A DNA stretch of 64,000 nt from Armatimonadetes bacterium 55-13 (lineage in GTDB: Bacteria > Armatimonadota > Fimbriimonadia > Fimbriimonadales > Fimbriimonadaceae). Position 1 is the first letter of the stretch. Each line of letters starts with the position of its first letter. Shown here one piece after another: positions 1 to 64,000 of this stretch. Under the pieces are notes generated by a model. That model saw nothing but the letters and a program-made list of their open reading frames with translations, had not been told where the DNA came from and searched no databases. The stretch is from NCBI GenBank assembly GCA_001898035.1, contig MKRX01000002.1, positions 1 to 64,000 on the forward strand, written 5' to 3'. The position numbers and the translations under genes were made by a program.

Positions 1-385
1 TGTTCTGTTTCAGAGCGCCCTGTTTTGCCGCGCGCGTACGACGGTAGGACCGTCGGCTACATTTCGCTTTGTTTGCATGGTTGGAAAGTGATTTTTGGGC
101 GCGGTGTTGCGGTCAGTTTCCTTGATCGGTGCAATCTCGATCAACTCGACGGCGATCTTCGGTGTGGAAGCTACTGCGACGGGGTGTGGCGCTCTTTTTA
201 GCGACGGGTCTATCTGGACAACGTGCAAGTCACGAAACATGTGGTTCCGGCACCGCAATCCGCTCCGCTAAAATGCGAGGGCCCGGCCCGGGTGCAACGT
301 CGCACGAAGGTGGCTTAGCTCGTATCGATCACGTGGTCCGAAGGTGCACGTTCGGATACCAAAATTGGCATCTCGACCCAACTTT

Positions 386-409
386 GGACCGCGAAGGTCC
401 CCATTTTTT
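386..409 (+). terminator. Possible intrinsic terminator
   Basis: A 5-bp stem (GGACC / GGTCC) with a GCGAA loop is followed by CCATTTTTT. The stem is short, so this is a weak candidate on the plus strand; no plus-strand gene ending just before it is visible in the window. Confidence 0.25.
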
Positions 410-412
410 GGG

Positions 413-433
413 TAGGCCCAGGGAGTGGGCCTA
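413..433. repeat. Perfect 8-bp inverted repeat
   Basis: TAGGCCCA, a GGGAG spacer and TGGGCCTA form a perfect hairpin or operator-like palindrome about 85 bp before the PEP-CTERM start. It has no T-run on the plus strand, so an operator or RNA leader is as likely as a terminator. Confidence 0.35.
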
Positions 434-518
434 AGTGTCTTGTTGGGCTAAAGATGGCCCGGTATCACTTGTCTACCGCGCTCAACGAAGGGCGGTTTGG
501 TTAGATAAGGAGTGAGCA

Positions 519-1271
519 ATGAAATTTGCATTTACATCGACGATTTTGGCGGCGGCTTGCTTTGCGGGCGCTCAATCCCTTTCGACAGGATTTGAAGGCC
601 CTTCCTATGGACTTGGCAACACCCTGACAGGGACCAACGGTTGGGACTCCATTTCTGGAGCAAACGTGGGCGTTATTGTCAACGATCCGGTTAAGGAAGG
701 GACGCAGGCGGTGAAGTTGGTTCGCTCCGGTTCGGACGCGGCGACCTATGGCGCTTATCTGACCCATAGTGGTTGGATCACAGACCCGGCCCATCCCATT
801 GTAACGATTGAATGGGATATGAACCTTTTAGACGGTTTAGTAAAGAGCGAAATGTGGGGCATGAGCGCGATGTGGGGCACCAGCAACGAGCGATTCACAT
901 TGGGCGTCAACGCATCAAACAAGCTGACCGTTCGTAACGCGTGGATCGGAACAGTTCAAACGAATATTGCGGTAGCCCGAGGAGTTTGGAACCACTACCG
1001 GATGGACCTTAACTATGAAACGGACTGGGCAGGCGTTTATCTGAACAATAACTACGTTGGCGAGTGGAAGATGCTGCCGGGGCTGAACGAACTTTCCAAT
1101 ACGGCTCTGTTCAATCGGGGCTTCGATGCCAATGATGGAGCCATTTACGATGGGCTCTCGATTCGAGGTGGAATTTCGGTTGAGCAACCGGTACCTGAGC
1201 CCGCGTCCATGGCTGCTTTGGGGCTTGGCGCGATGGCGTTGATCCGACGGCGACGAGCGGCGAAACGCTAG
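519..1271 (+). CDS. PEP-CTERM sorting domain protein, secreted
   Basis: This 250-residue protein has an N-terminal signal peptide (hydrophobic stretch about residues 4-18, ending near AGAQ) and a C-terminal PEP-CTERM signal: VPEPAS, a short hydrophobic helix and a basic RRRR tail. Such proteins are exported and then processed by an exosortase, usually to reach the cell surface or exopolysaccharide. The central 200 residues are rich in Asn, Gly and Trp and look beta-rich, like concanavalin-type jelly-roll surface proteins, but I cannot name the fold. An AGGAG site lies just before the ATG. The stop codon overlaps that of the convergent AraC-type gene by 4 nt. No exosortase gene is in the window. 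Confidence 0.85.
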   Translation: MKFAFTSTILAAACFAGAQSLSTGFEGPSYGLGNTLTGTNGWDSISGANVGVIVNDPVKEGTQAVKLVRSGSDAATYGAYLTHSGWITDPAHPIVTIEWDMNLLDGLVKSEMWGMSAMWGTSNERFTLGVNASNKLTVRNAWIGTVQTNIAVARGVWNHYRMDLNYETDWAGVYLNNNYVGEWKMLPGLNELSNTALFNRGFDANDGAIYDGLSIRGGISVEQPVPEPASMAALGLGAMALIRRRRAAKR

Positions 1272-1681
1272 GCTCGGGAAGACTTGCGGTACTGGCGAGG
1301 GGTCTGAGTGGTTTCGCTCTTAAACTCTCTTCCAAATGCGCTCAAGTCCTTGAATCCCACTTCGAGAGCGATCTCCGTTACGGTGAGATCGCTCTCTTTC
1401 AGTTTCTGTTTCGCGACCTCGATCCTTCGCTTTCCGAGAAACTGGTGGGGAGTCACTCCAAAGAGCTCGTGGAAGTTACGTATGAAATGGTGGAGGGAAA
1501 GACCAGCTTCCATAGCCGCCTGACAAATGCTACTTTCCTCTAGCGGAGCCGTCTCCAGATAAGTTTGGGCGGCTTTCAATTGATGATAGAGATCGATTCG
1601 GGTTAGCCACTTCTTTGCCGGGACGCCAAGGGCGGCTAACGCGTTTGGGCAGGGGCGCATGGGGGGAACGTCACGCGTCAT
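1268..1681 (-). CDS. AraC-type HTH regulator, DNA-binding domain only
   Basis: The 137-residue product is almost wholly an AraC/XylS double helix-turn-helix domain. The first HTH lies near residues 52-72 (SICQAAMEAGLSLHHFIRNF) and the second near 100-125 (TVTEIALEVGFKDLSAFGRE), followed by the usual P-x-x-Y (PRQYRK). There is no ligand-binding domain; about 40 N-terminal residues precede the HTH. It starts inside the 3' end of mnmG (11-nt overlap), so it is probably translated by coupling from the mnmG transcript. Its target is unknown. Confidence 0.8.
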   Translation of the reverse strand: MTRDVPPMRPCPNALAALGVPAKKWLTRIDLYHQLKAAQTYLETAPLEESSICQAAMEAGLSLHHFIRNFHELFGVTPHQFLGKRRIEVAKQKLKESDLTVTEIALEVGFKDLSAFGREFKSETTQTPRQYRKSSRA

Positions 1682-3593
1682 TTCTCTTTCCGGCCAAGGA
1701 TTTTGAGGCTTTTAGGAAGCCGATGAGCAGGGCGATATCGCTGGGGCGGACACCGGGGATCCGGCTGGCTTGGCCGACGGTTGTTGGTTTGATGCGTCCA
1801 AGTTTTTCTAGGCTTTCATAGCTTATTCCCTTTAGTGTCTGATATTCGAAATGGGATGGGATTTTCATTTCATCGAGTTTCTTCGCTCGATCCGCCTGGC
1901 GTGTTTGCTGCTTGAGATAGCCGTCGTACATCGCGTTTAACTCCAACTGTTCTCGGGCCTTTGAATCGGCGGGGAGCCAAAGGGTTTGGTTGGTGATTTG
2001 GGCAATCTCTTCGAGTTTGGCGAGGTCCACGGATGGTCGTTTCATCAGGTCGAAGAAGGAAGCCTTCTGTCGGACGGCGTCTTGGCCGATCTGCGCTAGC
2101 TTTTCGTTGTGACTCTCGTTGACATAGGTGTTTTCGAGAGATGCGAATCCTCGTGCGATTTGTTCCTGTTTATCGCAGAATCTTGCCCATCTTAAATCGT
2201 CGACGAGCCCAATCTCTCGGCCGAGGGTGGTAAGGCGTTGGTCGGCGTTGTCGTGACGGAGCATCAAGCGATGTTCGGCACGGGCGGTGAGCATGCGATA
2301 GGGATCTTCCACGCCCTTGGTGACAAGGTCGTCCACCATGACACCGATGAAGCTGGTGTGGCGGGGGAAGTCGATCGGGGATTCGTTTTGGGCAAATCGG
2401 GCGGCGTTGATTCCGGCGACAATGCCTTGGCCAGCGGCTTCTTCGTATCCACTGGTGCCGTTGAGTTGACCGGCGAGGAATAGGCCATCGACTAGCTTGC
2501 TCATCAGGTGAGGCGTGAGTTGAAGGGGATCGGCCATGTCGTACTCCACGGCGTAGCCGGGGCGCATCATGTCCACGTTTTCGAGGCCGGGGATGGTGCG
2601 AAGGAGGGCGATCTGGACTTCGGCGGAGAGGCTGGTGCTTACGCCTTGAACATAGATTTCTTCACCGTTCCACGTTTCTTGCTCAAGGAATACCGGGTGA
2701 CTGTCCTTCCCTGAGAAACGAACAACTTTATCCTCGATACTTGGGCAATATCGAGGTCCAACCCCTTCGATTTGGCCGGAATACATGGCGCTCTCTTGGA
2801 GATTGTCGCCGATGATTTGGTGGGTTTCGGCGGTGGTTCTGGTTTGCCAGCAGGGCAGGAGTTCGGCACGGGCGAAGGTTTGGTCGTGGAGAAAGCTGAA
2901 GGGACCGGCGTCCGGCTCACTGTCCAGCGCGGGGGCCTTAGTGAAATCGATGCTGGACTTGCGGATTCGTGGGGTGGTGCCAGTTTTGAATCTACGGAGG
3001 TTTACGCCGAGGTCCAGGAGCCAGTCGCTGAGCGAGATGGACGGTTGGTCACCGTGACGCGCGGCGCTAGTCTTCTTCTTTCCCTCGTGGCACAGGCCAT
3101 TGAGAAAGGTGCCGGTGGTGAGGATGACGGATGTGCAGGGGATGAAGGTGTTAGGTGTTAGGTGATAGGTGTTAGGGGAGGAAAGGTAAACGCCGGTTAC
3201 CTTTCCGTTGGCGGTCTCGATGTGGGTGACCATGGCCTCGATGAGGGTGAGGTTGGGTTGGGAGCGCATGGTTTGTTGCATGAGCTCGGGGTAGAGGTCT
3301 TTGCAAACGTGGGCGCGGACGGTTTGGACGGCGGGGCCTTTGCTGGTTCCTACTCTTCGGATATGGGTGAGGGCGTAGTCGGTGGTGACGCCCATCTGTC
3401 CCCCGAGGGCGTCGACTTCGCGGGCCATGTGGCCCTTAGCGGGGCCCCCAATGGAGCAGTTGCAGGGCAGGTGACCGATACGATCGAGGCGCATGGTGAC
3501 GCAGGCGGTTTTCAGGCCCATGCGGGCGGACGAAAGGGCCGCTTCAATACCGGCGTGACCGGCTCCCACTACAACGACATCGAATCTCTCCAC
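1671..3593 (-). CDS. mnmG: tRNA uridine-5-carboxymethylaminomethyl modification enzyme MnmG (GidA)
   Basis: MnmG is the FAD-dependent partner of MnmE that installs the carboxymethylaminomethyl group on U34 of tRNAs. The 640-residue length fits the long family form. Visible motifs are the FAD-binding GAGHAGIEAA (about residues 10-19), CNCSIGGPAKG with the conserved cysteines (44-54), FKTGTTPR, and the C-terminal GIDA helical domain with ISYESLEKL. Residues about 137-155 form an unusual loop (SSPNTYHLTPNTF region) encoded by tandem heptanucleotides. The gene is divergent from moaD with a gap of only 34 bp. mnmE is not in the window. Confidence 0.96.
   Translation of the reverse strand: MERFDVVVVGAGHAGIEAALSSARMGLKTACVTMRLDRIGHLPCNCSIGGPAKGHMAREVDALGGQMGVTTDYALTHIRRVGTSKGPAVQTVRAHVCKDLYPELMQQTMRSQPNLTLIEAMVTHIETANGKVTGVYLSSPNTYHLTPNTFIPCTSVILTTGTFLNGLCHEGKKKTSAARHGDQPSISLSDWLLDLGVNLRRFKTGTTPRIRKSSIDFTKAPALDSEPDAGPFSFLHDQTFARAELLPCWQTRTTAETHQIIGDNLQESAMYSGQIEGVGPRYCPSIEDKVVRFSGKDSHPVFLEQETWNGEEIYVQGVSTSLSAEVQIALLRTIPGLENVDMMRPGYAVEYDMADPLQLTPHLMSKLVDGLFLAGQLNGTSGYEEAAGQGIVAGINAARFAQNESPIDFPRHTSFIGVMVDDLVTKGVEDPYRMLTARAEHRLMLRHDNADQRLTTLGREIGLVDDLRWARFCDKQEQIARGFASLENTYVNESHNEKLAQIGQDAVRQKASFFDLMKRPSVDLAKLEEIAQITNQTLWLPADSKAREQLELNAMYDGYLKQQTRQADRAKKLDEMKIPSHFEYQTLKGISYESLEKLGRIKPTTVGQASRIPGVRPSDIALLIGFLKASKSLAGKRNDA
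3147..3174. repeat. Four tandem heptanucleotides inside mnmG
   Basis: Four copies of GGTGTTA in plus-strand orientation (the third reads GGTGATA) lie in tandem within mnmG. They encode the Asn-Thr-Tyr-His-Leu-Thr-Pro loop between the FAD-domain strands and the conserved LTTGTFL segment, and keep the frame open. Confidence 0.9.
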
Positions 3594-3627
3594 TCATGAA
3601 GAGTTTACTGGACGTAGACTTATACGT

Positions 3628-3852
3628 ATGACTTTCGAGGTCAAGCTCTTTGCGTATCTCCGGGAAGAACACGGGGATTCCGTCGTGGTGGATAGCTCGC
3701 CGACGGCGGAGGCGTTGTTGGAACGCCTTTATTCGATGGGGATCGACACTTCGGCCTGCCGACTGGCGGTCAACCAGGAATTTGTGGAGCCTTCCTTTGC
3801 GATCAAGGAGGGTGATGAGTTGGCGGTGATTCCTCCGGTGAGTGGGGGGTAA
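3628..3852 (+). CDS. moaD: Molybdopterin synthase small subunit MoaD
   Basis: This is a 74-residue beta-grasp protein that ends in the Gly-Gly pair (PPVSGG) that is adenylated by MoeB-type enzymes and then carries the thiocarboxylate sulfur for molybdopterin synthesis. Its partner, MoaE, is encoded 2.3 kb downstream at 6109 on the same strand, so the pair supports MoaD rather than ThiS. The GDELAVIPPVSGG ending is typical of MoaD. It is divergent from mnmG. Confidence 0.92.
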   Translation: MTFEVKLFAYLREEHGDSVVVDSSPTAEALLERLYSMGIDTSACRLAVNQEFVEPSFAIKEGDELAVIPPVSGG

Positions 3853-3898
3853 CGCGAATTTAGATTTTCGAATTTTGATTGTTGATTCGGCGGCGACG

Positions 3899-4345
3899 TT
3901 ACCAGCGGGCGGCTAGGTGGGTGGCTAGGGACTCTAGGAATTGTTCGTCGGACTTATCGAAGGCGCCTACGGTGTGGCCGTCGATATCGATTTGGCCGAG
4001 GATTTGGTCTTCTTTTCGGATGAGGACTACGATTTCGCTGCGGGTTTGGATGGAGCAGGAGAGGTAGTTGGAGAGGTTTCGGACGTCTTCGATGAGCTGG
4101 TTGGCGTTTTCGGCGACGGCGGTTCCGCAGACGCCTACGCCGACTTTAATTCGGGTGTGATCGGTGGCGGCGCCGACGTATTCGTCGAGTTGTAGCTCGT
4201 CGCCCTCAAGGCGATAGATTCCCGACCAGTTGTATTCGGGCAGGGTGTCGAGCAATTCCATCGCCTCCTTACGGAGCGCGGCGCCGGTGTTGGCGGAAGC
4301 TTCGATCTGGGCGAGAATGGCGGCGGATTGTTCGGGCGTGATCAT
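3899..4345 (-). CDS. GAF domain protein, free methionine-(R)-sulfoxide reductase-like
   Basis: The 148-residue protein is a single GAF domain with the sequence pattern of fRMsr (MsrC), which reduces free methionine-R-sulfoxide: NWSGIYR, GVCGTA with Cys73, IEDV, and a second cysteine at about 97 followed by SEIVV. The 24-residue spacing between these two cysteines matches the family. The third cysteine of the E. coli enzyme, ten residues before the GVCG cysteine, is His here. The usual Cys-Asp after the second cysteine is Cys-Ser. Activity with a two-cysteine mechanism is likely but not certain. It faces moaD convergently. Confidence 0.85.
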   Translation of the reverse strand: MITPEQSAAILAQIEASANTGAALRKEAMELLDTLPEYNWSGIYRLEGDELQLDEYVGAATDHTRIKVGVGVCGTAVAENANQLIEDVRNLSNYLSCSIQTRSEIVVLIRKEDQILGQIDIDGHTVGAFDKSDEQFLESLATHLAARW

Positions 4346-4432
4346 GGTCGATTTGAGGACTTAGTCTACGGGGTTTTGGGCGTTGCGGTGGCATGGGTTA
4401 GGACCCTCGGGAGAGGGCGGAGAGGGTTGGTG

Positions 4433-4447
4433 TGCCATAATCTGGCA
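4433..4447. promoter_or_regulatory. Small palindrome upstream of the SulP gene
   Basis: TGCCA-TAATC-TGGCA is a perfect 5-bp dyad 160 bp before the SulP start in a region with no other gene. It could be an operator; this is a weak call based only on symmetry and position. Confidence 0.25.
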
Positions 4448-4609
4448 TCGGTGTCTCTTTGGGAGCCCGATTTTCTTATGTGAGCCCCTTCCTCAACTCG
4501 TGTTTTTAAGATCCACCCACCGTCGGGACTGGAATCGAGTTGAGACGTTCACTCCCTTTTGAAGTCGTGCAATTTGGCGCGGTTTCCAAGGCTGAATTCC
4601 TCAGAACCT

Positions 4610-5554
4610 ATGTCCACTAAAGCTAACCTCCGACAGGAGTGGTTCGGCAATGTGCGTGGCGACCTGCTTTCGGGCACGGTTGTGGCGCTTGCGCTGATTC
4701 CTGAAGCCATTGCCTTTTCCCTTATCGCGGGCGTCGATCCGAAGTTAGGGCTTTACGCTTCGTTCGTGATTGCGGTCGTGATCTCGTTTGTCGGTGGTCG
4801 TCCGGCGATGATTTCGGCGGCGACGGGCGCGATGGCGCTTTTGATGGTTTCGCTGGTGAAGGACCACGGGATTCAATATCTGTTTGCGGCGGGAATCTTG
4901 GCAGGGGCGATCCAGATCGTGCTCGGGCTTTTGAAGCTAGGACGGCTGATGCGATTTGTGCCTCGGCCAGTGATGACGGGGTTCGTGAATGCGCTGGCGA
5001 TTCTGATCTTCATGGCCCAGCTTCCTCAGTTTGAGGGAGCAGGACCGGCGATGTACTTGATGGTGGCGGCCTCGCTAGCGATTATCTACGGACTTCCGAA
5101 GATCACCAAGATCATTCCTTCGCCGTTGGTGGCGATTGCGACGATGACGGCGGTGGCGATCATCTTTAAGATCGACGTGAGAAGGGTTGGCGATATGGGC
5201 GCGTTGCCCACCGCATTTCCGAAGGTCGCGATTCCGAACGTGCCGTTGACGGCAGAGACGTTTTCGATCCTCCTCCCCTATTCCATTTCGCTCGCTTTGG
5301 TGGGATTGGTGGAATCTCTGTTGACGGCGAATTTGGTGGACGACATGACGGACACCCACAGCGACAAAAACCGAGAGATGCGAGGACAAGGGATCGCGAA
5401 CATTGTCGCGGCGTTCTTCGGCGGCATGGCGGGATGCGCGATGATCGGCCAGACGGTTATCAATGTGAAGTCGGGCGGGCGGGGGCGGCTCTCGACGTTT
5501 GCGGCGGGCGTCTTGCTTCTTTTCTTTATCTTGGTGTTGGGACAGTGGGTTTGA
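4610..5554 (+). pseudogene. SulP family anion transporter, N-terminal part ended by an in-frame TGA
   Basis: This encodes the start and most of the membrane domain of a SulP sulfate/anion permease: about nine or ten hydrophobic helices, with [21 protein letters not shown] near the start and [15 protein letters not shown] later. The frame ends at TGA (5552-5554) right after LGQWV. The same frame continues without a gap as QIPMAALVAVM, which is the next conserved SulP segment, and runs on to the STAS domain. So one base change (for example GGA to TGA) splits an otherwise intact gene. I chose the ATG at 4610 because the family begins close to it; an in-frame ATG at 4559 would add 17 residues. 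It lies between moaD and moaE. Confidence 0.8.
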
Positions 5555-5563
5555 CAAATTCCT

Positions 5564-6082
5564 ATGGCGGCCCTGGTGGCGGTGATGTTCATGGTGAGCT
5601 TCGGCACCTTTGAGTGGGCGAGCTTGCGGAACGTTCGAAATCTGCCGCTGGGCGAATCGGTGGTGATGGCGGCGACGGTGATCACGGTGATTCAAACTCA
5701 CGACCTGGCCAAGGGCGTGCTGGTGGGCGTGCTTTTGAGCGCGTTCCTCTTCGTGCGGAAGTTGGCGAAGTTGGTGCAGATCCAGAGCGAGTTGGTGGAC
5801 GGGGTCAGAACTTACCATGTCCACGGCGCTTTGTTTTTCGTGTCGGTCGGAGGATTCCTCGATGCTCTGAACTATCAGGAAAAGGTGGAACGAGTGGTTT
5901 TGGATCTGACGCATTCTCACGTGTGGGATCACTCGGCGGTGGCGGCGATCGATAAGGCGGTGGCACGGTTCCAGAAGCGGGGTGTAGAAGTGGATCTCCA
6001 AGGGATGAATGAAGCGAGCGCGGGGATCATTGGTCGGCTGGCGACATTCGATAAAGGCGGGATCGCCGAAAGCTCCCACTAA
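5564..6082 (+). pseudogene. SulP transporter, C-terminal helices and STAS domain
   Basis: This is the downstream part of the split SulP gene, in the same frame as the upstream part. It begins in IPMAALVAVMFMVSFGTF, carries the last membrane helices, and ends in a cytoplasmic STAS domain (about residues 85-170) with the typical LDLTHSHVWDHSAVAAIDKA. The ATG at 5564 has no clear ribosome binding site and would start in the middle of a membrane helix, so independent translation seems unlikely. moaE starts 26 bp after the stop, so both may be on one transcript. Confidence 0.8.
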
Positions 6083-6108
6083 ATTAGAATTGCCCTCATA
6101 ATTCGGGC

Positions 6109-6480
6109 ATGACCTACGTCGAACTTCTGGATACGCCGCTTGAGCCGGAGTCGCTTCGCCGTCGCTGCGAATCTCCGCTGAAGGGGGGCGTGGTGGTGTT
6201 CTGCGGCGAGGTTCGCTCGGTCACCGGCGATGAGACCACGGAGTTCCTTGAATACGAAGCCTACGTTGAGATGGCGGTCAAACAGATGGAGAAGATCGCC
6301 GAGGAAGCGGCCAGTCGCTGGGATGCCCATGTGGCGGTTTCTCATCGCACCGGGCGGTTGATTCCGGGAGAAGTCGCGGTGGTCTGTGTGGCCGCTTGCG
6401 CGCATCGGGCGGAGGCGTTCGAGTGCTGCCGGTTTTTGATCGACCGGGTGAAGGCGGATGTTCCGATTTGGAAGAAGTAG
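6109..6480 (+). CDS. moaE: Molybdopterin synthase catalytic subunit MoaE
   Basis: MoaE forms the heterotetramer with MoaD that converts cyclic pyranopterin monophosphate to molybdopterin. The 123-residue protein shows the family pattern GGVVVFCGEVR, LEYEAYVEMA, the HRTGRLIPGE segment, and ends with VKADVPIWKK, where the conserved lysine takes part in catalysis. It follows the SulP fragment closely. Other moa genes are not in the window. Confidence 0.94.
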   Translation: MTYVELLDTPLEPESLRRRCESPLKGGVVVFCGEVRSVTGDETTEFLEYEAYVEMAVKQMEKIAEEAASRWDAHVAVSHRTGRLIPGEVAVVCVAACAHRAEAFECCRFLIDRVKADVPIWKK

Positions 6481-6527
6481 AGGACCATACAGTTCGGGTT
6501 TTCTGGGGGCCAAGTTTAAGATGCCCG

Positions 6528-6570
6528 GCGGAGAGGAACGCGGGCTGGCTGTGCCACTTCCTCTGCTTCT
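6528..6570. repeat. REP-like element, degenerate copy
   Basis: This is a diverged copy of the element at 6638: GCGGAGAGGAA, a GC-rich centre, GTGCCAC and TTCCTCT in the same order. The central palindrome is broken. It lies just after moaE. Confidence 0.7.
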
Positions 6571-6637
6571 CCTTTGCCTCTTGTGAGTTTTGATTTTGGA
6601 GAAGGGTTGGGAGAACGTTTTTTTTGGGTTGGGATGT

Positions 6638-6682
6638 GCGGAGAGGAACACGGGCGGGCCGCCCGTGCCACTTCCTCTCCGC
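6638..6682. repeat. REP-like palindromic element, intact copy
   Basis: An 11-bp outer arm (GCGGAGAGGAA / TTCCTCTCCGC) encloses a 9-bp inner arm (CACGGGCGG / CCGCCCGTG) around a single G, with CCAC unpaired on the right. The whole 45 bp would form one long hairpin. It lies between moaE and the convergent transglutaminase gene, where it could also end transcription. Confidence 0.8.
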
Positions 6683-6739
6683 TTCTTTTCTTCTTGCTAT
6701 TTCTTGTTCCTTGAGTTGTTGGCCGGTTTCGCAGCACGT

Positions 6740-7714
6740 TTAGAGTAATTGTTGCTGCTGTTGTTGTTGGTCCGATTGATCTTGGATTTGGATTTGGGCT
6801 AGGTGAGGGGATTTGGTGGGGGCTTCGGCGTAGACGGGGAGGCCGATTTGGCCGATTTCTTCTCGGAGGGCGACGATGGATTTGGGGGTGGGGCGGGTTC
6901 GGACTTCGGCGACGAGGGTTTCGCCCGCGTTGCCTCGGTAGATGCCTCGGTTGGGCGGGACGTCATCGTAGTGGCGGCCCACGGCCACGACGACGTAGTT
7001 TTCATTGGGAACGCAATTGTGAGTGGGATCGAAACCTACCCAGCCATGAGACGGAGAGTAGATCTCAATCCAGGCGTGGCTTTCGGAGACTTCGTGATCA
7101 TCGCGCGTGATGTGGAGATAGCCGCTGACGTAGCGGCAGGGGATACCCAGGAGCCGGAGAATTCCGAGGCAGACTTGGGCGAAGTCTTGGCAGACGCCCG
7201 CCCTTTTCTCGATGGCCTCATCGGCGGTGGAGCGGTAGGTGGTGACGTTGGGTTGGTAGGTCAGTTCCTTGCCGAGGAGATCTCCGACGGCTTGCACCTT
7301 TCGGCCGATGGGCAGCGCGGAGAGGTCTGGGAGGAGCTTGGCGAACTTGAGGAGGGCCTTTGACTTTTGGATGGGGCCACCAAAGGCGAGAAAGTCTCGG
7401 ACGGGGCCGAGTTCCTCGTTGGGATCGATGAAATCCCGAACGTTTTCGAGCGCGATGCCCGCAGGCTCGGTTTCGACCACGGACCTCGCCACGACTTCGA
7501 TCTTGTCGTGATATTCGGCGATGCCGAAGTGGTGGACGACATTTCCGAGCCAGTCTCGATAGCGGAAGACCTGCGAGGGGGGGCCGACGGCGAGATAGAA
7601 GGAACTAACGGTTTGCCGCTCCGTCATTCGGGGCTCCATGATGAGTTCAATCCACGACTCGCTGATGTAGTCATCGTAGGAGAACTGGATTCGGTGTTCG
7701 ATATCAAGGAGCAT
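6740..7714 (-). CDS. Transglutaminase-like cysteine peptidase with polyglutamine tail
   Basis: The 324-residue protein has an N-terminal bacterial transglutaminase-like beta domain (about 1-85) and a transglutaminase core with the Cys-His-Asp triad: Cys175 in RAGVCQDFAQ, His213 in ESHAWIEIY, and Asp229 in GFDPTHN. It belongs with the alpha-E and circularly permuted ATP-grasp genes directly upstream; this triad is known in many bacteria and is thought to make and process a peptide or amide-linked metabolite. The C-terminus is a run of seven glutamines from CAA/CAG repeats. It follows the alpha-E gene by 2 nt and is the last gene of the operon. Confidence 0.9.
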   Translation of the reverse strand: MLLDIEHRIQFSYDDYISESWIELIMEPRMTERQTVSSFYLAVGPPSQVFRYRDWLGNVVHHFGIAEYHDKIEVVARSVVETEPAGIALENVRDFIDPNEELGPVRDFLAFGGPIQKSKALLKFAKLLPDLSALPIGRKVQAVGDLLGKELTYQPNVTTYRSTADEAIEKRAGVCQDFAQVCLGILRLLGIPCRYVSGYLHITRDDHEVSESHAWIEIYSPSHGWVGFDPTHNCVPNENYVVVAVGRHYDDVPPNRGIYRGNAGETLVAEVRTRPTPKSIVALREEIGQIGLPVYAEAPTKSPHLAQIQIQDQSDQQQQQQQLL

Positions 7715-7716
7715 GG

Positions 7717-8679
7717 TTAGAACGGCTTGGTGGGGGCGGAGATGTATTCGTTGGCGGCGGTCAAAACGGTGAGGGCTTCATCCAGGAATGCGGTCAGGGC
7801 TCCGGTTCCCATGATCTCGTTATCTTCGTAGGCGAGCTTGGAATAGAGCCTGCCGAGGACCTTAGTGGCTTCCTTCAGACCGTGGGCAGTCGATGGCAGG
7901 CCATTGAGATAGAGGGTCATTCTTCTTACGCCACAGTTCACCGCCCGGGGGGTGCCGGGATCGAAAAGCATGAACCGGAGGACGTTATCCGGCTCGAATC
8001 GGGTGCCAAAGCGTTGGCGATAGTTCTCCAACGAGGCCAGGGAGCGCAGAAGGCTGGTCCAGGAGGCGAAGAAGAGCGCAGGGTCACAGGCGTCATCCAT
8101 GGACTGGAGGTCGGGGAGCTTGGCCTTTAGGACGAAGAGGGTGCGCTGGGTGCGTTCCATCGCCTCGCCTACTTTGAGGTAGTTCCACCCTTGGTCGCGG
8201 GTGAGGGTGTGCTCGATGGCGCCGAGCATGGTGAGGATGGCACGGTGGGTTGCGGCGGCGATATCGCTGGCGCGCAGGGCGGATTGGACGCCTTTTTTCC
8301 GGTGGGCGGCAAGTTGGCTGTACGCCTCGTTGAGGTTGTATTGAACCTCTCGGGTTAGGGTTTCGCCGATAGAACGGGCGTTCTCCCGAGCGCGGGCGAG
8401 AGAACTGATGACGGAAACGGGATTCGACTCATCTAGCAGGTACGAGTTGAAGTAGTCGAGGGTCAGTTCAGGAATCGGCTTGGATTCGTCCCCGATGGGT
8501 ACGGGAGTCGGGAGACCGGCGGAGACGCAGTTCCACTCGGCGCGAGCCCGGCGTTCGTCGAGATTTTCGAGTTCGAGGGAGAACTCATTGGCGACGTTGA
8601 GGAGGCGGGTGGTGTTTTCCGCGCGCTCAATGTATCGACCCATCCAGTAGAGCGAGTTGGCGACTCGCGTGAGCATCAT
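7717..8679 (-). CDS. Alpha-E domain protein (DUF403)
   Basis: This all-helical protein of about 320 residues starts MMLTRVANSLYWMGRYIERAENTTRLL, which is the hallmark of the alpha-E family. The family has no known enzyme activity on its own and always travels with a circularly permuted ATP-grasp and often a transglutaminase. I chose the ATG at 8679 because it overlaps the upstream stop as ATGA, which implies translational coupling; a start 24 nt further upstream would add residues that precede the conserved block. Function in detail is unknown. Confidence 0.88.
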   Translation of the reverse strand: MMLTRVANSLYWMGRYIERAENTTRLLNVANEFSLELENLDERRARAEWNCVSAGLPTPVPIGDESKPIPELTLDYFNSYLLDESNPVSVISSLARARENARSIGETLTREVQYNLNEAYSQLAAHRKKGVQSALRASDIAAATHRAILTMLGAIEHTLTRDQGWNYLKVGEAMERTQRTLFVLKAKLPDLQSMDDACDPALFFASWTSLLRSLASLENYRQRFGTRFEPDNVLRFMLFDPGTPRAVNCGVRRMTLYLNGLPSTAHGLKEATKVLGRLYSKLAYEDNEIMGTGALTAFLDEALTVLTAANEYISAPTKPF

Positions 8680-10112
8680 GCCGGGCGATCCTCCAGGACC
8701 CATGTGTCTTTGCTTCCGCCGCCTTGGGATGAGTTGACGACGTAGCTGCCCTCGCGAAGGGCAACGCGAGTGAGTCCGCCGGGGAGGATGCGGATCTGTT
8801 CTCCGAAGAGGATGAAGGGGCGAAGGTCTACGCGGCGAGGCTGGTAAGAGCGGTCGATATAAGTGGGGTGAGACGAGAGCTCGATCAGCGGTTGAGCAAT
8901 GAAGCTGGAGGGGTTTGCCTTGACCTTGCGGGCGTAAGCGGCAATTTCTTGCTTGGTCGCCATCGGTCCCATGAGCATGTCATAGCCTCCGGCTCCGCCG
9001 GTGGTTTTGACGACGAGCTTATCGAGGTTTTCGATCATGTACTCGTAGTCATCCTGCTTGAAGCCGGTGAAGGTGGTGACTTGCTGGAGGAGGGGCTCTT
9101 CGTCCAGATAAAAGCGAATGATCTCGGGGATGTACGCATAGACCGCCTTGTCATCGGCGACCCCGGCCCCGGGTGCATTCGCCAGTGCGACATTGCCCGA
9201 GCGATAAGCGTTAATGAGGCCAGGGACGCCGAGGATGCTGTGGCGGTCGAAGGTGAGTGGATCGAGGTAGTCGTCATCGAGTCTTCGATAGATGACGCCC
9301 ACTCGTTGCTTGCCTTCGATGGTTTTGACAAAGACTTGGTTCTTCTCGACCACGAGGTCGGAGCCCTCGACGAGGGGAATGCCCATTTCTCGAGCGAGGA
9401 AGGAGTGCTCGAAGTAGGCAGAGTTGTAGCGGCCCGGGGTGAGGACGACGGGCATGCCGTCTTTGCCCCAACCGGGAGCGGCATGGCCCAAGGTTTTGAG
9501 CAGCATCTCCGGGTAGTTGCGAACGGGGCGGACGGCGTATTGGCTAAAGAGTTCCGGGAAGGTGCGCTGGAGGATGTTTCGGTTCTCGACGACGTAGCTG
9601 ACGCCGCTGGGACAGCGGCAGTTGTCTTCGAGCACGCGGAATGTGCCGTCGCCGTCACGGATGATGTCGGTCCCGACGATGTGGGTGTAGATCTGGCGCG
9701 GGGGAACGACGTTTCTGAGTTCTCGGCGATATTCCTTTCGGGAGAGGATGAGTTCCCAGGGGACGATGCCCTGATGGAGCACCTTTTGGTCGGTGTAGAC
9801 ATCCTGGAGGAAAAGGTTGATGGCGGTGACCCGCTGGATCAGACCCCGTTCGAGTTCTTTCCACTCCTCGGCGGTGATGATTCGGGGGACGAAGTCGAAG
9901 GGAAAGACCCGCTCTTCGCCGTCTTTGGCGCCGTAAACGTTGAAGGTGATTCCTTGATTCCTGAGGGAGATGTCTTGGAGCATTTCGCGGCGTTTGAGCT
10001 CGCGGGGATTCATGGCTCCGAGGCAGTCGACGATGGCGTTGTAGTGTCTTCGAGGGGAAGACGCGGAATCGAACGCTTCATCAAAACCGGAAGGGGAGTT
10101 ACGCCAATGCAT
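8676..10112 (-). CDS. Circularly permuted type-2 ATP-grasp protein (DUF404/DUF407)
   Basis: The 478-residue protein is a circularly permuted ATP-grasp enzyme, a family predicted to form amide or peptide bonds with ATP. Typical segments are VPRIITAEEWKELERGLIQR, DIIRDGDGTFRVLEDNCRCP, YNSAYFEHSFLAREMGIPLV, DDDYLDPLTFD and the late VVKTTGGAGGYDMLMGP with the glycine-rich nucleotide loop. It is first in the three-gene operon with alpha-E and transglutaminase. The natural product or protein substrate is not known. An ATG at about 10,014 is an alternative start, but the family usually includes the extra N-terminal residues. Confidence 0.9.
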   Translation of the reverse strand: MHWRNSPSGFDEAFDSASSPRRHYNAIVDCLGAMNPRELKRREMLQDISLRNQGITFNVYGAKDGEERVFPFDFVPRIITAEEWKELERGLIQRVTAINLFLQDVYTDQKVLHQGIVPWELILSRKEYRRELRNVVPPRQIYTHIVGTDIIRDGDGTFRVLEDNCRCPSGVSYVVENRNILQRTFPELFSQYAVRPVRNYPEMLLKTLGHAAPGWGKDGMPVVLTPGRYNSAYFEHSFLAREMGIPLVEGSDLVVEKNQVFVKTIEGKQRVGVIYRRLDDDYLDPLTFDRHSILGVPGLINAYRSGNVALANAPGAGVADDKAVYAYIPEIIRFYLDEEPLLQQVTTFTGFKQDDYEYMIENLDKLVVKTTGGAGGYDMLMGPMATKQEIAAYARKVKANPSSFIAQPLIELSSHPTYIDRSYQPRRVDLRPFILFGEQIRILPGGLTRVALREGSYVVNSSQGGGSKDTWVLEDRPA

Positions 10113-10202
10113 TGCCGGAAAGGAGAAATCGTGTCGGCGGCATCGACGATCCGATCAGTGAGATTAAGATAGCCGGAAGTTAGGGGAATTGCAAGGGTTG
10201 GA

Positions 10203-10300
10203 AGGGACTTCGCGGCTTTGCCGCAGGGACTTCGCACGTCGTGCAGGGACTCGCTTCGCTAGGGACGAGGGACGAGGGACAAGGGACAAGGGACAAGAGG
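10203..10300. repeat. AGGGAC repeat cluster with small hairpins and heptamer tandem
   Basis: Units that begin with AGGGAC occur at 10203, 10225, 10245 and 10261. The first three each carry a small palindrome (for example GCGGCTTTGCCGC and GCACGTCGTGC). From 10261 the unit collapses to a pure heptamer, AGGGACG twice and AGGGACA three times. It sits in the divergent gap between the ATP-grasp gene and an AraC gene. Confidence 0.85.
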
Positions 10301-10339
10301 CGAGAGAGGATTTGGGCGGAGATTCGGTAAGGAAGGGTT

Positions 10340-11110
10340 ATGGAGTTTGGGCGGGGGATTCCTTCTGAGGGGTTGCGGGGGGTGGTGAAGCAGTATTTGG
10401 ATATCTCGACGGAGGTTGAGTTTTCCAATTCTTTGCTGCCCGACACTCGGCTGACGGTGGCGTTTCGGTACCGGGGCCAGGGGTGGATGGGGGAGAGCGG
10501 GGTGGTTTTGGCGATGCCTCGGCTGGCGATCTCGGGGATTCGGGAAACGGCGCGGAAGGTGGTGCACTCTCCGGGAGGGCTTTTCATTACTCAATTCACG
10601 GAGTTAGGCGCGGCGGCGGTGTTTGGGCTTCCTTTGCATGAGCTTCGGGGATCGTTGGTGGGGTTCGATTCGGTCTTTGGGGCGGTCATCGGTCGGGAGT
10701 TGGAAGACCGGCTTTCGGAGGCAGATGGCGTTGGGGGAAGGATCCGGGCGATGGAAGGGTTTTTGGCTTCGCGGCTGGCGGGTTGGGATCAGGATGGGGA
10801 AGCGGCGTTAGCGGTGGAGAAGATTCAGGCGGCACGAGGGCAGTTGCGGGTTCGGGAATTGGCGCGGGAGATTGGGTTGAGTCAGAGCGCATTGGAGCGG
10901 CGGTTCCGGCAGGCGGTGGGGACCAGTCCCAAGCACTTTGCTTCTTTGGTGCGGATGCAGTACGTGATCGATCAGCACGACCGGGGAAAGAATCTGGGGG
11001 ATTTGGCTCAGGAGGCGGGGTTTTATGACCAGGCGCATTTTGCCCACGCCTTCAAGGCATTCGCCGGGGAACCGGCAGAAAGTTACTTCCAATCGGCGCA
11101 TCGCTGGTAG
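10340..11110 (+). CDS. AraC family transcriptional regulator
   Basis: The 256-residue protein has an N-terminal sensor-like region (about 1-140; starts like DUF6597-type AraC regulators, PSEGLRGVVKQYL) and a C-terminal AraC double HTH: RVRELAREIGLSQSALERRFRQAVG (about 173-197) and NLGDLAQEAGFYDQAHFAHAFKAFAG. It is divergent from the ATP-grasp operon across the repeat cluster and 52 bp ahead of a YCII-like gene. Its inducer is unknown. Confidence 0.88.
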   Translation: MEFGRGIPSEGLRGVVKQYLDISTEVEFSNSLLPDTRLTVAFRYRGQGWMGESGVVLAMPRLAISGIRETARKVVHSPGGLFITQFTELGAAAVFGLPLHELRGSLVGFDSVFGAVIGRELEDRLSEADGVGGRIRAMEGFLASRLAGWDQDGEAALAVEKIQAARGQLRVRELAREIGLSQSALERRFRQAVGTSPKHFASLVRMQYVIDQHDRGKNLGDLAQEAGFYDQAHFAHAFKAFAGEPAESYFQSAHRW

Positions 11111-11162
11111 TTCGCCGAATTCTTACAAGCCTTGGCAGCGGGCGCGGCTTCACATTGAAGTC

Positions 11163-11585
11163 ATGGTTTTCGGAACAAAGACTCGCGTTCTTGGGCTGAC
11201 GCTTTTGGCAGTCCTCACCGTGTTGGCGGCGGCTCGGCAGGTCGCTTCAGCATTGCCGAACCAGAGGAGACACATGAATCAGTACGTTCTTATCTTTCGT
11301 CAGCGCCCGGGACAGATTTCGGAGGCCGACCTTGCGGAGCGGGGGAAACTCGTGACGGCTTGGGCCCAGAAGGAGATGGCGGCGGGCCGACAACTGGATC
11401 CGCGCATTTTAGATTCTGAGCGGGAAGTGGTGGGCGAGGCTGAAGAGGCAGCGCCGACGGCTTTGCTCTTCATCGATGCCAAGGATATGGCGGAAGCGGT
11501 TTCGGTGGCGAAGGCGCATCCGGGCGTGAAGTTCGGGGCTTCGGTGGAGGTTCGGGCTTGGACGTCTCCACTGGCGGCCAAGTAG
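11163..11585 (+). CDS. YCII-related domain protein, possibly exported
   Basis: The C-terminal 100 residues match the YCII-like dimeric alpha-beta fold (MNQYVLIFRQRPGQ, then a hydrophobic AKDMAEAVSVAKAHPGV helix and a final strand). From the ATG at 11163 the product would have a clean signal peptide (RVLGLTLLAVLTVLAAA, ASA before the cut). However, the best ribosome binding site, AGAGGAG, lies just before an internal ATG at 11274, which would give a 103-residue cytoplasmic form. Either or both starts could be used. Function of this family member is unknown. Confidence 0.7.
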   Translation: MVFGTKTRVLGLTLLAVLTVLAAARQVASALPNQRRHMNQYVLIFRQRPGQISEADLAERGKLVTAWAQKEMAAGRQLDPRILDSEREVVGEAEEAAPTALLFIDAKDMAEAVSVAKAHPGVKFGASVEVRAWTSPLAAK

Positions 11586-11711
11586 TTGACGGTGACCCCT
11601 CGTTTCCGGTTGGGACGAGGGGTTCTTGTTTGTCATGGTTCTTTTCGGGAGCGGTTCGGTAAACTCTGCGCTTGGCCCTCGGGCCGGCTTCAGGAAGGAA
11701 GGATATAAGGA

Positions 11712-12842
11712 TTGGCTAGCGCATATACACCCGGGCTCACCGTCAGCGGCGACATTACTGTGCGACGGGTTCGCCGACTGCCTATTAAGGGCGAAGTTTT
11801 GGTCAAGGTTGGAGACGCGGTAACGCCGGATCAGGTTGTTGCTCGTGCCATGCTTCCGGGACCGCTCCAAACGCTGAAGTTGGCGGAGAAGTTGGGCGTG
11901 GAGCCCAAAGACGTGTTGTCGATGACCAAGATTAAGGTCGGCGACGCGGTTCAGAAGGATGAGGTGGTTGCAGAGGGCAAAAAGCTCCTTGGCATTTTCA
12001 AAGCGCCGACGGCTATCTCCGATTACACCGGCACCATTGAATCGATTTCTGAGGTCACGGGCAACGCGTTGGTTCGTGAGCCGTCCATTCCCGTTGAGAT
12101 TTCCGCTTACATCCAGGGGCACGTGGCCGATGTGATGGCGGAAGAAGGCGCGATCGTGGAGACACGATGCGCGATGGTCCAGGGCATTTTTGGAGTTGGT
12201 GGCGAGCGCAATGGCACGATTCGGGTGGCAGTTGCGGCTCCGACCGAGGTCTTGGACGCTTCTCACATCCAGGACAGCGACGCGGGCAAGATTTTGATTG
12301 GCGGCGCGGGGCTGACTTACGACGCGCTGGTGAAGGCGACGAAGGTTGGCGTAAAGGGATTGGTGGCAGGCGGCCTGAAAGATAGCGACCTGACGCAGTT
12401 CCTGGGCTACGACATCGGCGTTGCGATTACCGGACAAGAGAACATCTCGCTGACGGTGTTGGTCACGGAAGGCTTTGGCTTCTTGGCGATGGCGGCGCGG
12501 ACGTTTGAGCTGTTGAAGACCTTGGAAGGCAAGATGGCGAGCATCAACGGGGCGACGCAAATTCGTGCGGGCGTTATTCGACCGGAGATCATCTGCCCGC
12601 TGGCCGCCGATGTGGTCGAAGGGACGGTTGCGAAGCAGGCGTTTGAGTTAACGGTCGGCACTCCAATTCGAGTTATTCGCGAGCCTTACTTCGGAAAGCT
12701 GGGAACGGTCACCGAGTTGCCGGCGCAGTTGATGGTGGTTGAATCGGGCACTGAGGTTCGTGTTTTGAAGGCGAAGATTGAGGGAGAGGGCGAGGTTCTA
12801 GTGCCGCGCGCGAACGTCGAAATCATTGCCACTGGGTCCTAG
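11712..12842 (+). CDS. Conserved protein with N-terminal barrel-sandwich (RnfC/lipoyl-like) region
   Basis: The 376-residue protein starts at a TTG behind AAGGAAGGATATAAGGA. The N-terminal half has two turns typical of biotin/lipoyl-like barrel-sandwich hybrids (KVGDAVTPDQVVARA and KVGDAVQKDEVVAEG), followed by TGTIESIS. The C-terminal half includes a KOW-like turn (REPYFGKLGTVTELP) and a region with LVAGGLKDSDLTQFLGYDIGVAITG. It has no membrane helices. I recognise it as a conserved hypothetical family in several phyla but cannot name a function. Confidence 0.75.
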   Translation: MASAYTPGLTVSGDITVRRVRRLPIKGEVLVKVGDAVTPDQVVARAMLPGPLQTLKLAEKLGVEPKDVLSMTKIKVGDAVQKDEVVAEGKKLLGIFKAPTAISDYTGTIESISEVTGNALVREPSIPVEISAYIQGHVADVMAEEGAIVETRCAMVQGIFGVGGERNGTIRVAVAAPTEVLDASHIQDSDAGKILIGGAGLTYDALVKATKVGVKGLVAGGLKDSDLTQFLGYDIGVAITGQENISLTVLVTEGFGFLAMAARTFELLKTLEGKMASINGATQIRAGVIRPEIICPLAADVVEGTVAKQAFELTVGTPIRVIREPYFGKLGTVTELPAQLMVVESGTEVRVLKAKIEGEGEVLVPRANVEIIATGS

Positions 12843-12889
12843 TTGAGCCTTTTGACGGGCTTGCCACGTAAGTTAATTGTATTAAGGCT

Positions 12890-12912
12890 AAGGTTTACAA
12901 TCTCTTAACCTT
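12890..12912. promoter_or_regulatory. Weak dyad upstream of the response regulator
   Basis: AAGGTT and AACCTT are separated by 11 AT-rich bases, about 140 bp before the response regulator gene. The position suggests an operator or promoter region, but no clear -35/-10 pair was found. Confidence 0.2.
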
Positions 12913-13051
12913 TATCAGATAGAACTTCAACTAGTCGAGAAGTCCGCATGCGGTTTTCGAAGTAGGGATGGTTCGCCAGCCGTGGATTTTCGACTAGGAA
13001 TTAGACATGGCGTTGGCTCAACAATTAAGAAGGGAAGGGGAAACCACCTCG

Positions 13052-13723
13052 ATGAAACTGCTGATCGTCGATGATGAACCCACGATTTTAGAGACGGTCG
13101 AGACGAAGTTTCGAAAAGAGGGGTTCTCGACCTTCACCGCCGATTCGGCGGAGGAAGGAATGCGCCTGTTCCGACGGATTAAGCCGGACCTGGTGATTCT
13201 GGACATTATGCTTCCCCAGCGAAGCGGCTACGATTTCTGCCGGGCCGTCCGGCGCGACAGCCAGACGCCGATCATTTTCATCTCCGCGAAGGCCGATGAG
13301 GCGGACCGCATTAAGGGGCTGGAATTGGGGGCCGACGACTACGTGGTCAAACCCTTTAACCTGAGCGAGCTCTCGGCACGCGTGAAGGCGATTTTGCGCC
13401 GCGCGACGGGGGAGCCGGTCAAGGAAGTCATTGAGCGAGGCAACATCCGCATCGATCCGCGAAGCCATGAGGCTTGGCTGGATGGAAAGGCGCTGAACCT
13501 TTCGCCGAAGGAATTTGCTCTGCTTTATTTCTTGGCGCGGAACGCCGGACAAGTCTTCTCACGAGAGGCCCTTTTGGATCGCGTTTGGGGACGCGATGCC
13601 TTTGTTTCGGCCCGTACGGTTGACGTTCACGTCCGGTGGCTACGCACTCGAATTGAACCTGATGCGACCAATCCGACCCGTCTATTGACGGTCCGGGGTG
13701 TTGGCTACAAGTTCGTCGGCTAA
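13052..13723 (+). CDS. OmpR/PhoB-type response regulator
   Basis: The protein has a receiver domain (about residues 1-115) with the acidic pair DDE, the phospho-acceptor Asp in DLVILDIMLP, and the conserved Lys in VVKPFNLSEL. It then has a winged-helix DNA-binding domain with LSPKEFALLYFLARNAGQVFSR and TVDVHVRWLRTRIE. I chose the ATG at 13052 because MKLLIVDDEP is the normal family start; an in-frame ATG at 13007 would add 15 residues. No histidine kinase is adjacent, so it is an orphan here. Confidence 0.92.
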   Translation: MKLLIVDDEPTILETVETKFRKEGFSTFTADSAEEGMRLFRRIKPDLVILDIMLPQRSGYDFCRAVRRDSQTPIIFISAKADEADRIKGLELGADDYVVKPFNLSELSARVKAILRRATGEPVKEVIERGNIRIDPRSHEAWLDGKALNLSPKEFALLYFLARNAGQVFSREALLDRVWGRDAFVSARTVDVHVRWLRTRIEPDATNPTRLLTVRGVGYKFVG

Positions 13724-13780
13724 CCGGGTACAACATATCACGCTCATCGTGGAGCGCCCTACGAGGCAGTGGGATCAGAG

Positions 13781-14767
13781 ATGAGCATGAATACGGTAGA
13801 CGTCACGATTATTGGGGGCGGACCTTGTGGTCTGTTCGCCTCCTTCTATGCCGGGCTGCGCGGCATGTCCGTTCGCATTATCGACTCCCTTCCAGAACTA
13901 GGGGGACAGCTAACGGCTCTCTATCCTGAGAAATACGTTTTTGACATGCCGGGCTTTCCCAAGGTGTTGGCGAAAGACCTGGCTCGGGATTTGATTGAGC
14001 AGGGCACCCAATTTGAGCCGGAACTCGTTCTGGAAGAGACGGCTCAGTCGATTGAGCAAACCGAGAACGGGTATGTGATTACCACGGCGAGTGGCAAGAG
14101 GTTGCCCACCAAGACGGTGATCGTTTCGGCTGGAGCCGGCGCTTTTCAGCCGACGAAACTTGGCGTCGAGCGCGAAGATGAGATGGTGGGAGCGGGCATT
14201 CACTACGGAGTCCGCGACAAGTCGGTTTTCAAGGGTAAGCGGCTGGCGATCGTGGGTGGTGGAGACAGCGCCTTTGACTGGTGTCTTAACCTCATGGACA
14301 CAGCGGATCATATGATGCTGATTCACCGACGAGACGTTTTCCGAGCGCACGAAGACAGCGTGGAAAAGGTCAAAGAGAGTCGAGTGGAAATGAAGCTGTG
14401 GTACGCGGTGAAGGAACTTCACGGAAACGGCAGCCTCACCGGGGTTACGGTGGAGAACACCCAGACGAAGGAGACTGAGCACCTGGAATGCGATCACTTG
14501 ATTGTGAATATCGGGTTTAAGTCTTCGTTAGGTCCCCTAAAGGATTGGGGTTTTGAGATCGTCAAGAATCAGATCGTTGTGAACGATCGCTACGAGACCA
14601 ACTTGCCGGGCGTGTTTGCGGTGGGCGACGTTTGTTCGTTCGACGGCAAGCTCAAGCTGATCGCCACGGGCGTTGGCGAGGCGGCGACGGCGGTTTGTTT
14701 TGCCAAGACTTACTTGGATCCGACGGCGAAACTGTTCCCGGGCCATAGTTCGGACATGGATCTATGA
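13781..14767 (+). CDS. Ferredoxin/flavodoxin-NADP+ reductase, thioredoxin-reductase-like type
   Basis: The protein of about 328 residues has two Rossmann folds: an FAD site (IIGGGPCGLFASFYAG) and an NADPH site (AIVGGGDSAFDW), with a second FAD contact in GVFAVGDVC. It lacks the CxxC of thioredoxin reductases, which marks the TrxR-like FNR family (YumC type). These enzymes pass electrons between NADPH and ferredoxin or flavodoxin. Start is one of two ATGs at 13781 and 13787; an upstream GTG at 13769 is less likely. Confidence 0.92.
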   Translation: MSMNTVDVTIIGGGPCGLFASFYAGLRGMSVRIIDSLPELGGQLTALYPEKYVFDMPGFPKVLAKDLARDLIEQGTQFEPELVLEETAQSIEQTENGYVITTASGKRLPTKTVIVSAGAGAFQPTKLGVEREDEMVGAGIHYGVRDKSVFKGKRLAIVGGGDSAFDWCLNLMDTADHMMLIHRRDVFRAHEDSVEKVKESRVEMKLWYAVKELHGNGSLTGVTVENTQTKETEHLECDHLIVNIGFKSSLGPLKDWGFEIVKNQIVVNDRYETNLPGVFAVGDVCSFDGKLKLIATGVGEAATAVCFAKTYLDPTAKLFPGHSSDMDL

Positions 14768-14863
14768 TTGTTGGCGAGGATGGTTAATTGGAAGGGGGAG
14801 TGGGTGGTCCTACTCCTCTTTTTATTTTTGGTCGTTTTGGGTGGCTGTTGCGTCTGATTTAGC

Positions 14864-15778
14864 ATGTCATCTCCGCGTGTCGCGGCCCTCATCGTCAACG
14901 GGAAGTCTCGGCGGGGTCGTGAATGGTTTCCTTTGGTTCGGCAAAAGCTCCTAGACGAAGGGTTTGAACTTGCTTTGACGCATCTCGCCAAGAAACCCCA
15001 GACCGTTGGTGGACAGGTGGATGTGGCGATCCGGAAAGGAATTCCTTTAGTTTGCGTGGGAGGTGGAGACGGAACGTTCAGCTCGGTCGCGGGGAAATTC
15101 GTCGACACGGATTCTGTGCTTGGAGTCCTGCCGTTGGGGACGGGGAATTCCCTGGCAAGGGATTTGGGGATTAAAGCGGATGTGGACGAGGCTTGTCAGG
15201 TGCTGATCGATGGCTTTGAGCAAGACATCGATTTGGGTCTGGTCAATGGACAGCACTTCGTCAATGTGGCGACGGTGGGTTTGACAACTCGAATTGCGGA
15301 AGGTTTAGACAACGACGCGAAGAAGCGGTTCGGCCGGGCGGCCTATTTGGTCGCGGTTTTCAAAGCGGTTATCAAGGCAAAGCCATTTCATACTCGCTTG
15401 GAATTTGGAGGGGAAGTTCGAGAGTCTGAGTCGATCCAGGTTGTGGTAGGCAGTGGACGATTTCATGCAGGGCCGTTTCCGGTCACTCCTGAGGCTGAGA
15501 TCACCAGTGGGAAGTTGGCGGGCTACTCGGTGAATAGCGTGGATCGAGCGACTTTATTGCGATATGGTTTGCGATTGTGGGGCGGGCATCACGTGGATAT
15601 GCCGGAGGTTGAGGAGTTCACGGCGACCCAAGTTAAGCTCTCGACGACTCCGCTGATGAGAATTACGGTGGATGGGGAGACAGGCATGAGGACGCCGGCG
15701 ACATTCGAGTGTTTGCCCCAGGCGGTGAGAGTCTTGGCAAACCGTTCGGCCAAGCAAGTCTTAGGTATTCAGATTTAG
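14864..15778 (+). CDS. Diacylglycerol/lipid kinase family protein (YegS/BmrU type)
   Basis: The 304-residue protein has the DAGK catalytic core: LIVNGKSRRG at the start, the nucleotide-binding VCVGGGDGTFSSV (about 63-75), LPLGTGNSLARDLGI, and the C-terminal beta-sandwich with the DGE segment (VDGETGMRTP). The family phosphorylates diacylglycerol or related lipids and recycles lipid intermediates at the membrane. It stands alone between the FNR gene and the C26 peptidase gene. Confidence 0.92.
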   Translation: MSSPRVAALIVNGKSRRGREWFPLVRQKLLDEGFELALTHLAKKPQTVGGQVDVAIRKGIPLVCVGGGDGTFSSVAGKFVDTDSVLGVLPLGTGNSLARDLGIKADVDEACQVLIDGFEQDIDLGLVNGQHFVNVATVGLTTRIAEGLDNDAKKRFGRAAYLVAVFKAVIKAKPFHTRLEFGGEVRESESIQVVVGSGRFHAGPFPVTPEAEITSGKLAGYSVNSVDRATLLRYGLRLWGGHHVDMPEVEEFTATQVKLSTTPLMRITVDGETGMRTPATFECLPQAVRVLANRSAKQVLGIQI

Positions 15779-15868
15779 ATTGTTAGGGTCACTAATGATT
15801 GTTGGATTTTGGGGGCGTCGTACATAATGAGAGCAGGCCCTAGTCTCACTTAGCGCCTCCTAACTTCC

Positions 15869-16594
15869 ATGAAGCCGGTCATTGGTATCTCCGTCGATTG
15901 CAAACAGGCCCCCGAAGATATTCGGAGCGGGGGGAAATTGACTTTGAATTGGAACTATGCGCGGGCGGTGGCCGAGGCAGGCGGGGTTCCGATTTTGATT
16001 CCTCCAACCGCAGATATGGCCGTGGTGGCAGAACTCATCGATGGTTGGTTGATTCCGGGTGGGGACGATATCGACGCGGCGCGATTTGGCGAGCCTAACC
16101 ATCCGAAGGCGGAATTGCAGGATCCGGCGAGGTTTGACGGTGAGGAGCGGCTTTTTCGAGCGGTGGATGCGGACCTGCCGGTTTTCGGAATCTGTTACGG
16201 TTGCCAGTTTCTGAATGTGGTTCAGGGTGGAACTTTAATTCAACATTTGCCGGACGTGGTGGGGCATGAGAGTCATAGTGGGGGGACGATGCAAACCTAC
16301 ACTTTGGACGGCGATTCTAAGCTTGAAGCGATGGTTGGGGACGCCTCCATCGACGGAAAAAGTTACCATCATCAGGCGGTGAAAGACTTGGGTGCGGGTC
16401 TTCGGATAGTAGCCAGGGGCGAGGATGGCACGGTGGAGGCATTGGAGAGCACTGAGCGGCCCTGGTTGGTGGGAGTTCAATGGCATCCTGAGCGGACGTT
16501 GGGCGACACGAAGACTCGACGCCTATTTGAGGAATTCATTGCCGCCGCTCGAACCTACAAGGAAAAGAAGTTAGCAACGCCAGTTCTTTCATGA
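15869..16594 (+). CDS. Gamma-glutamyl-gamma-aminobutyrate hydrolase family protein (peptidase C26)
   Basis: This class I glutamine-amidotransferase-like hydrolase has 241 residues. It has the PGG oxyanion segment in LIPGGDDIDA, the nucleophile Cys in FGICYGCQFLN, and His in GVQWHPER. Relatives hydrolyse gamma-glutamyl-GABA (PuuD) or other gamma-glutamyl amides. It is the first gene of a tightly coupled set: its stop overlaps the next start as ATGA. The link of this enzyme with a biotin carrier and HMG-CoA lyase is unusual, so the true substrate is open. Confidence 0.9.
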   Translation: MKPVIGISVDCKQAPEDIRSGGKLTLNWNYARAVAEAGGVPILIPPTADMAVVAELIDGWLIPGGDDIDAARFGEPNHPKAELQDPARFDGEERLFRAVDADLPVFGICYGCQFLNVVQGGTLIQHLPDVVGHESHSGGTMQTYTLDGDSKLEAMVGDASIDGKSYHHQAVKDLGAGLRIVARGEDGTVEALESTERPWLVGVQWHPERTLGDTKTRRLFEEFIAAARTYKEKKLATPVLS

Positions 16595-17040
16595 AGTACA
16601 TCGTTAACGGCAGTGAAGCCGAATTGAAGTCGTCGGACGCGATCGTTAGGAGAGTTAACGATTACTTGATGGTTTCTGGGGCAGACGGGACTCATTCGGC
16701 TTTGGCCGTTCGCAAGGGAGATATCACCTACGTTTCCTATCGTGGGCGGCAGTATTTGGTGGAACCGTTCAAGGCGGCGCGAGAGACGTTGGGCGCGGCG
16801 CAATCAGGTGAGATCAGAAGTCCTATGCCGGGTCAAGTGGTCGACGTTCATGTTGGTGAGGGCGACGACGTGAAGCATGGGGAGAAGATGTTGGTTTTGG
16901 AGGCGATGAAGACGCAACAGACGTTTGTTGCGCCTTTTGACGGCAGAATCGCCAAGTTAACCGTCTCTAAAGGTGAACAGGTGGACGAGGGCTTGGTCAT
17001 GGTGCTCGTCGAGCCGGTGAAGGAACGGTCTATTGAGTAA
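16591..17040 (+). CDS. Biotin carboxyl carrier domain protein
   Basis: The C-terminal 80 residues form a biotinyl domain with RSPMPGQVVDVHV and the biotin-attachment lysine in LVLEAMKTQQ (about residue 112). The usual Met after EAMK is Thr. The N-terminal half is a short beta-rich region, as in the alpha-chain ends of acyl-CoA carboxylases. At 149 residues it is a free carrier rather than a full carboxylase. It is coupled to the gene before and overlapped by the gene after, in a set that ends with HMG-CoA lyase, which points to leucine or other branched acyl-CoA breakdown; the carboxylase subunits are not in the window. Confidence 0.9.
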   Translation: MKYIVNGSEAELKSSDAIVRRVNDYLMVSGADGTHSALAVRKGDITYVSYRGRQYLVEPFKAARETLGAAQSGEIRSPMPGQVVDVHVGEGDDVKHGEKMLVLEAMKTQQTFVAPFDGRIAKLTVSKGEQVDEGLVMVLVEPVKERSIE

Positions 17041-17431
17041 GCATGTACGGGGATCCGATTTTCTGCTCGTGATGCAGCAGTGGACGCGTGTGTTCATGCC
17101 GATTGTTGGGCGCGAGCAGGATGCGTGGGAAGAGGATTGGGTTCTGGCGTTGGATGAGATGCCGTACTTGCGGTTGATCCGGAAGGAACGAAGTTTCGTT
17201 CTCGATAAGTTGATCGGGCTGCGGGTGCAGATGAATTACATCGGCGGGAATATGCAGATGGTGCGTAACGATATGGAGCGCGTGTGGAGCGAGGGTCTTT
17301 CCAAGGATATGGAATCCTATCACACGTTCAATACCACCGAGGACGGATTCGAGTTTCTTTTTGCCGCCCTGCCGAAAAAATCCGAGTACATCACGGGCAC
17401 GATTCAAGTGCTTGAGAAGCGGACGCGATGA
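17033..17431 (+). CDS. Unknown protein between biotin carrier and HMG-CoA lyase
   Basis: I do not recognise this 132-residue protein. It is soluble, rich in Trp, Met and charged residues, with no signal peptide or membrane helix. A TTG at 17033 with an AAGGA site 9 nt before it gives the longest frame and overlaps the upstream gene by 8 nt; its stop overlaps the HMG-CoA lyase start as ATGA. This tight coupling on both sides suggests that it works with the biotin carrier and lyase. Confidence 0.7.
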   Translation: MSKHVRGSDFLLVMQQWTRVFMPIVGREQDAWEEDWVLALDEMPYLRLIRKERSFVLDKLIGLRVQMNYIGGNMQMVRNDMERVWSEGLSKDMESYHTFNTTEDGFEFLFAALPKKSEYITGTIQVLEKRTR

Positions 17432-18336
17432 AGATCCGGATTGTGGAGGTCGGTCCTCGAGACGGGCTTCAAAACGAGGCGGTTGCCATTCCCACGAGCG
17501 TCAAGATCGCCATTATTCAGGCTCTCCTGAATGCCGGATTGAATGAAATTGAAGCGACGAGCTTTGTTTCGCCGAAATGGGTACCTCAGCTTGGCGATGC
17601 CGCCGAACTTTGGCCGGAATTACCGGCGGGAGGGATCTATTCTGCCTTGGTGCCAAATATGAAGGGGCTCGAGCGGGCGATTTCGGTGGGGGTCGAGCGG
17701 ATCGCCTTGTTTACGGCTGCTTCCGACGCGTTTACACAGAAGAACATCAATATGACGGTTGATGAATCTTTGGAAGTCTTCGGCGAGGTGGCGAAAGTTT
17801 TCCGGCAGGCACGTCCCCATGGATTTATTCGAGGCTATGTGAGTACAGCGTTTGAGTGCCCCTACGCGGGCAAGATTGCTCCAGAGCGCGTTATGGACGT
17901 CGCCGAGAAGCTCTTGCGCTTGGGAGTCGATGAAATCAGCTTGGGGGACACGATTGGGGTGGCTTCCCCGAACGAGGTCACGACACTGACCAAGATGGCT
18001 CTGGGATCAATCGCGCCTGAGCGAGTGGTGTATCACTTCCACGACACTTATGGGACGGCGATCGCCAACGTGGCAGCGGCGCTGGAACTAGGAGTTACGG
18101 CCTTTGACAGCAGCGCGGCGGGATTGGGAGGATGTCCCTATGCTCCGGGAGCAGCGGGGAATTTGGCAACCGACGATCTGGTCTACTTTATGGAACGACA
18201 GGGGCTGGAGACGGGGATTGACCGGACGAAGTTGGCGAAGGCGAGTCTGCCGATTTTGGAGTTTCTTGGCCGGGCGCCGGGCTCGAAGGCCCAGCTTGCC
18301 CTTCTCGGATCACTTCCACCGGCTGTGGGCGCGTGA
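17428..18336 (+). CDS. mvaB: Hydroxymethylglutaryl-CoA lyase
   Basis: The 302-residue TIM-barrel enzyme cleaves HMG-CoA to acetyl-CoA and acetoacetate, the last step of leucine breakdown. It has the family start EVGPRDGLQNE, the ATSFVSPKWVPQ segment, ISLGDTIGVASP, the metal-binding HFHDTYG, and the signature with the catalytic Cys, GLGGCPYAPGAAGN. It is coupled to the preceding gene by ATGA. Its last 149 nt overlap, antisense, the 3' end of a membrane protein gene. Confidence 0.94.
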   Translation: MKIRIVEVGPRDGLQNEAVAIPTSVKIAIIQALLNAGLNEIEATSFVSPKWVPQLGDAAELWPELPAGGIYSALVPNMKGLERAISVGVERIALFTAASDAFTQKNINMTVDESLEVFGEVAKVFRQARPHGFIRGYVSTAFECPYAGKIAPERVMDVAEKLLRLGVDEISLGDTIGVASPNEVTTLTKMALGSIAPERVVYHFHDTYGTAIANVAAALELGVTAFDSSAAGLGGCPYAPGAAGNLATDDLVYFMERQGLETGIDRTKLAKASLPILEFLGRAPGSKAQLALLGSLPPAVGA

Positions 18337-19174
18337 TTCCGTAGATTAGGCCGGCAATGCTCAATGCGGCGACGACGGCCGTGGATACCCATTCGTCCTT
18401 GGTGAGCTTGAACAGCTTGAAATTTACGATGAGGACGGTAAGAGCGATCGGTGGGAGTAAAGGGATGCTTCCGAAGAAGGCGCTCAGCACAAGGTAAGCG
18501 AGGACGGTGGGGACGAGCACCATCAGGGTCTTTCGCGTCTCCATGCCAAACCGGAAGAGGGCGATGAAGAACATGCCCATGAAGACGAAGTCTGCGGGAC
18601 CAATGGTGGCAAATTGGCCGACGGGGGCGGCAGTGACGGTGGTCTGAATCTTCGGGATTGAAGCGCCCACTGATGGCAGGACTTGGGGAGCCTTTTCCAT
18701 GATGATCCGCGTGAAGCCGACGGGGGCGAAGATGAGGAAGGCGTCAAAGACGGCGAGAAAAATGGTGATGGGGATGAGGAGATTTCGATCCTTGAGGAGG
18801 GTGGCTAACAGCGCACCTAGACCCACGCACCAACAAAAGAGCGCGACCTGGGCCGCGGACATGGCGAGCAAGGCGGGGAACCCCAGCAATGCGGTTTTGG
18901 CCAGCAATGTGAGACCCAGTTGAACGGGGACGCCGATGGCGATAAAAAGGGTGGCAACCTTGGGAGTCCATGGGTAGGCGGCGCCGTAGAAAACGGCGAA
19001 GATGGGGGTAGCCACGAAGACGATGGTAGTGGCAATCGTGAGCGCCGGAACGAGGGCCAAGGGAAAGGCGGTCAACCCGATGGCGATTCGAAGGACCTGA
19101 AGGATCACCAGGACGATCAGGAATATCTGAAGGGCATATTTCTTACTTGACTCGTTCAAGAGGCTTGGCTCCAT
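18188..19174 (-). CDS. Multi-pass membrane protein with Pro/Ser-rich tail
   Basis: This 328-residue protein has about eight hydrophobic helices between residues 15 and 285 and a tail of about 40 residues rich in Pro, Ser and Gly (GPSSPAPGQ and SPSPTSS repeats). I do not recognise the family. It starts inside the 3' end of the glycosyltransferase gene (32-nt overlap), so the two are probably cotranscribed. The low-complexity tail is encoded opposite the conserved end of HMG-CoA lyase, so it may be a by-product of that overlap. Confidence 0.75.
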   Translation of the reverse strand: MEPSLLNESSKKYALQIFLIVLVILQVLRIAIGLTAFPLALVPALTIATTIVFVATPIFAVFYGAAYPWTPKVATLFIAIGVPVQLGLTLLAKTALLGFPALLAMSAAQVALFCWCVGLGALLATLLKDRNLLIPITIFLAVFDAFLIFAPVGFTRIIMEKAPQVLPSVGASIPKIQTTVTAAPVGQFATIGPADFVFMGMFFIALFRFGMETRKTLMVLVPTVLAYLVLSAFFGSIPLLPPIALTVLIVNFKLFKLTKDEWVSTAVVAALSIAGLIYGITRPQPVEVIREGQAGPSSPAPGQETPKSADSPSPTSSGQSPSPAPVVP

Positions 19175-20354
19175 CGGCGGAATTGGGATGGATGGCTTGA
19201 CGATAGACTTCGACTACGCGATCGCACATGGCATCCGTTCCTTGTCGCCTGACGGACTTTACCGCGCCATCGGAGAGGCGCGCATGGAGATTTTCCTGAC
19301 CTAGCACGTGTAGGACCTCCTCGGCAAAAGCAGCGGCATCGTTTCGGACGATGAATCCGTTTTCGCCTTCCACGATTCCCTCGCTGGCGCCGCCTCCGGT
19401 GACGGCCACGGCGGGAAGGCCGTAGTTCATAGCCTCTTGGACAACTAAACCTTGGGTTTCGGTAATGGAGGCGAATACGAAGAGATCGGCAGCGGCATAG
19501 TAGCGGTCCACCTCGGCGCGGGGGATGAAGCCAACGAATTTGACACGATCTCCAATACCGAGCTCTCGAGTCATGCGAACGCACTCGGTTCGGTAGGGGC
19601 CGTCTCCCACCAGCCAAAGGCGGAGGCTAGGATCGGATTGAAACGCAATGGCAGCCATCTCCAGAAGCGTGGACATGTTCTTTTCTTTGGCAAGACGTCC
19701 GACGTAGAGCAGGATCTTATGATCCGATGGGATACCGAGTTTGAGTCGGATTTCGCTTCGATCGAAGAACTGCTTGGGCAGGGCGGCGGTGGGAATGACG
19801 GTGACAGGCGTGGTCACAGAGTGACGGCGGAGCCACTTAAGGGAAGCCTCACTGGGGGTAATGACGTGGCTGACCTTGTTGTAATAGAAGTTGGTGTGCT
19901 TGGCCAGCTTGAATCGGAGATAGCGGCGGGGGATGAACGGGATGTAATGCACATACCGGTCATAGAGAGTGTGGTACGTCGCGACGATGGGGATGCCGTG
20001 CGATTCTGCCCATCTGAGTCCGACGAAACCAAGGGTGAACGGCGTGTGGGTGTGGATAACGTCAAATTCATGCCGACGGAACTTTCGCAGCATGCGATAG
20101 AAAGGGGGGAACGCGAGGGGATAGTCCTTGGTCCATGGAGTTTCGATTGCCCGGAAGCGGTAAGTATGGGGCTCTATTTCCGAGACTTTGGGATGGCGGG
20201 CCGTGAAGAGGTGGACGGAATGTCCTCGATTTCGTAACTCGGTGATGAGCGAATCGATGGAAATGCTCACGCCGTTCAGGACGGGAAGGGCGCTATCCGA
20301 GAAGATGGCAATGCGCAGTCGACCTTGATTACGGTTACTTGCGGCCATCTCCAT
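19143..20354 (-). CDS. Family 4 glycosyltransferase, glycolipid-type
   Basis: The protein of about 403 residues has a GT-B fold. The N-terminal domain has FSDSALPVLNGVSISI and DVIHTHTPFTLGF. The C-terminal nucleotide-sugar domain has LLYVGRLAKEKNM and the EX7E-like FASITETQGLVVQEAM. It most resembles diacylglycerol or phosphatidylinositol glycosyltransferases that act at the inner membrane face. I chose the ATG at 20354 because AAAGGAGGAGGGG directly precedes it; an upstream in-frame ATG would add 10 residues. It follows the MerR-like regulator. Confidence 0.9.
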   Translation of the reverse strand: MEMAASNRNQGRLRIAIFSDSALPVLNGVSISIDSLITELRNRGHSVHLFTARHPKVSEIEPHTYRFRAIETPWTKDYPLAFPPFYRMLRKFRRHEFDVIHTHTPFTLGFVGLRWAESHGIPIVATYHTLYDRYVHYIPFIPRRYLRFKLAKHTNFYYNKVSHVITPSEASLKWLRRHSVTTPVTVIPTAALPKQFFDRSEIRLKLGIPSDHKILLYVGRLAKEKNMSTLLEMAAIAFQSDPSLRLWLVGDGPYRTECVRMTRELGIGDRVKFVGFIPRAEVDRYYAAADLFVFASITETQGLVVQEAMNYGLPAVAVTGGGASEGIVEGENGFIVRNDAAAFAEEVLHVLGQENLHARLSDGAVKSVRRQGTDAMCDRVVEVYRQAIHPNSADGAKPLERVK

Positions 20355-20425
20355 CCCCTCCTCCTTTGGATTCATACGTGCCAAACGAAGGGGCGTGACG
20401 CACCTTGACCGAGAAAGTGCAAATC

Positions 20426-20451
20426 GTCTCTCCTTTTTCAGAAGGAGAGAC
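20426..20451. terminator. Perfect 10-bp hairpin between regulator and GT4 genes
   Basis: GTCTCTCCTT and AAGGAGAGAC pair around TTTCAG just after the stop of the regulator gene (minus strand). There is no clear T-run after it, so it may be a weak terminator or a processing/attenuation hairpin. Confidence 0.45.
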
Positions 20452-20461
20452 GACGAAGGCC

Positions 20462-21025
20462 TTACTGGCCCTCGGGGAATCGACCGTGAGTTTCAACAAA
20501 CTTAACGATGTCGCTCAACCGGAACCGTCGCTGACCGCCGGGGGTTCGGTGGTGGGTCAGCCACTTTCGGTTGGTGTAGCGACGAACGGTTGCGGGGCAG
20601 ACGCCGAGGAGGCGACTGGTTTCTTCCAGCGTCAACTCGGGATCCAGCAGTCGTCGGATAAGGTCTTGGCGCGACTCTTTGAACTCGCCTCGGTAGTAGT
20701 TGGCGGTAACGGAGTCGTCATAGAAGCTACAGAGGAACTCAATGTTCTTCGGCAGCGCCTCCCAGACCACTTGGAGTTGAGGATCAATCGATCGCTCGGT
20801 GGGCATTTTGCGCGCTCGTCGAGGACGGGGTGCGCTCATGACTGTCTTTCGGAATTTGGGCTTTCCGGCGTCTTCGCCCGGAGCAGGCTCCGAGGAATCG
20901 ATGCCTAGATACTCCTTGATCGTTGGGACGGCGACCTTCACTGAGCCGTCTTTTTCCGGAGTCTCTTTGTTGTCTAAGAAGCCACTTTCGATGTATGCCA
21001 GGGGATCAAAATCGTTCGTTCTCAA
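20462..21025 (-). CDS. MerR/BldC-like helix-turn-helix protein
   Basis: The 187-residue protein has a C-terminal winged HTH of MerR or excisionase type: LTLEETSRLLGVCPATVRRY, then a wing with HRTPGGQRRFRLSDIVKF. The N-terminal 120 residues are charged and lack recognisable domains; a basic patch APRPRRARKM lies near 65-75. It probably controls its own operon or morphology genes as BldC-type proteins do, but this is inference. It lies 107 bp ahead of the GT4 gene on the same strand. Confidence 0.82.
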   Translation of the reverse strand: MRTNDFDPLAYIESGFLDNKETPEKDGSVKVAVPTIKEYLGIDSSEPAPGEDAGKPKFRKTVMSAPRPRRARKMPTERSIDPQLQVVWEALPKNIEFLCSFYDDSVTANYYRGEFKESRQDLIRRLLDPELTLEETSRLLGVCPATVRRYTNRKWLTHHRTPGGQRRFRLSDIVKFVETHGRFPEGQ

Positions 21026-21116
21026 TTACGGTCAACCTCTATTGCCCGAGGGCATTGTACTCATTCTGTTTCGTCCGTGCCCGCCATCAAAGACGCAGTA
21101 TTGGCATAACTTGACT

Positions 21117-22130
21117 CTATAAAATCAACATTGAGTCGCCAAAGCTGAGAAACCGGTAACGATACCGGATCGCATGCTCATACGCCTCAAAGATCTTTTC
21201 ACGACCCGCAAGGGCACTAATCATCATCAACATCGTGGTTTTAGGCATGTGAAAATTCGTAAACATGCCATCCACGACACGGAAACCATAACCGGGGCGG
21301 ATGAAGATGGACGTGCTCTTGGAGCCTGACTCAACTCTTCGATCTCCGATCGCAAAGGACTCAAGCGTCCTTACGGTGGTGGTTCCCACCGCTACGATTC
21401 TTCCCGATGCTTTATTAATCTTATCCGCTGTGGACGGCGAAACGGCACATGTCTCGCCGTGCATTTTGTGTTCGTCCAGAATATTCGCGACAACAGGGCG
21501 AAAAGTATCAAGACTAACGTCGAGAGTTACGTGAGCGATATCGATACCTTTTTGAGTTAGGCGCTTAAATATTTCTTCCGTGAAGTGAAGTCCGGCAGTT
21601 GGAGCGGCGGCGCTTCCGCCCGATGTCGCGTAAACGGTCTGGTAGCGCTCGGGGTTCTGCAAGTTTGTATGAATATAAGGCGGAAGGGGAACTTTGCCAA
21701 ACGAATGGAGGCGCTCATGGAGGTTGACGGTCTCATCGAATTTTATTCGCTTGAGTGGCTCATTCAGGTCTTCCATAACGGTGGCGGCAAGATCCTCGGC
21801 AAATTCAATTCGGGCGCCAGGTTTGAGTCTCTTGCCGGGCTTTAGCATGGCTTCAAAGGTGGCGGGGGCAATTTCTTTGAGCAAGAGAGCTTCTACAGCC
21901 CCACCCGTGGGTTTGCGTCCGAGGAGTCGAAGCGCAGTGACACGGGTGTTATTCAAAACCAGGAGATCGCCGGGGCGGAGTATCTCGATGACATCCCCGA
22001 AGGCTCTGTCTTCGATCTTTCCATTCGATTTATGTAAGTACAGGAGCTTTGAGTTGGATCGATTTTCAAGAGGGGATTGAGCGATGAGCTCTTCAGGAAG
22101 GTGATAATCGTAGTCGGTCAGGAGTTCCAC
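21117..22130 (-). CDS. queA: S-adenosylmethionine:tRNA ribosyltransferase-isomerase QueA
   Basis: QueA transfers the ribosyl part of SAM to preQ1 in tRNA, making epoxyqueuosine. The 337-residue protein shows the family blocks: DYHLPEELIAQSPLENR at the start, VLNNTRVTALRLLGRK, YATSGGSAAAPTAGLHFT, GTTTVRTLES and MFTNFHMPKTTMLMM. It overlaps the end of the HAD gene by 13 nt. Other queuosine genes are not in the window. Confidence 0.97.
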   Translation of the reverse strand: MELLTDYDYHLPEELIAQSPLENRSNSKLLYLHKSNGKIEDRAFGDVIEILRPGDLLVLNNTRVTALRLLGRKPTGGAVEALLLKEIAPATFEAMLKPGKRLKPGARIEFAEDLAATVMEDLNEPLKRIKFDETVNLHERLHSFGKVPLPPYIHTNLQNPERYQTVYATSGGSAAAPTAGLHFTEEIFKRLTQKGIDIAHVTLDVSLDTFRPVVANILDEHKMHGETCAVSPSTADKINKASGRIVAVGTTTVRTLESFAIGDRRVESGSKSTSIFIRPGYGFRVVDGMFTNFHMPKTTMLMMISALAGREKIFEAYEHAIRYRYRFLSFGDSMLIL

Positions 22131-22822
22131 GAAAGCACCTCGGCGATTTGGCGCAAATCATTGATCACCGGTTCGCTAGGAAGTAAGACCGAACGATCAA
22201 TGAGCGCGGCTCTCATGCCAACGGCCAAGGCGCCTTCCAGATCGTCAATGGGGTTGTCTCCGATATGAAGGATTTCTTCTGGCGCAACTTGAAAGTGATC
22301 GATGACTACTTGAAACAATCGGGGATCGGGTTTTTCGACGCCGTACTCGAGAGACGCCACAACAATCTCGAAGTCTTCGTATATTCCGGCGCCCTTGAGC
22401 GACTTGTGCAGCGAGTAATCCCAGTTGGAGAGGACGCCAATTCTGATCCCCTCTTCCTGAAGGTGTTGGAGGGTGGGCGCTACATCGTCATAGATCTTAA
22501 AGAGTCTGGATTCGGGGCCAAAACCGATGCGCTCAGACGCAGACTTCAGGTCGGAGGCTCTCTCTGGTGCGAGGCCCATCGATGTGAGCCAGTCTTCACC
22601 GAGCTTTAGCCACCAACGGTCACAGGCTTCGTGGTCGCGGGTCATGTTGACGGCGACGTATTCGGCAAGGCGCTCCGCGTACATCGATTCGTAGAGCGCG
22701 GGGCCTTCCAGGGGAATTTCCAGCGAAATTTCCTCCGCGCAGTCCGCAATGTATCGCCGGATCGACCAGTCGACTTCGAGGAGGGTCTGGGCACAATCAA
22801 ACGTAACGACTTTTGGGGACAT
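22118..22822 (-). CDS. HAD superfamily hydrolase, DREG-2-like
   Basis: The 234-residue protein has a HAD fold: motif I in VTFDCAQTLL, a helical cap, motif II in GVLSNWD, motif III Lys in GVEKPDPRLF, and motif IV in LHIGDNPIDDLEGA. Motif I has Ala-Gln where classical phosphatases have the second Asp (D-C-A-Q-T). The DREG-2/HDHD3 group also varies here, so phosphatase activity may be weak or the substrate special. It is coupled to queA. Confidence 0.88.
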   Translation of the reverse strand: MSPKVVTFDCAQTLLEVDWSIRRYIADCAEEISLEIPLEGPALYESMYAERLAEYVAVNMTRDHEACDRWWLKLGEDWLTSMGLAPERASDLKSASERIGFGPESRLFKIYDDVAPTLQHLQEEGIRIGVLSNWDYSLHKSLKGAGIYEDFEIVVASLEYGVEKPDPRLFQVVIDHFQVAPEEILHIGDNPIDDLEGALAVGMRAALIDRSVLLPSEPVINDLRQIAEVLSWNS

Positions 22823-22968
22823 GGGCGATGAATTTGCGGCGACGCTAACGACAGTTTGACTGATGGCCGCAACGGAGTCTCTCCAAAATCAGTACAAGGT
22901 CATAAGGCCCCGGGAGTTTCTGTCTTAATACTGGGCTAGTACAATTCCGTGGAGTCGAGGTTTACCAA

Positions 22969-23673
22969 ATGAATAAAAGATTCAATAAGGCCACCGTTGG
23001 CCTCTTTGTCGCGGCCCTTTCGGTTGCCGCACTCGCCGTTCAAGATGCGGTGACTCTGAAGCGCGATGCAAAAGTCGGAGAAACGATCAAGCTGAAGCTT
23101 CGTGCTGACCTTGTGGTGATGGACCAAGATGCCACCTTCGAGGGGCTTGTTACGGAAAAGGTCACCAAGGTCGAGCCCAATGGCAACTACACCGTGGAGT
23201 CCACGCAAAGCGAGGGCAAGATTTCTGTTGGCGGACAAGAAATGCCAGCCGACCTCCAATCTCAAACCTTCGTTTACAAGGCAAACGGCGAACTGGTAGA
23301 GATCAAGGCCGATCAAGTTGGCAGCGAGATCTATCGCATGGCAAACCTTCAGGCGGTAATTCTCCCGTCCAAACCCGTTAAGGTCGGCGACGACTGGACC
23401 TACGAGTTTAAGAAGGACGATAAGACGGGCGCCGTGGCCGGGAAGGCTACCTATAAGGTGATAGCGATGGAAAAGATCGGCGACTACGATTGCTTGAAGA
23501 TCCTGGTTTCGGCCAAGGAGTCTGACGGTGGGGACATGGCAGCGTCGATCGATGGCAACATTTGGTTGAGCGCTAAGGATGCGACAACGGTTAAGTTCCA
23601 AGGAGATTGGAAGAACGTACCGATTCCCAACGCCGGTCCGGTCAACGCCAAGTTCGTGATGACTCGACAATAA
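22969..23673 (+). CDS. Secreted protein, paralog of the next gene
   Basis: The 234-residue protein has a signal peptide (about residues 8-23, ending ALA) and an all-beta-looking mature part with repeated KVGE / KVGDDWTYEFKK segments, as in DUF6263-type secreted proteins. It shares layout with the next gene: a lipid-binding-like strand pattern, KVxxNGxY(x), and a C-terminal domain. The role is unknown. A TACAAT (22940-22945) upstream could be its -10 box, but no good -35 was seen. Confidence 0.75.
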   Translation: MNKRFNKATVGLFVAALSVAALAVQDAVTLKRDAKVGETIKLKLRADLVVMDQDATFEGLVTEKVTKVEPNGNYTVESTQSEGKISVGGQEMPADLQSQTFVYKANGELVEIKADQVGSEIYRMANLQAVILPSKPVKVGDDWTYEFKKDDKTGAVAGKATYKVIAMEKIGDYDCLKILVSAKESDGGDMAASIDGNIWLSAKDATTVKFQGDWKNVPIPNAGPVNAKFVMTRQ

Positions 23674-23749
23674 GGATCGAACATTCGTTTGGACGTGGCC
23701 GCCGGGATCGATTCCGGCGGCCACTTTGATTTATGATGAGAGTCAATTC

Positions 23750-24427
23750 ATGAAAGCCGTTTTGACTTGTCTGTTTCTGCTCACCGTTCAGTCTTACGAT
23801 CTGATCTGGCACCCTCATTCGGGGCAAGAGCTTCGATACGATTTGAAGATCAAAGCGGACATTGGCGGCAAGCCCTTCGAATTCCGATCCGAGGTTGAAC
23901 TGAAGGTGAAGAGCGTTTCCCCCAATGGGGACTATGAACTTGGAACTCAATTTAAGAACGGGGTAACGAGTTTCGACGGTCAAGAAGAAAAAGTGGAGGA
24001 AGAGGCAGAAGACGTCCAGAGATACAACCGAAGAGGCGAACCCCTGGACGCTAGCGAGGACGTAGAAGATGCGACCAGCGAACTGCTCGGACAGGTCTCC
24101 GACTTCGTGCCACCGGACAAGCCCGTTCGCATGTATCAGAACTGGACCAAGGAAATTCCGGCTCGGAAGGGGCTGGAGCTACCGGCGGCTTCCGCCACCT
24201 ACACCCTGGTTGCCGCCGCCAAGAAGGACGGGCGCGACGTACTTCGGGTGGACTATAGCTATGCCCAGAAATCGGGTTCAAATCCTGTCAGGGCCAAGGG
24301 GACATTTTTGTTGGCTACGGAAGACAACTCCATCGTCTCCGTGGAGGCAAAGGTCGAGAACTTCTCCGCGGGGGAAGGAGCGCCGCCCGCAAAGGCCACA
24401 CTTTCGATGGTCAAAAAGAAAAGCTAG
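23750..24427 (+). CDS. Secreted protein, diverged paralog of the previous gene
   Basis: This protein of about 225 residues starts at the ATG at 23750 ([15 protein letters not shown] signal peptide). It shares with its neighbour the order [14 protein letters not shown], a strand pair ending VSPNGDYEL, a basic/acidic middle, and [17 protein letters not shown]. An acidic stretch ([12 protein letters not shown]) is unique to this copy. The two are probably a tandem duplication. Its stop codon interlocks with that of thymidine kinase (CTAG). Confidence 0.72.
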
Positions 24428-25038
24428 GTCTTCTTTTTCTTGGGAGGATTTCCGCGAAGTTTGAAGCAGTTTCGACAGCGAGCTTCATAGCTTTCCGTGG
24501 CGCCGATGAGAATGATGGGATCGTCTCGATGGGCTGGCTTGCCATCGATCTGTCGATAGGTATGGCTGGCGGGAGCGCCACAATTCATGCAGATCGCCCG
24601 AAGTTTTACGACTTCATCGGCAACGGCGAGGAGGCGAGGCATGGGGCCAAAAGGTTCTCGACGGAAGTCTTGATCCAGCCCCGCGCAAATGACTTCCTTG
24701 CCTTTATCCGCTAACTCAACGGCAAGATCGACGATGGAGTCGTCAAAGAACTGAACTTCCTCAATGAGAACGATTTGAGTGTTTCGCTCGATTTTTGCAC
24801 TCAGGTCGGCGACATTTTTTACCGGCAGCGCTTCATGTTTTACGCCCATATGGGTAACCACCATCGATTCATCGTATCGGTTATCGATCTGGGGTTTGAA
24901 GACCTGAACCTTTTTCTTGGCGTACAGGGCTCTTCGAGCGCGACGGATGAGTTCTTCGGATTTTCCGGCGAACATCGATCCACAAACGACGACAATTGCG
25001 CCGAGCGGCTTATTCAGTTGAGGTCTTGAGGCTGCCAT
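24424..25038 (-). CDS. tdk: Thymidine kinase
   Basis: This type II thymidine kinase of 204 residues phosphorylates thymidine in the salvage pathway. It has a P-loop [17 protein letters not shown]-type acidic pair in [21 protein letters not shown], and the zinc lasso cysteines ICMNCGAPA and CRNC. A longer open frame continues upstream but the ATG at 25038 fits the family and avoids overlap with the divergent zinc-ribbon gene at 25057. A basic PPKKKKT tail ends the protein. Confidence 0.95.
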
Positions 25039-25056
25039 GGAGGATATGATCTCGTT

Positions 25057-25386
25057 ATGCCTGTTTTTGAATTCAGGTGCGAAGATTGTAACAAGAAGTT
25101 CAGCGCATTGATTGGGATGGTGTCCGAACCAGACGACGAGCGATGCCCGAACTGCGGCAGTTCTAAGACCAAGCGACTGGTCAGCCGTTTTGCACGCTAT
25201 CGGAACGAAGACGATCGAGTAGACGCCATGGCGGATCAACTCGATTTGATGGGAGAGCCAGACAGCCCTTCGGCGATGCGCGAGATGGTGCGTGAAATGG
25301 GAAAGGCGATGGATGAGGACATGTCGGACGAAATGGAAGAGTATTTCGAGGCCGACATGGAAGGAAAGTTAGAGGACGACGACTGA
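25057..25386 (+). CDS. FmdB-type zinc ribbon protein
   Basis: The 109-residue protein begins [19 protein letters not shown] and has a four-cysteine zinc ribbon (CEDC and CPNC, residues about 8-32) as in FmdB regulators. The remainder is Met- and acid-rich ([13 protein letters not shown] and similar) and probably helical. The role is not known; FmdB proteins are often found as small putative regulators. Confidence 0.85.
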
Positions 25387-25411
25387 CACGATAGGCGTCG
25401 CCCTCCAGTTA

Positions 25412-26002
25412 TTACGCTCGCGTCTTGCGACGGCGGGCGAATACGCCAGCAGCACCCAGCCCGAGGGCGAGCAAGGAGGCAGGCTCCGGCACGCATTTGG
25501 TTTTGATTTCTAGCGCCATGAGAGAAGGGGGTGCGGTCGATCCCGCAAAGATCGGGGCGCACGACCAATCTTCCCAGGAGGGATTGGGTCGAATGATAAT
25601 GATCTTCCAAAGTTCAAGGAACTGCTGACTCGAACCCGAGCTCTGAAAGGCTCGTTCCCCATCCTCGGTTGTGTAGTTAGGGCCTGCGTCGGCAGTGACC
25701 CATGGATTCGTCATGTCTTCTGGGTTGAAGCTGGAGTTCTGACGATTCAGGATGAGGTGAATCCAGAAGATCTTGTAGGGGTTGTTCCGGTTCACATTGA
25801 TCATGTGGCCCGTTTTGGTTGTGGGGTCGAACGTGTTTTCTGGGCTACTGGTTTGATCGACAATGAATTCGTTATCGGCCATGTGCCCGGCAAAATAGTG
25901 ATCGGGGTCGGCGGGAGGTGGAATTAGATCCTGGGCCAATACCTGACCCGCTACCAGCACTCCCAGCATCACGAAGATGTATTTAACCGAGTGACGCGTC
26001 AT
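25412..26002 (-). CDS. PEP-CTERM sorting domain protein, secreted
   Basis: The 196-residue protein has a signal peptide (VMLGVLVAGQVLAQ) and a C-terminal PEP-CTERM signal: VPEPASLLALGLGAAGVF, then RRRKTRA. The middle has no recognised domain. A GGAGGAAG site precedes the ATG. It is probably sorted by the same, unseen, exosortase as the protein at 519. Confidence 0.85.
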   Translation of the reverse strand: MTRHSVKYIFVMLGVLVAGQVLAQDLIPPPADPDHYFAGHMADNEFIVDQTSSPENTFDPTTKTGHMINVNRNNPYKIFWIHLILNRQNSSFNPEDMTNPWVTADAGPNYTTEDGERAFQSSGSSQQFLELWKIIIIRPNPSWEDWSCAPIFAGSTAPPSLMALEIKTKCVPEPASLLALGLGAAGVFARRRKTRA

Positions 26003-26255
26003 CCAACGCTTCCTCCTTCAAATCATGGGCTCCAAGTTGTGCCCGATGTCATGCGGCTAGGAAGGGATGAATGGCCCCACATTTCAGGCGAGTTTCCCTT
26101 CGTGAACCGGCTTTAGAGTGGATTAACGAAATAAAAATGCAAAGAGGCGATTTTAGAGGACATGTTTTGTATGACAGAGGGATGTCTAGTGAATTAGATA
26201 GTCCGGTTTAGATTGGTAGGATTTGGGGGTGGATGTTCGGGTTTGTTTTTCGGCA

Positions 26256-26546
26256 ATGGAATGGGAGTCGATCGGGACAGGGGCTCGCGGGAAGCGGGTT
26301 GAGATTGGCGGGAAGACGTTACGCCTTTTGGAGTTCACCGACGGATTTGTAGAGCCGGAGTGGTGCTTACGAGGGCATTGGGGAATGGTGCTAGAAGGGG
26401 AATTGCGCTTGAGAGTGGATGGTGCGGAGGTGGTTTATTCGCAAGGAGACGGGATTGCGCTTCCGGGAGGGCAAGCGACCCGGCATCGGCACCTTTCGGC
26501 TCACTCGCCGACGTTGCTCTTCTTAGTGGAGGAGATCGATCGTTAA
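26256..26546 (+). CDS. Small cupin domain protein
   Basis: The 96-residue protein folds as a single cupin: WGMVLEGELRLRVDG (motif 1 region) and QGDGIALPGGQATRHRH (motif 2 region). The metal-binding residues are only partly present. Start is set at the first ATG (26256); TTG or GTG codons upstream would add up to 11 residues. The function is unknown. Confidence 0.65.
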   Translation: MEWESIGTGARGKRVEIGGKTLRLLEFTDGFVEPEWCLRGHWGMVLEGELRLRVDGAEVVYSQGDGIALPGGQATRHRHLSAHSPTLLFLVEEIDR

Positions 26547-26638
26547 GCTTTTTGCCCATTTTCGACGAGTTATTGTCTTCCGGGACGCGTGGCATTACTT
26601 TGAGGCATAGTTTTGGTAAACTGCGAGCGGCGTTCGCC

Positions 26639-26660
26639 AGATCGGAGCGGATCTTTTTTT
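26639..26660 (+). terminator. Intrinsic terminator after the cupin gene or in the RNase leader
   Basis: AGATC and GATCT pair around GGAGCG and are followed by seven T. It is about 90 bp before the RNase E/G start, so it could end the cupin transcript or act as an attenuator for the RNase gene. A second hairpin (TGGCC-TGG-GGCCA, 26708-26720) lies close to the start codon. Confidence 0.5.
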
Positions 26661-26746
26661 GACCTGTCTCGCGGAGATCTGAAGTGAGCGACTTTAATCG
26701 AATTCACTGGCCTGGGGCCAGGCAACATCAACGAATTTAGAACCTA

Positions 26747-28558
26747 ATGGCATCAAACCAAGGCAGAGGTCGGCGACCTACTTCTCGTCGATCCGTTCGA
26801 AAAACCGCCCCGAGCGCGGCGAACGGAGCTCGCAACGTCGAAATCATCGTCAACGTGTCCAACCGCGAAACTCGAATCGCGATGTTGGAAGATGGTCAGC
26901 TTATGGAGTACCGCGTTGAGCGGGAAGAGCGGGTCGTCGGTTCCATTTTTAAAGGCATTGTGCAGAACGTGCTTCCAGGTATGGATGCTGCCTTTGTGGA
27001 CATTGGACTTGAGCGCAATGCGTTTCTCTACGTTGCGGACATTATTCCGGACGAGGGGATTGGGGACAACAGTCCAGCCTCTTTGAAACGTAGTGAATTG
27101 CGGCGCCGAAAGATCAAGGATCTATTGAAGTCGGGGCAGCAGGTGATGGTTCAGGTCACTAAGGGCCCCCGGGGAACGAAAGGCGCTCGCGTCTCGACTC
27201 GAATTGCGCTTCCTGGTCGCTACGTAGTGCTCTTGCCGGAAGCAAATAATGTTGGAGTGAGCCGCAAGATCGAGGATCGGTCTGAGCGGGAGCGACTTCG
27301 CAAGTTGGGCGACAAGATCGTTCCGGATGGGTTTGGCTTGATTCTGCGAACGGAGTGCGAGGGCCGCACGGAAGGGGAACTTCGAGCCGATATCACCTAC
27401 ATTCAGGGATTGTGGGCCGACGTGATGAAGACGGCAAAGCGGTTGCGGGCGCCTGCCTGTGTTCACAAAGATCAGACGCTCCTATTCCGAACCGTGCGCG
27501 ATATGTTTGGTGAGGAGATCAACCGCATGGTGATCGACGATCCGGATGAGTACGAAAAAGTTCACTTGATGGCGGGCATGGTGGCGCCCGCGATGCGCGA
27601 GAAGATCTACCTTTACGATCAAGACGTTCCGATCTTCGACCACTTTGGGATCGAGAAAGAACTCGATCGATTGCTGCAACATAAGGTGCCGCTTAAGTCG
27701 GGCGGTTCGTTGGTTATCGACGAGATGGAAGCTTTGACGGCCATCGACGTCAATACCGGTAAGCACGTGGGGACGACGTCGCTCAACGAAACGATTCTGA
27801 AATCGAACCTAGAAGCGGCTGACGAAGCGCTCCGTCAGCTTCGGCTTCGAGACATGGGCGGCATTATCGTCGTGGACTTTATCGACATGGAGTCGGCCGA
27901 GGACAAGAAAAAGGTTTTGACTCACTTCTCGGATGGACTGGCTCGCGACCGCGCTCGGACACGAGTTGGACGAATCTCTTCGCTGGGCCTGGTTGAGATT
28001 ACGAGAAAGCGAACGGGTGAGTCCGTTACGCAGGAGATCACCGAGATCTGCCCGATGTGCGAAGGCGTGGGACGTATTTCTTCCAAGGAGACGGTTAGCC
28101 TCTGGATTGAGCGAGATATGTGGCGCAAGATTGGCGACCCGGGGAATGCGTTCTTGGTGGAGTGTCATCCTTCGGTCGTCGAGGCGCTTATTGGCTTGGA
28201 TGGCGAGAACGTAGAGGAACTCGAGCACGAGATGCGTCGCGGCGTCTACATTCGGGCGAATTTCGACATGGAGTACGAGGAATACGAGATCACCTCGGGG
28301 ACCATCGAAGAGTTTGATCGCGAGTATATGGGTTTCCGACGCGCCCAGGTATTGGAGTGCAACGTCCGACGGTCTGCATTCGAGAATGCGACGAAGATTG
28401 TGGGATGGACGGATGGCGGCTATTACATCGAATTGATTGATGGGGCCGACTTCATCGGGCATCGCGCCAAGGTTTGTCTGCAGGACATTCGAAGGTCTTA
28501 CGCAGTGGCCGACGTTATTTTGCCGGGTGTGCCCACCACCTCGCGCTCCCTCACTTAG
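26747..28558 (+). CDS. rng: Ribonuclease E/G family endoribonuclease
   Basis: The 603-residue protein matches the catalytic half of RNase E/G, which cuts single-stranded RNA in rRNA maturation and mRNA decay. It has an S1 domain (about 60-150, VGSIFKGIVQNVLPGMDAAF), the RNase-H-like core with the two catalytic Asp sites (AIDVNTGKHVG and VVDFIDM), and the Zn-link CPMCEGVGR. The end has an OB-like segment (YYIELIDGADFIGHRAKV) that resembles a TRAM domain. There is no long C-terminal degradosome scaffold. A basic N-terminal tail (GRGRRPTSRRS) may bind RNA. Confidence 0.95.
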   Translation: MASNQGRGRRPTSRRSVRKTAPSAANGARNVEIIVNVSNRETRIAMLEDGQLMEYRVEREERVVGSIFKGIVQNVLPGMDAAFVDIGLERNAFLYVADIIPDEGIGDNSPASLKRSELRRRKIKDLLKSGQQVMVQVTKGPRGTKGARVSTRIALPGRYVVLLPEANNVGVSRKIEDRSERERLRKLGDKIVPDGFGLILRTECEGRTEGELRADITYIQGLWADVMKTAKRLRAPACVHKDQTLLFRTVRDMFGEEINRMVIDDPDEYEKVHLMAGMVAPAMREKIYLYDQDVPIFDHFGIEKELDRLLQHKVPLKSGGSLVIDEMEALTAIDVNTGKHVGTTSLNETILKSNLEAADEALRQLRLRDMGGIIVVDFIDMESAEDKKKVLTHFSDGLARDRARTRVGRISSLGLVEITRKRTGESVTQEITEICPMCEGVGRISSKETVSLWIERDMWRKIGDPGNAFLVECHPSVVEALIGLDGENVEELEHEMRRGVYIRANFDMEYEEYEITSGTIEEFDREYMGFRRAQVLECNVRRSAFENATKIVGWTDGGYYIELIDGADFIGHRAKVCLQDIRRSYAVADVILPGVPTTSRSLT

Positions 28559-28579
28559 GGGTTTGGCGGTATTAGGTGA

Positions 28580-28617
28580 AAAGGGACAGCCGGTGGTTGT
28601 CCCTTTTTCTTATTATT
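28580..28617 (+). terminator. Strong intrinsic terminator of rng
   Basis: AAAGGGACA and TGTCCCTTT form a 9-bp stem followed by a T-rich tail, 21 bp after the stop codon. Confidence 0.88.
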
Positions 28618-28649
28618 TGGAAACTTGTCGGCGCTGAAATTACGTCATC

Positions 28650-29147
28650 ATGGCAATTGTCATGAACGCGCGTAAGGAAGGGCAAATCGCGACGCTGTTG
28701 ATGTTAGGGGTCGGGGCCATCATTGTTGGGGTTCTGGTCTTTATGTTTGCGATCGTCATTGGAATGAGGGTTAGTGGCAGCGGAGGCATGATTCTAATGG
28801 CGCTGGGGCCGATTTTGGTGGTTGCCGGCGTGGTGATGGCGGGAATTGGGGTGGCCTCAGGACACTCGGTTAATCGCGCGGCAACGAACGCTGCGGTCGT
28901 CAATTTGGAGAACTGCTATGTCGTAGCCAGATTTGGGATCAATGAAACGGGGGAGATGCTGTTTAACGACTACGACTGGGATCTGCCTCGCATGCGCTAT
29001 TACGTTCGGCTGAAGATGCCTAATGGGTTGGATGAAGAGTTCGAATGCTCCTACGAACTTCTTTCTCAAGTTGGGGAGGGAATGGTAGGAAACGTTCAGG
29101 TTAAGGGCCGTTGGTTGGGCTCATTTACGCCCGTTCCGCGGGTTTAG
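28650..29147 (+). CDS. Small membrane protein of unknown family
   Basis: The 165-residue protein has two hydrophobic helices (about 13-38 and 45-68) and a cytoplasmic-or-periplasmic beta-rich C-terminal domain with YYVRLKMPNGLDEEFECS, which resembles the small soluble domain of DUF3592-like proteins. I do not recognise it with certainty. An ATG four codons later could be the real start. Confidence 0.65.
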   Translation: MAIVMNARKEGQIATLLMLGVGAIIVGVLVFMFAIVIGMRVSGSGGMILMALGPILVVAGVVMAGIGVASGHSVNRAATNAAVVNLENCYVVARFGINETGEMLFNDYDWDLPRMRYYVRLKMPNGLDEEFECSYELLSQVGEGMVGNVQVKGRWLGSFTPVPRV

Positions 29148-29189
29148 GTTTCTATCTCGGGTGAACGAGGGGTAAACAGTCCTGCACCT

Positions 29190-29912
29190 ATGGACATTGT
29201 TGCGATTGGGGGTGGGAGCGTTTCCCTCGGCGAAACGGCAGAAATTGACCGCGTTTTGATCGGTCTGGCGGGGAAAGAGCGGCCGCGAGTTCTCTTTGTG
29301 CCAACGGCTAGCGGGGACGATCCAGATTATGTAAGGGACTTTTCTCGGGCCTACGAGGGTTTGGGATGCGAGGTGGATTCGCTCTGTCTTTATTCAGGCG
29401 ACGATCCTCAGAAGATTTTGGCGGCGGACGCGATCTACGTTGGCGGAGGGAATACGAAGCGGATGATTGCGACTTGGAAGGAACTTGGGGTGGATAGGCT
29501 ACTTCGCGATCATCTGAATCAAGGCAAACCGGCTGGGGGCCTGAGCGCGGGCTCAATTTGCTGGTTTCGAGTGGGAAATAGCGATTGGCCGATTCACGAA
29601 GGGGTTGAGGGGGTTAATACGGCACGGTTGGATGCCTTGGGGTTCGTCGATCTGGTCCTTTGCCCTCATACCAAGAACGAGGAGTTTCGCTTGAGTGAGT
29701 TTCGCGAAATGATGAAGGGAGAATTGGGGGCAGGAATTGGCTTGGACGATGGCTGCGCGATTTGGGTAAAGGACGATACCTATCGTATCCTTGCTTCTCT
29801 CCCTGGCTCGGTGGCGCATCACATCGAGTGGATCGATGGTGATCTTCATGAGCGGGTTTTAGAGCCGCATGAGGATTTTCGGCCGTTGACCGAGGTGATG
29901 GGCGTCCGATAA
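29190..29912 (+). CDS. Peptidase E-like protein (family S51)
   Basis: The 240-residue protein is a glutaminase-like fold serine peptidase related to aspartyl dipeptidase PepE and cyanophycinase: IGGGSVSLG at the start, IYVGGGNTKRM, and the catalytic Ser in GGLSAGSICWF. Its exact substrate is unknown. Only 42 bp separate it from the previous gene. Confidence 0.9.
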   Translation: MDIVAIGGGSVSLGETAEIDRVLIGLAGKERPRVLFVPTASGDDPDYVRDFSRAYEGLGCEVDSLCLYSGDDPQKILAADAIYVGGGNTKRMIATWKELGVDRLLRDHLNQGKPAGGLSAGSICWFRVGNSDWPIHEGVEGVNTARLDALGFVDLVLCPHTKNEEFRLSEFREMMKGELGAGIGLDDGCAIWVKDDTYRILASLPGSVAHHIEWIDGDLHERVLEPHEDFRPLTEVMGVR

Positions 29913-29982
29913 CTGGTTTTAGGTTTTTGGGAGAAATTGGGTTGGTTCTTAACTTGGGGAGAAATATGGCTTTGAGGGAGTC

Positions 29983-29988
29983 TATAAT
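29983..29988 (+). promoter_or_regulatory. -10 box, probable leaderless transcript
   Basis: TATAAT lies 8 nt before the ATG at 29997, so transcription would start at or next to the start codon. There is no ribosome binding site between. A -35 element at standard distance was not found. Confidence 0.5.
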
Positions 29989-29996
29989 CGCGTAGC

Positions 29997-30605
29997 ATGG
30001 CGGACGTCGCTGAGATCTGGGCTAAGTCGCTTCCTGTAATCAAGCAGGGGGTGACGGGTGTGGGTATTTGGACGGCCCTCAACACTTGCAAACCTTTGCT
30101 TGTCGAAAACGGCATGTTCGTGCTGGGGTTGCCCCATGAAGACAGCGAGCTTGCCGGTCACTTAAAGCTTGCGTCTACCAAGCGATTGATCGAGCAGACG
30201 ATCGCGCCCTACTTCGACGGGCCAATGACGCTTCGCGTTATCGAGGGTACGACTCTTGCCGACTGGGACCTAGAGAAGCGTCGCGATGCAGAAAAGCAGC
30301 GACTCAATCAGCAGTCGATGGAGAAGCTCCGGGCGGAGTTACAGGCTCGGTCCAGTTGGGATCAGATTTACGATCAACTGAGTCGTAAGTATGCGGCGGT
30401 ATCAAACAAGTCCCTGCCTCAGAATCGGGCTCGATTCTTCGAAGAGGGAGTCGAGCTGATTGCGGAAGCTCGGAAGGGGCAGACAAGCTTCGACGACCTG
30501 GGCGAGCGTAATTTTGCCAGGTGTCTGGAGCGGTTGGCCCAGTACGCTGAGATCCCCAGCGCGTTGGTCGCTCGCGAAGTATTGCAAAGGGCCGGCGAGA
30601 TTTAA
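29997..30605 (+). CDS. DnaA domain I-like protein
   Basis: The first 85 residues resemble DnaA N-terminal domain I: IWAKSLPVIKQGVTGVGIWTA, then strands, LGLPHEDSELAGHLK and a final VIEG strand. The rest is a helical region with a coiled-coil-like RRDAEKQRLNQQSMEKLR. There is no AAA+ or DNA-binding domain IV, so it is not DnaA. It might bind DnaA partners or helicase, or use the fold for another protein contact. Its stop overlaps the start of the MBL gene by one base (TAATG). Confidence 0.7.
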   Translation: MADVAEIWAKSLPVIKQGVTGVGIWTALNTCKPLLVENGMFVLGLPHEDSELAGHLKLASTKRLIEQTIAPYFDGPMTLRVIEGTTLADWDLEKRRDAEKQRLNQQSMEKLRAELQARSSWDQIYDQLSRKYAAVSNKSLPQNRARFFEEGVELIAEARKGQTSFDDLGERNFARCLERLAQYAEIPSALVAREVLQRAGEI

Positions 30606-31366
30606 TGCCGACGGCGGTGGTCCTTGGCTCGGGCACCAGTAACGGGGTGCCGATGCTGGGGGTGAAGTATCCACCGGAGTATTTGGCGGAACCCAAGAAT
30701 CATCGAACGCGGGCTTCGATCATCTTGTTGGGGGATGGCGCCAATTTCCTTGTCGATTGTGCCCCAGAACTTCGGCTGCAAATGACGCGCGAGGGCCTTT
30801 ACGAAATTGATGGCGTGCTTATCACGCATACCCACGCCGATCACGTGATGGGGATGGACGACTTGCGGTCCATTTGCATTCGGACGCGTCGTCCGATGCC
30901 GGTTTATGCCTATGAGCAGTACCAGGCGGACATCAAGCGCATTTTTCCCTATGCGTTTATGGAGTTTCCTCCCGGGGTGGAAGTGCCGCGTTTCCATTTA
31001 GCGGATGTCCCGGATGAGATGGAAATAGGAGGCATGCGCATTCAGTTCATGGAGGTCCGGCACGGAAAGATTCCGGTGACTTCATTGAGGGTAAACGACT
31101 TTGCCTACGTGACGGACGTCAGCGAGATCCCTTCGTCGGCATGGGGCAAGCTTCAGGGCCTGGAGACTTTGGTGCTGGACGCTGTCCGCTATGAGCCACA
31201 CCCCAACCATTTTCATTTCGCCCGCGCCTTGGAAGTGGTGCAGGAACTTCGACCTAAGCAGGCCTATTTTACGCACCTTAGTCACGACTATGACCATTAC
31301 AAAACGAGCGCGGAATTGCCAGCGGGAGTGGCACTGGCTTATGACGGGCTCAGGATTGAATTTTAG
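30605..31366 (+). CDS. MBL-fold metallo-hydrolase (PhnP-like)
   Basis: The 253-residue protein has a metallo-beta-lactamase fold: GSGTSNGVPMLG at the start (as in PhnP), the metal site THTHADHVMG, and further His in RHGKIP, VTDVSE and THLSHD. PhnP hydrolyses cyclic phosphodiesters; related proteins act as general phosphodiesterases. It is coupled to the DnaA-domain-like gene by TAATG. Confidence 0.9.
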   Translation: MPTAVVLGSGTSNGVPMLGVKYPPEYLAEPKNHRTRASIILLGDGANFLVDCAPELRLQMTREGLYEIDGVLITHTHADHVMGMDDLRSICIRTRRPMPVYAYEQYQADIKRIFPYAFMEFPPGVEVPRFHLADVPDEMEIGGMRIQFMEVRHGKIPVTSLRVNDFAYVTDVSEIPSSAWGKLQGLETLVLDAVRYEPHPNHFHFARALEVVQELRPKQAYFTHLSHDYDHYKTSAELPAGVALAYDGLRIEF

Positions 31367-31526
31367 TCGCGAGAGCAGCGGGCGGGGCAAAATTAGTGAC
31401 TTTCGCACACTGTTTTAGGTTTACACGCTCAAAAACCTCGCAAAAAACACGAAGATTGTCTAAGAACTTTCATTATTTCGACCACCATATAGGGTGGGCC
31501 TAAGGGCTAGGAGGATTACGGGCTGT

Positions 31527-31757
31527 ATGCCATTTGTCGTCGGTGGAATTGCTGCAATGGTTGCACTGGCGGGAGGTGTGCTTGCGCACGTTGACCCTGT
31601 CACCAGTGTGACGCGAGCGTTGCTGGCATTTTTACTGGGATGGATAGGTGGTCAAGTGTGGCACGTAGTTCTTACGGTTGTGGGCCAAAGCAGTCGAGAG
31701 GAAAGCGAAAGCGAAGAATCCGAGCAGGCTTTGGACGAACATCAACCGGCGGCCTAA
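31527..31757 (+). CDS. Small membrane protein upstream of sigma factor
   Basis: From the ATG at 31527 this is a 76-residue protein with two hydrophobic helices (VVGGIAAMVALAGGVLA and a second near 30-50) and a Glu/Ser-rich tail. An AGGAGG site is 12 nt before. It is 33 bp ahead of the FliA/WhiG-type sigma gene and likely cotranscribed. The function is unknown; flagellar or secretion operons often have such small proteins. Confidence 0.6.
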   Translation: MPFVVGGIAAMVALAGGVLAHVDPVTSVTRALLAFLLGWIGGQVWHVVLTVVGQSSREESESEESEQALDEHQPAA

Positions 31758-31790
31758 TTAAATCGAGGGAAGGGCTCAGAAGGAAATCTA

Positions 31791-32570
31791 ATGCCGCTGT
31801 CACCAGAGCAATTGAACCGAGCGTGGAGAGAGTTCAAAGTAGAAGGACATCCAACCGCGCGCGTTGAGTTGATAAATCACTATTCATATCTCGTTAAGAT
31901 CACAGCGGGAAGGCTTGTCACCAGTTTGCCTGGCGGCCTCGATCGAGAAGATCTCGTAGGCGCAGGCGTCATTGGATTGATCAAGAGCGTCGATCAATTC
32001 GATCCAAGCCGAGACGTTAAGTTTGAGACCTATGCGATCGCGTTGATTCGCGGCGCTATCTTGGAAATGCTGCGGGATGAGGACTGGGTGCCTCGTTCTA
32101 TTCGCGAAAAGCTCAAGGCTTTGGACAAAGCGATGTCAGCATTAGAGACCCGAATGGGGCGTCCGGCCAATGAAACGGAAGTGGCCGAGTTCATGGGGAT
32201 ATCGACCGCCGAAGTCAGCGAGTTGATGGTCCGCATGGGACGCACGAACATCTACTCTCTAGACGATATTTTGGGTACCGGAGACAGCGACGATCAGATT
32301 TCCTTTGTCGACATCTTGGTCGATGAGAATTCCAGTCCTAGTGGCGAGGTTGAAGGCAAAGAAATTCGCCGAATTCTGGCGTCGGGCGTCGACAAGCTTC
32401 CAGATCGCGAGCGCTTGGTCGTTGCGCTGTATTACTTTGAGGGTTTGACTTTTAAGGAGATTGGTCGCGTGCTTGGCGTTTCTGAGTCGCGCGTTTACCA
32501 ACTTCATACTCAGGCGATGACTCGTCTACGCAATTTCATGAAGCAGGAGGGGGCGGTCCCGGCACGATAA
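31791..32570 (+). CDS. FliA/WhiG-type alternative sigma factor (sigma-28)
   Basis: The 259-residue protein has sigma-70 region 2 (about 25-95, INHYSYLVKITAGRL, DLVGAGVIGLIKSVDQFDP), region 3 (about 105-160) and region 4 (about 205-255, LPDRERLVVALYYFEGLTFKEIGRVLGVSESRVYQ). The closest group is FliA/WhiG. In this group the sigma serves motility, chemotaxis or development. It lies between a small membrane protein and a small hydrophilic protein. Confidence 0.92.
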   Translation: MPLSPEQLNRAWREFKVEGHPTARVELINHYSYLVKITAGRLVTSLPGGLDREDLVGAGVIGLIKSVDQFDPSRDVKFETYAIALIRGAILEMLRDEDWVPRSIREKLKALDKAMSALETRMGRPANETEVAEFMGISTAEVSELMVRMGRTNIYSLDDILGTGDSDDQISFVDILVDENSSPSGEVEGKEIRRILASGVDKLPDRERLVVALYYFEGLTFKEIGRVLGVSESRVYQLHTQAMTRLRNFMKQEGAVPAR

Positions 32571-32588
32571 AGGACGCCTTTTGGGGCG

Positions 32589-32819
32589 ATGGGCGAAGTC
32601 GATCGAATCCATCCCGTCACACCTGCTGCATTACAGCCGCACCTGGGGGCAAACGTCCAGATGCGGAAGGAGGGCCAGCACCAGCAGCACGAGCACGAGC
32701 GTGAGCGGAGCGATGTGTTGGAACTCCATACCAACGAGGAAGAGGACGCGACGCCTCTTCAAGAAGTCCACCTCACCGTGGATGACGAACCAGAGCATGG
32801 GCTGGATTTAACGGCCTAG
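32589..32819 (+). CDS. Small hydrophilic protein downstream of sigma factor
   Basis: This 76-residue protein is rich in His, Glu and Asp (HQQHEHERERSD and EEEDATPLQEVH) and starts MGEVDRIHPVTPAA. I do not recognise it. The start at 32589 is 18 bp after the sigma gene and the reading frame is open in the gap. It could be disordered. A second, overlapping frame at 32581-32811 is less likely. Confidence 0.5.
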   Translation: MGEVDRIHPVTPAALQPHLGANVQMRKEGQHQQHEHERERSDVLELHTNEEEDATPLQEVHLTVDDEPEHGLDLTA

Positions 32820-32914
32820 TCTGGCACGATTCTTGAGTCTCCGTTGTTCTTAAAGAATCGAGGAACCTACTTTTGGCTACGGTATCCTCTCTTTACGGCA
32901 ATTAAGGAGACAAT

Positions 32915-33985
32915 TTGATTAGAAAATCCCTATTTGGACTTGGCTTGGCGGCACTGGCCGTCACGGGATGCAGCCGCGGTTCCGACGACGTATTAGCCGT
33001 CGTCGATGGCGAGAGCATTCCGATGAGCACCTACCATAAGAAGCTTGAAATGAAGAATTCTGTGGTGGCTCTGGTCGATCCTTCCCGACTTAACGTCGAT
33101 CCGGCAAGCGGTCAGATTATGCGGCAGCTCACCGAAGTGTCCATCGATCCAAGCTATCGACTGGGTGTGCAAGCTCTTCGCGACTGTATCAACGAAGTCA
33201 TTGCGCGACATGTGGCCAAGGACGAGGGAGTCTATCCGACGAAGGATCAGATCGAAGCAGAAATTAAGTTCCAGCAGAGCCGCAAGCCCAAGTACGTTCA
33301 AGACCTTTCGGACGCGGGTCTTTCGACGGAAGATATTCGCGACATGTTAGGGCTTCAGATGGCAACGATGAACCTTTGGAGCAAAGGCGTTAACGTATCG
33401 AAGGAAGAAGTCGATCAATTCATCAAAGAGAACCCGGATCGATTCCGAGAGCCAGAACAAGCCGCCCTCCTTATGATTGAGGTAGACGATCCGAAGAAGA
33501 AGGATCTGGCGGACAAAGAATTGAAGGAAGGCCAGTTCTTTAAGACCGTTGCGCAGCACTATAGCGTTCAGCGCGATGGAAAGTCGAACGACTTTCGATT
33601 CCCAGAGACGGTGGTGGACCGATTCCCACCGGCGTTGAAGGCGTTGATTGCGAAGACCAACGAGTTTGGGACGACCGACTGGCAGTTCGATAAGCCCTCC
33701 AACCACTGGGTGAAGTTCTACGTGGAGCGAAAGGTTAAGTCCAAGATGATCAACATCGACGACTACGTTCGCGAAATGATTCGACGAGACCTCTTGCTCA
33801 ACAAGGGCATGAAGTCGAACGATGTGAACAAGCGCTTGGCGGATAAGCTGAAGGGCAGCAAGATCGAAGTTAAGGTCAAGTACCTGGAAGGACCGTGGAA
33901 GAAGCTGTACGATTCGCTTACGGCCAAGAACCCGGGGTCGAATCCGGCGGCAACGCCCGATACCGGCGCTCCAGCGACGAAGTAG
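32915..33985 (+). CDS. SurA/PrsA-like peptidyl-prolyl isomerase lipoprotein
   Basis: The 356-residue protein starts at TTG after AAGGAGA and has a lipoprotein signal with lipobox LAVTGC (Cys at residue 19). It has a SurA N-terminal helical domain (about 28-140, VLAVVDGESIPMSTYHKKLE) and a degenerate parvulin-like region (about 175-270). It probably folds exported proteins in the periplasm or outer membrane face. An intrinsic terminator follows. Confidence 0.85.
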   Translation: MIRKSLFGLGLAALAVTGCSRGSDDVLAVVDGESIPMSTYHKKLEMKNSVVALVDPSRLNVDPASGQIMRQLTEVSIDPSYRLGVQALRDCINEVIARHVAKDEGVYPTKDQIEAEIKFQQSRKPKYVQDLSDAGLSTEDIRDMLGLQMATMNLWSKGVNVSKEEVDQFIKENPDRFREPEQAALLMIEVDDPKKKDLADKELKEGQFFKTVAQHYSVQRDGKSNDFRFPETVVDRFPPALKALIAKTNEFGTTDWQFDKPSNHWVKFYVERKVKSKMINIDDYVREMIRRDLLLNKGMKSNDVNKRLADKLKGSKIEVKVKYLEGPWKKLYDSLTAKNPGSNPAATPDTGAPATK

Positions 33986-33993
33986 TCATCCAC

Positions 33994-34035
33994 GAAAAAG
34001 CTCCCGAGCAAATGCTCGGGGGCTTTTTCGTTTTT
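33994..34035 (+). terminator. Strong intrinsic terminator of the lipoprotein gene
   Basis: GAAAAAGCTCCCGAGCA and TGCTCGGGGGCTTTTTC pair around AA, followed by GTTTTT. It is 9 bp after the stop. Confidence 0.9.
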
Positions 34036-34053
34036 GTGAAGTTCAAAGGCAAC

Positions 34054-34086
34054 AAAAAGCCCCCGAGAGATCATCTCTCGGGGGCT
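34054..34086 (-). terminator. Strong intrinsic terminator of the minus-strand gene at 34103
   Basis: On the minus strand AGCCCCCGAGAGA pairs with TCTCTCGGGGGCT, followed by TTTTT. It faces the plus-strand terminator at 33994, so the two convergent units end back to back. Confidence 0.88.
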
Positions 34087-34102
34087 AGAATTCGGTTCAA
34101 GT

Positions 34103-34414
34103 TTAGACGCTGACTTTGTACATCTGGTGCAGACGTTCACTGAGCATTTTGCATTGCTCTTCTGTGAATTCGTCGGTGAGGATGTATTGCTTCATGTCCT
34201 CTTCGATATTCTCAAAGCGGGGCGAAGCCCAGCAACCGAGCGGAGGCTTGCTTGAGTCGAGTTTGGTAAGGGTGAGACGAATCTCGTTCCCAGCGTCGAC
34301 GCCTGCGAGTCCGTGCTTGACGAGATCCTGAATCGAGGTGTAAACGCCCGTGACCTGGGAATGCCCGGTCTGAGCTACCTCTTCCACGACCCAGTAGAGT
34401 CTTCGAAACATCAT
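34103..34414 (-). CDS. Unknown small protein
   Basis: The 103-residue protein (starts MMFRRLYWVVEE) has no signal peptide or membrane helix and no domain that I recognise. An AGGAG site lies upstream of its start and a strong intrinsic terminator follows it. It shares direction with speE but has its own terminator. Confidence 0.72.
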   Translation of the reverse strand: MMFRRLYWVVEEVAQTGHSQVTGVYTSIQDLVKHGLAGVDAGNEIRLTLTKLDSSKPPLGCWASPRFENIEEDMKQYILTDEFTEEQCKMLSERLHQMYKVSV

Positions 34415-34556
34415 TGTTTATAAGGTCTCCTAGCTTTGTCGCCGAGTCCCATTGCTGAGGCTAGACGCATCACTGAAATACAGTTTTGCACTTTTTGGAC
34501 GGCATAGACCGTGCCAGTAGTTCCTTTTAACCTAAGAAACGCAAGGAATCACGCCT

Positions 34557-35486
34557 TTAGGCCGTCCACACAAACGGTTCCTTGTCGGTCAAAACGCGAG
34601 CGGTGTTCTTCTTGGCCTCCAGCAAATAGTCGGGAAGCGTAAAAATCGCCTGGTGGAATCGAGGCGTGTAGTAGCGGGTTTGGACGCCACGCTCTGCGAA
34701 TCGCTTGGCGATTTCTTCTTGAGCCAGGGCAAGCGGGTCGTATTTCTTGCTGGCAAGAACAAACCCCCAAGGCTGGAAGAAGGTGGTGACGATTCCGAAG
34801 TAGCCAGCTACATAGGGGAATGTCTCCTTCATGCTCTCCAGCGTTTCGATACAGCTGACCATGCACTCGGGGTAGTTCTCGTTTGCACTGCCGGCCTGCA
34901 TAGCGAAGACTCCGTCTTCGCTCATGGCATCGGCGGCGATTTGGAAATACTCCTTGGTAAACAGGAACTGACCGGGGCCGTCTTCATGGGGGTTGGGAAG
35001 GTCGCTAAGAATCACGTCGAAGCCGTAGCCTTTGTGATCCACGAGCCATTGGCGAGCATCGGTGTGCAGCAGGGTCGTTCGGGGATCTTCGAAAGCGCCT
35101 TGGTGCCATTCCGGCATGTGGACCTTGACCATGTCCACGAGTTCTTCGTCGATGTCAACCATGACGGCATCTTCGACGGTGTTGTGTTTGAGCGCTTCTC
35201 GAAGCGTTGCCCCTTCACCGCCGCCGCAGACACAGACCTTCTTGGGGTTGGGGTGGAGGGTCATGGCCGGCTGGCTCATGCACTCGTGGAAGACGTACTC
35301 GTCCATGATGGACGTCTGGATGTTGTAGTCCAAGAAGAGGCTTCGACCAAAGCGTGGGACGTCGGCAATCTGGTAGGTCTGATATTTGGTCTTGCCTTCG
35401 AGAATCATCTTCTCTACGCGATATTGCCAAATCGCGGCAGAAGTATGAGTCTCATTGATGAACATTCCGGTGGCTTCGCTGGACAT
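34557..35486 (-). CDS. speE: Spermidine synthase-like aminopropyltransferase
   Basis: The 309-residue protein has the decarboxylated-SAM-binding fold: YNIQTSIMDEYVFHE, the nucleotide loop VCGGGEGATLRE (about 88-98), and VMVDIDEELVDM. The usual catalytic D-S-S/T-D-P loop reads DLPNPHEDGP (about 162-171), where the second Asp is Asn; the D-L-x-x-P pattern is closer to ACL5-type thermospermine synthases. A C-terminal PFVWTA ends it. The AdoMet decarboxylase gene that supplies its co-substrate is 2.3 kb away on the same strand, which supports a polyamine role. Confidence 0.88.
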   Translation of the reverse strand: MSSEATGMFINETHTSAAIWQYRVEKMILEGKTKYQTYQIADVPRFGRSLFLDYNIQTSIMDEYVFHECMSQPAMTLHPNPKKVCVCGGGEGATLREALKHNTVEDAVMVDIDEELVDMVKVHMPEWHQGAFEDPRTTLLHTDARQWLVDHKGYGFDVILSDLPNPHEDGPGQFLFTKEYFQIAADAMSEDGVFAMQAGSANENYPECMVSCIETLESMKETFPYVAGYFGIVTTFFQPWGFVLASKKYDPLALAQEEIAKRFAERGVQTRYYTPRFHQAIFTLPDYLLEAKKNTARVLTDKEPFVWTA

Positions 35487-35499
35487 TTTCGTAAACAGA

Positions 35500-35514
35500 C
35501 CGGACCCCGTCCGG
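35500..35514 (-). promoter_or_regulatory. Hairpin in the speE leader
   Basis: CCGGAC-CCC-GTCCGG is a perfect 6-bp hairpin 13 bp before the speE start codon, downstream of a possible -10 (CATAAT on the minus strand, 35523-35528). It would lie at the 5' end of the transcript. Confidence 0.4.
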
Positions 35515-35541
35515 CGAGGCAGATTATGGCATGTCCAGGGA

Positions 35542-35581
35542 GTCGGGTGGGTCTTGCGAAGCGATCCTTAACCCACCCGAC
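35542..35581 (-). terminator. Long perfect inverted repeat between pilin and speE genes
   Basis: GTCGGGTGGG and CCCACCCGAC form a perfect 10-bp stem around a 20-nt loop, just after the stop of the pseudopilin gene. There is no T-run, so termination is only possible. Confidence 0.5.
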
Positions 35582-35588
35582 GGATTGT

Positions 35589-36404
35589 TTAGGGAAGTTT
35601 AACGCGGTTTTGAGCGATCATATTCGCCACTACGCCGCAGGGGTTCGGATAACCGTAGCCACTGGTGCGCTCCTGCACGGCGTCGACATCGTAGCAATAC
35701 TTCTTGATATCGTTTCCGTTGGCGGGCATGATGTCAAACGCGTCGCCATCGGCAAAGAAGGAATATCGCTCCATCTTGATCGTTCGCGCATGGCCGTCAA
35801 CATAAGTGAAGGGATATTGACCGCCGTGGCGCAATGCTCCGGCACCAGTTCCATCTCCGGTTTGGAAATAGAACGCCAGGGTGTACATGTTGGTGTCGTT
35901 GGTGGCGCCGAGCATTACGGTATCAGAAGGGTGAGCAAACTCACTCATGTTTCGACCGCGCCAAATGGAATCGCCGCCGGGGCGTGGATCTGCTTCTCGC
36001 TGATGGAAGAGTCCTGTGCCGTTCTGGTAGGAGTAGATTCCGAAGTTGGGAGCAAAGCCTACGCAGCGTCCCTTGGGGTCGATGGAGGTATCGCAGCCAG
36101 TTCGCGTTCGGGCGGGATCGTAGACGATTTCTCGGTTCTTGATGTAGGGCTGGAGTAGATACTGAAATTCACCTTTGTCATTCAGATCGTCGGAGTTGTT
36201 CTGAGTGAGAAAGGTGTCATCGTAGTCGCCGTTGTACATGATGAAAGCGACGCCGAACTGCTTACAGTTGCTGAGAGCGGCGGTCTTCTTGGCGGCGGCT
36301 TTGGCTTGAGCAAAGACGGGGAAGAGAATGGCAGCGAGGATCGCGATGATCGCGATGACGACGAGGAGTTCGATAAGTGTGAAGCCTTTATGAGTACGCA
36401 TCAT
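35589..36404 (-). CDS. Type II secretion / pseudopilin-like protein with H-X9-DG motif
   Basis: The 271-residue protein has a type III/IV prepilin N-terminus: [22 protein letters not shown] with Phe-Thr-Leu-Ile-Glu after the cleavage site, followed by [13 protein letters not shown]. The C-terminal part carries the H-X9-DG motif (HGGQYPFTYVDG) of prepilin-associated proteins. AAGGA lies near the start. Such proteins are exported and form or dock with pseudopili; many copies are normal in this phylum. Confidence 0.9.
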   Translation of the reverse strand: MMRTHKGFTLIELLVVIAIIAILAAILFPVFAQAKAAAKKTAALSNCKQFGVAFIMYNGDYDDTFLTQNNSDDLNDKGEFQYLLQPYIKNREIVYDPARTRTGCDTSIDPKGRCVGFAPNFGIYSYQNGTGLFHQREADPRPGGDSIWRGRNMSEFAHPSDTVMLGATNDTNMYTLAFYFQTGDGTGAGALRHGGQYPFTYVDGHARTIKMERYSFFADGDAFDIMPANGNDIKKYCYDVDAVQERTSGYGYPNPCGVVANMIAQNRVKLP

Positions 36405-36474
36405 TGCTGTTCCTTAACAATCGGGGCTTATTCAACCCATCATATGTCAAGGAACTGTTAAATGCAATCAATGA

Positions 36475-36502
36475 TTTTGGGGCCTTTTACCAGGCCCCAA
36501 AA
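36475..36502 (-). terminator. Bidirectional intrinsic terminator
   Basis: TTTTGGGGCC and GGCCCCAAAA form a 10-bp stem around TTTTACCA with T-tails on both strands. It ends the pilin/lipoprotein unit and isolates the first pilin gene. Confidence 0.9.
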
Positions 36503-36516
36503 TAGTTAGGCTCGGA

Positions 36517-36723
36517 CTATTTGCTGGAGCCCTCTCCGCTTCCGGGAGCTCCATTATTTGGATTTGCCGATGCCCACTCTTCTATGGTTTTGGCGTTCTT
36601 GCCCTTTTCGAGATCGGCGGCGGGCTGGGCCTGGACCTTGCTAAGGTCCGGACCCTGAGGCTCTCCGCAGCCGACGAGGCCAACTCCCAAGCCGACGAGA
36701 CAAAACGCAAGAGCGAGTTTCAT
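36517..36723 (-). CDS. Small lipoprotein
   Basis: This 68-residue protein starts [19 protein letters not shown] with a lipobox GLVGC and then has a short Pro/Ala/Gly-rich tail (PNNGAPGSGEGSSK). The ATG at 36723 overlaps the stop of the upstream pilin gene by one base (TAATG). An upstream frame with a His run is the pilin 3' end in another frame, not an extension. Its role may be to help the pilin at the membrane. Confidence 0.7.
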   Translation of the reverse strand: MKLALAFCLVGLGVGLVGCGEPQGPDLSKVQAQPAADLEKGKNAKTIEEWASANPNNGAPGSGEGSSK

Positions 36724-37619
36724 TAGCTGGGCGACCACGTGGTGGTGGTGGTGAAAGGAATATTGACAAAGTCTTGGCAAGCGATCGAACCGAGGCCAAA
36801 CTTGCTTCCATCGAGCATCTCAGATGGATTTGCACAATAAGCCGTTCGGTCCTTTTCTGCCGCAGGAACGTATACGTAACCGACGCCGGTCGTGAGTCCG
36901 CCTCGATACTGTACGTTCTTTGCATGACCGTCGGCATAGCTCATGTTAAAGCGGCCGCCCCATCGGAAGCTGCTTTGACGAGTCGAAGCGGTCACCGGGA
37001 AAGTATCGAGAATCCATGCCTTGCCACCAGCGGAGTTGGGGTACATACCGATCGTGGGGCGCGGTGTATCGTACGTGTCTCCGAAGACAAAGAGATTAGC
37101 TGGTTCGGAGAACGAGGTCAGTGATCGGCCCGGCTGATAGGAGCCTCCACCTGGGAAACTCTGCTCCTTGTCAAGCACGCCACCGCCGGCGTAGATTTGC
37201 GGTCCCCAGTTGTAACCGTAGCCCAAACAACGGCCCTTTGGATTTAAGTTATAGATGGCCAAACCGTAGGGAGTGCCCGTTCGCTCGGGCTCGTTGTGAT
37301 AGTAGCATCCTGTTTCGGTTCGCTCAGAACTGAAGAAGAGGTCAACATTCTTGACGTAGGGCTGCATGACGACCCAGAAGTCGGTTCGGTACGCGCTGTT
37401 GCCGGGGCCGCCGCTGCTTACGCAAACAGCCATGTCGTCATAGTCTGCGGCGTACATCTGCCATCCGGTGCCAATTTGCTTGACCGAGGAGAGCGCAGCC
37501 GATTTCTTGGCGGCAGCTTTAGCCTGGGCAAAGACCGGGAAGAGAATGGCGGCGAGGATGGCAATGATCGCGATAACGACGAGGAGCTCGATAAGGGTGA
37601 ATGCTCGATGAGATCTCAT
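36723..37619 (-). CDS. Type II secretion / pseudopilin-like protein
   Basis: The 298-residue protein has the same prepilin N-terminus as its neighbour ([19 protein letters not shown]) and a similar [17 protein letters not shown] helix. The C-terminal [12 protein letters not shown] keeps the spacing of the H-X9-DG motif but with Trp in place of His. GGAGG lies 7 nt before the ATG. It is a paralog of the 35589 protein, and is coupled to a small lipoprotein gene. Confidence 0.9.
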
Positions 37620-37740
37620 GGTTGTTCCTCCAAGAACGGAGGAATTGTAGAAAAGAGCTATTAAGGGATTGTTGCAATAGAGTTAAGGGAACGTTATTTA
37701 CACTGTTAAGAATCTGGCGAGTGGGGAAGTCCACAAACGA

Positions 37741-37778
37741 CAAAACCCTGGAGCGTCGTCGGGAACCCCAGGGTTTTG
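37741..37778 (-). terminator. Intrinsic terminator of speD
   Basis: CAAAACCCTGG and CCAGGGTTTTG form an 11-bp stem with a 16-nt loop, 20 bp after the speD stop codon on the minus strand, with short TTTT ends. Confidence 0.8.
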
Positions 37779-37797
37779 CGGACGGTGAGCGCGGTGT

Positions 37798-38421
37798 TTA
37801 GCGCTCGACTTCGCTTTGGAGCCCTCGTCGAACGACGAGGAACTTGATTCGTTCCGGTTGGAATCGCTCTTTGAGAGCGTCAACTGCCTTGTGAACCGCA
37901 ACGGCGCCGCCGCAGTAGAACAGGTCTACAGCTGCGTAACCGTGCTCGGGCCATGTGTGAATGGTGTAGTGCGATTCCTGAATAATGACCGCACCCGAAA
38001 CGCCATAGGGCTTGAACTCGTGGAAGGACTCGGCCACGATGGTGGCTTCGCTATCCACAGCGGCCTGGTGCATAGCACTGGCCACCGTCTTTTCGAGTTC
38101 GAGCGACTTCTGGTCGCATCCGAATAGCTCGATGAGTAGATGTGAGCCCAGCGACGGCTCTTCTTCGAGGCCGAAGGGGAGGCCCCTTTCGTCTCGGTTG
38201 AGCCAAACGCCGAATGACTCCGGATCGTCGCATTTGATCAGCGTCCAGCCTTCGTCGCGGGTAACAACCGGCGCGGCGGCGGCTTTGGAAACTTGATCTT
38301 CGGCCTTTACGCCCAGAAGGCGCTTAAGCCAGGAGAATCTGCCAGAAGCAGGGACAGCGATAGCGGCGCCCAGAGCCGAAAGGGATAGGGCCGAGCTAAC
38401 AAGGATGAAGGTGTTTGCCAA
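37798..38421 (-). CDS. speD: S-adenosylmethionine decarboxylase with N-terminal membrane extension
   Basis: AdoMet decarboxylase makes the aminopropyl donor for spermidine synthesis; it cleaves itself to form a pyruvoyl group. Residues about 92-200 match the bacterial enzyme: SHLLIELFGCD, FHEFKPYGVSGAVII, and the processing site in QES-HYTIHTWPEHG (Ser150 becomes pyruvoyl), with Cys170 in LFYCGG. Unlike the usual enzyme of about 125 residues, it has a 90-residue N-terminal part with a hydrophobic helix (about 5-23) and a charged linker. A TTG at 38421 is the start (AGG 10 nt before). It may be membrane-anchored. The promoter, leader and a small upstream ORF are described separately. Confidence 0.9.
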   Translation of the reverse strand: MANTFILVSSALSLSALGAAIAVPASGRFSWLKRLLGVKAEDQVSKAAAAPVVTRDEGWTLIKCDDPESFGVWLNRDERGLPFGLEEEPSLGSHLLIELFGCDQKSLELEKTVASAMHQAAVDSEATIVAESFHEFKPYGVSGAVIIQESHYTIHTWPEHGYAAVDLFYCGGAVAVHKAVDALKERFQPERIKFLVVRRGLQSEVER

Positions 38422-38432
38422 TCACATAGACC

Positions 38433-38579
38433 TCACTTGAAATACCGTGCGCAGACACAAGATTGCTCTTGCGCGAGAAACCCGACGATCTTTTGCTCGA
38501 CAGTCATTTGTGTGGGAAGATCGCAGTAGGAGCACTGCGTTTTATGCATGTTTCGACCAGCGTTTATTACTCTTTCCAT
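38433..38579 (-). CDS. Small cysteine-containing upstream ORF in the speD leader
   Basis: A 48-codon frame starts at ATG 38579 and ends 11 nt before the speD start. From the inner ATG at 38549 the product has 38 residues: MHKTQCSYCDLP, then a helical middle (VEQKIVGFLAQE), then SCVCARYFK. The CxxC and CxC could bind zinc. No clear ribosome binding site precedes either ATG. Its position between promoter and speD makes it a candidate leader peptide that controls speD, or an independent small zinc protein. Confidence 0.45.
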   Translation of the reverse strand: MERVINAGRNMHKTQCSYCDLPTQMTVEQKIVGFLAQEQSCVCARYFK

Positions 38580-38588
38580 CGATCTGCC

Positions 38589-38658
38589 GAGACAGGATCT
38601 CTCCTAAGGTAGACAGTCACTACCTAAGCCGCCTCACGGTCATCCCGTGACGCAAGGC
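38589..38658 (-). ncRNA. Structured 5' leader of the speD transcript
   Basis: Three hairpins follow directly after the predicted transcription start: one with TCACGG / CCGTGA (38631-38658), one with AGGTAG / CTACCT (38604-38628), and a small GAGA / TCTC stem (38589-38603). They lie about 170-230 nt before speD. I cannot match this to a named riboswitch class; a polyamine- or SAM-related leader is only inference. Confidence 0.4.
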
Positions 38659-38660
38659 GC

Positions 38661-38689
38661 ATAATACCAGACCCCCATATGCAAGTCAA
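38661..38689 (-). promoter_or_regulatory. Sigma-70-type promoter of speD
   Basis: On the minus strand TTGACT (38684-38689) and TATTAT (38661-38666) are separated by 17 bp, close to the housekeeping consensus. Transcription would start near 38654, giving a leader of about 230 nt. Confidence 0.7.
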
Positions 38690-38779
38690 TGTTTTCCACC
38701 GATAGCCTTACGGGTCTTATTGACTACGACTAGAATGTTTGCCTGGTTTCCTTCATGTTGGTAGGTCGTCCTCGGAAAT

Positions 38780-39427
38780 TTAGTCTTCGATGAGGACGCC
38801 ATCGTTCAGATGGACAATTCGGTCGGCCTGTTCGAGCATGGTTGGGTCATGGGTGACCATAACGAGGGAACCTTCGCCTCGGTTCTGGTTCAACAGATTC
38901 ACCACCTGGGCTCCGTTGGTGTGATCGAGGGCAGCGGTTGGCTCATCGGCGAAGATGACTTTGGGGCGCCCGAGGAGGGCGCGAGCCACGCAAACTCGCT
39001 GTCTTTCACCACCGCTCAGTTCGTGGGGAAGGCGATGGGTCTTTGTGCCGAGTCCTAGCTTCTCCAAAAGATCCCTCGCTTCTTCACGCAGGCTTTGATC
39101 GGGCAGGGCCACCATTACGTTCTCTAGCGCCGTCAGGTAGCCGAGAAGGTAAGGCTGCTGGAAGACAAAGCCGAAATTGTGAAGTCGGAGACGTGAGCGC
39201 TGGTCTTCCGGCAGGGTCTTGAGGCTCTGATCTTCGAAGAAGACATCGCCTCCCGTGGGGATTTTGAGCCCGCTGAGGAGATAGAGGAGGGACGATTTCC
39301 CGGAACCGGAGGGGCCAAGGATGCCGAGGAACTCATTCGTTCGGATCGTGAGGTCGACCTGGCGGCAAGCGAACACTTGACGTCCGTGATCGCTGTACTC
39401 AAGGCTTGCTCCAACGGACCTGATCAC
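38780..39427 (-). CDS. ABC transporter ATP-binding protein, LolD/MacB type
   Basis: The 215-residue ATPase has Walker A GPSGSGKSS, the Q-loop in FVFQQPYLLG, signature LSGGERQRV, Walker B VIFADEPT, and H-loop VTHD. It resembles LolD or FtsE-like transport ATPases that work with FtsX-type permeases. It overlaps the permease gene by 4 nt (ATGA). The pair may export a lipid, peptide or drug. Confidence 0.92.
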   Translation of the reverse strand: MIRSVGASLEYSDHGRQVFACRQVDLTIRTNEFLGILGPSGSGKSSLLYLLSGLKIPTGGDVFFEDQSLKTLPEDQRSRLRLHNFGFVFQQPYLLGYLTALENVMVALPDQSLREEARDLLEKLGLGTKTHRLPHELSGGERQRVCVARALLGRPKVIFADEPTAALDHTNGAQVVNLLNQNRGEGSLVMVTHDPTMLEQADRIVHLNDGVLIED

Positions 39428-40614
39428 GCGAGCCTCCTCTCGACGATGCTCACAGGATCGAAGCGTCGGAATTTCAGGATCACCGTCAGAGTGGCGACAA
39501 TCAGAATAGATACCGGGATAGGAATGGTGTAGACGAAGGCAGTAGGATCAAAAATGTTGAGCGCAAACGCTTTAGGGTCCATGAGGACTGCCTTCGTCAG
39601 CCGAAGCAGAAAGTAGGCGGCGACGACGCCAAAGAACCACCCAAAAATGACGACGGACACAGTCTCTCTGAGGACGCGACCCAAGAGTTGGCGTTTGGTG
39701 TAACCCAAGGCTTGAAGGAGTCCGAATTCGACCAGTCTTTGCGTCTGGTAGATGTTGATGAGCATGCCCATCATAAAGGTAATCACGAGCACCAGGGTGC
39801 CGATGACTACATTTAGGATTTTATAGAGAATATTGAACATTTCGTTCGTTTGCTTCTCTAGCTGGTAGTAGGCGAATATTTGAGCGCGTTCACCTTTAAA
39901 TGCATTGCCCGCCCACTTGTCTAGCTTTTCCTGATCCTTGAGGTTATGAGCAAAGGCGAGGACGGCGTCAACATCGGGAAAGTGATTGGCCTTGATGTAC
40001 TCGTAGCTGGTGAGCATGAGCCAGTTATCGCAATTGGCGATGCCAACTACTTTCACGGGATACGGTGAGTAGCTCTCATTTTGATCCGGACCGAGGAGAT
40101 CTGAACCGAGCTTGAGATTGAGGTTTCTGGCGACAGGAGCGCTAATTAATGCCTCTGCCTTGCCCGCTTGTGGCAGACGTCCATCGATCGACCGGACATT
40201 CTGGCGATCAAGCCAGAACTTCATGTCTTCCTGCTTGAGACCGAGAACGGCAAAGGGCCACTTGCCCACGATGCTCATGACCTGGGAGCCAGCCGCGCGG
40301 GCTGTCACCATCCGCTCGATGGGGACAGGACTTCCTTCCTTGATACGCTCCATCAATTTGGGAGTCTGGGAAGCATCCCCCCGGGGGGTGATCGCCAGGG
40401 TTTGCTGGGTGTAGCGATAGATGGTGCGAATGGAAAAAGGAATTGAGTTGATCAGAGAGACGATGCCGCAAACCAGAAGCACGGCGAGCGTGATGACGCC
40501 GATGAGAGGAATGGTCTTCCCGGAGTTTCGGAGGAGGTAAGTGGTGGCGGCCATCGGACGCAAGATGGCTCGCCGGCTGGACTTTTGCTTGGGGGCGGCC
40601 GGGGTTGCTTCCAT
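39424..40614 (-). CDS. ABC transporter permease, FtsX/DevC-like
   Basis: The protein of about 396 residues has an N-terminal helix (TIPLIGVITLAVLLVCGIV), a large periplasmic domain (about 60-250), then three helices near the C-terminus, as in MacB/FtsX permeases. The start ATG at 40614 overlaps the stop of the RibD-like gene (TAATG). It is the membrane partner of the ATPase at 38780. Confidence 0.9.
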   Translation of the reverse strand: MEATPAAPKQKSSRRAILRPMAATTYLLRNSGKTIPLIGVITLAVLLVCGIVSLINSIPFSIRTIYRYTQQTLAITPRGDASQTPKLMERIKEGSPVPIERMVTARAAGSQVMSIVGKWPFAVLGLKQEDMKFWLDRQNVRSIDGRLPQAGKAEALISAPVARNLNLKLGSDLLGPDQNESYSPYPVKVVGIANCDNWLMLTSYEYIKANHFPDVDAVLAFAHNLKDQEKLDKWAGNAFKGERAQIFAYYQLEKQTNEMFNILYKILNVVIGTLVLVITFMMGMLINIYQTQRLVEFGLLQALGYTKRQLLGRVLRETVSVVIFGWFFGVVAAYFLLRLTKAVLMDPKAFALNIFDPTAFVYTIPIPVSILIVATLTVILKFRRFDPVSIVERRLA

Positions 40615-41288
40615 TAAGAGGACCACCTTCGACGGTATCGGAGGAAGACCTCATCTTGTACGGCATGGTGCTCTACGAGTTCGTAGTTTTGAAGGTGCTC
40701 TTTGGGCAGCGGGTCGCCCCCGGCGTACGTGGGCAATCCTCTTCCGAGTTTGATTTTGGGGGCGAGGGTCAGGAAGAGTTCGTCCACGAGGTCATGGGAC
40801 AAAAAGAGAGCATTGATTTCGCTTCCCCCAAGGATGTGAAGCGACTCGACTCCCAATTCATTTCTGAGGTAGTTGGAAAGCCACCTTGGATCAACCGCAT
40901 CCTTACCGGCGATAATTCTTGCGATGGGCTCGGGAGGGTAGCAAGAGGATTGCTGGGGACAGGCGATATAGGGCTGAGCTTCTGGAGCGGCGAAGAAGGC
41001 AGCGTCAAAGGGGACGTCGCCACTCTTGGTGACGGCGATACGTACGGGGGCTTTCGGGTTCCAACGCGGGCTGGTAGATCTGAGCGTCTGGGCGCCAATG
41101 AGAATGGCTTGGCTTGCGGACTCGATACGATCCATGAGTTCATGGTCGACCTTTGAGCCCAGGTCAACGACATTATCGTTTCGATCCCCGCTGACGGTCT
41201 TGCCGTCAATGGTCGACACCATGTTAATAAAGGTGTAGGGCCGATCTTGGGGAGCGGACGGGAAGGTTAGGTCTTGGTAGATGGTCAA
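40614..41288 (-). CDS. RibD C-terminal-type / dihydrofolate reductase-like protein
   Basis: The 224-residue protein has a Rossmann-like DHFR/RibD reductase domain: FINMVSTIDGKTVSGDRND at the start, AILIGAQTLRST, LHILGGSEINALF and DELFLTLAPKIKLG. It probably reduces a pyrimidine or pterin-type substrate with NADPH. It is coupled to the DsbA-like gene (ATGA) and to the permease. Confidence 0.85.
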   Translation of the reverse strand: MTIYQDLTFPSAPQDRPYTFINMVSTIDGKTVSGDRNDNVVDLGSKVDHELMDRIESASQAILIGAQTLRSTSPRWNPKAPVRIAVTKSGDVPFDAAFFAAPEAQPYIACPQQSSCYPPEPIARIIAGKDAVDPRWLSNYLRNELGVESLHILGGSEINALFLSHDLVDELFLTLAPKIKLGRGLPTYAGGDPLPKEHLQNYELVEHHAVQDEVFLRYRRRWSS

Positions 41289-41887
41289 GTTGGAACTTGG
41301 GTCTCCGCGATCGCTCTTTGAAGCGTTCGATAGGGTTGCTCGGCGTATCTTTCATTGCCGATGTAAAACGTTGGAACATTGTAGACTCCGACCGTAAAGG
41401 CGGGGGCGTCGAACTTGGTGATTTTGTCGTCGAACTCTTCCGACTCGATGGACTTTCTCATGGCGGTGGGATCTAAACCGAACTGTTCGCCGGTGCGCGT
41501 TAGGAATTCGATTTCATTAATGTATTCTCCACGTTGCCAAAGGGCGAGATAGAGTTCTTTGACGAACTCCCAACCCTTCCCATTCGCTTTTGCATATTCG
41601 GCAGCGAGATGGGCGAGGTGGGATCGCATCTTTCGCGGACGCTCGACTTTTGGCAGTTCCATCTCTTCGCAGGCGAGCAGCAACTCAAAGCGGGTTAAGG
41701 TCCGAGGACGATTTGCGGGCTCCGGGCGGGCAGGGGTATCAAGCCACTCCATTTCATTGGGATAGAGCTCAAAGGCGAGCCAATCGATTTCGATACCAAA
41801 TTCTTGCTTGAGCCGTTCTGCTTGGAAGAGACCGACGTAGCACCAACCACAAATGAAGTCGTGGGCTACTGGTATTGTTTTGCTCAT
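41285..41887 (-). CDS. DsbA/FrnE family thiol oxidoreductase
   Basis: The 200-residue protein has a thioredoxin fold with an early CGWC motif (HDFICGWCYVGL), a long helical insert, and the cis-Pro region VYNVPTFYIG, as in FrnE and 2-hydroxychromene-2-carboxylate isomerase relatives. The CGWC points to disulfide activity. It starts the four-gene coupled unit that runs to the ABC ATPase. Its start codon overlaps that of the divergent gene at 41886. Confidence 0.88.
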   Translation of the reverse strand: MSKTIPVAHDFICGWCYVGLFQAERLKQEFGIEIDWLAFELYPNEMEWLDTPARPEPANRPRTLTRFELLLACEEMELPKVERPRKMRSHLAHLAAEYAKANGKGWEFVKELYLALWQRGEYINEIEFLTRTGEQFGLDPTAMRKSIESEEFDDKITKFDAPAFTVGVYNVPTFYIGNERYAEQPYRTLQRAIAETQVPT

Positions 41888-42293
41888 GATTCGATTCTGG
41901 CCTACGGTGGGAATCGGGTGTCTGTTAGCAGGGTTCGTCTCGCTTGTATTGTACGGAGCCTGCAACGCCGCACAGGGACAGATGATCGATGTGAGTGGGC
42001 AATGGCTGGGCGCCTTGCCGCTGGAAGGGGGCAACGACTGTAGGATCAAGGTGCTCCCGACCGGGTATTTCGACTTTGAGTGCCGAGGGCAGACGACCTA
42101 TGCCGCGAAGGGCCAATGGCGTCGATATGGGAACACACTAGAATTCGATTTCGAATTCTTTTCTCGCGATGGTCGGGCAGTGGCAGAATTGCCTGAACCT
42201 TGGCGGCTCCAGACCGATGGCGTCCGAAACGTGTTGTTCGTGGGGCTCCCCTCGGATCAAGGCGAGCCGTATAGGTGGCGAAGAGCCTTTTAG
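41886..42293 (+). CDS. Membrane-anchored protein of unknown family
   Basis: The protein of about 135 residues has one N-terminal hydrophobic helix (VGIGCLLAGFVSLVLYGAC) that may be a signal peptide, followed by a beta-rich domain (GQWLGALPLEGGNDCRIKV and LEFDFEFFSRDGRAV). I do not recognise the family. The ATG at 41886 overlaps the DsbA start head-to-head, within TCATGA; an ATG at 41853, inside DsbA, would add 11 residues. Confidence 0.65.
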   Translation: MIRFWPTVGIGCLLAGFVSLVLYGACNAAQGQMIDVSGQWLGALPLEGGNDCRIKVLPTGYFDFECRGQTTYAAKGQWRRYGNTLEFDFEFFSRDGRAVAELPEPWRLQTDGVRNVLFVGLPSDQGEPYRWRRAF

Positions 42294-43267
42294 ATTGCGA
42301 CCGGTTGAGCGGCCCTTACGCTTTGGTATCCAGCGATGGCGACGCGAGCTGCCTGAAGACCAGCGTGGAGATCGATTGGGCTGGGGGTGTCGTCAATTAC
42401 GCACCGTATGAAGTCTTCGACGAGCATGGCATCTAGATCGCTTCCGTATCCGGCGTTTGTATGCGTGGTTCCTTCCAACGAATAGACATCAACGGCCGGG
42501 CCGAACATATCGAGCTCGATGACTCCGTTCTCGCCGACAACATTCATGGTTACGTCTCCCCAGGTCTTGTAAGTGGCGGGGCGGGACCAACTCGAGTCGA
42601 GTGTGGCGAAGATGCCGCTGGGGAACTCGATAGTGACCATGGCGGTGTCGTCCCATTCGTTGCCGTATACGTTATTGCCAATTTGGGCTTGAACACGGGC
42701 TGGCTCTTCTTGGAGGAGAACTCGAAGGAGGTCGGTAACGTGAACGACGTGGTCGATCATGGCTCCGCCCCCGGACTTCTCGGGTTCGACAAACCAGCCG
42801 AAGGGGCATCGACCGCGGTTGGTGGCGCAGATGGCCCTGATTTTTCCGATTTCTCCGGCCTTGACGCGGTCAATAAGGCGTTGGAAGGCGGGGGAATACC
42901 GGCAGGGGAAAGCGGTCATGAGCTTGATGCCGGACCTTTCGACGGCTTCCATCATGATCTTCGCTTCGTCTTCGTTCGTCACGAGCGGTTTTTCGCAGAG
43001 GACGTGCTTACCCTTGGCGGCGGCCTTGGCAGTTAATTCGGCGTGGCGCTTGTTCTCGCTGACGATAGCAACGGCGTCCACTTGGTTGAGGAGTGCGTCG
43101 AGGTCATCGACGAACGGGAGTTCGGTCTTCGCGGCGAATTCCTTTCCTCGAGCTTCGTCATGATCCCAAACGCCGACTAATTCCGTTTCGGGGTGCTTTC
43201 GGAATCCGTGGATATAGCTCCAGACATGGAGGTGGGCGGCGGTGACGATTCCGACTCGAAGCGGCAT
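42290..43267 (-). CDS. Gfo/Idh/MocA family oxidoreductase
   Basis: The 325-residue protein has an N-terminal NAD(P)-binding Rossmann domain (VGIVTAAHLHVWSYIHGF) and the family signature EKPLVTNEDEAK with the catalytic Lys. The C-terminal domain has DHVVHVTDLLRV. It oxidises a sugar or inositol-like polyol, exact substrate unknown. It is convergent with the membrane protein gene at 41886 (stop codons overlap by 4 nt). Confidence 0.9.
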   Translation of the reverse strand: MPLRVGIVTAAHLHVWSYIHGFRKHPETELVGVWDHDEARGKEFAAKTELPFVDDLDALLNQVDAVAIVSENKRHAELTAKAAAKGKHVLCEKPLVTNEDEAKIMMEAVERSGIKLMTAFPCRYSPAFQRLIDRVKAGEIGKIRAICATNRGRCPFGWFVEPEKSGGGAMIDHVVHVTDLLRVLLQEEPARVQAQIGNNVYGNEWDDTAMVTIEFPSGIFATLDSSWSRPATYKTWGDVTMNVVGENGVIELDMFGPAVDVYSLEGTTHTNAGYGSDLDAMLVEDFIRCVIDDTPSPIDLHAGLQAARVAIAGYQSVRAAQPVAI

Positions 43268-43277
43268 GTCGTTGAGT

Positions 43278-43709
43278 TTAGCAGGACTGTGGAGGGGTTA
43301 GGGTGACTTGGCGAGCAGAAGGATCTTCGGCATCGAATTCGATGCGAAGGTGGAAGACCTCTTCGTCAGTCAGAAGCCCTTCCATTCTTTCCGGCCACTC
43401 GATCAGGCAAAGATGGGAATCAAGATAGTCTTCAACACCAATGCCTTCCCAGGACGCGACTCGGTAGAGGTCGGCGTGAAGGACGGGAGGATGCGTGGGA
43501 TAGTCCTGGAGGAGGTTGAACGTAGGGCTACGGACTTCACCCATCCAACCGAGTCCAGCGAGGAGTCCGCGGGCGAAAGTCGTCTTGCCTGCTCCAAGAT
43601 TGCCGTGAAGGTAAATAACGTCGCCCTGTTTAAACTCGCTTGCCATTTGAGCGCCAAGAAGCCGCATGGCGGCTTCGTCGGGGATGGTCCAACTTTGGGC
43701 TTCGATCAC
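43278..43709 (-). CDS. tsaE: tRNA threonylcarbamoyladenosine biosynthesis ATPase TsaE
   Basis: The 143-residue protein has the TsaE P-loop HGNLGAGKTTFARGL (about 35-49), the VRSPTFNLLQDYP block and LIEWPER. It regulates TsaB-TsaD in making t6A in tRNA. Its length is typical. Confidence 0.95.
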   Translation of the reverse strand: MIEAQSWTIPDEAAMRLLGAQMASEFKQGDVIYLHGNLGAGKTTFARGLLAGLGWMGEVRSPTFNLLQDYPTHPPVLHADLYRVASWEGIGVEDYLDSHLCLIEWPERMEGLLTDEEVFHLRIEFDAEDPSARQVTLTPPQSC

Positions 43710-43729
43710 GGAAATAGGGTACCGGGATA

Positions 43730-44104
43730 TTAGGCTTGGAGTTCGGCTTTGGACTTGCCGGGTTGGATCGCTTGGAGCCGATTTCCATCGGGATCGTGGA
43801 AGTCCATGATGGCGCCGGCCGGAGTGTCATGAAAGTCTCCCACGCTTACCTGGGCTTCGATGAGGGCTTGGCGAAGAGAGAGAATGTCGTCCGTCTCCAG
43901 TCCGCATATCCAGCCGCCGCCACGAATTTCAGAGGTTCTTTCAAAGGCTGGGTGCAGTCCGAGCCGGGTTGTTCCCAGTTGAATGCTCGACCAGTGCGAG
44001 CTTTGGTAAGTTACGGTTAAGCCTAGAATGTCTCGATAAAAAGCGATGGAGCGATCCATATCGGAGACTTCGCAGAGCAGGGTGTGCAGGCCTTTAACTT
44101 CCAT
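43730..44104 (-). CDS. VOC family protein
   Basis: The 124-residue protein has one vicinal-oxygen-chelate domain: MDRSIAFYRDILGLTV at the start and DFHDPDGNRLQAIQP with the metal-ligand Glu replaced by Gln at the end. It is likely a dioxygenase- or glyoxalase-like fold protein with unknown substrate. The start at 44104 fits the family; the longer frame upstream is antisense to the small gene at 44159. Confidence 0.85.
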   Translation of the reverse strand: MEVKGLHTLLCEVSDMDRSIAFYRDILGLTVTYQSSHWSSIQLGTTRLGLHPAFERTSEIRGGGWICGLETDDILSLRQALIEAQVSVGDFHDTPAGAIMDFHDPDGNRLQAIQPGKSKAELQA

Positions 44105-44158
44105 CTTCAATTCCTGTACCCATGATACGGCCAAGTTCCGCAGTAAACTCGGAATGAG

Positions 44159-44338
44159 ATGGAACGCAGTTGGGATTACGTCGTCAAGTCGCCAACGGGC
44201 ATCGCGCTCACGATTGGGGCTACGATCCTCTTGATCCTCTTTATCATTGCGGGAGGCATCTTTATGCGACTCGAAATGATGAGGCAGCGAGATCGAGCTG
44301 AGGCCGCCAGGGCCAATCAAACTGAGCCCAAAGCTTAA
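44159..44338 (+). CDS. Hidden 59-residue single-pass membrane protein
   Basis: This short frame (ATG at 44159, TAA at 44336) encodes MERSWDYVVKSPTG, then a clean helix (IALTIGATILLILFIIAGGIF), then a charged, Arg/Glu-rich tail (MRLEMMRQRDRAEAARA). It is divergent from the VOC gene with 54 bp between. The pattern resembles small membrane proteins such as those in stress or transport units. I do not recognise the family. Confidence 0.6.
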   Translation: MERSWDYVVKSPTGIALTIGATILLILFIIAGGIFMRLEMMRQRDRAEAARANQTEPKA

Positions 44339-44410
44339 GATTTCTTCATTCTTCGCACCCAACATAGGTTCGTTTGCGTATGATCTTACGCATCCGGATT
44401 GGGAGTTCTT

Positions 44411-45085
44411 GTGAAGAAAGTATTCGCTCTATCGATCATCTCGCTTGTCGTCGTGGCCTGTAGTAAAGGGCCAGTTCCCACAGTTAAGAGTGCCGCGCCG
44501 GCCCAACTGGGCCAGGGTTGGGATCTGGCGGAGAGCAGCGACAAGACGGTTTCTCTGGGGATTGCCCCCGGCTGGAAACGAGGCGGAGCGAACTCCATGA
44601 ACATGATGGAGTTTGCAACGAGTGGAATGGGCACCGAAGGGATGACCCAAGAGGCTCTGGCCCAACTGGAACAAGAACAACAGAAGAACGATGCCGAGGT
44701 GGCGGCGGAGCTTGAGAAAAAAGGCATCGTCATTTCCTGCATCGATTCTTCCAAGCCCATTCCCGGAGAAGAGCGAACTCGTTACACCGTGAAACGCGAG
44801 AAGAAAGGGCCGATGACATTGGAAGCGGCGGCAGAGGCGGCCAAAGAAGATTTGATCGACGAGAAAGGGCCGACGATGGTCGATCTTCCAATCGGTAAGG
44901 CGGCTCGATTCGATTCCAAATCGACTTTGCGCGATGGCGGCGTGGTCACGAAAGTCGTCTATATCCTTTGCAATGGCGACGACGTTTATACGGTCTCGTT
45001 TATCACCGAAAACGACGCTAACTCGATCTTGCAGGTTGTGGATCCGGTGATCCAAACGCTAAGGATTAAGCCCGCCGGGGCCTAA
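44411..45085 (+). CDS. Lipoprotein of unknown function
   Basis: From the GTG at 44411 the 224-residue protein starts MKKVFALSIISLVVVACSKG, a lipoprotein signal with the lipid-modified Cys near residue 17. The rest is soluble, with a Met-rich middle and a charged stretch (EQEQQKNDAEVAAELEKK). No domain is recognised. It stops 5 bp from the convergent phosphoesterase gene. Confidence 0.75.
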   Translation: MKKVFALSIISLVVVACSKGPVPTVKSAAPAQLGQGWDLAESSDKTVSLGIAPGWKRGGANSMNMMEFATSGMGTEGMTQEALAQLEQEQQKNDAEVAAELEKKGIVISCIDSSKPIPGEERTRYTVKREKKGPMTLEAAAEAAKEDLIDEKGPTMVDLPIGKAARFDSKSTLRDGGVVTKVVYILCNGDDVYTVSFITENDANSILQVVDPVIQTLRIKPAGA

Positions 45086-45090
45086 AGGCA

Positions 45091-46050
45091 TTAGGGTTCG
45101 GTTTTGGGGCGGTGGTCTTGGTCTAGGTGCTTTTCTGGGGGGAAAAGTTGGGCGTTGTGAGGATGGGGGTTGGTTAGTTCCCAGTAGACCTCGTGGCTCT
45201 CAAACTTTCCGTCTGGGAAGAGGTCTACGATCAGGAAGACCGGGGCGAAGTGCTGGTAATCGCCTTCCCACCAACCGGCGGATACAGCCCCGCCGCAGAT
45301 GTAGGTGACTCGGTCTATACGGCAGAAATCCACCATGTGGTTGTGGCCGCTTAGGGCGAGTTTGACTTGGGGGAATCGATAGAAAAAGGAGCGGAAGTCT
45401 CGACCTCCGACGCCCCCACCATCCACGGTGATCGTTAGGCCCATGAGCGGGGCGTGGCTGACAATGCAGACGGGTTCCTTGTCTTCCGGTTTGGAGAGCT
45501 CTTGTTCTAACCATGCCCACTGCTGGTCATCGATGCCTCCCTGCTTGGTGAATACATCCAGCATGACGAACTTCCAGTCGCTCATTTTCCACGTGTAGTA
45601 GTTGGCAGGCATTTGGAAAGTTTCCCGGGCGAGGGCGCGGTTATCGTCGGGCGCGGATGTCCAAATGTCGTGGTTTCCAATGACGCTGTGGTGGGAGACT
45701 CGGACGTTCTTGTCGACGACTTTCTTCCAGTTATCGCATTGCGCGTGCGCATTTTCAGGGGTGTTGTCTTGGTCGAGGGCAAAGACGTTATCTCCTCCGA
45801 ACACGAACGCGTGGGGCTGAAATGAGTTGGCTTTGTCGAAGGCGTGTTGAACTCGTTCCTGGTGATGGAGGCGATCGTTCGGCAGGCGGTCTGGATGGGT
45901 GTTCGGCCCCGGGAGATGGGCGTCGGTGAAGAAGCAGATTCGGAGGGCGTTCTTCTTCGGTTTTGAAGATTGCCCCAGTGCAGGCGTCACGAGGAGCCCG
46001 GCGGCGCAGGCGGCGGAAGTGGCGAGGAATTCTCGGCGGCTACTTCTCAT
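45091..46050 (-). CDS. Tat-exported calcineurin-like metallophosphoesterase
   Basis: The 319-residue protein begins with a Tat signal (SSRREFLATSAA) and has metallophosphoesterase motifs: FFTDAHLPG, VFGGDNVF, IGNHDIW, VSHAPLMG and LSGHNHMV. It is a periplasmic hydrolase of unknown substrate. Ends with a basic, Pro-rich tail. Confidence 0.9.
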   Translation of the reverse strand: MRSSRREFLATSAACAAGLLVTPALGQSSKPKKNALRICFFTDAHLPGPNTHPDRLPNDRLHHQERVQHAFDKANSFQPHAFVFGGDNVFALDQDNTPENAHAQCDNWKKVVDKNVRVSHHSVIGNHDIWTSAPDDNRALARETFQMPANYYTWKMSDWKFVMLDVFTKQGGIDDQQWAWLEQELSKPEDKEPVCIVSHAPLMGLTITVDGGGVGGRDFRSFFYRFPQVKLALSGHNHMVDFCRIDRVTYICGGAVSAGWWEGDYQHFAPVFLIVDLFPDGKFESHEVYWELTNPHPHNAQLFPPEKHLDQDHRPKTEP

Positions 46051-46123
46051 CGTTGGTCTGAGATAAGGCTAGATCGTCCTAACCTCTTCTTGACAAAGAG
46101 TTTGCCTGGTTGAATGAAATCAA

Positions 46124-46159
46124 ACAAAAAAAGCGGGAGACCCTGCATGGATCTCCCGC
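46124..46159 (-). terminator. Strong intrinsic terminator of pspA
   Basis: On the minus strand GCGGGAGAT and GTCTCCCGC pair, followed by seven T, 15 bp after the pspA stop. Confidence 0.9.
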
Positions 46160-46174
46160 CTTTTGTCTTGGAGT

Positions 46175-46984
46175 TTAGCTTCCGCCTTGGAGTCGCTTTT
46201 CGAGCTCTTCAAGCTGTTTATCGGCTTCCGACTGAAGTTTTTGCTCTTCGGCAGGGGATACGGGTTGACCGTTTCCGGCGGAGACGCTGACGGTCTGAGA
46301 TTCTTCAGCGGCAACCGGGGCCTGTTTCATACCGAGGCGCTGCTCTAGCTTTTCCAACTCGGCTTCGGCTTCGTAATCCATGGCTTTGTCTTGCATGGTC
46401 ATGAGCTTGCCTTGGATCGAATCGGAGTGCATTTCTTGTCTTGCATCGGCTTCGCTCTGCATCATCTTGATGCGTTCGCTGGCGGCGCCGAAGGACTCGA
46501 ATTCGTTCTCAAACGTCAGACCATCTAGAGCCTTGGTAATGGAGTTCTGAATTTGGGCTTGCTTCCACTGCGCTTTGAGGGCAAGGGCTTCGGCGGTCTT
46601 CTTGCGAACTTCTTCTTCTTGGCGCTTGATGGCCACCTTAACCGAGTCCACAACGGCGGCGGCTTTGTTGTAGCTTTCCTGTAGTTGGACGATGACGGCG
46701 TCGTTCGTCATCTTCTCGCGCATGAAGGATTGAGCGAGTTCACGGTTGCCTTGCTTGAGGGCGACAACAGCATTCGATTCGAGGGTCGTCGACTTCTTAT
46801 TCGCCTCTTCGAGCATGCCCTGCAGTCGGTTCTTTTGAGTGATGGCTTGGACAGCCTTTTCTCGGTTGGCAACGAGGGCCTGCTGCATGTCTCGACGGGC
46901 CTGATCGAGCATGATTTCAGGGTCCTCGACCTTGTCCATCGTTCGGTTGAAGAGCGCCTTGAGCCAGTTAAAAAATCGCTTCAT
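46175..46984 (-). CDS. pspA: PspA/IM30 family protein
   Basis: The 269-residue protein is a long coiled-coil PspA/Vipp1-type membrane-stress protein: MKRFFNWLKALFNRTMDKVEDPEIMLDQ at the start (amphipathic helix), then heptad helices, and KMMQSEADARQEMH. A Glu/Ala/Ser-rich tail is added at the C-terminus. I chose the ATG at 46984; the longer frame upstream has no family match. A TATAAT at 47022-47027 on the minus strand is a likely -10 box. Confidence 0.92.
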   Translation of the reverse strand: MKRFFNWLKALFNRTMDKVEDPEIMLDQARRDMQQALVANREKAVQAITQKNRLQGMLEEANKKSTTLESNAVVALKQGNRELAQSFMREKMTNDAVIVQLQESYNKAAAVVDSVKVAIKRQEEEVRKKTAEALALKAQWKQAQIQNSITKALDGLTFENEFESFGAASERIKMMQSEADARQEMHSDSIQGKLMTMQDKAMDYEAEAELEKLEQRLGMKQAPVAAEESQTVSVSAGNGQPVSPAEEQKLQSEADKQLEELEKRLQGGS

Positions 46985-47021
46985 AAGAGATGTCGTCGTC
47001 CCGCGCGTTCGAGTACGCCGT

Positions 47022-47027
47022 ATTATA
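47022..47027 (-). promoter_or_regulatory. -10 box of pspA
   Basis: TATAAT on the minus strand lies about 38 nt before the pspA start. I found no good -35 at 16-18 bp, so a regulated or extended promoter is possible. Confidence 0.4.
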
Positions 47028-47150
47028 CACGCGCGTAAGTTCAAGGCGGTTGCATTGGGGTCTTCAGGCGTCAGCTGAATTCGAGGCTTGTGATGTTTAT
47101 TTGAAATCTCAAAACCTACCGACTTAAGGATTCCGTCATAGAAAGTACTT

Positions 47151-48302
47151 ATGCGGCGCGTTCTCCTTCTAACTGCCCTGGGGTTGACCGCTCTAGCTGG
47201 CGCGTGCATGTGGGATATGGACACGGCGGCGGAGGAGTCCAAGGGCAAGATCAGTGAGATCGAAGTGATTCTGGGTCGGTTTGATCGGAACTCGGCTTTG
47301 TACTATCGAATGCGATTGGAGCGAGTGGCCAAGGAACTGGCAAAGGATGCTTCAAGGTTCGATCTCTACGACGATGCCGCGGTTGCTTCGGACAGGCTCG
47401 GCGATCATGATGGGGCGATCTTGTGGATGGCCCGTAAGAAGAAGGCGATGGGGCCAGGTTCTTCCGGGAAACAAACCGGTTGGTATCGCTACTACGCCAA
47501 TCTTGGAACGTTCGAAGCTCATGGTTGGCTGGCTAAGGGGGGAAGCGTGGAAACGATTCAGCAACTCGACTCGGCAATTCGGCATATCGAAGAGGCGATC
47601 GAGATGAATGCGGACGCCCACTTTGGCAGGGAGATATACCAGCTAGAGACCCTTAAATGGATTCGTGCGGTCAAGACCGGGCAGACGGTTCAGCCCTTGG
47701 GAGAGTGGGTAGTCCGTCGAATCCAAGATCCGAGGCCGGGTAGCCAGAAGATGAGCACGCAGAAGGCGGTGACTGGCTTTTTGGGCTTGGTGAAATTGGG
47801 TAACGCCTGGGAAAGCGTGGATGTGTTTTATGCCTTGAGGGACTTTCTCTCTCGACGCCGAGACGGCCAACTCGCGCACTTTGCATCGCTGCGAGCAAAA
47901 GAGCTCGAAGGCGAGGGCAAGGTGACGCTTCTAGGGCATTTCGAAGATGGTTATGCCACCGAGTACCCCGGCTTCCGGCCCGAGGTCCAGCAGACATTCT
48001 TTAACGAACAGGAGTTCAAGAGGCTGCGAAGAGATGCCGACGCCGGACAGGCTCATCGACAGAGTTTCATGGCGATGAAATTAACCGACGGAATGCACCC
48101 CGATACCGATGAGACCTTCTGGGATGGCTACGAGGAGTATGCCTACTCCGACATAAGGTCTCCCAACATATTTATGTTGGGTCGGACGCAAATGGCCCTT
48201 ATGGTTGGGACGGTCCTCGCGCTTTTGGTTGGTGGAATTACTACGCTTGTATTTATCGTGCGTTGGGCGGTTCGAAGACGGCGCATGCGGGTGACAAGGT
48301 AA
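47151..48302 (+). CDS. Membrane-anchored protein of unknown family
   Basis: The 383-residue protein has a signal peptide or helix at the N-terminus (LLLTALGLTALAGACM) and a C-terminal membrane helix (MALMVGTVLALLVGGITTLVFIV) followed by a basic RRRRMRVTR tail. Between them is a helical region with possible TPR-like repeats (AVASDRLGDHDGAILW, SAIRHIEEAIEM). Function unknown. It is divergent from pspA. Confidence 0.7.
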   Translation: MRRVLLLTALGLTALAGACMWDMDTAAEESKGKISEIEVILGRFDRNSALYYRMRLERVAKELAKDASRFDLYDDAAVASDRLGDHDGAILWMARKKKAMGPGSSGKQTGWYRYYANLGTFEAHGWLAKGGSVETIQQLDSAIRHIEEAIEMNADAHFGREIYQLETLKWIRAVKTGQTVQPLGEWVVRRIQDPRPGSQKMSTQKAVTGFLGLVKLGNAWESVDVFYALRDFLSRRRDGQLAHFASLRAKELEGEGKVTLLGHFEDGYATEYPGFRPEVQQTFFNEQEFKRLRRDADAGQAHRQSFMAMKLTDGMHPDTDETFWDGYEEYAYSDIRSPNIFMLGRTQMALMVGTVLALLVGGITTLVFIVRWAVRRRRMRVTR

Positions 48303-49877
<1,575 letters not shown>

Positions 49878-49950
49878 GAAGTCTGTCAGACGTGAATGGT
49901 AGGTCGGCAATCCCTCTTACTATTCACGACTACGATTCACTCAAAAAGCG

Positions 49951-50361
49951 ATGCCAAGAGAATTTCATCTATCGGTTGTAGCCCCGGATCGGTCAGTGGT
50001 TGAGGAGACGGTTACTGCCGTCGTCGCACCGGGCCAAGAAGGTTACTTCGGCATCATGGCGGGGCACGAGCCGTTGATCGCAGCGCTCCGACCGGGCATC
50101 ATGGAGTTTGTCGATATGACGAACAACCGGCACTATGTTTATACGGGTGGTGGGTTCGTCGAAGTGACGGCGGCCAAGGTCACGGTTTTGGCCGACGAGG
50201 CGCAACGAGCAACCGAGATCGACGTGGCTCACGCGGAAACGATGCTGGAGAGCTCCAAGCGCGCCTTGCGTGGCGAAGAGTCTTCCATGACCACGGACGA
50301 TGCGGTGGTGGAAGTCGAGCGAGCTATCAATCGATTGAAGGCTGCTCGCTTGATCCGTTAG
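49951..50361 (+). CDS. atpC: ATP synthase F1 subunit epsilon
   Basis: The 136-residue protein has the N-terminal beta-sandwich (FHLSVVAPDRSVVEETVTAVVAPGQEGYFGIMAGHEPLIAAL) and the C-terminal helical hairpin (MLESSKRALRG). It is 73 bp after atpD and ends at a clear terminator. Confidence 0.94.
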   Translation: MPREFHLSVVAPDRSVVEETVTAVVAPGQEGYFGIMAGHEPLIAALRPGIMEFVDMTNNRHYVYTGGGFVEVTAAKVTVLADEAQRATEIDVAHAETMLESSKRALRGEESSMTTDDAVVEVERAINRLKAARLIR

Positions 50362-50379
50362 CCATCAATCAAGAATTGA

Positions 50380-50420
50380 GGGCCTCATCTCTAAAAAGAG
50401 ACGGGGCCCTTTCTGTTTTT
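50380..50420 (+). terminator. Intrinsic terminator of atpDC
   Basis: GGGCC-TCA-TCTCT pairs with AGAGA-CGG-GGCCC, followed by TTTCTGTTTTT. It starts 18 bp after the atpC stop and ends at the last codon of the convergent gene. Confidence 0.85.
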
Positions 50421-52245
50421 AGTCCTGGTTCGCCGGACGAGCGAGGGCGTCTCTGAGGAGGCGCTCTACGCGTGGGCTGGAGTCGATTCCGATTACTTGA
50501 GCCCAGAGTCGATCTTGACGAATGGCTTCTCGCACCCCGAGCCCGTATCCGATGGCGGCAATGAGTGCGAAGGCAGGAATGGACGCCTGGAGCTGCTTCA
50601 TGGCGTCAGTAAGGCTTTGTTTGGCGAGAGACATCAGATAAGCGAGGAAGAGAGGAACCCAAGCGGAGAGAAGCGCGGCGAGGGTTGAGCTTGTTTGGGG
50701 AAGGTTCTCCCAGAAGTTCATGGGTCTTCTAGAGAGCCCTTGGTAAATGAACCAGAAGGTCACCGCCAAGAAGGCTACGCAGAGAACTTGTATCGACCAC
50801 TTTGGAATCGATGGTTTGATCCACTTGGCGATCAGATAAGGCGGGACCCAGAAAAGGACGAAAACGCTTGGTAGGCCGCTGGTCACTCCGAAGAGAATCG
50901 GGATAACGGCACAGAGTGCGCCGAGGGTGAGGGCGAACCAAGCGGATTTGGTGCGGCCAGGGAGTCTGAACAGAAGAAATGCCAGGAAGAACAGGCTAGA
51001 GGCGGCCAGGATGAGCGCCATAGAGGCTTTGCGCTCGACACTGAACGAGGCGAGAAATTGGATGCCGATGAGGATGCCGCAGACGTTCACCAGGTTTCGA
51101 CTGGAGGGATCGATTTGTGATCCCAGCCAGAGACTGGCTCCCAGGATGCCAATGAGCGCGAGAACGAAGAGCGAGTGAACTCCAAGCATTGGTTCGTCAG
51201 GTATCGCGGATTCAAACTCTTTCGGGACCTGTGGAGGTTGGTAGTTCGGCCTTTGATATGGTTCGAAGGATCTCCAGCCAGAGACCTGCAGCGAATTCGC
51301 TTTCTGAATGACGAATGCGATTTGCTTGGGGAAGTCCTCCTTCCGCGGTTTCTCGCCGACGAGGCTGGCCACACTACCGGTGATCAAGGCCGTTCCTACC
51401 AGCCGAGTGATCATATTGTCTTGGTAGCCTTCCATGAGCTTGCCTGCATGGGCGAGTCCCAGACCGGCTTGGAAGCGAGCCACTTCGGTGGGGAGCTGAG
51501 GCAGGATTCTGATAAGAGATTTGAAGTTTGCCAGGTGTGGAAAGAAGATGGAGGCGGATTCACGGCCAAGATCGGCGGGGAGGAGGACATCCAGTCTTGT
51601 ATGAATCGTCTCGACTCGGCGCTTGATTTCATCGAACACATAGTCGTCGTATTTGGTCTGAGACTGTGCTTGGATGAGAACCGGGGTGATCTCATCCCAT
51701 CGTTCCAGCTTGCAGAGCGCAGTGCACTTGGCGAGGCTGAAAAAGGCGTTCTTGGGATCAAGGGCTGCTCCCTGCTCGGCGGCGTTCAATTCTATTTGGG
51801 CAAGCGCCTGTTTACGGATCTCGTCGGTATTCACCGGCTCAACGGGGCGAATCTCAAGCCGACCCTGCGATGCGGTTGGGTGGGCCATCGTTGTCTCCGC
51901 CCCTTCTGGCTTATCTGGGACAGTACGGGTGGAGGTCTGTCGAATAACATGCGCCCAGAGTGCGGGATCTCTCCGCGTGGCAGCGAAGCCCGAGATCTCC
52001 ATGGCTCGAGTCTCGAGCGGGATTTGATAGCGGTTTGCGAGTAGCTCAGCAAGGCGGGCGTCTGAGATTAGACCTGAGATATTTGGCTCAGGCTTTTCGC
52101 TATATCCAACGCGTCGCTGATATTCGCCGGACAGCGTCCAGAATTGACGAACAGACTGGGTATGCGTCCCCGGCCAGAGCCAAAGGACAAGGATGATAAG
52201 GATCGACGCGAGCGAGCAGGTGAGTCTTAAATTGAGTCTTGCCAC
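50419..52245 (-). CDS. Large membrane protein of unknown family, third gene of an ECF operon
   Basis: The 608-residue protein has one N-terminal helix (about 10-26), a soluble region to about residue 350 with a helix-rich middle, and about eight hydrophobic helices in the C-terminal part (for example LFVLALIGILGASLWLG). No domain is recognised. It overlaps the end of the putative anti-sigma gene by 19 nt, so it is likely the effector or target gene of the ECF system. Confidence 0.75.
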   Translation of the reverse strand: MARLNLRLTCSLASILIILVLWLWPGTHTQSVRQFWTLSGEYQRRVGYSEKPEPNISGLISDARLAELLANRYQIPLETRAMEISGFAATRRDPALWAHVIRQTSTRTVPDKPEGAETTMAHPTASQGRLEIRPVEPVNTDEIRKQALAQIELNAAEQGAALDPKNAFFSLAKCTALCKLERWDEITPVLIQAQSQTKYDDYVFDEIKRRVETIHTRLDVLLPADLGRESASIFFPHLANFKSLIRILPQLPTEVARFQAGLGLAHAGKLMEGYQDNMITRLVGTALITGSVASLVGEKPRKEDFPKQIAFVIQKANSLQVSGWRSFEPYQRPNYQPPQVPKEFESAIPDEPMLGVHSLFVLALIGILGASLWLGSQIDPSSRNLVNVCGILIGIQFLASFSVERKASMALILAASSLFFLAFLLFRLPGRTKSAWFALTLGALCAVIPILFGVTSGLPSVFVLFWVPPYLIAKWIKPSIPKWSIQVLCVAFLAVTFWFIYQGLSRRPMNFWENLPQTSSTLAALLSAWVPLFLAYLMSLAKQSLTDAMKQLQASIPAFALIAAIGYGLGVREAIRQDRLWAQVIGIDSSPRVERLLRDALARPANQD

Positions 52246-52535
52246 GGGTTCTCCAGTTCGGTCGGAACTGAAGACGGACCCTCAAGACGTGCCTTTTCAA
52301 TGCTTCGAGCGGTGCTTTGAACCTCTTGCCGAGATACGCTGGGGCTGATCACGCCAAAAATAATGGCGGCAGCTGCAGGGAGCGCCTTTCTGACTCCGGC
52401 CACGACAGGGGTTAGATCCACGTCTTGGCACTCTTCTGAAAGCGCCCGATGGACCTGCTCGCCAAACGTTCGGTCAGATTCGACCGATTGAAGGGCGAAG
52501 TAGCTCTCTAGCGCATCCATGGGGTCTCGGTTCAT
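52227..52535 (-). CDS. Putative anti-sigma factor
   Basis: This 102-residue protein lies directly after the ECF sigma gene and is coupled to it by ATGA. It has a soluble N-terminal part (about 1-48), one possible hydrophobic helix (LPAAAAIIFGVIS) and a short C-terminal part. The position fits an anti-sigma, but no ZAS or other known motif is clear; this call rests on context. Confidence 0.55.
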   Translation of the reverse strand: MNRDPMDALESYFALQSVESDRTFGEQVHRALSEECQDVDLTPVVAGVRKALPAAAAIIFGVISPSVSRQEVQSTARSIEKARLEGPSSVPTELENPWQDSI

Positions 52536-53047
52536 TGCAGTTCCTCCCAAGCTTTTCGAAACGCAGACTTGGCGGCGTGGACACGCGAGGCGACGGTTCC
52601 CATGGGAATATCCAAGTTCTCCGCCAACTCTTTATAGCTCCATCCTTCACCCACGATGAGACTAAGAATCACTCGTTGGTCAGGGGGCAGCGTAGCGAGG
52701 ACGGATTGAACGAGAATGGTTTCCTGGTGGCTCGGAGTAGGAGCCTCCACATCATGGATGGGTGAGAACCGATCTTGGCGTTCCAAAGCGGTCAGGGCGC
52801 ATCTCACAACGATACGCTTCACCCACGCCACCTGGCTATCGGCCTGGGCCATGCGATCCCAACTCTTAAAGGCACGGATGAGGGCTTCTTGCGCCACGTC
52901 CTCGGCGGCGTCAACGCTTCCCATAATTCGCATCGCGATTCGGAAAGCGGTATCACGATACCGATTCAGGAAGTCTTCGACAAAGTCGACCTCACGCGAC
53001 AGGGCGCGGGAGGCGACGATCGATTTGGGGCGGAAGGCGTCATTCAT
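52532..53047 (-). CDS. ECF-type RNA polymerase sigma factor
   Basis: The 171-residue protein has region 2 (RDTAFRIAMRIMGSVDAAEDVAQEALIRAFKSW) and region 4 (LPPDQRVILSLIVGEGWSYKELAENLDIPMGTVASRVH). It lacks region 3, as is typical for ECF sigmas. It is the first gene of a unit with a putative anti-sigma and a large membrane protein. Confidence 0.92.
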   Translation of the reverse strand: MNDAFRPKSIVASRALSREVDFVEDFLNRYRDTAFRIAMRIMGSVDAAEDVAQEALIRAFKSWDRMAQADSQVAWVKRIVVRCALTALERQDRFSPIHDVEAPTPSHQETILVQSVLATLPPDQRVILSLIVGEGWSYKELAENLDIPMGTVASRVHAAKSAFRKAWEELQ

Positions 53048-53096
53048 GTTTCGACTTATTTCCTAGACCCAGGAAGCGTATATTTTCTTCACTCGA

Positions 53097-53639
53097 TTAT
53101 TTGGAAACGACAAATGCGCGCGTGATTCGATCTCCGCGCTGAATTTTTCCGATCACATCCATGCCTTTGGTGACCATTCCTACGACGGCATAACTACGGT
53201 AGAGTCGCAGAGCGTCTTGTTTCAGGACAAAGAGTTGAGAATCGCCGGGAAGTTGGAGTCCTTCGGATGCAATTCCGACCATGCCGCGAACAAAGTCAAC
53301 ATTTGGCGCCTCTTCAAACCTCTCGATGTTCCTGCCCGATCCTCCATCTCCGACTTTGGGATTCAGTTCGAGTTTGCCTTCCGCGTTCTTGATGTCAAGA
53401 GGTTCCATTTTGGATGCAGGAGCGCTCCATTGAGTCACCCAGCTTTCGACTCGGTGAACACGCTGGCGATCATAGAACCCCGATTTGACGAGTTTGAGGA
53501 TGTGCGCCACGGTGTTTGGCGAGGTCTTGGGGTCAGTGGTGATCACAAAAGAACCGCCGCTGGCCATCTCGAAAACGACCTTGGGTCCTGTGGGATGATA
53601 GGCCGATTGGAAAAGGAGAAGACTGGCGACGAGAATCAT
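53097..53639 (-). CDS. Exported cyclophilin-type peptidyl-prolyl isomerase
   Basis: The 180-residue protein has a short signal peptide (MILVASLLLFQSA) and a cyclophilin-like domain: GGSFVITTDPKTSPNTVAHIL, FYDRQRVHRV, QLFVLKQD and YAVVGMVTKGMDVIGKIQ. The HRV keeps the catalytic Arg, but the usual QGGDP and the FHMAN loop are changed, so activity may be weak. It is separated from the ECF unit. Confidence 0.82.
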   Translation of the reverse strand: MILVASLLLFQSAYHPTGPKVVFEMASGGSFVITTDPKTSPNTVAHILKLVKSGFYDRQRVHRVESWVTQWSAPASKMEPLDIKNAEGKLELNPKVGDGGSGRNIERFEEAPNVDFVRGMVGIASEGLQLPGDSQLFVLKQDALRLYRSYAVVGMVTKGMDVIGKIQRGDRITRAFVVSK

Positions 53640-53887
53640 GCCGACACAATAGCATGTTCAGATCAAGCGCGCAAAGTGGGACAAATAATGTGTTTGGCGG
53701 CTAACTCTGACAGGCCACTTTATGTTTTCCCGGCAAACCTAAAGTGATGCTTGAGCATTGTAGATTCGACGAAAAATATTTCAGAAAAGACCTGTAAATC
53801 TTCATTGGAATATGGAAGGGGCAAACCGAGAATCTTCTTGTCGGAAGCGCGATTATGGATGTCGCGCCAACACGGAGGATTCATTCG

Positions 53888-55096
53888 ATGCCGCTGTTTG
53901 CATACACAGCCATAGACCCCTCGGGGCGCACAGTTCGATCCACGATGGATGCGGACAACGAGCAATTGGTTTTAGCGAAACTTCGCGACCAATCGCTGCA
54001 TTGCACCGAGATCAAGCGAACCAACAAAGCCGCCAAGACGGGGGCTACGTTTGGCCGCAAGAAACTCAAACCGAAGAGCGTCGTGGTCTTTTCGCGACAG
54101 TTCGCAACGATGATCGATGCGGGTATTCCCATCCTGCGCTGTCTAGACATTCTGGGCACGCAGATGAAGGATCCGGCGATGCGGGAAGCGGTGGTTGCCG
54201 TGACCCAAGACGTCAAGAGCGGTATGACGTTGAACGAGGCGATGATGAAGCATCCGCACGTGTTCAACAAGCTCTACGTCAACATGATACGAGCCGCCGA
54301 AATCGGTGGCATTTTGGACAAGATTTTGGACCGCTTGGCAGGCTTTTTGGAGTACGAAGCGGAGATCAAAGGAAAGATCAAGGGCGCGATGATGTACCCG
54401 ATCTTGGTCTTGATCTTTTCGCAGTTGATGCTCTTTGTGCTCTTCAGCTTCGTTCTGCCCAAGTTCAAAGAGATTTTCAACGGGATGGATGTGGAGATGC
54501 CTCCCGTTACGGCCGCGCTCTTTAAGATCGGCGACTTTATGCAGGGACACTGGTGGATGATCCTCCTGTTCCTTGGTGGAGTCATCTTCGGAATTAAGAG
54601 CTGGGGCAAGACGCCCAAGGGCCGATATCAGCTTGACTATCTCAAGTTGAAGATTCCGATCGTGGGAGAGTTGTCGCTCAAGATGAGCATCGCTCGCTTC
54701 TCGCGAACGTTCGGTACCCTCATTAATTCGGGTGTTCCGATGCTGCGTAGCCTGGAAATCGTAGGCGAGACGTTGGGCAACGCAGTTCTTACGAATGCAA
54801 TCGAGCAGACTCGAACGAGCATTCGCGAAGGTCAGAAGCTTTCGCAACCCTTCTTTCAATCGGGTTTGTTCCCGAACATGGTCACCACGATGATCGACAT
54901 TGGCGAAGAGTCAGGACGACTCTCGGAGATGCTTGTGAAGATTGGCGACTTTTACGATCAAGAAGTGGAAGCGACGGTTAAAGGATTGACCTCAATGATC
55001 GAGCCGTTGCTGATCATCTTCTTGGGCGTCGTCGTCGGATTCATCGCGATTTCGATCATGACACCGATCTTCAAACTGGTCAACAGCGTGAAGTAA
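53888..55096 (+). CDS. Type II secretion / type IV pilus inner-membrane platform protein (GspF/PilC)
   Basis: The protein of about 402 residues has the GspF/PilC start (MPLFAYTAIDPSGRTVRSTM), two T2SSF domains (about 70-190 and 275-395) and three membrane helices. It drives pilus or pseudopilus assembly. GGAGG lies 10 nt before the ATG. It is 157 bp ahead of the sigma-GGDEF fusion gene on the same strand. Confidence 0.92.
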   Translation: MPLFAYTAIDPSGRTVRSTMDADNEQLVLAKLRDQSLHCTEIKRTNKAAKTGATFGRKKLKPKSVVVFSRQFATMIDAGIPILRCLDILGTQMKDPAMREAVVAVTQDVKSGMTLNEAMMKHPHVFNKLYVNMIRAAEIGGILDKILDRLAGFLEYEAEIKGKIKGAMMYPILVLIFSQLMLFVLFSFVLPKFKEIFNGMDVEMPPVTAALFKIGDFMQGHWWMILLFLGGVIFGIKSWGKTPKGRYQLDYLKLKIPIVGELSLKMSIARFSRTFGTLINSGVPMLRSLEIVGETLGNAVLTNAIEQTRTSIREGQKLSQPFFQSGLFPNMVTTMIDIGEESGRLSEMLVKIGDFYDQEVEATVKGLTSMIEPLLIIFLGVVVGFIAISIMTPIFKLVNSVK

Positions 55097-55253
55097 ACGA
55101 AAATTTGGGTCGGATTGCGGGCCTTGCGTAGATTCAAATTCGCAAAACCTAGCAATCCGACAAGCTGAAATTTGTCTTAGAAAGACCCGAGTTCAAGGAT
55201 GGATAAGGGTAGCCGGAAGGGATGACCGGCATTTGGATATCACGGAGTGAGGA

Positions 55254-56531
55254 ATGTCTGAATCTTTAGGATTGCATCAGGACGCAGAAGGCTTAGTTCT
55301 TCGATATTTGAAGGACCCGAAGCCGGACCTAAAAGACCTGATCATGGTTCAATATGCGAATTTGGTGGAGCGAATCGCCCGCCGGTTCAGCGGTATCGAG
55401 CCTTTTGAGGATCTGGTCCAAGTTGGGTTCATTGGCCTGCTGAATGCCCTGTCTAAATTTGACCCGGATGCGGGCGTACGGTTTAACACTTACGCCACCT
55501 ATCTGGTGGCTGGTGAGATCAAGCACTATCTGCGAGATCGTTCGCAGACGATCCGCCACCCAGCTTGGCTGCAAGAACTGCGGCACAAGGTGAACCGGAC
55601 GTCGGGCGTGCTTCAACAGTCGCTGGGGCGAATGCCTTCGAACCGCGAAGTCGCCGACGAATTGGGTGTGAGCGAAACCGCCGTTCAGGAAGTTTTTCAA
55701 ACCCAGGAAATGCTGCGGGTGGCCTCTTTGGACTCCGCTGCCCAGGGCGAGGACGATGGTTCGACCGAAAGCGAGAAGCTGGACGCTGCGGCATTTTGCC
55801 CCGAGCAACTGAGTGTTGAAGATCGAGTCGTGCTCGAACATGCCATGCGACAGCTGCGGGATTTGGAGCGCGAGGTGTTGCTCCACTTCCACTTTGACGC
55901 GATGAATCAGACCGAGATCGCGAACAAGCTTGGTATTTCGTGCAACTACGTTTCGCACATCCTTCGACAGTCGTTGGCTAAGCTGCGTAAGATCTTGTCG
56001 GCGGAAGAGGAGAAGGATCGGCTGCTGCGACGTCAGGCTGAAGTCATCGATTACGACGTGATCGACGCGACGACAGGCGCTTACACGGAGGGCTACTTCC
56101 GAACTCGACTCGAGGAAGAACTTCATCGAGCTTCCGCGAGCGACATGACGACGTCGGTCGTGGCGGTTAATTTCAAGGGGCTAGACACGATGCGTCAGTT
56201 TTACGGAGAGGCATCGGTTACAGACTTCTTGGCGGATGCTTCCGAGTTTTTGAAGAGCAACGTCCGACGACTGGATGTGGTGGCCCGAATGGGAATGACC
56301 GGATTTGCGGTGATTCTGCCTTCCACCGGTCACAACGCCAATGTGGTTCGACAGCGGTTGATCGATAAGGCTTCGAGCTGGATGATGGGTCGCTTTGCCG
56401 TCAATGGTCCAGTTTCCGTGGAGATAGGTCAAGTTACGGCCCCGACGGACGGACGAAACGGAATCGAACTGATGAAGTCGTTGGTCATGAAGCCCGTAGG
56501 CGAAGGCGAGCGACGCAGACAGGCGGCCTAA
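55254..56531 (+). CDS. Alternative sigma factor fused to a degenerate GGDEF domain with an intact RxxD site
   Basis: The 425-residue protein has an alternative sigma factor (SigB/F/G-like) in its first 250 residues: region 2 about 29-100 (DLVQVGFIGLLNALSKFDP), region 3 about 105-160, and region 4 about 190-250 (EREVLLHFHFDAMNQTEIANKLGISCNYVSHI). Then follows a GGDEF-fold domain about 265-415 (DATTGAYTEGYFRTRLEEEL and FAVILPST). The active-site signature is GMTGF (347-351) instead of GGDEF and the metal Asp in the LDxDxF strand is Asn306, so it should not make c-di-GMP. However, R338-x-x-D341 precedes the signature with the same spacing as the inhibitory c-di-GMP site. Ribosome binding site is GGAGTGAGG. 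Confidence 0.85.
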   Translation: MSESLGLHQDAEGLVLRYLKDPKPDLKDLIMVQYANLVERIARRFSGIEPFEDLVQVGFIGLLNALSKFDPDAGVRFNTYATYLVAGEIKHYLRDRSQTIRHPAWLQELRHKVNRTSGVLQQSLGRMPSNREVADELGVSETAVQEVFQTQEMLRVASLDSAAQGEDDGSTESEKLDAAAFCPEQLSVEDRVVLEHAMRQLRDLEREVLLHFHFDAMNQTEIANKLGISCNYVSHILRQSLAKLRKILSAEEEKDRLLRRQAEVIDYDVIDATTGAYTEGYFRTRLEEELHRASASDMTTSVVAVNFKGLDTMRQFYGEASVTDFLADASEFLKSNVRRLDVVARMGMTGFAVILPSTGHNANVVRQRLIDKASSWMMGRFAVNGPVSVEIGQVTAPTDGRNGIELMKSLVMKPVGEGERRRQAA

Positions 56532-57532
56532 GGTTCTGAAGGTGTCCAGGTGGCCAGAGGCGTCCACCTGGAAGTTTCGTACAACCAGGCGCGTTTAGGC
56601 GCTTTGAAAGGTGACCAGACAACCAAACCGAGGTTGGTCCTCCTCATGGCAACGGAGCTCAGAAGAGTGGTTTCTGCACCGGTATCCACGTTTCGAATGA
56701 TCGTGTCGTCACCATGGTTGATGAGGGCGAAGAGGGGTTGCTGATTGTCCACGAAACGCATGGTCCCCTTTGCTTCGATGAGGTTTCGCCTCGTAAGCGA
56801 AACGAGGTCCACTCTGCCCCCTACGTGGGTGTTGTAGACGGTCTTTTCTACAAATGCACCGAGTCGGTTGGATAACTCCGTATAAGATTCCAGGCCGGTT
56901 CCAATCTCTTTGAATTCAAACTGCTTGCTCCCGATCTCGTAGGTCGCAAGCCCCCAATCGTTCTTTTGTCTCGCCACGATACTCATTTGGTTTCCTAACA
57001 ATATGAGCTTATCGTCGATGGGTTTGTCCGCGAGGCTTAGCCCGGGAAGTCGGGCGAGGAGTGTTGGATGAAAGGTGGGCTTGGCAAGATCTACGGAAAC
57101 AAGGGACTCCATCCACGGCTTTCCCGCTGAGTCCTCCCACCGGAGGAGGAAGTAGACGGTGGTTCCTATTCTTCGAGCGCCAGATAGCGAGGCGGCTTTC
57201 TTTGAGCGCTTCTTGGCTTTGATGAGCCCTGCGGTCTCTCGAATTTCATCGGCGGTGAATATCTTTGGAGTGACGGCGATTTCTTCCAGACGGGTGCTTT
57301 TGGCGGTCTTGCCAATTCGGATGGTGAGTCCGCGATCATCCCAGACGGCGTAAGTTTGGTTCTTACGGAAGCTCACCGAGAGGGCGGGCTTCTCGCGAGG
57401 AAGCTGGATGGGAACATCGGCCTTTTGGGCTCCCAGGCGCACCACGAAGCTGTCCTGGAACAGGCGTAGGTTTGGCGTGTCTACCTTTTTCTGATAAAAT
57501 GACAGACAAAGCAAGAGCATTGGCCCGGTCAT
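56528..57532 (-). CDS. Exported protein of unknown family
   Basis: The 334-residue protein has a short hydrophobic start (MLLLCLSFY) that may be a signal, and an all-beta-looking mature part with repeated strands (GLTIRIGKTA, TVYFLLRWED, RAWLYETSRW), like a beta-propeller or sandwich. No domain is recognised. Its stop interlocks with that of the sigma-GGDEF gene (CTAA). Confidence 0.65.
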   Translation of the reverse strand: MTGPMLLLCLSFYQKKVDTPNLRLFQDSFVVRLGAQKADVPIQLPREKPALSVSFRKNQTYAVWDDRGLTIRIGKTAKSTRLEEIAVTPKIFTADEIRETAGLIKAKKRSKKAASLSGARRIGTTVYFLLRWEDSAGKPWMESLVSVDLAKPTFHPTLLARLPGLSLADKPIDDKLILLGNQMSIVARQKNDWGLATYEIGSKQFEFKEIGTGLESYTELSNRLGAFVEKTVYNTHVGGRVDLVSLTRRNLIEAKGTMRFVDNQQPLFALINHGDDTIIRNVDTGAETTLLSSVAMRRTNLGLVVWSPFKAPKRAWLYETSRWTPLATWTPSEP

Positions 57533-57555
57533 TGTATCGCTTCTCCGAGTGTCTT

Positions 57556-57768
57556 ATGTATTGTCGAGACTGTAACCGTTGGAACTCCGAGGACTCTAAG
57601 TGTTTGGACGGAAAGGTGAATCCTCATAATTGGGAGACGGCTGTATCGGTCGTTCAGGTGCTAGGAATTCGCTCGGTTTGCCCATTTAATGACTTTCGGG
57701 AACGTTTGATCGCCTGTCGAATGGGTCCAGCTGTACGGGCGATGGTGGACGGAAAGACGACAAAGTAG
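57556..57768 (+). CDS. Small cysteine-rich protein
   Basis: From the ATG at 57556 the 70-residue protein has five Cys (3, 6, 16, 42, 54), with MYCRDCNRWN at the start and SVCPFNDFRERLI later. The CxxC could bind zinc or iron-sulfur. It is head-to-head with the gene at 57532 across 23 bp and 4 bp ahead of PaiB, and is probably cotranscribed with PaiB. Confidence 0.65.
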   Translation: MYCRDCNRWNSEDSKCLDGKVNPHNWETAVSVVQVLGIRSVCPFNDFRERLIACRMGPAVRAMVDGKTTK

Positions 57769-57772
57769 AACC

Positions 57773-58369
57773 ATGTACGTCCCCCGGCACTTTCGAGTGA
57801 AAGACCGCGATGAGGCTTTTCGGCTCGTTCGGCAGAACAGCTTCGGATTGCTGGTAACCAGTGGACCGGAGCTTCCGGCCATCACCCACCTGCCGATGCT
57901 CCTCTCCGAGGACCAAGAGTTTCTTTTTGGCCATGTTGCGCTTGCTAATCCTCATTGGGAATCGTTCGGTTGCCTATCGACCGCAGTATTTACGGGCCCT
58001 CACGATTTTGTTTCTACGGCCAACTATGAAATTCACCCGAGCGTGGCGACTTGGAACTACACGGCCGTTCACTTACATGGGCGCACGGAGAAACTGGACG
58101 GTGACGAACTGATCCATTTACTCAGAAGACTGACACTTGCCTACGATCCCGAAATCGAGGAAATGCACCCGGAGGATTTAAAGTCCGAATTTTTGGCGCA
58201 TCACGCTCAAGGAGTAGTCGGGTTCAAGATGAGGATCGAGGGGATGGATGCAAAGTACAAATTGAGTCAAAACAAACAATCTGCCGACCGCCATCGGGTC
58301 ATGGAGGCGGTTACACCCGACTTGGCCGAGATGATGCGAGCTAGTGAAGAGTCTCAACCGGTTCGCTGA
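57773..58369 (+). CDS. FMN-binding regulator PaiB family
   Basis: The 198-residue protein has the PaiB pattern: MYVPRHFRVKD, SFGLLVTSGPELPAITHLPMLL, GHVALANPHWESF, and VVGFKMRIEGMDAKYKLSQNK. PaiB proteins bind FMN and repress sporulation or protease genes in Bacillus. The role here is open. Its end overlaps the VOC gene on the other strand by 29 nt. Confidence 0.92.
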   Translation: MYVPRHFRVKDRDEAFRLVRQNSFGLLVTSGPELPAITHLPMLLSEDQEFLFGHVALANPHWESFGCLSTAVFTGPHDFVSTANYEIHPSVATWNYTAVHLHGRTEKLDGDELIHLLRRLTLAYDPEIEEMHPEDLKSEFLAHHAQGVVGFKMRIEGMDAKYKLSQNKQSADRHRVMEAVTPDLAEMMRASEESQPVR

Positions 58370-58727
58370 GTAGGACGGCGTAGCCATCAGGATCGGCGAC
58401 GAGGAATGTGCGTTCGCCAACGGCCGCCATGTCCAATTCCTGAAGAACCGGGACCTTTTTGCCCTTGAGGGTTTTGGCGACGGTAGGGAGGTCTTTGACG
58501 CGGAATTTGATGACGAGTCCGCGTGAACGTTCCATTCCCGGATCTTGTTCATGCCGAGGCTGTTGCAGCAAGAGGATTTCGGTTTGGCCGGTGGTGAGAT
58601 AGGCCAGATGATGACCATCGACCGACTGACGGCAGCGAACGGGAAGATCCAATAACGATTGATAGAAGGCCAACGAACGGTCGAGGTCCTCCACATCCAA
58701 TATTAAGTTTGAGAAGACGCTTCCCAT
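58341..58727 (-). CDS. VOC family protein (glyoxalase-like)
   Basis: The 128-residue protein has one VOC domain: LDRSLAFYQSLLDLPV, a middle strand and FLVADPDGYAVLLSEPV, with the metal-ligand Glu in the last motif present. It is likely a small dioxygenase/glyoxalase-fold protein or resistance factor; substrate unknown. Confidence 0.86.
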   Translation of the reverse strand: MGSVFSNLILDVEDLDRSLAFYQSLLDLPVRCRQSVDGHHLAYLTTGQTEILLLQQPRHEQDPGMERSRGLVIKFRVKDLPTVAKTLKGKKVPVLQELDMAAVGERTFLVADPDGYAVLLSEPVETLH

Positions 58728-58805
58728 CTTGCCACTCCTTTGGAGCAGATCATTCGCCAGAACTTCTCGCGATTCCTTCTCTCTTCATCGGGCCATAATC
58801 AAACC

Positions 58806-59525
58806 ATGGCTTCGGCTGAACTACGACGTCTCTGGAAGCTTCACCTGATCGACGTCGCTATCTACGAAATTCGTGCCCGCGCTGCCAGTCTCGATCCCGG
58901 CAAGAAGATTCTTGCTGAGATTGAAGCGTTAAAGAAGACTCTGGAGGACAAGGGAGGACGAGCGAAGACCCTGAGCGCTGAACTGCAGGATTTGGAACTG
59001 CAGCAGAAGTCCGCCGACGACAAGATCGCCAAGATCGACAAGGAACTCTACAGTGGCAAAGTAGTCAACCCTCGCGAAGTCGAAAACTACGAAAAAGAGC
59101 TTGAGAGTCTGCGCAAGAACCGTGGCAGTCACGACGAGCGTATTCTGGAACTGTGGGAGTTAGTCCCACCTGCGAAGGCGGAGGCGGAGAAAATCGAGAA
59201 GGCTCTCGAAGCCAAGAGGGCGGAGTTGGCCGAGCACCAGAAGAAAGCGGTAGCCCTCAAAAATCAGCTGGAGTCGAGCTTCAAGCAACGGATGGCAGAG
59301 CGTCCCGCGGCGGCCAAGGAAGTGGACGCAAATCTCCTGGCTAAATATGAGGCGATTCGGAAGAAGCTAGACGGCGTAGGAATGGCCGAGGTGATCAAAC
59401 GGAGCCAGTGTGGGGCGTGTGGAACTTTGTTACCGGAGCGAACCCTGCAAGCTTGTTTGGACGACAAAGTAGTGACATGCGAATCCTGTCATCGAATTCT
59501 TTACTACACCGAAGGTGTTATTTGA
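58806..59525 (+). CDS. CT398-like coiled-coil zinc ribbon protein (C4-type)
   Basis: The protein of about 239 residues has a long coiled coil (about 1-170, LKKTLEDKGGRAKTLSAELQDL and KSLR-type heptads) and a C-terminal C4 zinc ribbon with CGACGTLLPE and CESCHRILYY. CT398-type proteins are linked to secretion or flagellar regulators such as RpoN in Chlamydia. The ATG at 58806 fits the family start. Confidence 0.88.
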   Translation: MASAELRRLWKLHLIDVAIYEIRARAASLDPGKKILAEIEALKKTLEDKGGRAKTLSAELQDLELQQKSADDKIAKIDKELYSGKVVNPREVENYEKELESLRKNRGSHDERILELWELVPPAKAEAEKIEKALEAKRAELAEHQKKAVALKNQLESSFKQRMAERPAAAKEVDANLLAKYEAIRKKLDGVGMAEVIKRSQCGACGTLLPERTLQACLDDKVVTCESCHRILYYTEGVI

Positions 59526-60247
59526 AGTCTCTTTGGGCACTGGCGTTGTCCGGGCTGATGGTTGCAGGGTGCGCAAAGACTCCCGCTAATGGAGTCGGCG
59601 CCAATACACGGATTCACATCACCATGACGGTCGCGGGGCAGATTAAGCCCAATTACGTCTACATTGTGGCGATTCGGTGGGCGAAGTCCAACCCTCCTTT
59701 CGATCAGGAGCGTGGGCCGATTCCGGTTATTGCCTCGCCGTGGGGGAATGGATTTGTCGCGGGAAGGGCCAATGTGTTCATGCGCTGGGATTCTTTCCAA
59801 GCGCAGCCCTATCAGATGTTTCGGTTTACCAACCCGATCCCCGACGACCAAGTTCCTCAGGATGAGCCTTATTTGACCAACTGGGTGCAAGAAGCAGATC
59901 CCATCAACTACGTGGATGTGACCGACGGGGGCAGCACTCTAGATTTTGAGCTTGATTTAAGTCAGATTGCGCCTTCCGGGGAAGTCGCGAGTATGAAGGC
60001 GCTTCAAATCAATTTTCTCACGATGGATCGAGTTCCTACCGGTGGCGATAGTGGAGGCAAGTACTACGACGGTTTAGGCGACACTCGCACGCCAAGTGGA
60101 ATCAACAAATTTCTGACGATTCCTCTCGATCGGAACTATACGTATACGCGTACCGACAATCCAGAGTTTATCGAGGAGCCGACGGGCGACGTTTCGGACC
60201 CCGATCTCGACATCAAGGACTGGTCGGTTAAAGTCACTTTGCCGTAG
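59522..60247 (+). CDS. Lipoprotein of unknown function
   Basis: The 241-residue protein starts at a TTG that overlaps the stop of the zinc-ribbon gene (TTGA). The signal is a lipobox (LSGLMVAGC, Cys at residue 17). The mature protein has many Asp, Pro and Tyr and no recognised domain, and is probably on the cell surface. Confidence 0.75.
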   Translation: MKSLWALALSGLMVAGCAKTPANGVGANTRIHITMTVAGQIKPNYVYIVAIRWAKSNPPFDQERGPIPVIASPWGNGFVAGRANVFMRWDSFQAQPYQMFRFTNPIPDDQVPQDEPYLTNWVQEADPINYVDVTDGGSTLDFELDLSQIAPSGEVASMKALQINFLTMDRVPTGGDSGGKYYDGLGDTRTPSGINKFLTIPLDRNYTYTRTDNPEFIEEPTGDVSDPDLDIKDWSVKVTLP

Positions 60248-60256
60248 GTCGAGACC

Positions 60257-61183
60257 ATGCCTCGCGTCTCCATCCTTCTAACCTGCTACAACCACCTCCC
60301 TTACCTTCAAAGGGCGGTGGACGCGATCTTGGCACAGACGTACACCGACTACGAGATTGTTGCCTTGGACGACGGCTCAAAGGATGGCTCGCGGGAGTGG
60401 CTTAAGGAGCGCGAGGCCGAAGGCATGCTCCGTTGTGTTTTCAATCAAGAGAATCTTGGAACCTATGCCACGCTTAACGTGGGGCTTCAGGAGGCGCGGG
60501 GGGAGTACATTGCCATCCTGAACGACGACGACCTGTGGGCGCCGACCAAGTTGGAGCGGCAGGTCGCGATGCTGGACGAACATCCCAAGATTGGCTTGGT
60601 TCACACCGGAGGCTGGTTCATCGGGGCAAACGACGAGCGATTGGCAGACCCAAAACCGCTCGGTTTCAGCTACCCTTCCACCCCCACCGGAGACGTGTTG
60701 GCCCTGTTGATTTATCACAACCGAATCATCACTAGCTCGGCGCTGGTGCGGAGAACTTGCTTTGAGAGGTGCGGACCGTTCGAGCCAAGTTTTTTTGGTT
60801 CTGGAGACTGGCAAATGTGGCTCCGGGTGGCTCGAGAATTTCATGTTGGGCATGTTCCCGAAGACCTGACCTTCTACCGCGTTCACGATGCCAACGCCAG
60901 TCACCAAAAGGAGAAGATCAACGAAGACGACGCGCGGATTCGCGAGTGGATTTGCACGTGGCAATCTGACTTTGCAGCGAGGACCCAGTCCGAACCGGAT
61001 CTCTATCGGGCGTTCGCTCACAACTTAGCGTGTCTTGGCACGGAGAGGGCATGGGCGGGGAAGCCTGCCGAGGCGCGCCGCGCCTATTCGGCTTCATTGA
61101 AGATGGCGCCTACGCGTTGGAAGACCTACCTCCGATGGGTCGCGACCTTCTTGCCCAAGAGCGTCTTCCGTAAACTGTCTTAG
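60257..61183 (+). CDS. Family 2 glycosyltransferase
   Basis: The 308-residue GT-A enzyme has VSILLTCYNHLPYLQRAVDAIL at the start, DDGSKDGSREW, and the DxD-like ILNDDDLW. It transfers a sugar for cell-surface polysaccharide or glycolipid. It lies 9 bp after the lipoprotein gene. Confidence 0.9.
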   Translation: MPRVSILLTCYNHLPYLQRAVDAILAQTYTDYEIVALDDGSKDGSREWLKEREAEGMLRCVFNQENLGTYATLNVGLQEARGEYIAILNDDDLWAPTKLERQVAMLDEHPKIGLVHTGGWFIGANDERLADPKPLGFSYPSTPTGDVLALLIYHNRIITSSALVRRTCFERCGPFEPSFFGSGDWQMWLRVAREFHVGHVPEDLTFYRVHDANASHQKEKINEDDARIREWICTWQSDFAARTQSEPDLYRAFAHNLACLGTERAWAGKPAEARRAYSASLKMAPTRWKTYLRWVATFLPKSVFRKLS

Positions 61184-61186
61184 AGC

Positions 61187-62347
61187 ATGTCTCGCATCTA
61201 CCTGGATCACGCCGCCACGACCCCGCTCCTACCTGCAGCGTTCGATGCGATGCGCCCATGGTTGTCTCAGGAATACGGAAACCCGTCTAGCTTGCACGCC
61301 GAAGGGCGTCGGGCAAAAGACGCCATCGACGAGGCGCGAGAAGTGGTAAGCAGCGCCTTGGGGAGTCTCTTCGCGGAGGTTTTGTTTACCAGCGGCGGTA
61401 CTGAGGCGGCGAATATGGCGATTTTAGGGGTGTCCCTGAATAACTCCGACCCACGTCGTACCCGAGTGATTTTGGGGGCGGCTGAGCATCATTGCGTTCT
61501 TCATACTCGTGAGACCTTAGAGCGGCTCGGATATCGAGTCGATTTGGCGGGGGTAGATCGGATTGGAAGAGTAGATCTCGATTCGCTGGAAGACTCGCTA
61601 GGTGACGATGTTCTTCTTGTCAGTTCAATGCATGCGAATAACGAACTTGGCACGATTCAACCTGCACGCGAGGTCGCGGATTTGGCCCACCGGTGGGGAG
61701 CGCTTTACCACTGCGATGCCGTTCAGACATTTCTCAATCCCGTGGGTGGGTCGCAATGGAAGGTTGCGGATCTGGACGCAGATGTCTTGACGATCTCCGC
61801 TCATAAGGTGAACGGTCCCAAGGGAACGGGGGCCATATACATTCGCGCTGGAGTCAAGCTGAAGCCTTTGGTATCGGGAGGCGGTCAGGAGCGGGAGATG
61901 CGTGGGGGGACAGAGAACACGGCGGGAATTGTGGGTTTTGCCGAGGCGGTGCGGCTTCGAGCAAAGGACAAAATATCCGGAAAGGCCGAGGCTAGGGATC
62001 GATTTTTGGAATGTCTCGATCTCAACGGGGTCGTGCTATCGGCGCCAGATCGGAGAGAGACACTTGCTGGTCACCTTCACTTACGCTGTCCTGGAATCGA
62101 TGCCGAAACGATGTTGATTCTTCTCGACCGAATGGGGGTGAGCGCGAGCAGCGGGGCGGCGTGTTCTTCGGGATCGATTGAACCGAGCCATGTTCTGATA
62201 GCTTGTGGCTACAGCCCGGAGGAATCGAAGGAAGGGTTGCGATTTACTTTCGGTTGGGATACGCGGCAAGACGAGGCCGAGGAAGCCGCTGGTCGCGTGA
62301 ATGAGGCGAAGTCCCAAATCCTTACGACACGAGCCAAGCAGGGCTAG
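61187..62347 (+). CDS. Cysteine desulfurase
   Basis: This PLP enzyme of 386 residues (NifS/IscS family) removes sulfur from cysteine for Fe-S clusters and thiolation. It has LDHAATTPLLP, FTSGGTEAANMA, the PLP Lys in ISAHKVNGPKG, RGGTENTAGIVG and the catalytic Cys in SSGAACSSGS. It lies 3 bp after the GT2 gene. Scaffold genes are not adjacent. Confidence 0.95.
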   Translation: MSRIYLDHAATTPLLPAAFDAMRPWLSQEYGNPSSLHAEGRRAKDAIDEAREVVSSALGSLFAEVLFTSGGTEAANMAILGVSLNNSDPRRTRVILGAAEHHCVLHTRETLERLGYRVDLAGVDRIGRVDLDSLEDSLGDDVLLVSSMHANNELGTIQPAREVADLAHRWGALYHCDAVQTFLNPVGGSQWKVADLDADVLTISAHKVNGPKGTGAIYIRAGVKLKPLVSGGGQEREMRGGTENTAGIVGFAEAVRLRAKDKISGKAEARDRFLECLDLNGVVLSAPDRRETLAGHLHLRCPGIDAETMLILLDRMGVSASSGAACSSGSIEPSHVLIACGYSPEESKEGLRFTFGWDTRQDEAEEAAGRVNEAKSQILTTRAKQG

Positions 62348-62365
62348 GTATCGTCAAGGCAAGAT

Positions 62366-63808
62366 ATGACGCTTCCAATTGAGGACCTAACTCCGCGGCA
62401 GATCGTCGCCGAACTCGACAAATACATCGTGGGGCAGAATGCCGCAAAACGAGCGGTGGCGGTGGCGCTCCGCAACCGGTATCGGCGACAGCAACTACCG
62501 GAGGCGGAACGAGACGATGTGCTCCCCAAGAACATCCTGATGATCGGGCCAACCGGTGTTGGAAAGACCGAAATCGCACGACGGTTGGCGCAGATGGCAC
62601 GCGCTCCATTTGTGAAAGTCGAGGCGACCAAGTTTACAGAGGTTGGCTATGTAGGGCGCGATGTTGAGTCGATGGTTCGCGATCTGGTAGCAGCGGCGGT
62701 TCGCCTTGTTGAGAAGGAGCGAATGGAAGCGGTTTGGCCGGAAGCCGAGGCGCGCGCGGTGGATCGTTTGGTTGAACTCATCGACGAGGAAGAACCGACT
62801 CGGTATCGACATGCTCCCCACATTCCCGGTCATCCCTTGTTCAGCCAAGTCTTCGATTCGTTTGGCCAGTCCGGCGAAGAGGTTGAGGAAGAAGAACCGT
62901 ACGACTACGAGGCGGAAGAACGGAAGACTCAGGAACGTAGGAGCAAGATTCGGGAAGAACTGCTTGCAGGAACCCTAGGTTCGAAAAGCGTGGAAGTCGA
63001 AACTGAAGAGTCCTCCAATCCATTTGTTCAGGTGTTTACGCCGCAGGGAATGGAGGAGATGGGGATCGATGGCAACCAACTCGGCGGGGCCTTTGGGAGC
63101 AAGCGAACCTCACGACGCGTTTCCACCTCGGAGGCGATGGAAATTTTGATCGGAGAAGAAGCGAAGAAACTTGTCGATCAGACTGCCATTCGGCGAGATG
63201 CAGTCAATCGCGCGGAGCAGACCGGCATCATCTTCTTGGACGAGATCGACAAGGTGGCGAGTAAGAGTTCGGGCGGGAGCGGGCCAGATGTGTCTCGCGA
63301 GGGCGTTCAGCGAGATCTGTTGCCCATTATCGAGGGGTCGACAGTGGCCAGTAAGTTCGGTCCCGTGCGGACCGATCACATCTTGTTTGTCGCGGCAGGC
63401 GCCTTTCACATGGCGAAGCCGAGCGATTTAATCCCCGAGTTACAAGGAAGGCTTCCCATTCGAGTTGAATTGGAAGCGCTCACCGAGACGGATTTCCGGA
63501 AGATTCTTTTGGAGCCGAAGAATGCTCTGACCAAGCAATATGTGAAGCTGTTAGCAACCGAGGGCGTCGAATTGAGTTTCTCAGACGACGCGCTGGACGA
63601 GATCGCCAAGATTGCGGCCGATGTAAACGCCAAGACGGAGAACATCGGCGCGCGACGGCTGCATACGGTGATGGAACGGCTTCTCGAAGAGATTCTCTTC
63701 GAAGCTCCGGAAGTTGCGACGAAGAAGGTCCACTTCACTCGGAAGGAAGTTCAAGAGTCCTTGGCCAAGGTGGCCAAGGATGTAAACCAGAGTCGCCTGG
63801 TCCTCTAA
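62366..63808 (+). CDS. hslU: ATP-dependent protease ATPase subunit HslU
   Basis: The 480-residue AAA+ unfoldase has TPRQIVAELDKYIVGQNAAKRAVAVALRNRYRR at the start, Walker A GPTGVGKTEIARRLA (about 54-68), the I-domain (about 110-250), Walker B GIIFLDEIDKVA, and the sensor 2 end with ENIGARRLHTVMERLLEE. HslU normally pairs with the HslV peptidase; hslV is not next to it here. It follows the cysteine desulfurase gene by 18 bp. Confidence 0.95.
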   Translation: MTLPIEDLTPRQIVAELDKYIVGQNAAKRAVAVALRNRYRRQQLPEAERDDVLPKNILMIGPTGVGKTEIARRLAQMARAPFVKVEATKFTEVGYVGRDVESMVRDLVAAAVRLVEKERMEAVWPEAEARAVDRLVELIDEEEPTRYRHAPHIPGHPLFSQVFDSFGQSGEEVEEEEPYDYEAEERKTQERRSKIREELLAGTLGSKSVEVETEESSNPFVQVFTPQGMEEMGIDGNQLGGAFGSKRTSRRVSTSEAMEILIGEEAKKLVDQTAIRRDAVNRAEQTGIIFLDEIDKVASKSSGGSGPDVSREGVQRDLLPIIEGSTVASKFGPVRTDHILFVAAGAFHMAKPSDLIPELQGRLPIRVELEALTETDFRKILLEPKNALTKQYVKLLATEGVELSFSDDALDEIAKIAADVNAKTENIGARRLHTVMERLLEEILFEAPEVATKKVHFTRKEVQESLAKVAKDVNQSRLVL

Positions 63809-64000
63809 GGAGAACCAGGCCTCTTGGGATGATCTTCCCAAGAGTTTGGCCAGGGGAGAAGGTCTCTCACGTTCTTTGCATGAGATTCAACGAATTTTCG
63901 AATCCTGGCAATGGCTTTGTCCCGGGATGCTTGGGGCCAGTAAGGCTTGAACGCAGGTGCTCCTTCGAGTTTGCTCAGCGAATCAGCCACGCGATCACCG
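63805..64000 (-). CDS. C-terminal end of an unknown protein, cut by the window
   Basis: About 65 residues of a minus-strand gene that starts outside the window. The visible part (ADSLSKLEGAPAFKPYWPQ, RDKAIARIRKFVESHAKNV, DLLPWPNSWEDHP) is hydrophilic and Trp-rich. I do not recognise it. Its stop interlocks with the hslU stop (CTAA). Confidence 0.6.
   Translation of the reverse strand, partial: GDRVADSLSKLEGAPAFKPYWPQASRDKAIARIRKFVESHAKNVRDLLPWPNSWEDHPKRPGSP

Follow-up and report, generated by a model that had tools for sequence, protein, structure and literature searches.

Degenerate GGDEF domains that act as c-di-GMP receptors are already known, as in PopA and PelD, as is the control of a sigma factor by c-di-GMP through the anti-sigma factor RsiG. 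A 2021 account named RsiG–WhiG as the sole sigma/anti-sigma complex known to be a target of c-di-GMP, and in Rubrobacter its targets are type IV pilus genes (PMC8325347). PelD of Pseudomonas is a c-di-GMP receptor that has lost the GGDEF signature and kept the I-site. In PleD, the I-site for dimeric c-di-GMP is built from R359, D362 and R390 in one subunit, with R313 contributed by its partner (PMC7288161, PMC8041772). In the openly licensed literature that we searched, we found no sigma factor described as carrying its own GGDEF receptor domain; within that scope, the claim of a preliminary description of this locus that no protein of such a layout has been described stands.

Here, we analyze a sigma-GGDEF fusion gene from the phylum Armatimonadota. 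We show its architecture, the loss of its catalytic residues, a near-invariant I-site, linkage to pilC, GGA-loop hairpins in its leader and a terminal Ala-Ala, the last three being new features of the gene. The best explanation is likely a single-chain sigma factor controlled by c-di-GMP through a degenerate GGDEF receptor domain, a reading for which there are no binding or activity data.

A sigma factor fused to a degenerate GGDEF domain

The window analyzed here is a stretch of 64,000 nucleotides (positions 1 to 64,000, forward strand) of contig MKRX01000002.1 from Armatimonadetes bacterium 55-13 (Fimbriimonadaceae; GCA_001898035.1), a 4.5-Mb assembly of 27 contigs. In a contig scan, which reaches close relatives only, its nearest relatives in the genome collection were labelled Fimbriimonadaceae and other Armatimonadota. 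The fusion gene (55254–56531, + strand) starts with ATG and encodes 425 residues without an internal stop. Its sigma part (55254–55991, +) contains Pfam regions Sigma70_r2 (residues 33–97), Sigma70_r3 (108–170) and Sigma70_r4 (197–246), an order that fits the criterion for group 3 of the sigma-70 family, and has 22 residues that are invariant among 103 homologs. The best NCBIfam model is SigB/SigF/SigG (TIGR02980; 184.3 bits, below the cut-off of 234.35), and the FliA/WhiG model (TIGR02479) reaches 120.6 bits, also below its cut-off of 189.6. A helical linker (55992–56060, +) leads to the degenerate GGDEF domain (residues 270–408; 56061–56477, +), which is supported by PF00990 (E = 2e-14; 54 bits vs a cut-off of 23.8), the structure model and structure matches, and which scored 56.3 bits in a genome-wide GGDEF search. 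The preliminary description had placed a GGDEF fold after sigma regions 2, 3 and 4 in one frame, with GMTGF at 347–351, Asn306 in place of the metal-binding Asp, and R338-x-x-D341 at the spacing of the I-site; the Pfam analysis upheld the layout and all of these positions were confirmed.

The window also contains a second gene of the sigma-70 family (31917–32549, +; 270-aa open frame), which is 29% identical to the sigma part and too short to include a GGDEF domain.

AlphaFold2 modeled the whole protein with a mean pLDDT of 81 (about 90 in the GGDEF domain) and a pTM of 0.40, so the relative placement of the domains is unreliable. A single helix is predicted from residue 230, in the region-4 recognition helix, to residue 269, with lower confidence near 250–270 (pLDDT of the linker about 65–72). 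With VIA-align, the C-terminal part matched GGDEF structures at Z 16–19; the match to c-di-GMP-bound PleD (Z 18.8, 183 residues) had an rmsd of 6.7 over domain plus stalk, and many single-domain GGDEF matches had an rmsd of 1.7–3.4. Foldseek with the whole model returned mostly sigma factors.

The catalytic site is lost and the I-site is nearly invariant

Profile alignment of the sigma-linked GGDEF domain to PleD gave the equivalences N306 = D327, R292 = R313, R338 = R359, D341 = D362 and R368 = R390. Thus, in addition to the primary I-site R338-R-L-D341 (56265–56276, +), the alignment identified two I-site arginines that the preliminary description had left out: R292 (56127–56129, +), the equivalent of the arginine supplied by the partner subunit, and R368 (56355–56357, +), the third I-site arginine. 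Homologs for comparison comprised 103 distinct full-length sequences from fetched loci, a set later widened to 123. None of the 123 has an intact GG[DE]EF motif, of which GMTGF (56292–56306, +) is the remnant. Equivalents of PleD D327, N335 and D344 are mixed residues in the fusions, vs retention in 80/81, 81/81 and 80/81 other GGDEF domains of the phylum. The I-site shows the reverse: R338 is kept in all 123 homologs, D341 and R292 in 122 each, and R368 in 118, the remaining five having L, T or N at the position of R390. Among the 103 homologs, R338 and D341 are the sole invariant columns of the GGDEF domain.

RxxD alone was dismissed as weak evidence for a receptor, since 56 of 67 canonical GGDEF domains of the phylum also have it; the enzymes of the phylum carry 86% R and 85% D at its two positions. 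The complete four-residue I-site is present in 116/123 fusions vs 34/67 canonical domains (Fisher p = 5e-12, not corrected for relatedness). To allow for relatedness, changes were counted by parsimony along a tree of the 123 homologs (total length about 64 substitutions per site), with 0 changes at R338, 1 at D341, 1 at R292 and 5 at R368, against 48 in the median GGDEF column. The near-invariance of RxxD during decay of the catalytic site greatly exceeds chance, and the catalytic and I-site patterns are mirrored between the fusions and the true enzymes of the phylum. RxxD residues also play a structural role, so their conservation is not by itself proof that a ligand binds. Nonetheless, an enzyme turned c-di-GMP receptor would be expected to show just such a decayed active site with a kept I-site; that the domain is one is an inference made without binding data.

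Homologs lacking RxxD would have refuted the preliminary description, and RxxD was found as a pair in 122/123 of them. Its reading of the domain as a degenerate-GGDEF receptor for c-di-GMP is supported by R292, R368 and the mirrored enzyme pattern, with binding inferred. Its claim of a c-di-GMP-gated sigma factor is likewise supported, with both ligand binding and sigma gating inferred and not shown.

Three further residues on the helix that carries R292, namely R285, E288 and E289 (56106–56120), are nearly invariant in the sigma-linked domains and not in the enzymes of the phylum. They do not belong to the I-site and might possibly mark a surface that contacts a partner or the sigma part.

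The fusion is old, intact and common in Armatimonadota

Genome searches were restricted to the phylum Armatimonadota and did not cover other bacterial phyla genome-wide. Across the 291 genomes searched, most families had long matches that reach the GGDEF part, and well over 100 genomes have the full-length frame uninterrupted. This recurrence in independent genomes rules out a sequencing error or chimera as the origin of the fusion, an outcome that would have refuted the preliminary description. The fusion is not universal: some near-complete genomes among the 291 (for example G079, G090 and G092) had no match, and in the deep families f39–f43 and f45 the genomes tested matched only the sigma part. 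Among plasmids, 348 records matched, none covering more than 80% of the query, and those listed match the sigma part only. These results show that the fusion is old and intact, and common yet not universal in the phylum.

G079, G090 and G092 are nearly complete and belong to the same family, and as natural knock-outs they would be useful for regulon comparison.

Besides the sigma fusion, the host genome encodes 13 GGDEF, 4 EAL and 2 PilZ domains, from which we conclude that the host makes c-di-GMP. Two relatives with 1.5-Mb genomes (G132 and G133) each encode no GGDEF domains beyond a canonical one and that of the sigma fusion. Because PilZ proteins are also present, the fusion is not the sole possible receptor in these two genomes. 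They offer a minimal c-di-GMP circuit that is worth study.

The sigma gene is linked to pilC

A pilC/gspF gene for a type IV pilus or type II secretion platform protein (53855–55096, +; PF00482, E = 1e-63) lies 157 nt upstream of the sigma gene. A pilC gene (PF00482) is found directly upstream on the same strand, mostly 20–200 nt away, in 66 homologous loci from near and deep families, a count in which some loci represent one genome fetched by two routes. Two deep loci, L109 (52–5308) and L122 (251–5278), have the order T2SSE-T2SSE-T2SSF-sigma. The first T2SSE protein of L109 has an MshEN domain, and the pilC and sigma frames of L122 abut. MshEN is a known c-di-GMP binder. Thus, the sigma gene sits after pilC in most lineages and, in deep ones, inside a pilus ATPase-pilC operon. 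In several lineages (loci L095–L108), no pilC was found within about 4 kb of the sigma gene. The adjacent pilus or secretion platform gene noted in the preliminary description is hence PilC/GspF, and the link is real and old. It is suggestive of a pilus regulon without proving one; that pilus genes are targets of the sigma factor is an inference that could fall either way.

In some relatives, open frames of 871–884 aa appeared to join PilC to the sigma factor. Such a fusion was ruled out, as the upstream part is pilC read out of frame.

Upstream of the sigma gene, no SigB-type or flagellar-type promoter motif rose above shuffled expectation, leaving autoregulation through either promoter type without a supporting motif. 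Because no conserved motif of these types was found there, the regulon remains unidentified.

Near pilC, an ECF-type sigma factor gene (52532–53047, −) lies in a cassette (52227–53047, −) and is followed by a 107-aa frame that has no Pfam match and is a possible anti-sigma factor. Next comes a gene for a large membrane-like protein (50419–52245), and the whole forms a separate regulatory cassette adjoining pilC.

GGA-loop hairpins in the leader suggest CsrA control

The leader of the sigma gene occupies window positions 55097–55253, between pilC and the sigma gene. During the promoter search, we noticed hairpins with GGA in the loop in the pilC–sigma gap, with stems that differ between species. 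In the window, there are two candidate CsrA sites: hairpin 1 (55191–55204, +), with the loop AGGA and a stem that is partly G-U, and hairpin 2 (55212–55230, +), GCCGG-AAGGGATGA-CCGGC. The entire leader in the window folds better than its shuffles (z −3.65). Within the order, 64 sigma-gene leaders of 160 nt contained 41 GGA-loop hairpins vs 1 TCC-loop hairpin, and 154 other genes of the same loci had 9 and 13, respectively. This strand asymmetry suggests a feature of the RNA. Over the whole leader set, there were 49 GGA-loop hairpins vs a mean of 8 in shuffled leaders.

GGA in a hairpin loop is the recognition element of CsrA (PMC7652899). csrA is encoded in 40 of the 41 genomes searched, including the host genome, where it lies downstream of a flagellin-like gene and fliW. 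An Rfam search of the leader and the gene matched no family. The hairpins are shown, and binding of CsrA to the leader is a probable inference that no binding data yet support.

A terminal Ala-Ala resembles a ClpXP degron

The protein ends in RQAA, and its terminal Ala-Ala (56523–56528, +) is a candidate ClpXP degron. This ending is shared by 91/103 homologs (94/123 in the widened set), against a background of 22/766 other ORFs, and residues −3 to −15 before it vary freely. Four further sigma factors that the same search found in the genome lack this ending. ClpXP substrates are characteristically marked by a C-terminal AA, and alphaproteobacterial CdnL has a similar pattern, with over 80% of its members ending in AA or VA (PMC5324124). 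The host encodes ClpX, and its own tmRNA tag, ANNNYAFAA, has an end that matches the terminal AA of the sigma protein. The ending is frequent in the order (61/65) but rarer elsewhere in the phylum (33/58), which limits any role of proteolysis to an additional layer in particular lineages. On balance, we lean towards turnover of the sigma-GGDEF protein by ClpXP via the AA, an inference drawn without half-life data.

Discussion

We propose that the GGDEF domain no longer acts as a diguanylate cyclase and would instead serve as a c-di-GMP receptor through R292, R338, D341 and R368. As in PleD, a c-di-GMP dimer bound at the RxxD/R368 site of one molecule would also contact R292 of another and so cross-link the two; such bridging is suggested by the conservation of R292. 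The ligand would lock two sigma molecules as a dimer, and because a long helix joins the region-4 recognition helix directly to the GGDEF domain, the dimer would misplace region 4. At high c-di-GMP, the misplaced region 4 would leave the sigma factor unable to function with RNA polymerase; at low c-di-GMP, the monomer would direct a type IV pilus or surface-lifestyle regulon. CsrA on the mRNA leader would set translation and ClpXP on the Ala-Ala would set lifetime, both probably limiting the amount of protein. We infer that binding of c-di-GMP by the I-site is likely, and the same holds for control of sigma activity by the ligand. The inhibitory sign and the dimer mechanism are inferences on which the case is evenly balanced and which the sequence does not reveal. 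The sign is the weakest step, and the reverse is possible.

Several other explanations deserve consideration, and the confidences placed in them overlap because the sign and stability routes are variants of one receptor model. One of these variants holds that high c-di-GMP activates the sigma factor, either through ligand-driven dimerization or by freeing region 4 from a contact with the GGDEF domain that keeps it inhibited. Sequence alone does not tell the direction, and in Vibrio cholerae the pilus extension ATPase MshE is under direct control of c-di-GMP (PMC8325347), so pilus genes may be wanted at high c-di-GMP. However, the nearest known c-di-GMP/sigma system, RsiG–WhiG, is inhibitory (PMC8325347, PMC13232838), and binding at the I-site immobilizes domains in PleD (PMC7288161); we consider activation slightly the less probable sign. 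In the other variant, c-di-GMP would govern stability, with the ligand exposing or hiding the Ala-Ala for ClpXP, which would amount to conditional proteolysis like that of PopA/CtrA in Caulobacter within one chain. PopA, a receptor with an RxxD site, hands CtrA over to ClpXP (PMC12564702), a parallel that makes ligand-controlled degradation a serious alternative. The frequency of AA in the order and overall, far from its background, and the free variation of the residues before it also speak for this route. Nevertheless, 29 homologs lack AA and nearly all of these have the I-site, so that AA is not obligatory for the switch; the route remains a possibility.

The remaining rivals would do without c-di-GMP. 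The GGDEF domain could be purely a protein-protein or dimerization module, in which R338, D341, R292 and R368 are kept for structural reasons or for contact with a partner such as an anti-sigma factor, PilC or the sigma domain. The near-invariance of R285, E288 and E289, which lie outside the I-site on the R292 helix, points to an interaction surface there, and RxxD is widespread in GGDEF domains generally. Against this, the conserved set spans all four ligand-contact positions of PleD, scattered over the domain sequence, and about half of the enzymes keep the fold yet have an incomplete four-residue set, which makes a pure contact module unlikely. Alternatively, the domain could be a receptor whose ligand is some other nucleotide, for example cGAMP, c-di-AMP or a linear one of the (p)ppGpp type. 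In favor of this, cGAMP is the product of some GGDEF enzymes (PMC6456294), and the PleD structures 9g85 and 9g86 contain ppGpp or pppGpp along with c-di-GMP. However, the four residues are precisely those that touch c-di-GMP in PleD, and a ligand at the GTP site is unlikely because the GTP-site positions are scrambled. We regard this explanation as very improbable.

If the c-di-GMP receptor model is true, a second messenger would be wired directly to promoter choice by a sigma factor with its own receptor, and the family would show the conversion of a cyclase to a receptor, its catalytic site decaying and its feedback site frozen. The gene would give a first handle on gene control in Armatimonadota, a phylum with few studied members, and the compact domain could be used in laboratory strains as a ready-made c-di-GMP-dependent transcription part. 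A bolder reading, to which we would give no better than equal chances, is that of a phylum-wide one-component c-di-GMP-sensing sigma factor, which would combine CsrA, c-di-GMP and ClpXP layers in one gene and act as an old master switch of the surface and pilus lifestyle without need of an anti-sigma factor.

Comparison with known systems

RsiG–WhiG of Actinobacteria resembles the proposed system in that an alternative sigma factor is under the control of c-di-GMP (PMC8325347). There, c-di-GMP is bound by a separate coiled-coil anti-sigma factor, whereas the putative receptor in Armatimonadota is a GGDEF fold covalently held in the sigma factor, and the sigma part scores closer to SigB/SigF/SigG than to WhiG. 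The preliminary description had called the protein a direct counterpart to RsiG–WhiG; this holds by analogy only, as SigB/SigF/SigG outscores FliA/WhiG (both below their cut-offs) and the model has no separate anti-sigma factor. CsrA/RsmA target leaders are similar in having GGA in a hairpin loop near the start codon and CsrA in the genome (PMC7652899), and differ in that binding is not shown for the sigma gene, whose product is a sigma-receptor fusion.

PopA of Caulobacter is likewise a non-catalytic GGDEF protein that keeps RxxD, and ties a transcription regulator to ClpXP proteolysis (PMC12564702). It is a response-regulator adaptor that acts on another protein, whereas in the sigma fusion the putative receptor, the transcription factor and the AA are in one chain. 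PelD shares the loss of the GGDEF signature with retention of the I-site, along with the receptor role that we propose for the sigma fusion, but is a membrane protein for exopolysaccharide that contacts neither DNA nor RNA polymerase. With respect to the I-site of PleD and WspR, PleD R313, R359, D362 and R390 all have conserved equivalents in the sigma fusion; PleD and WspR are active cyclases, whereas the active site of the sigma fusion is gone.
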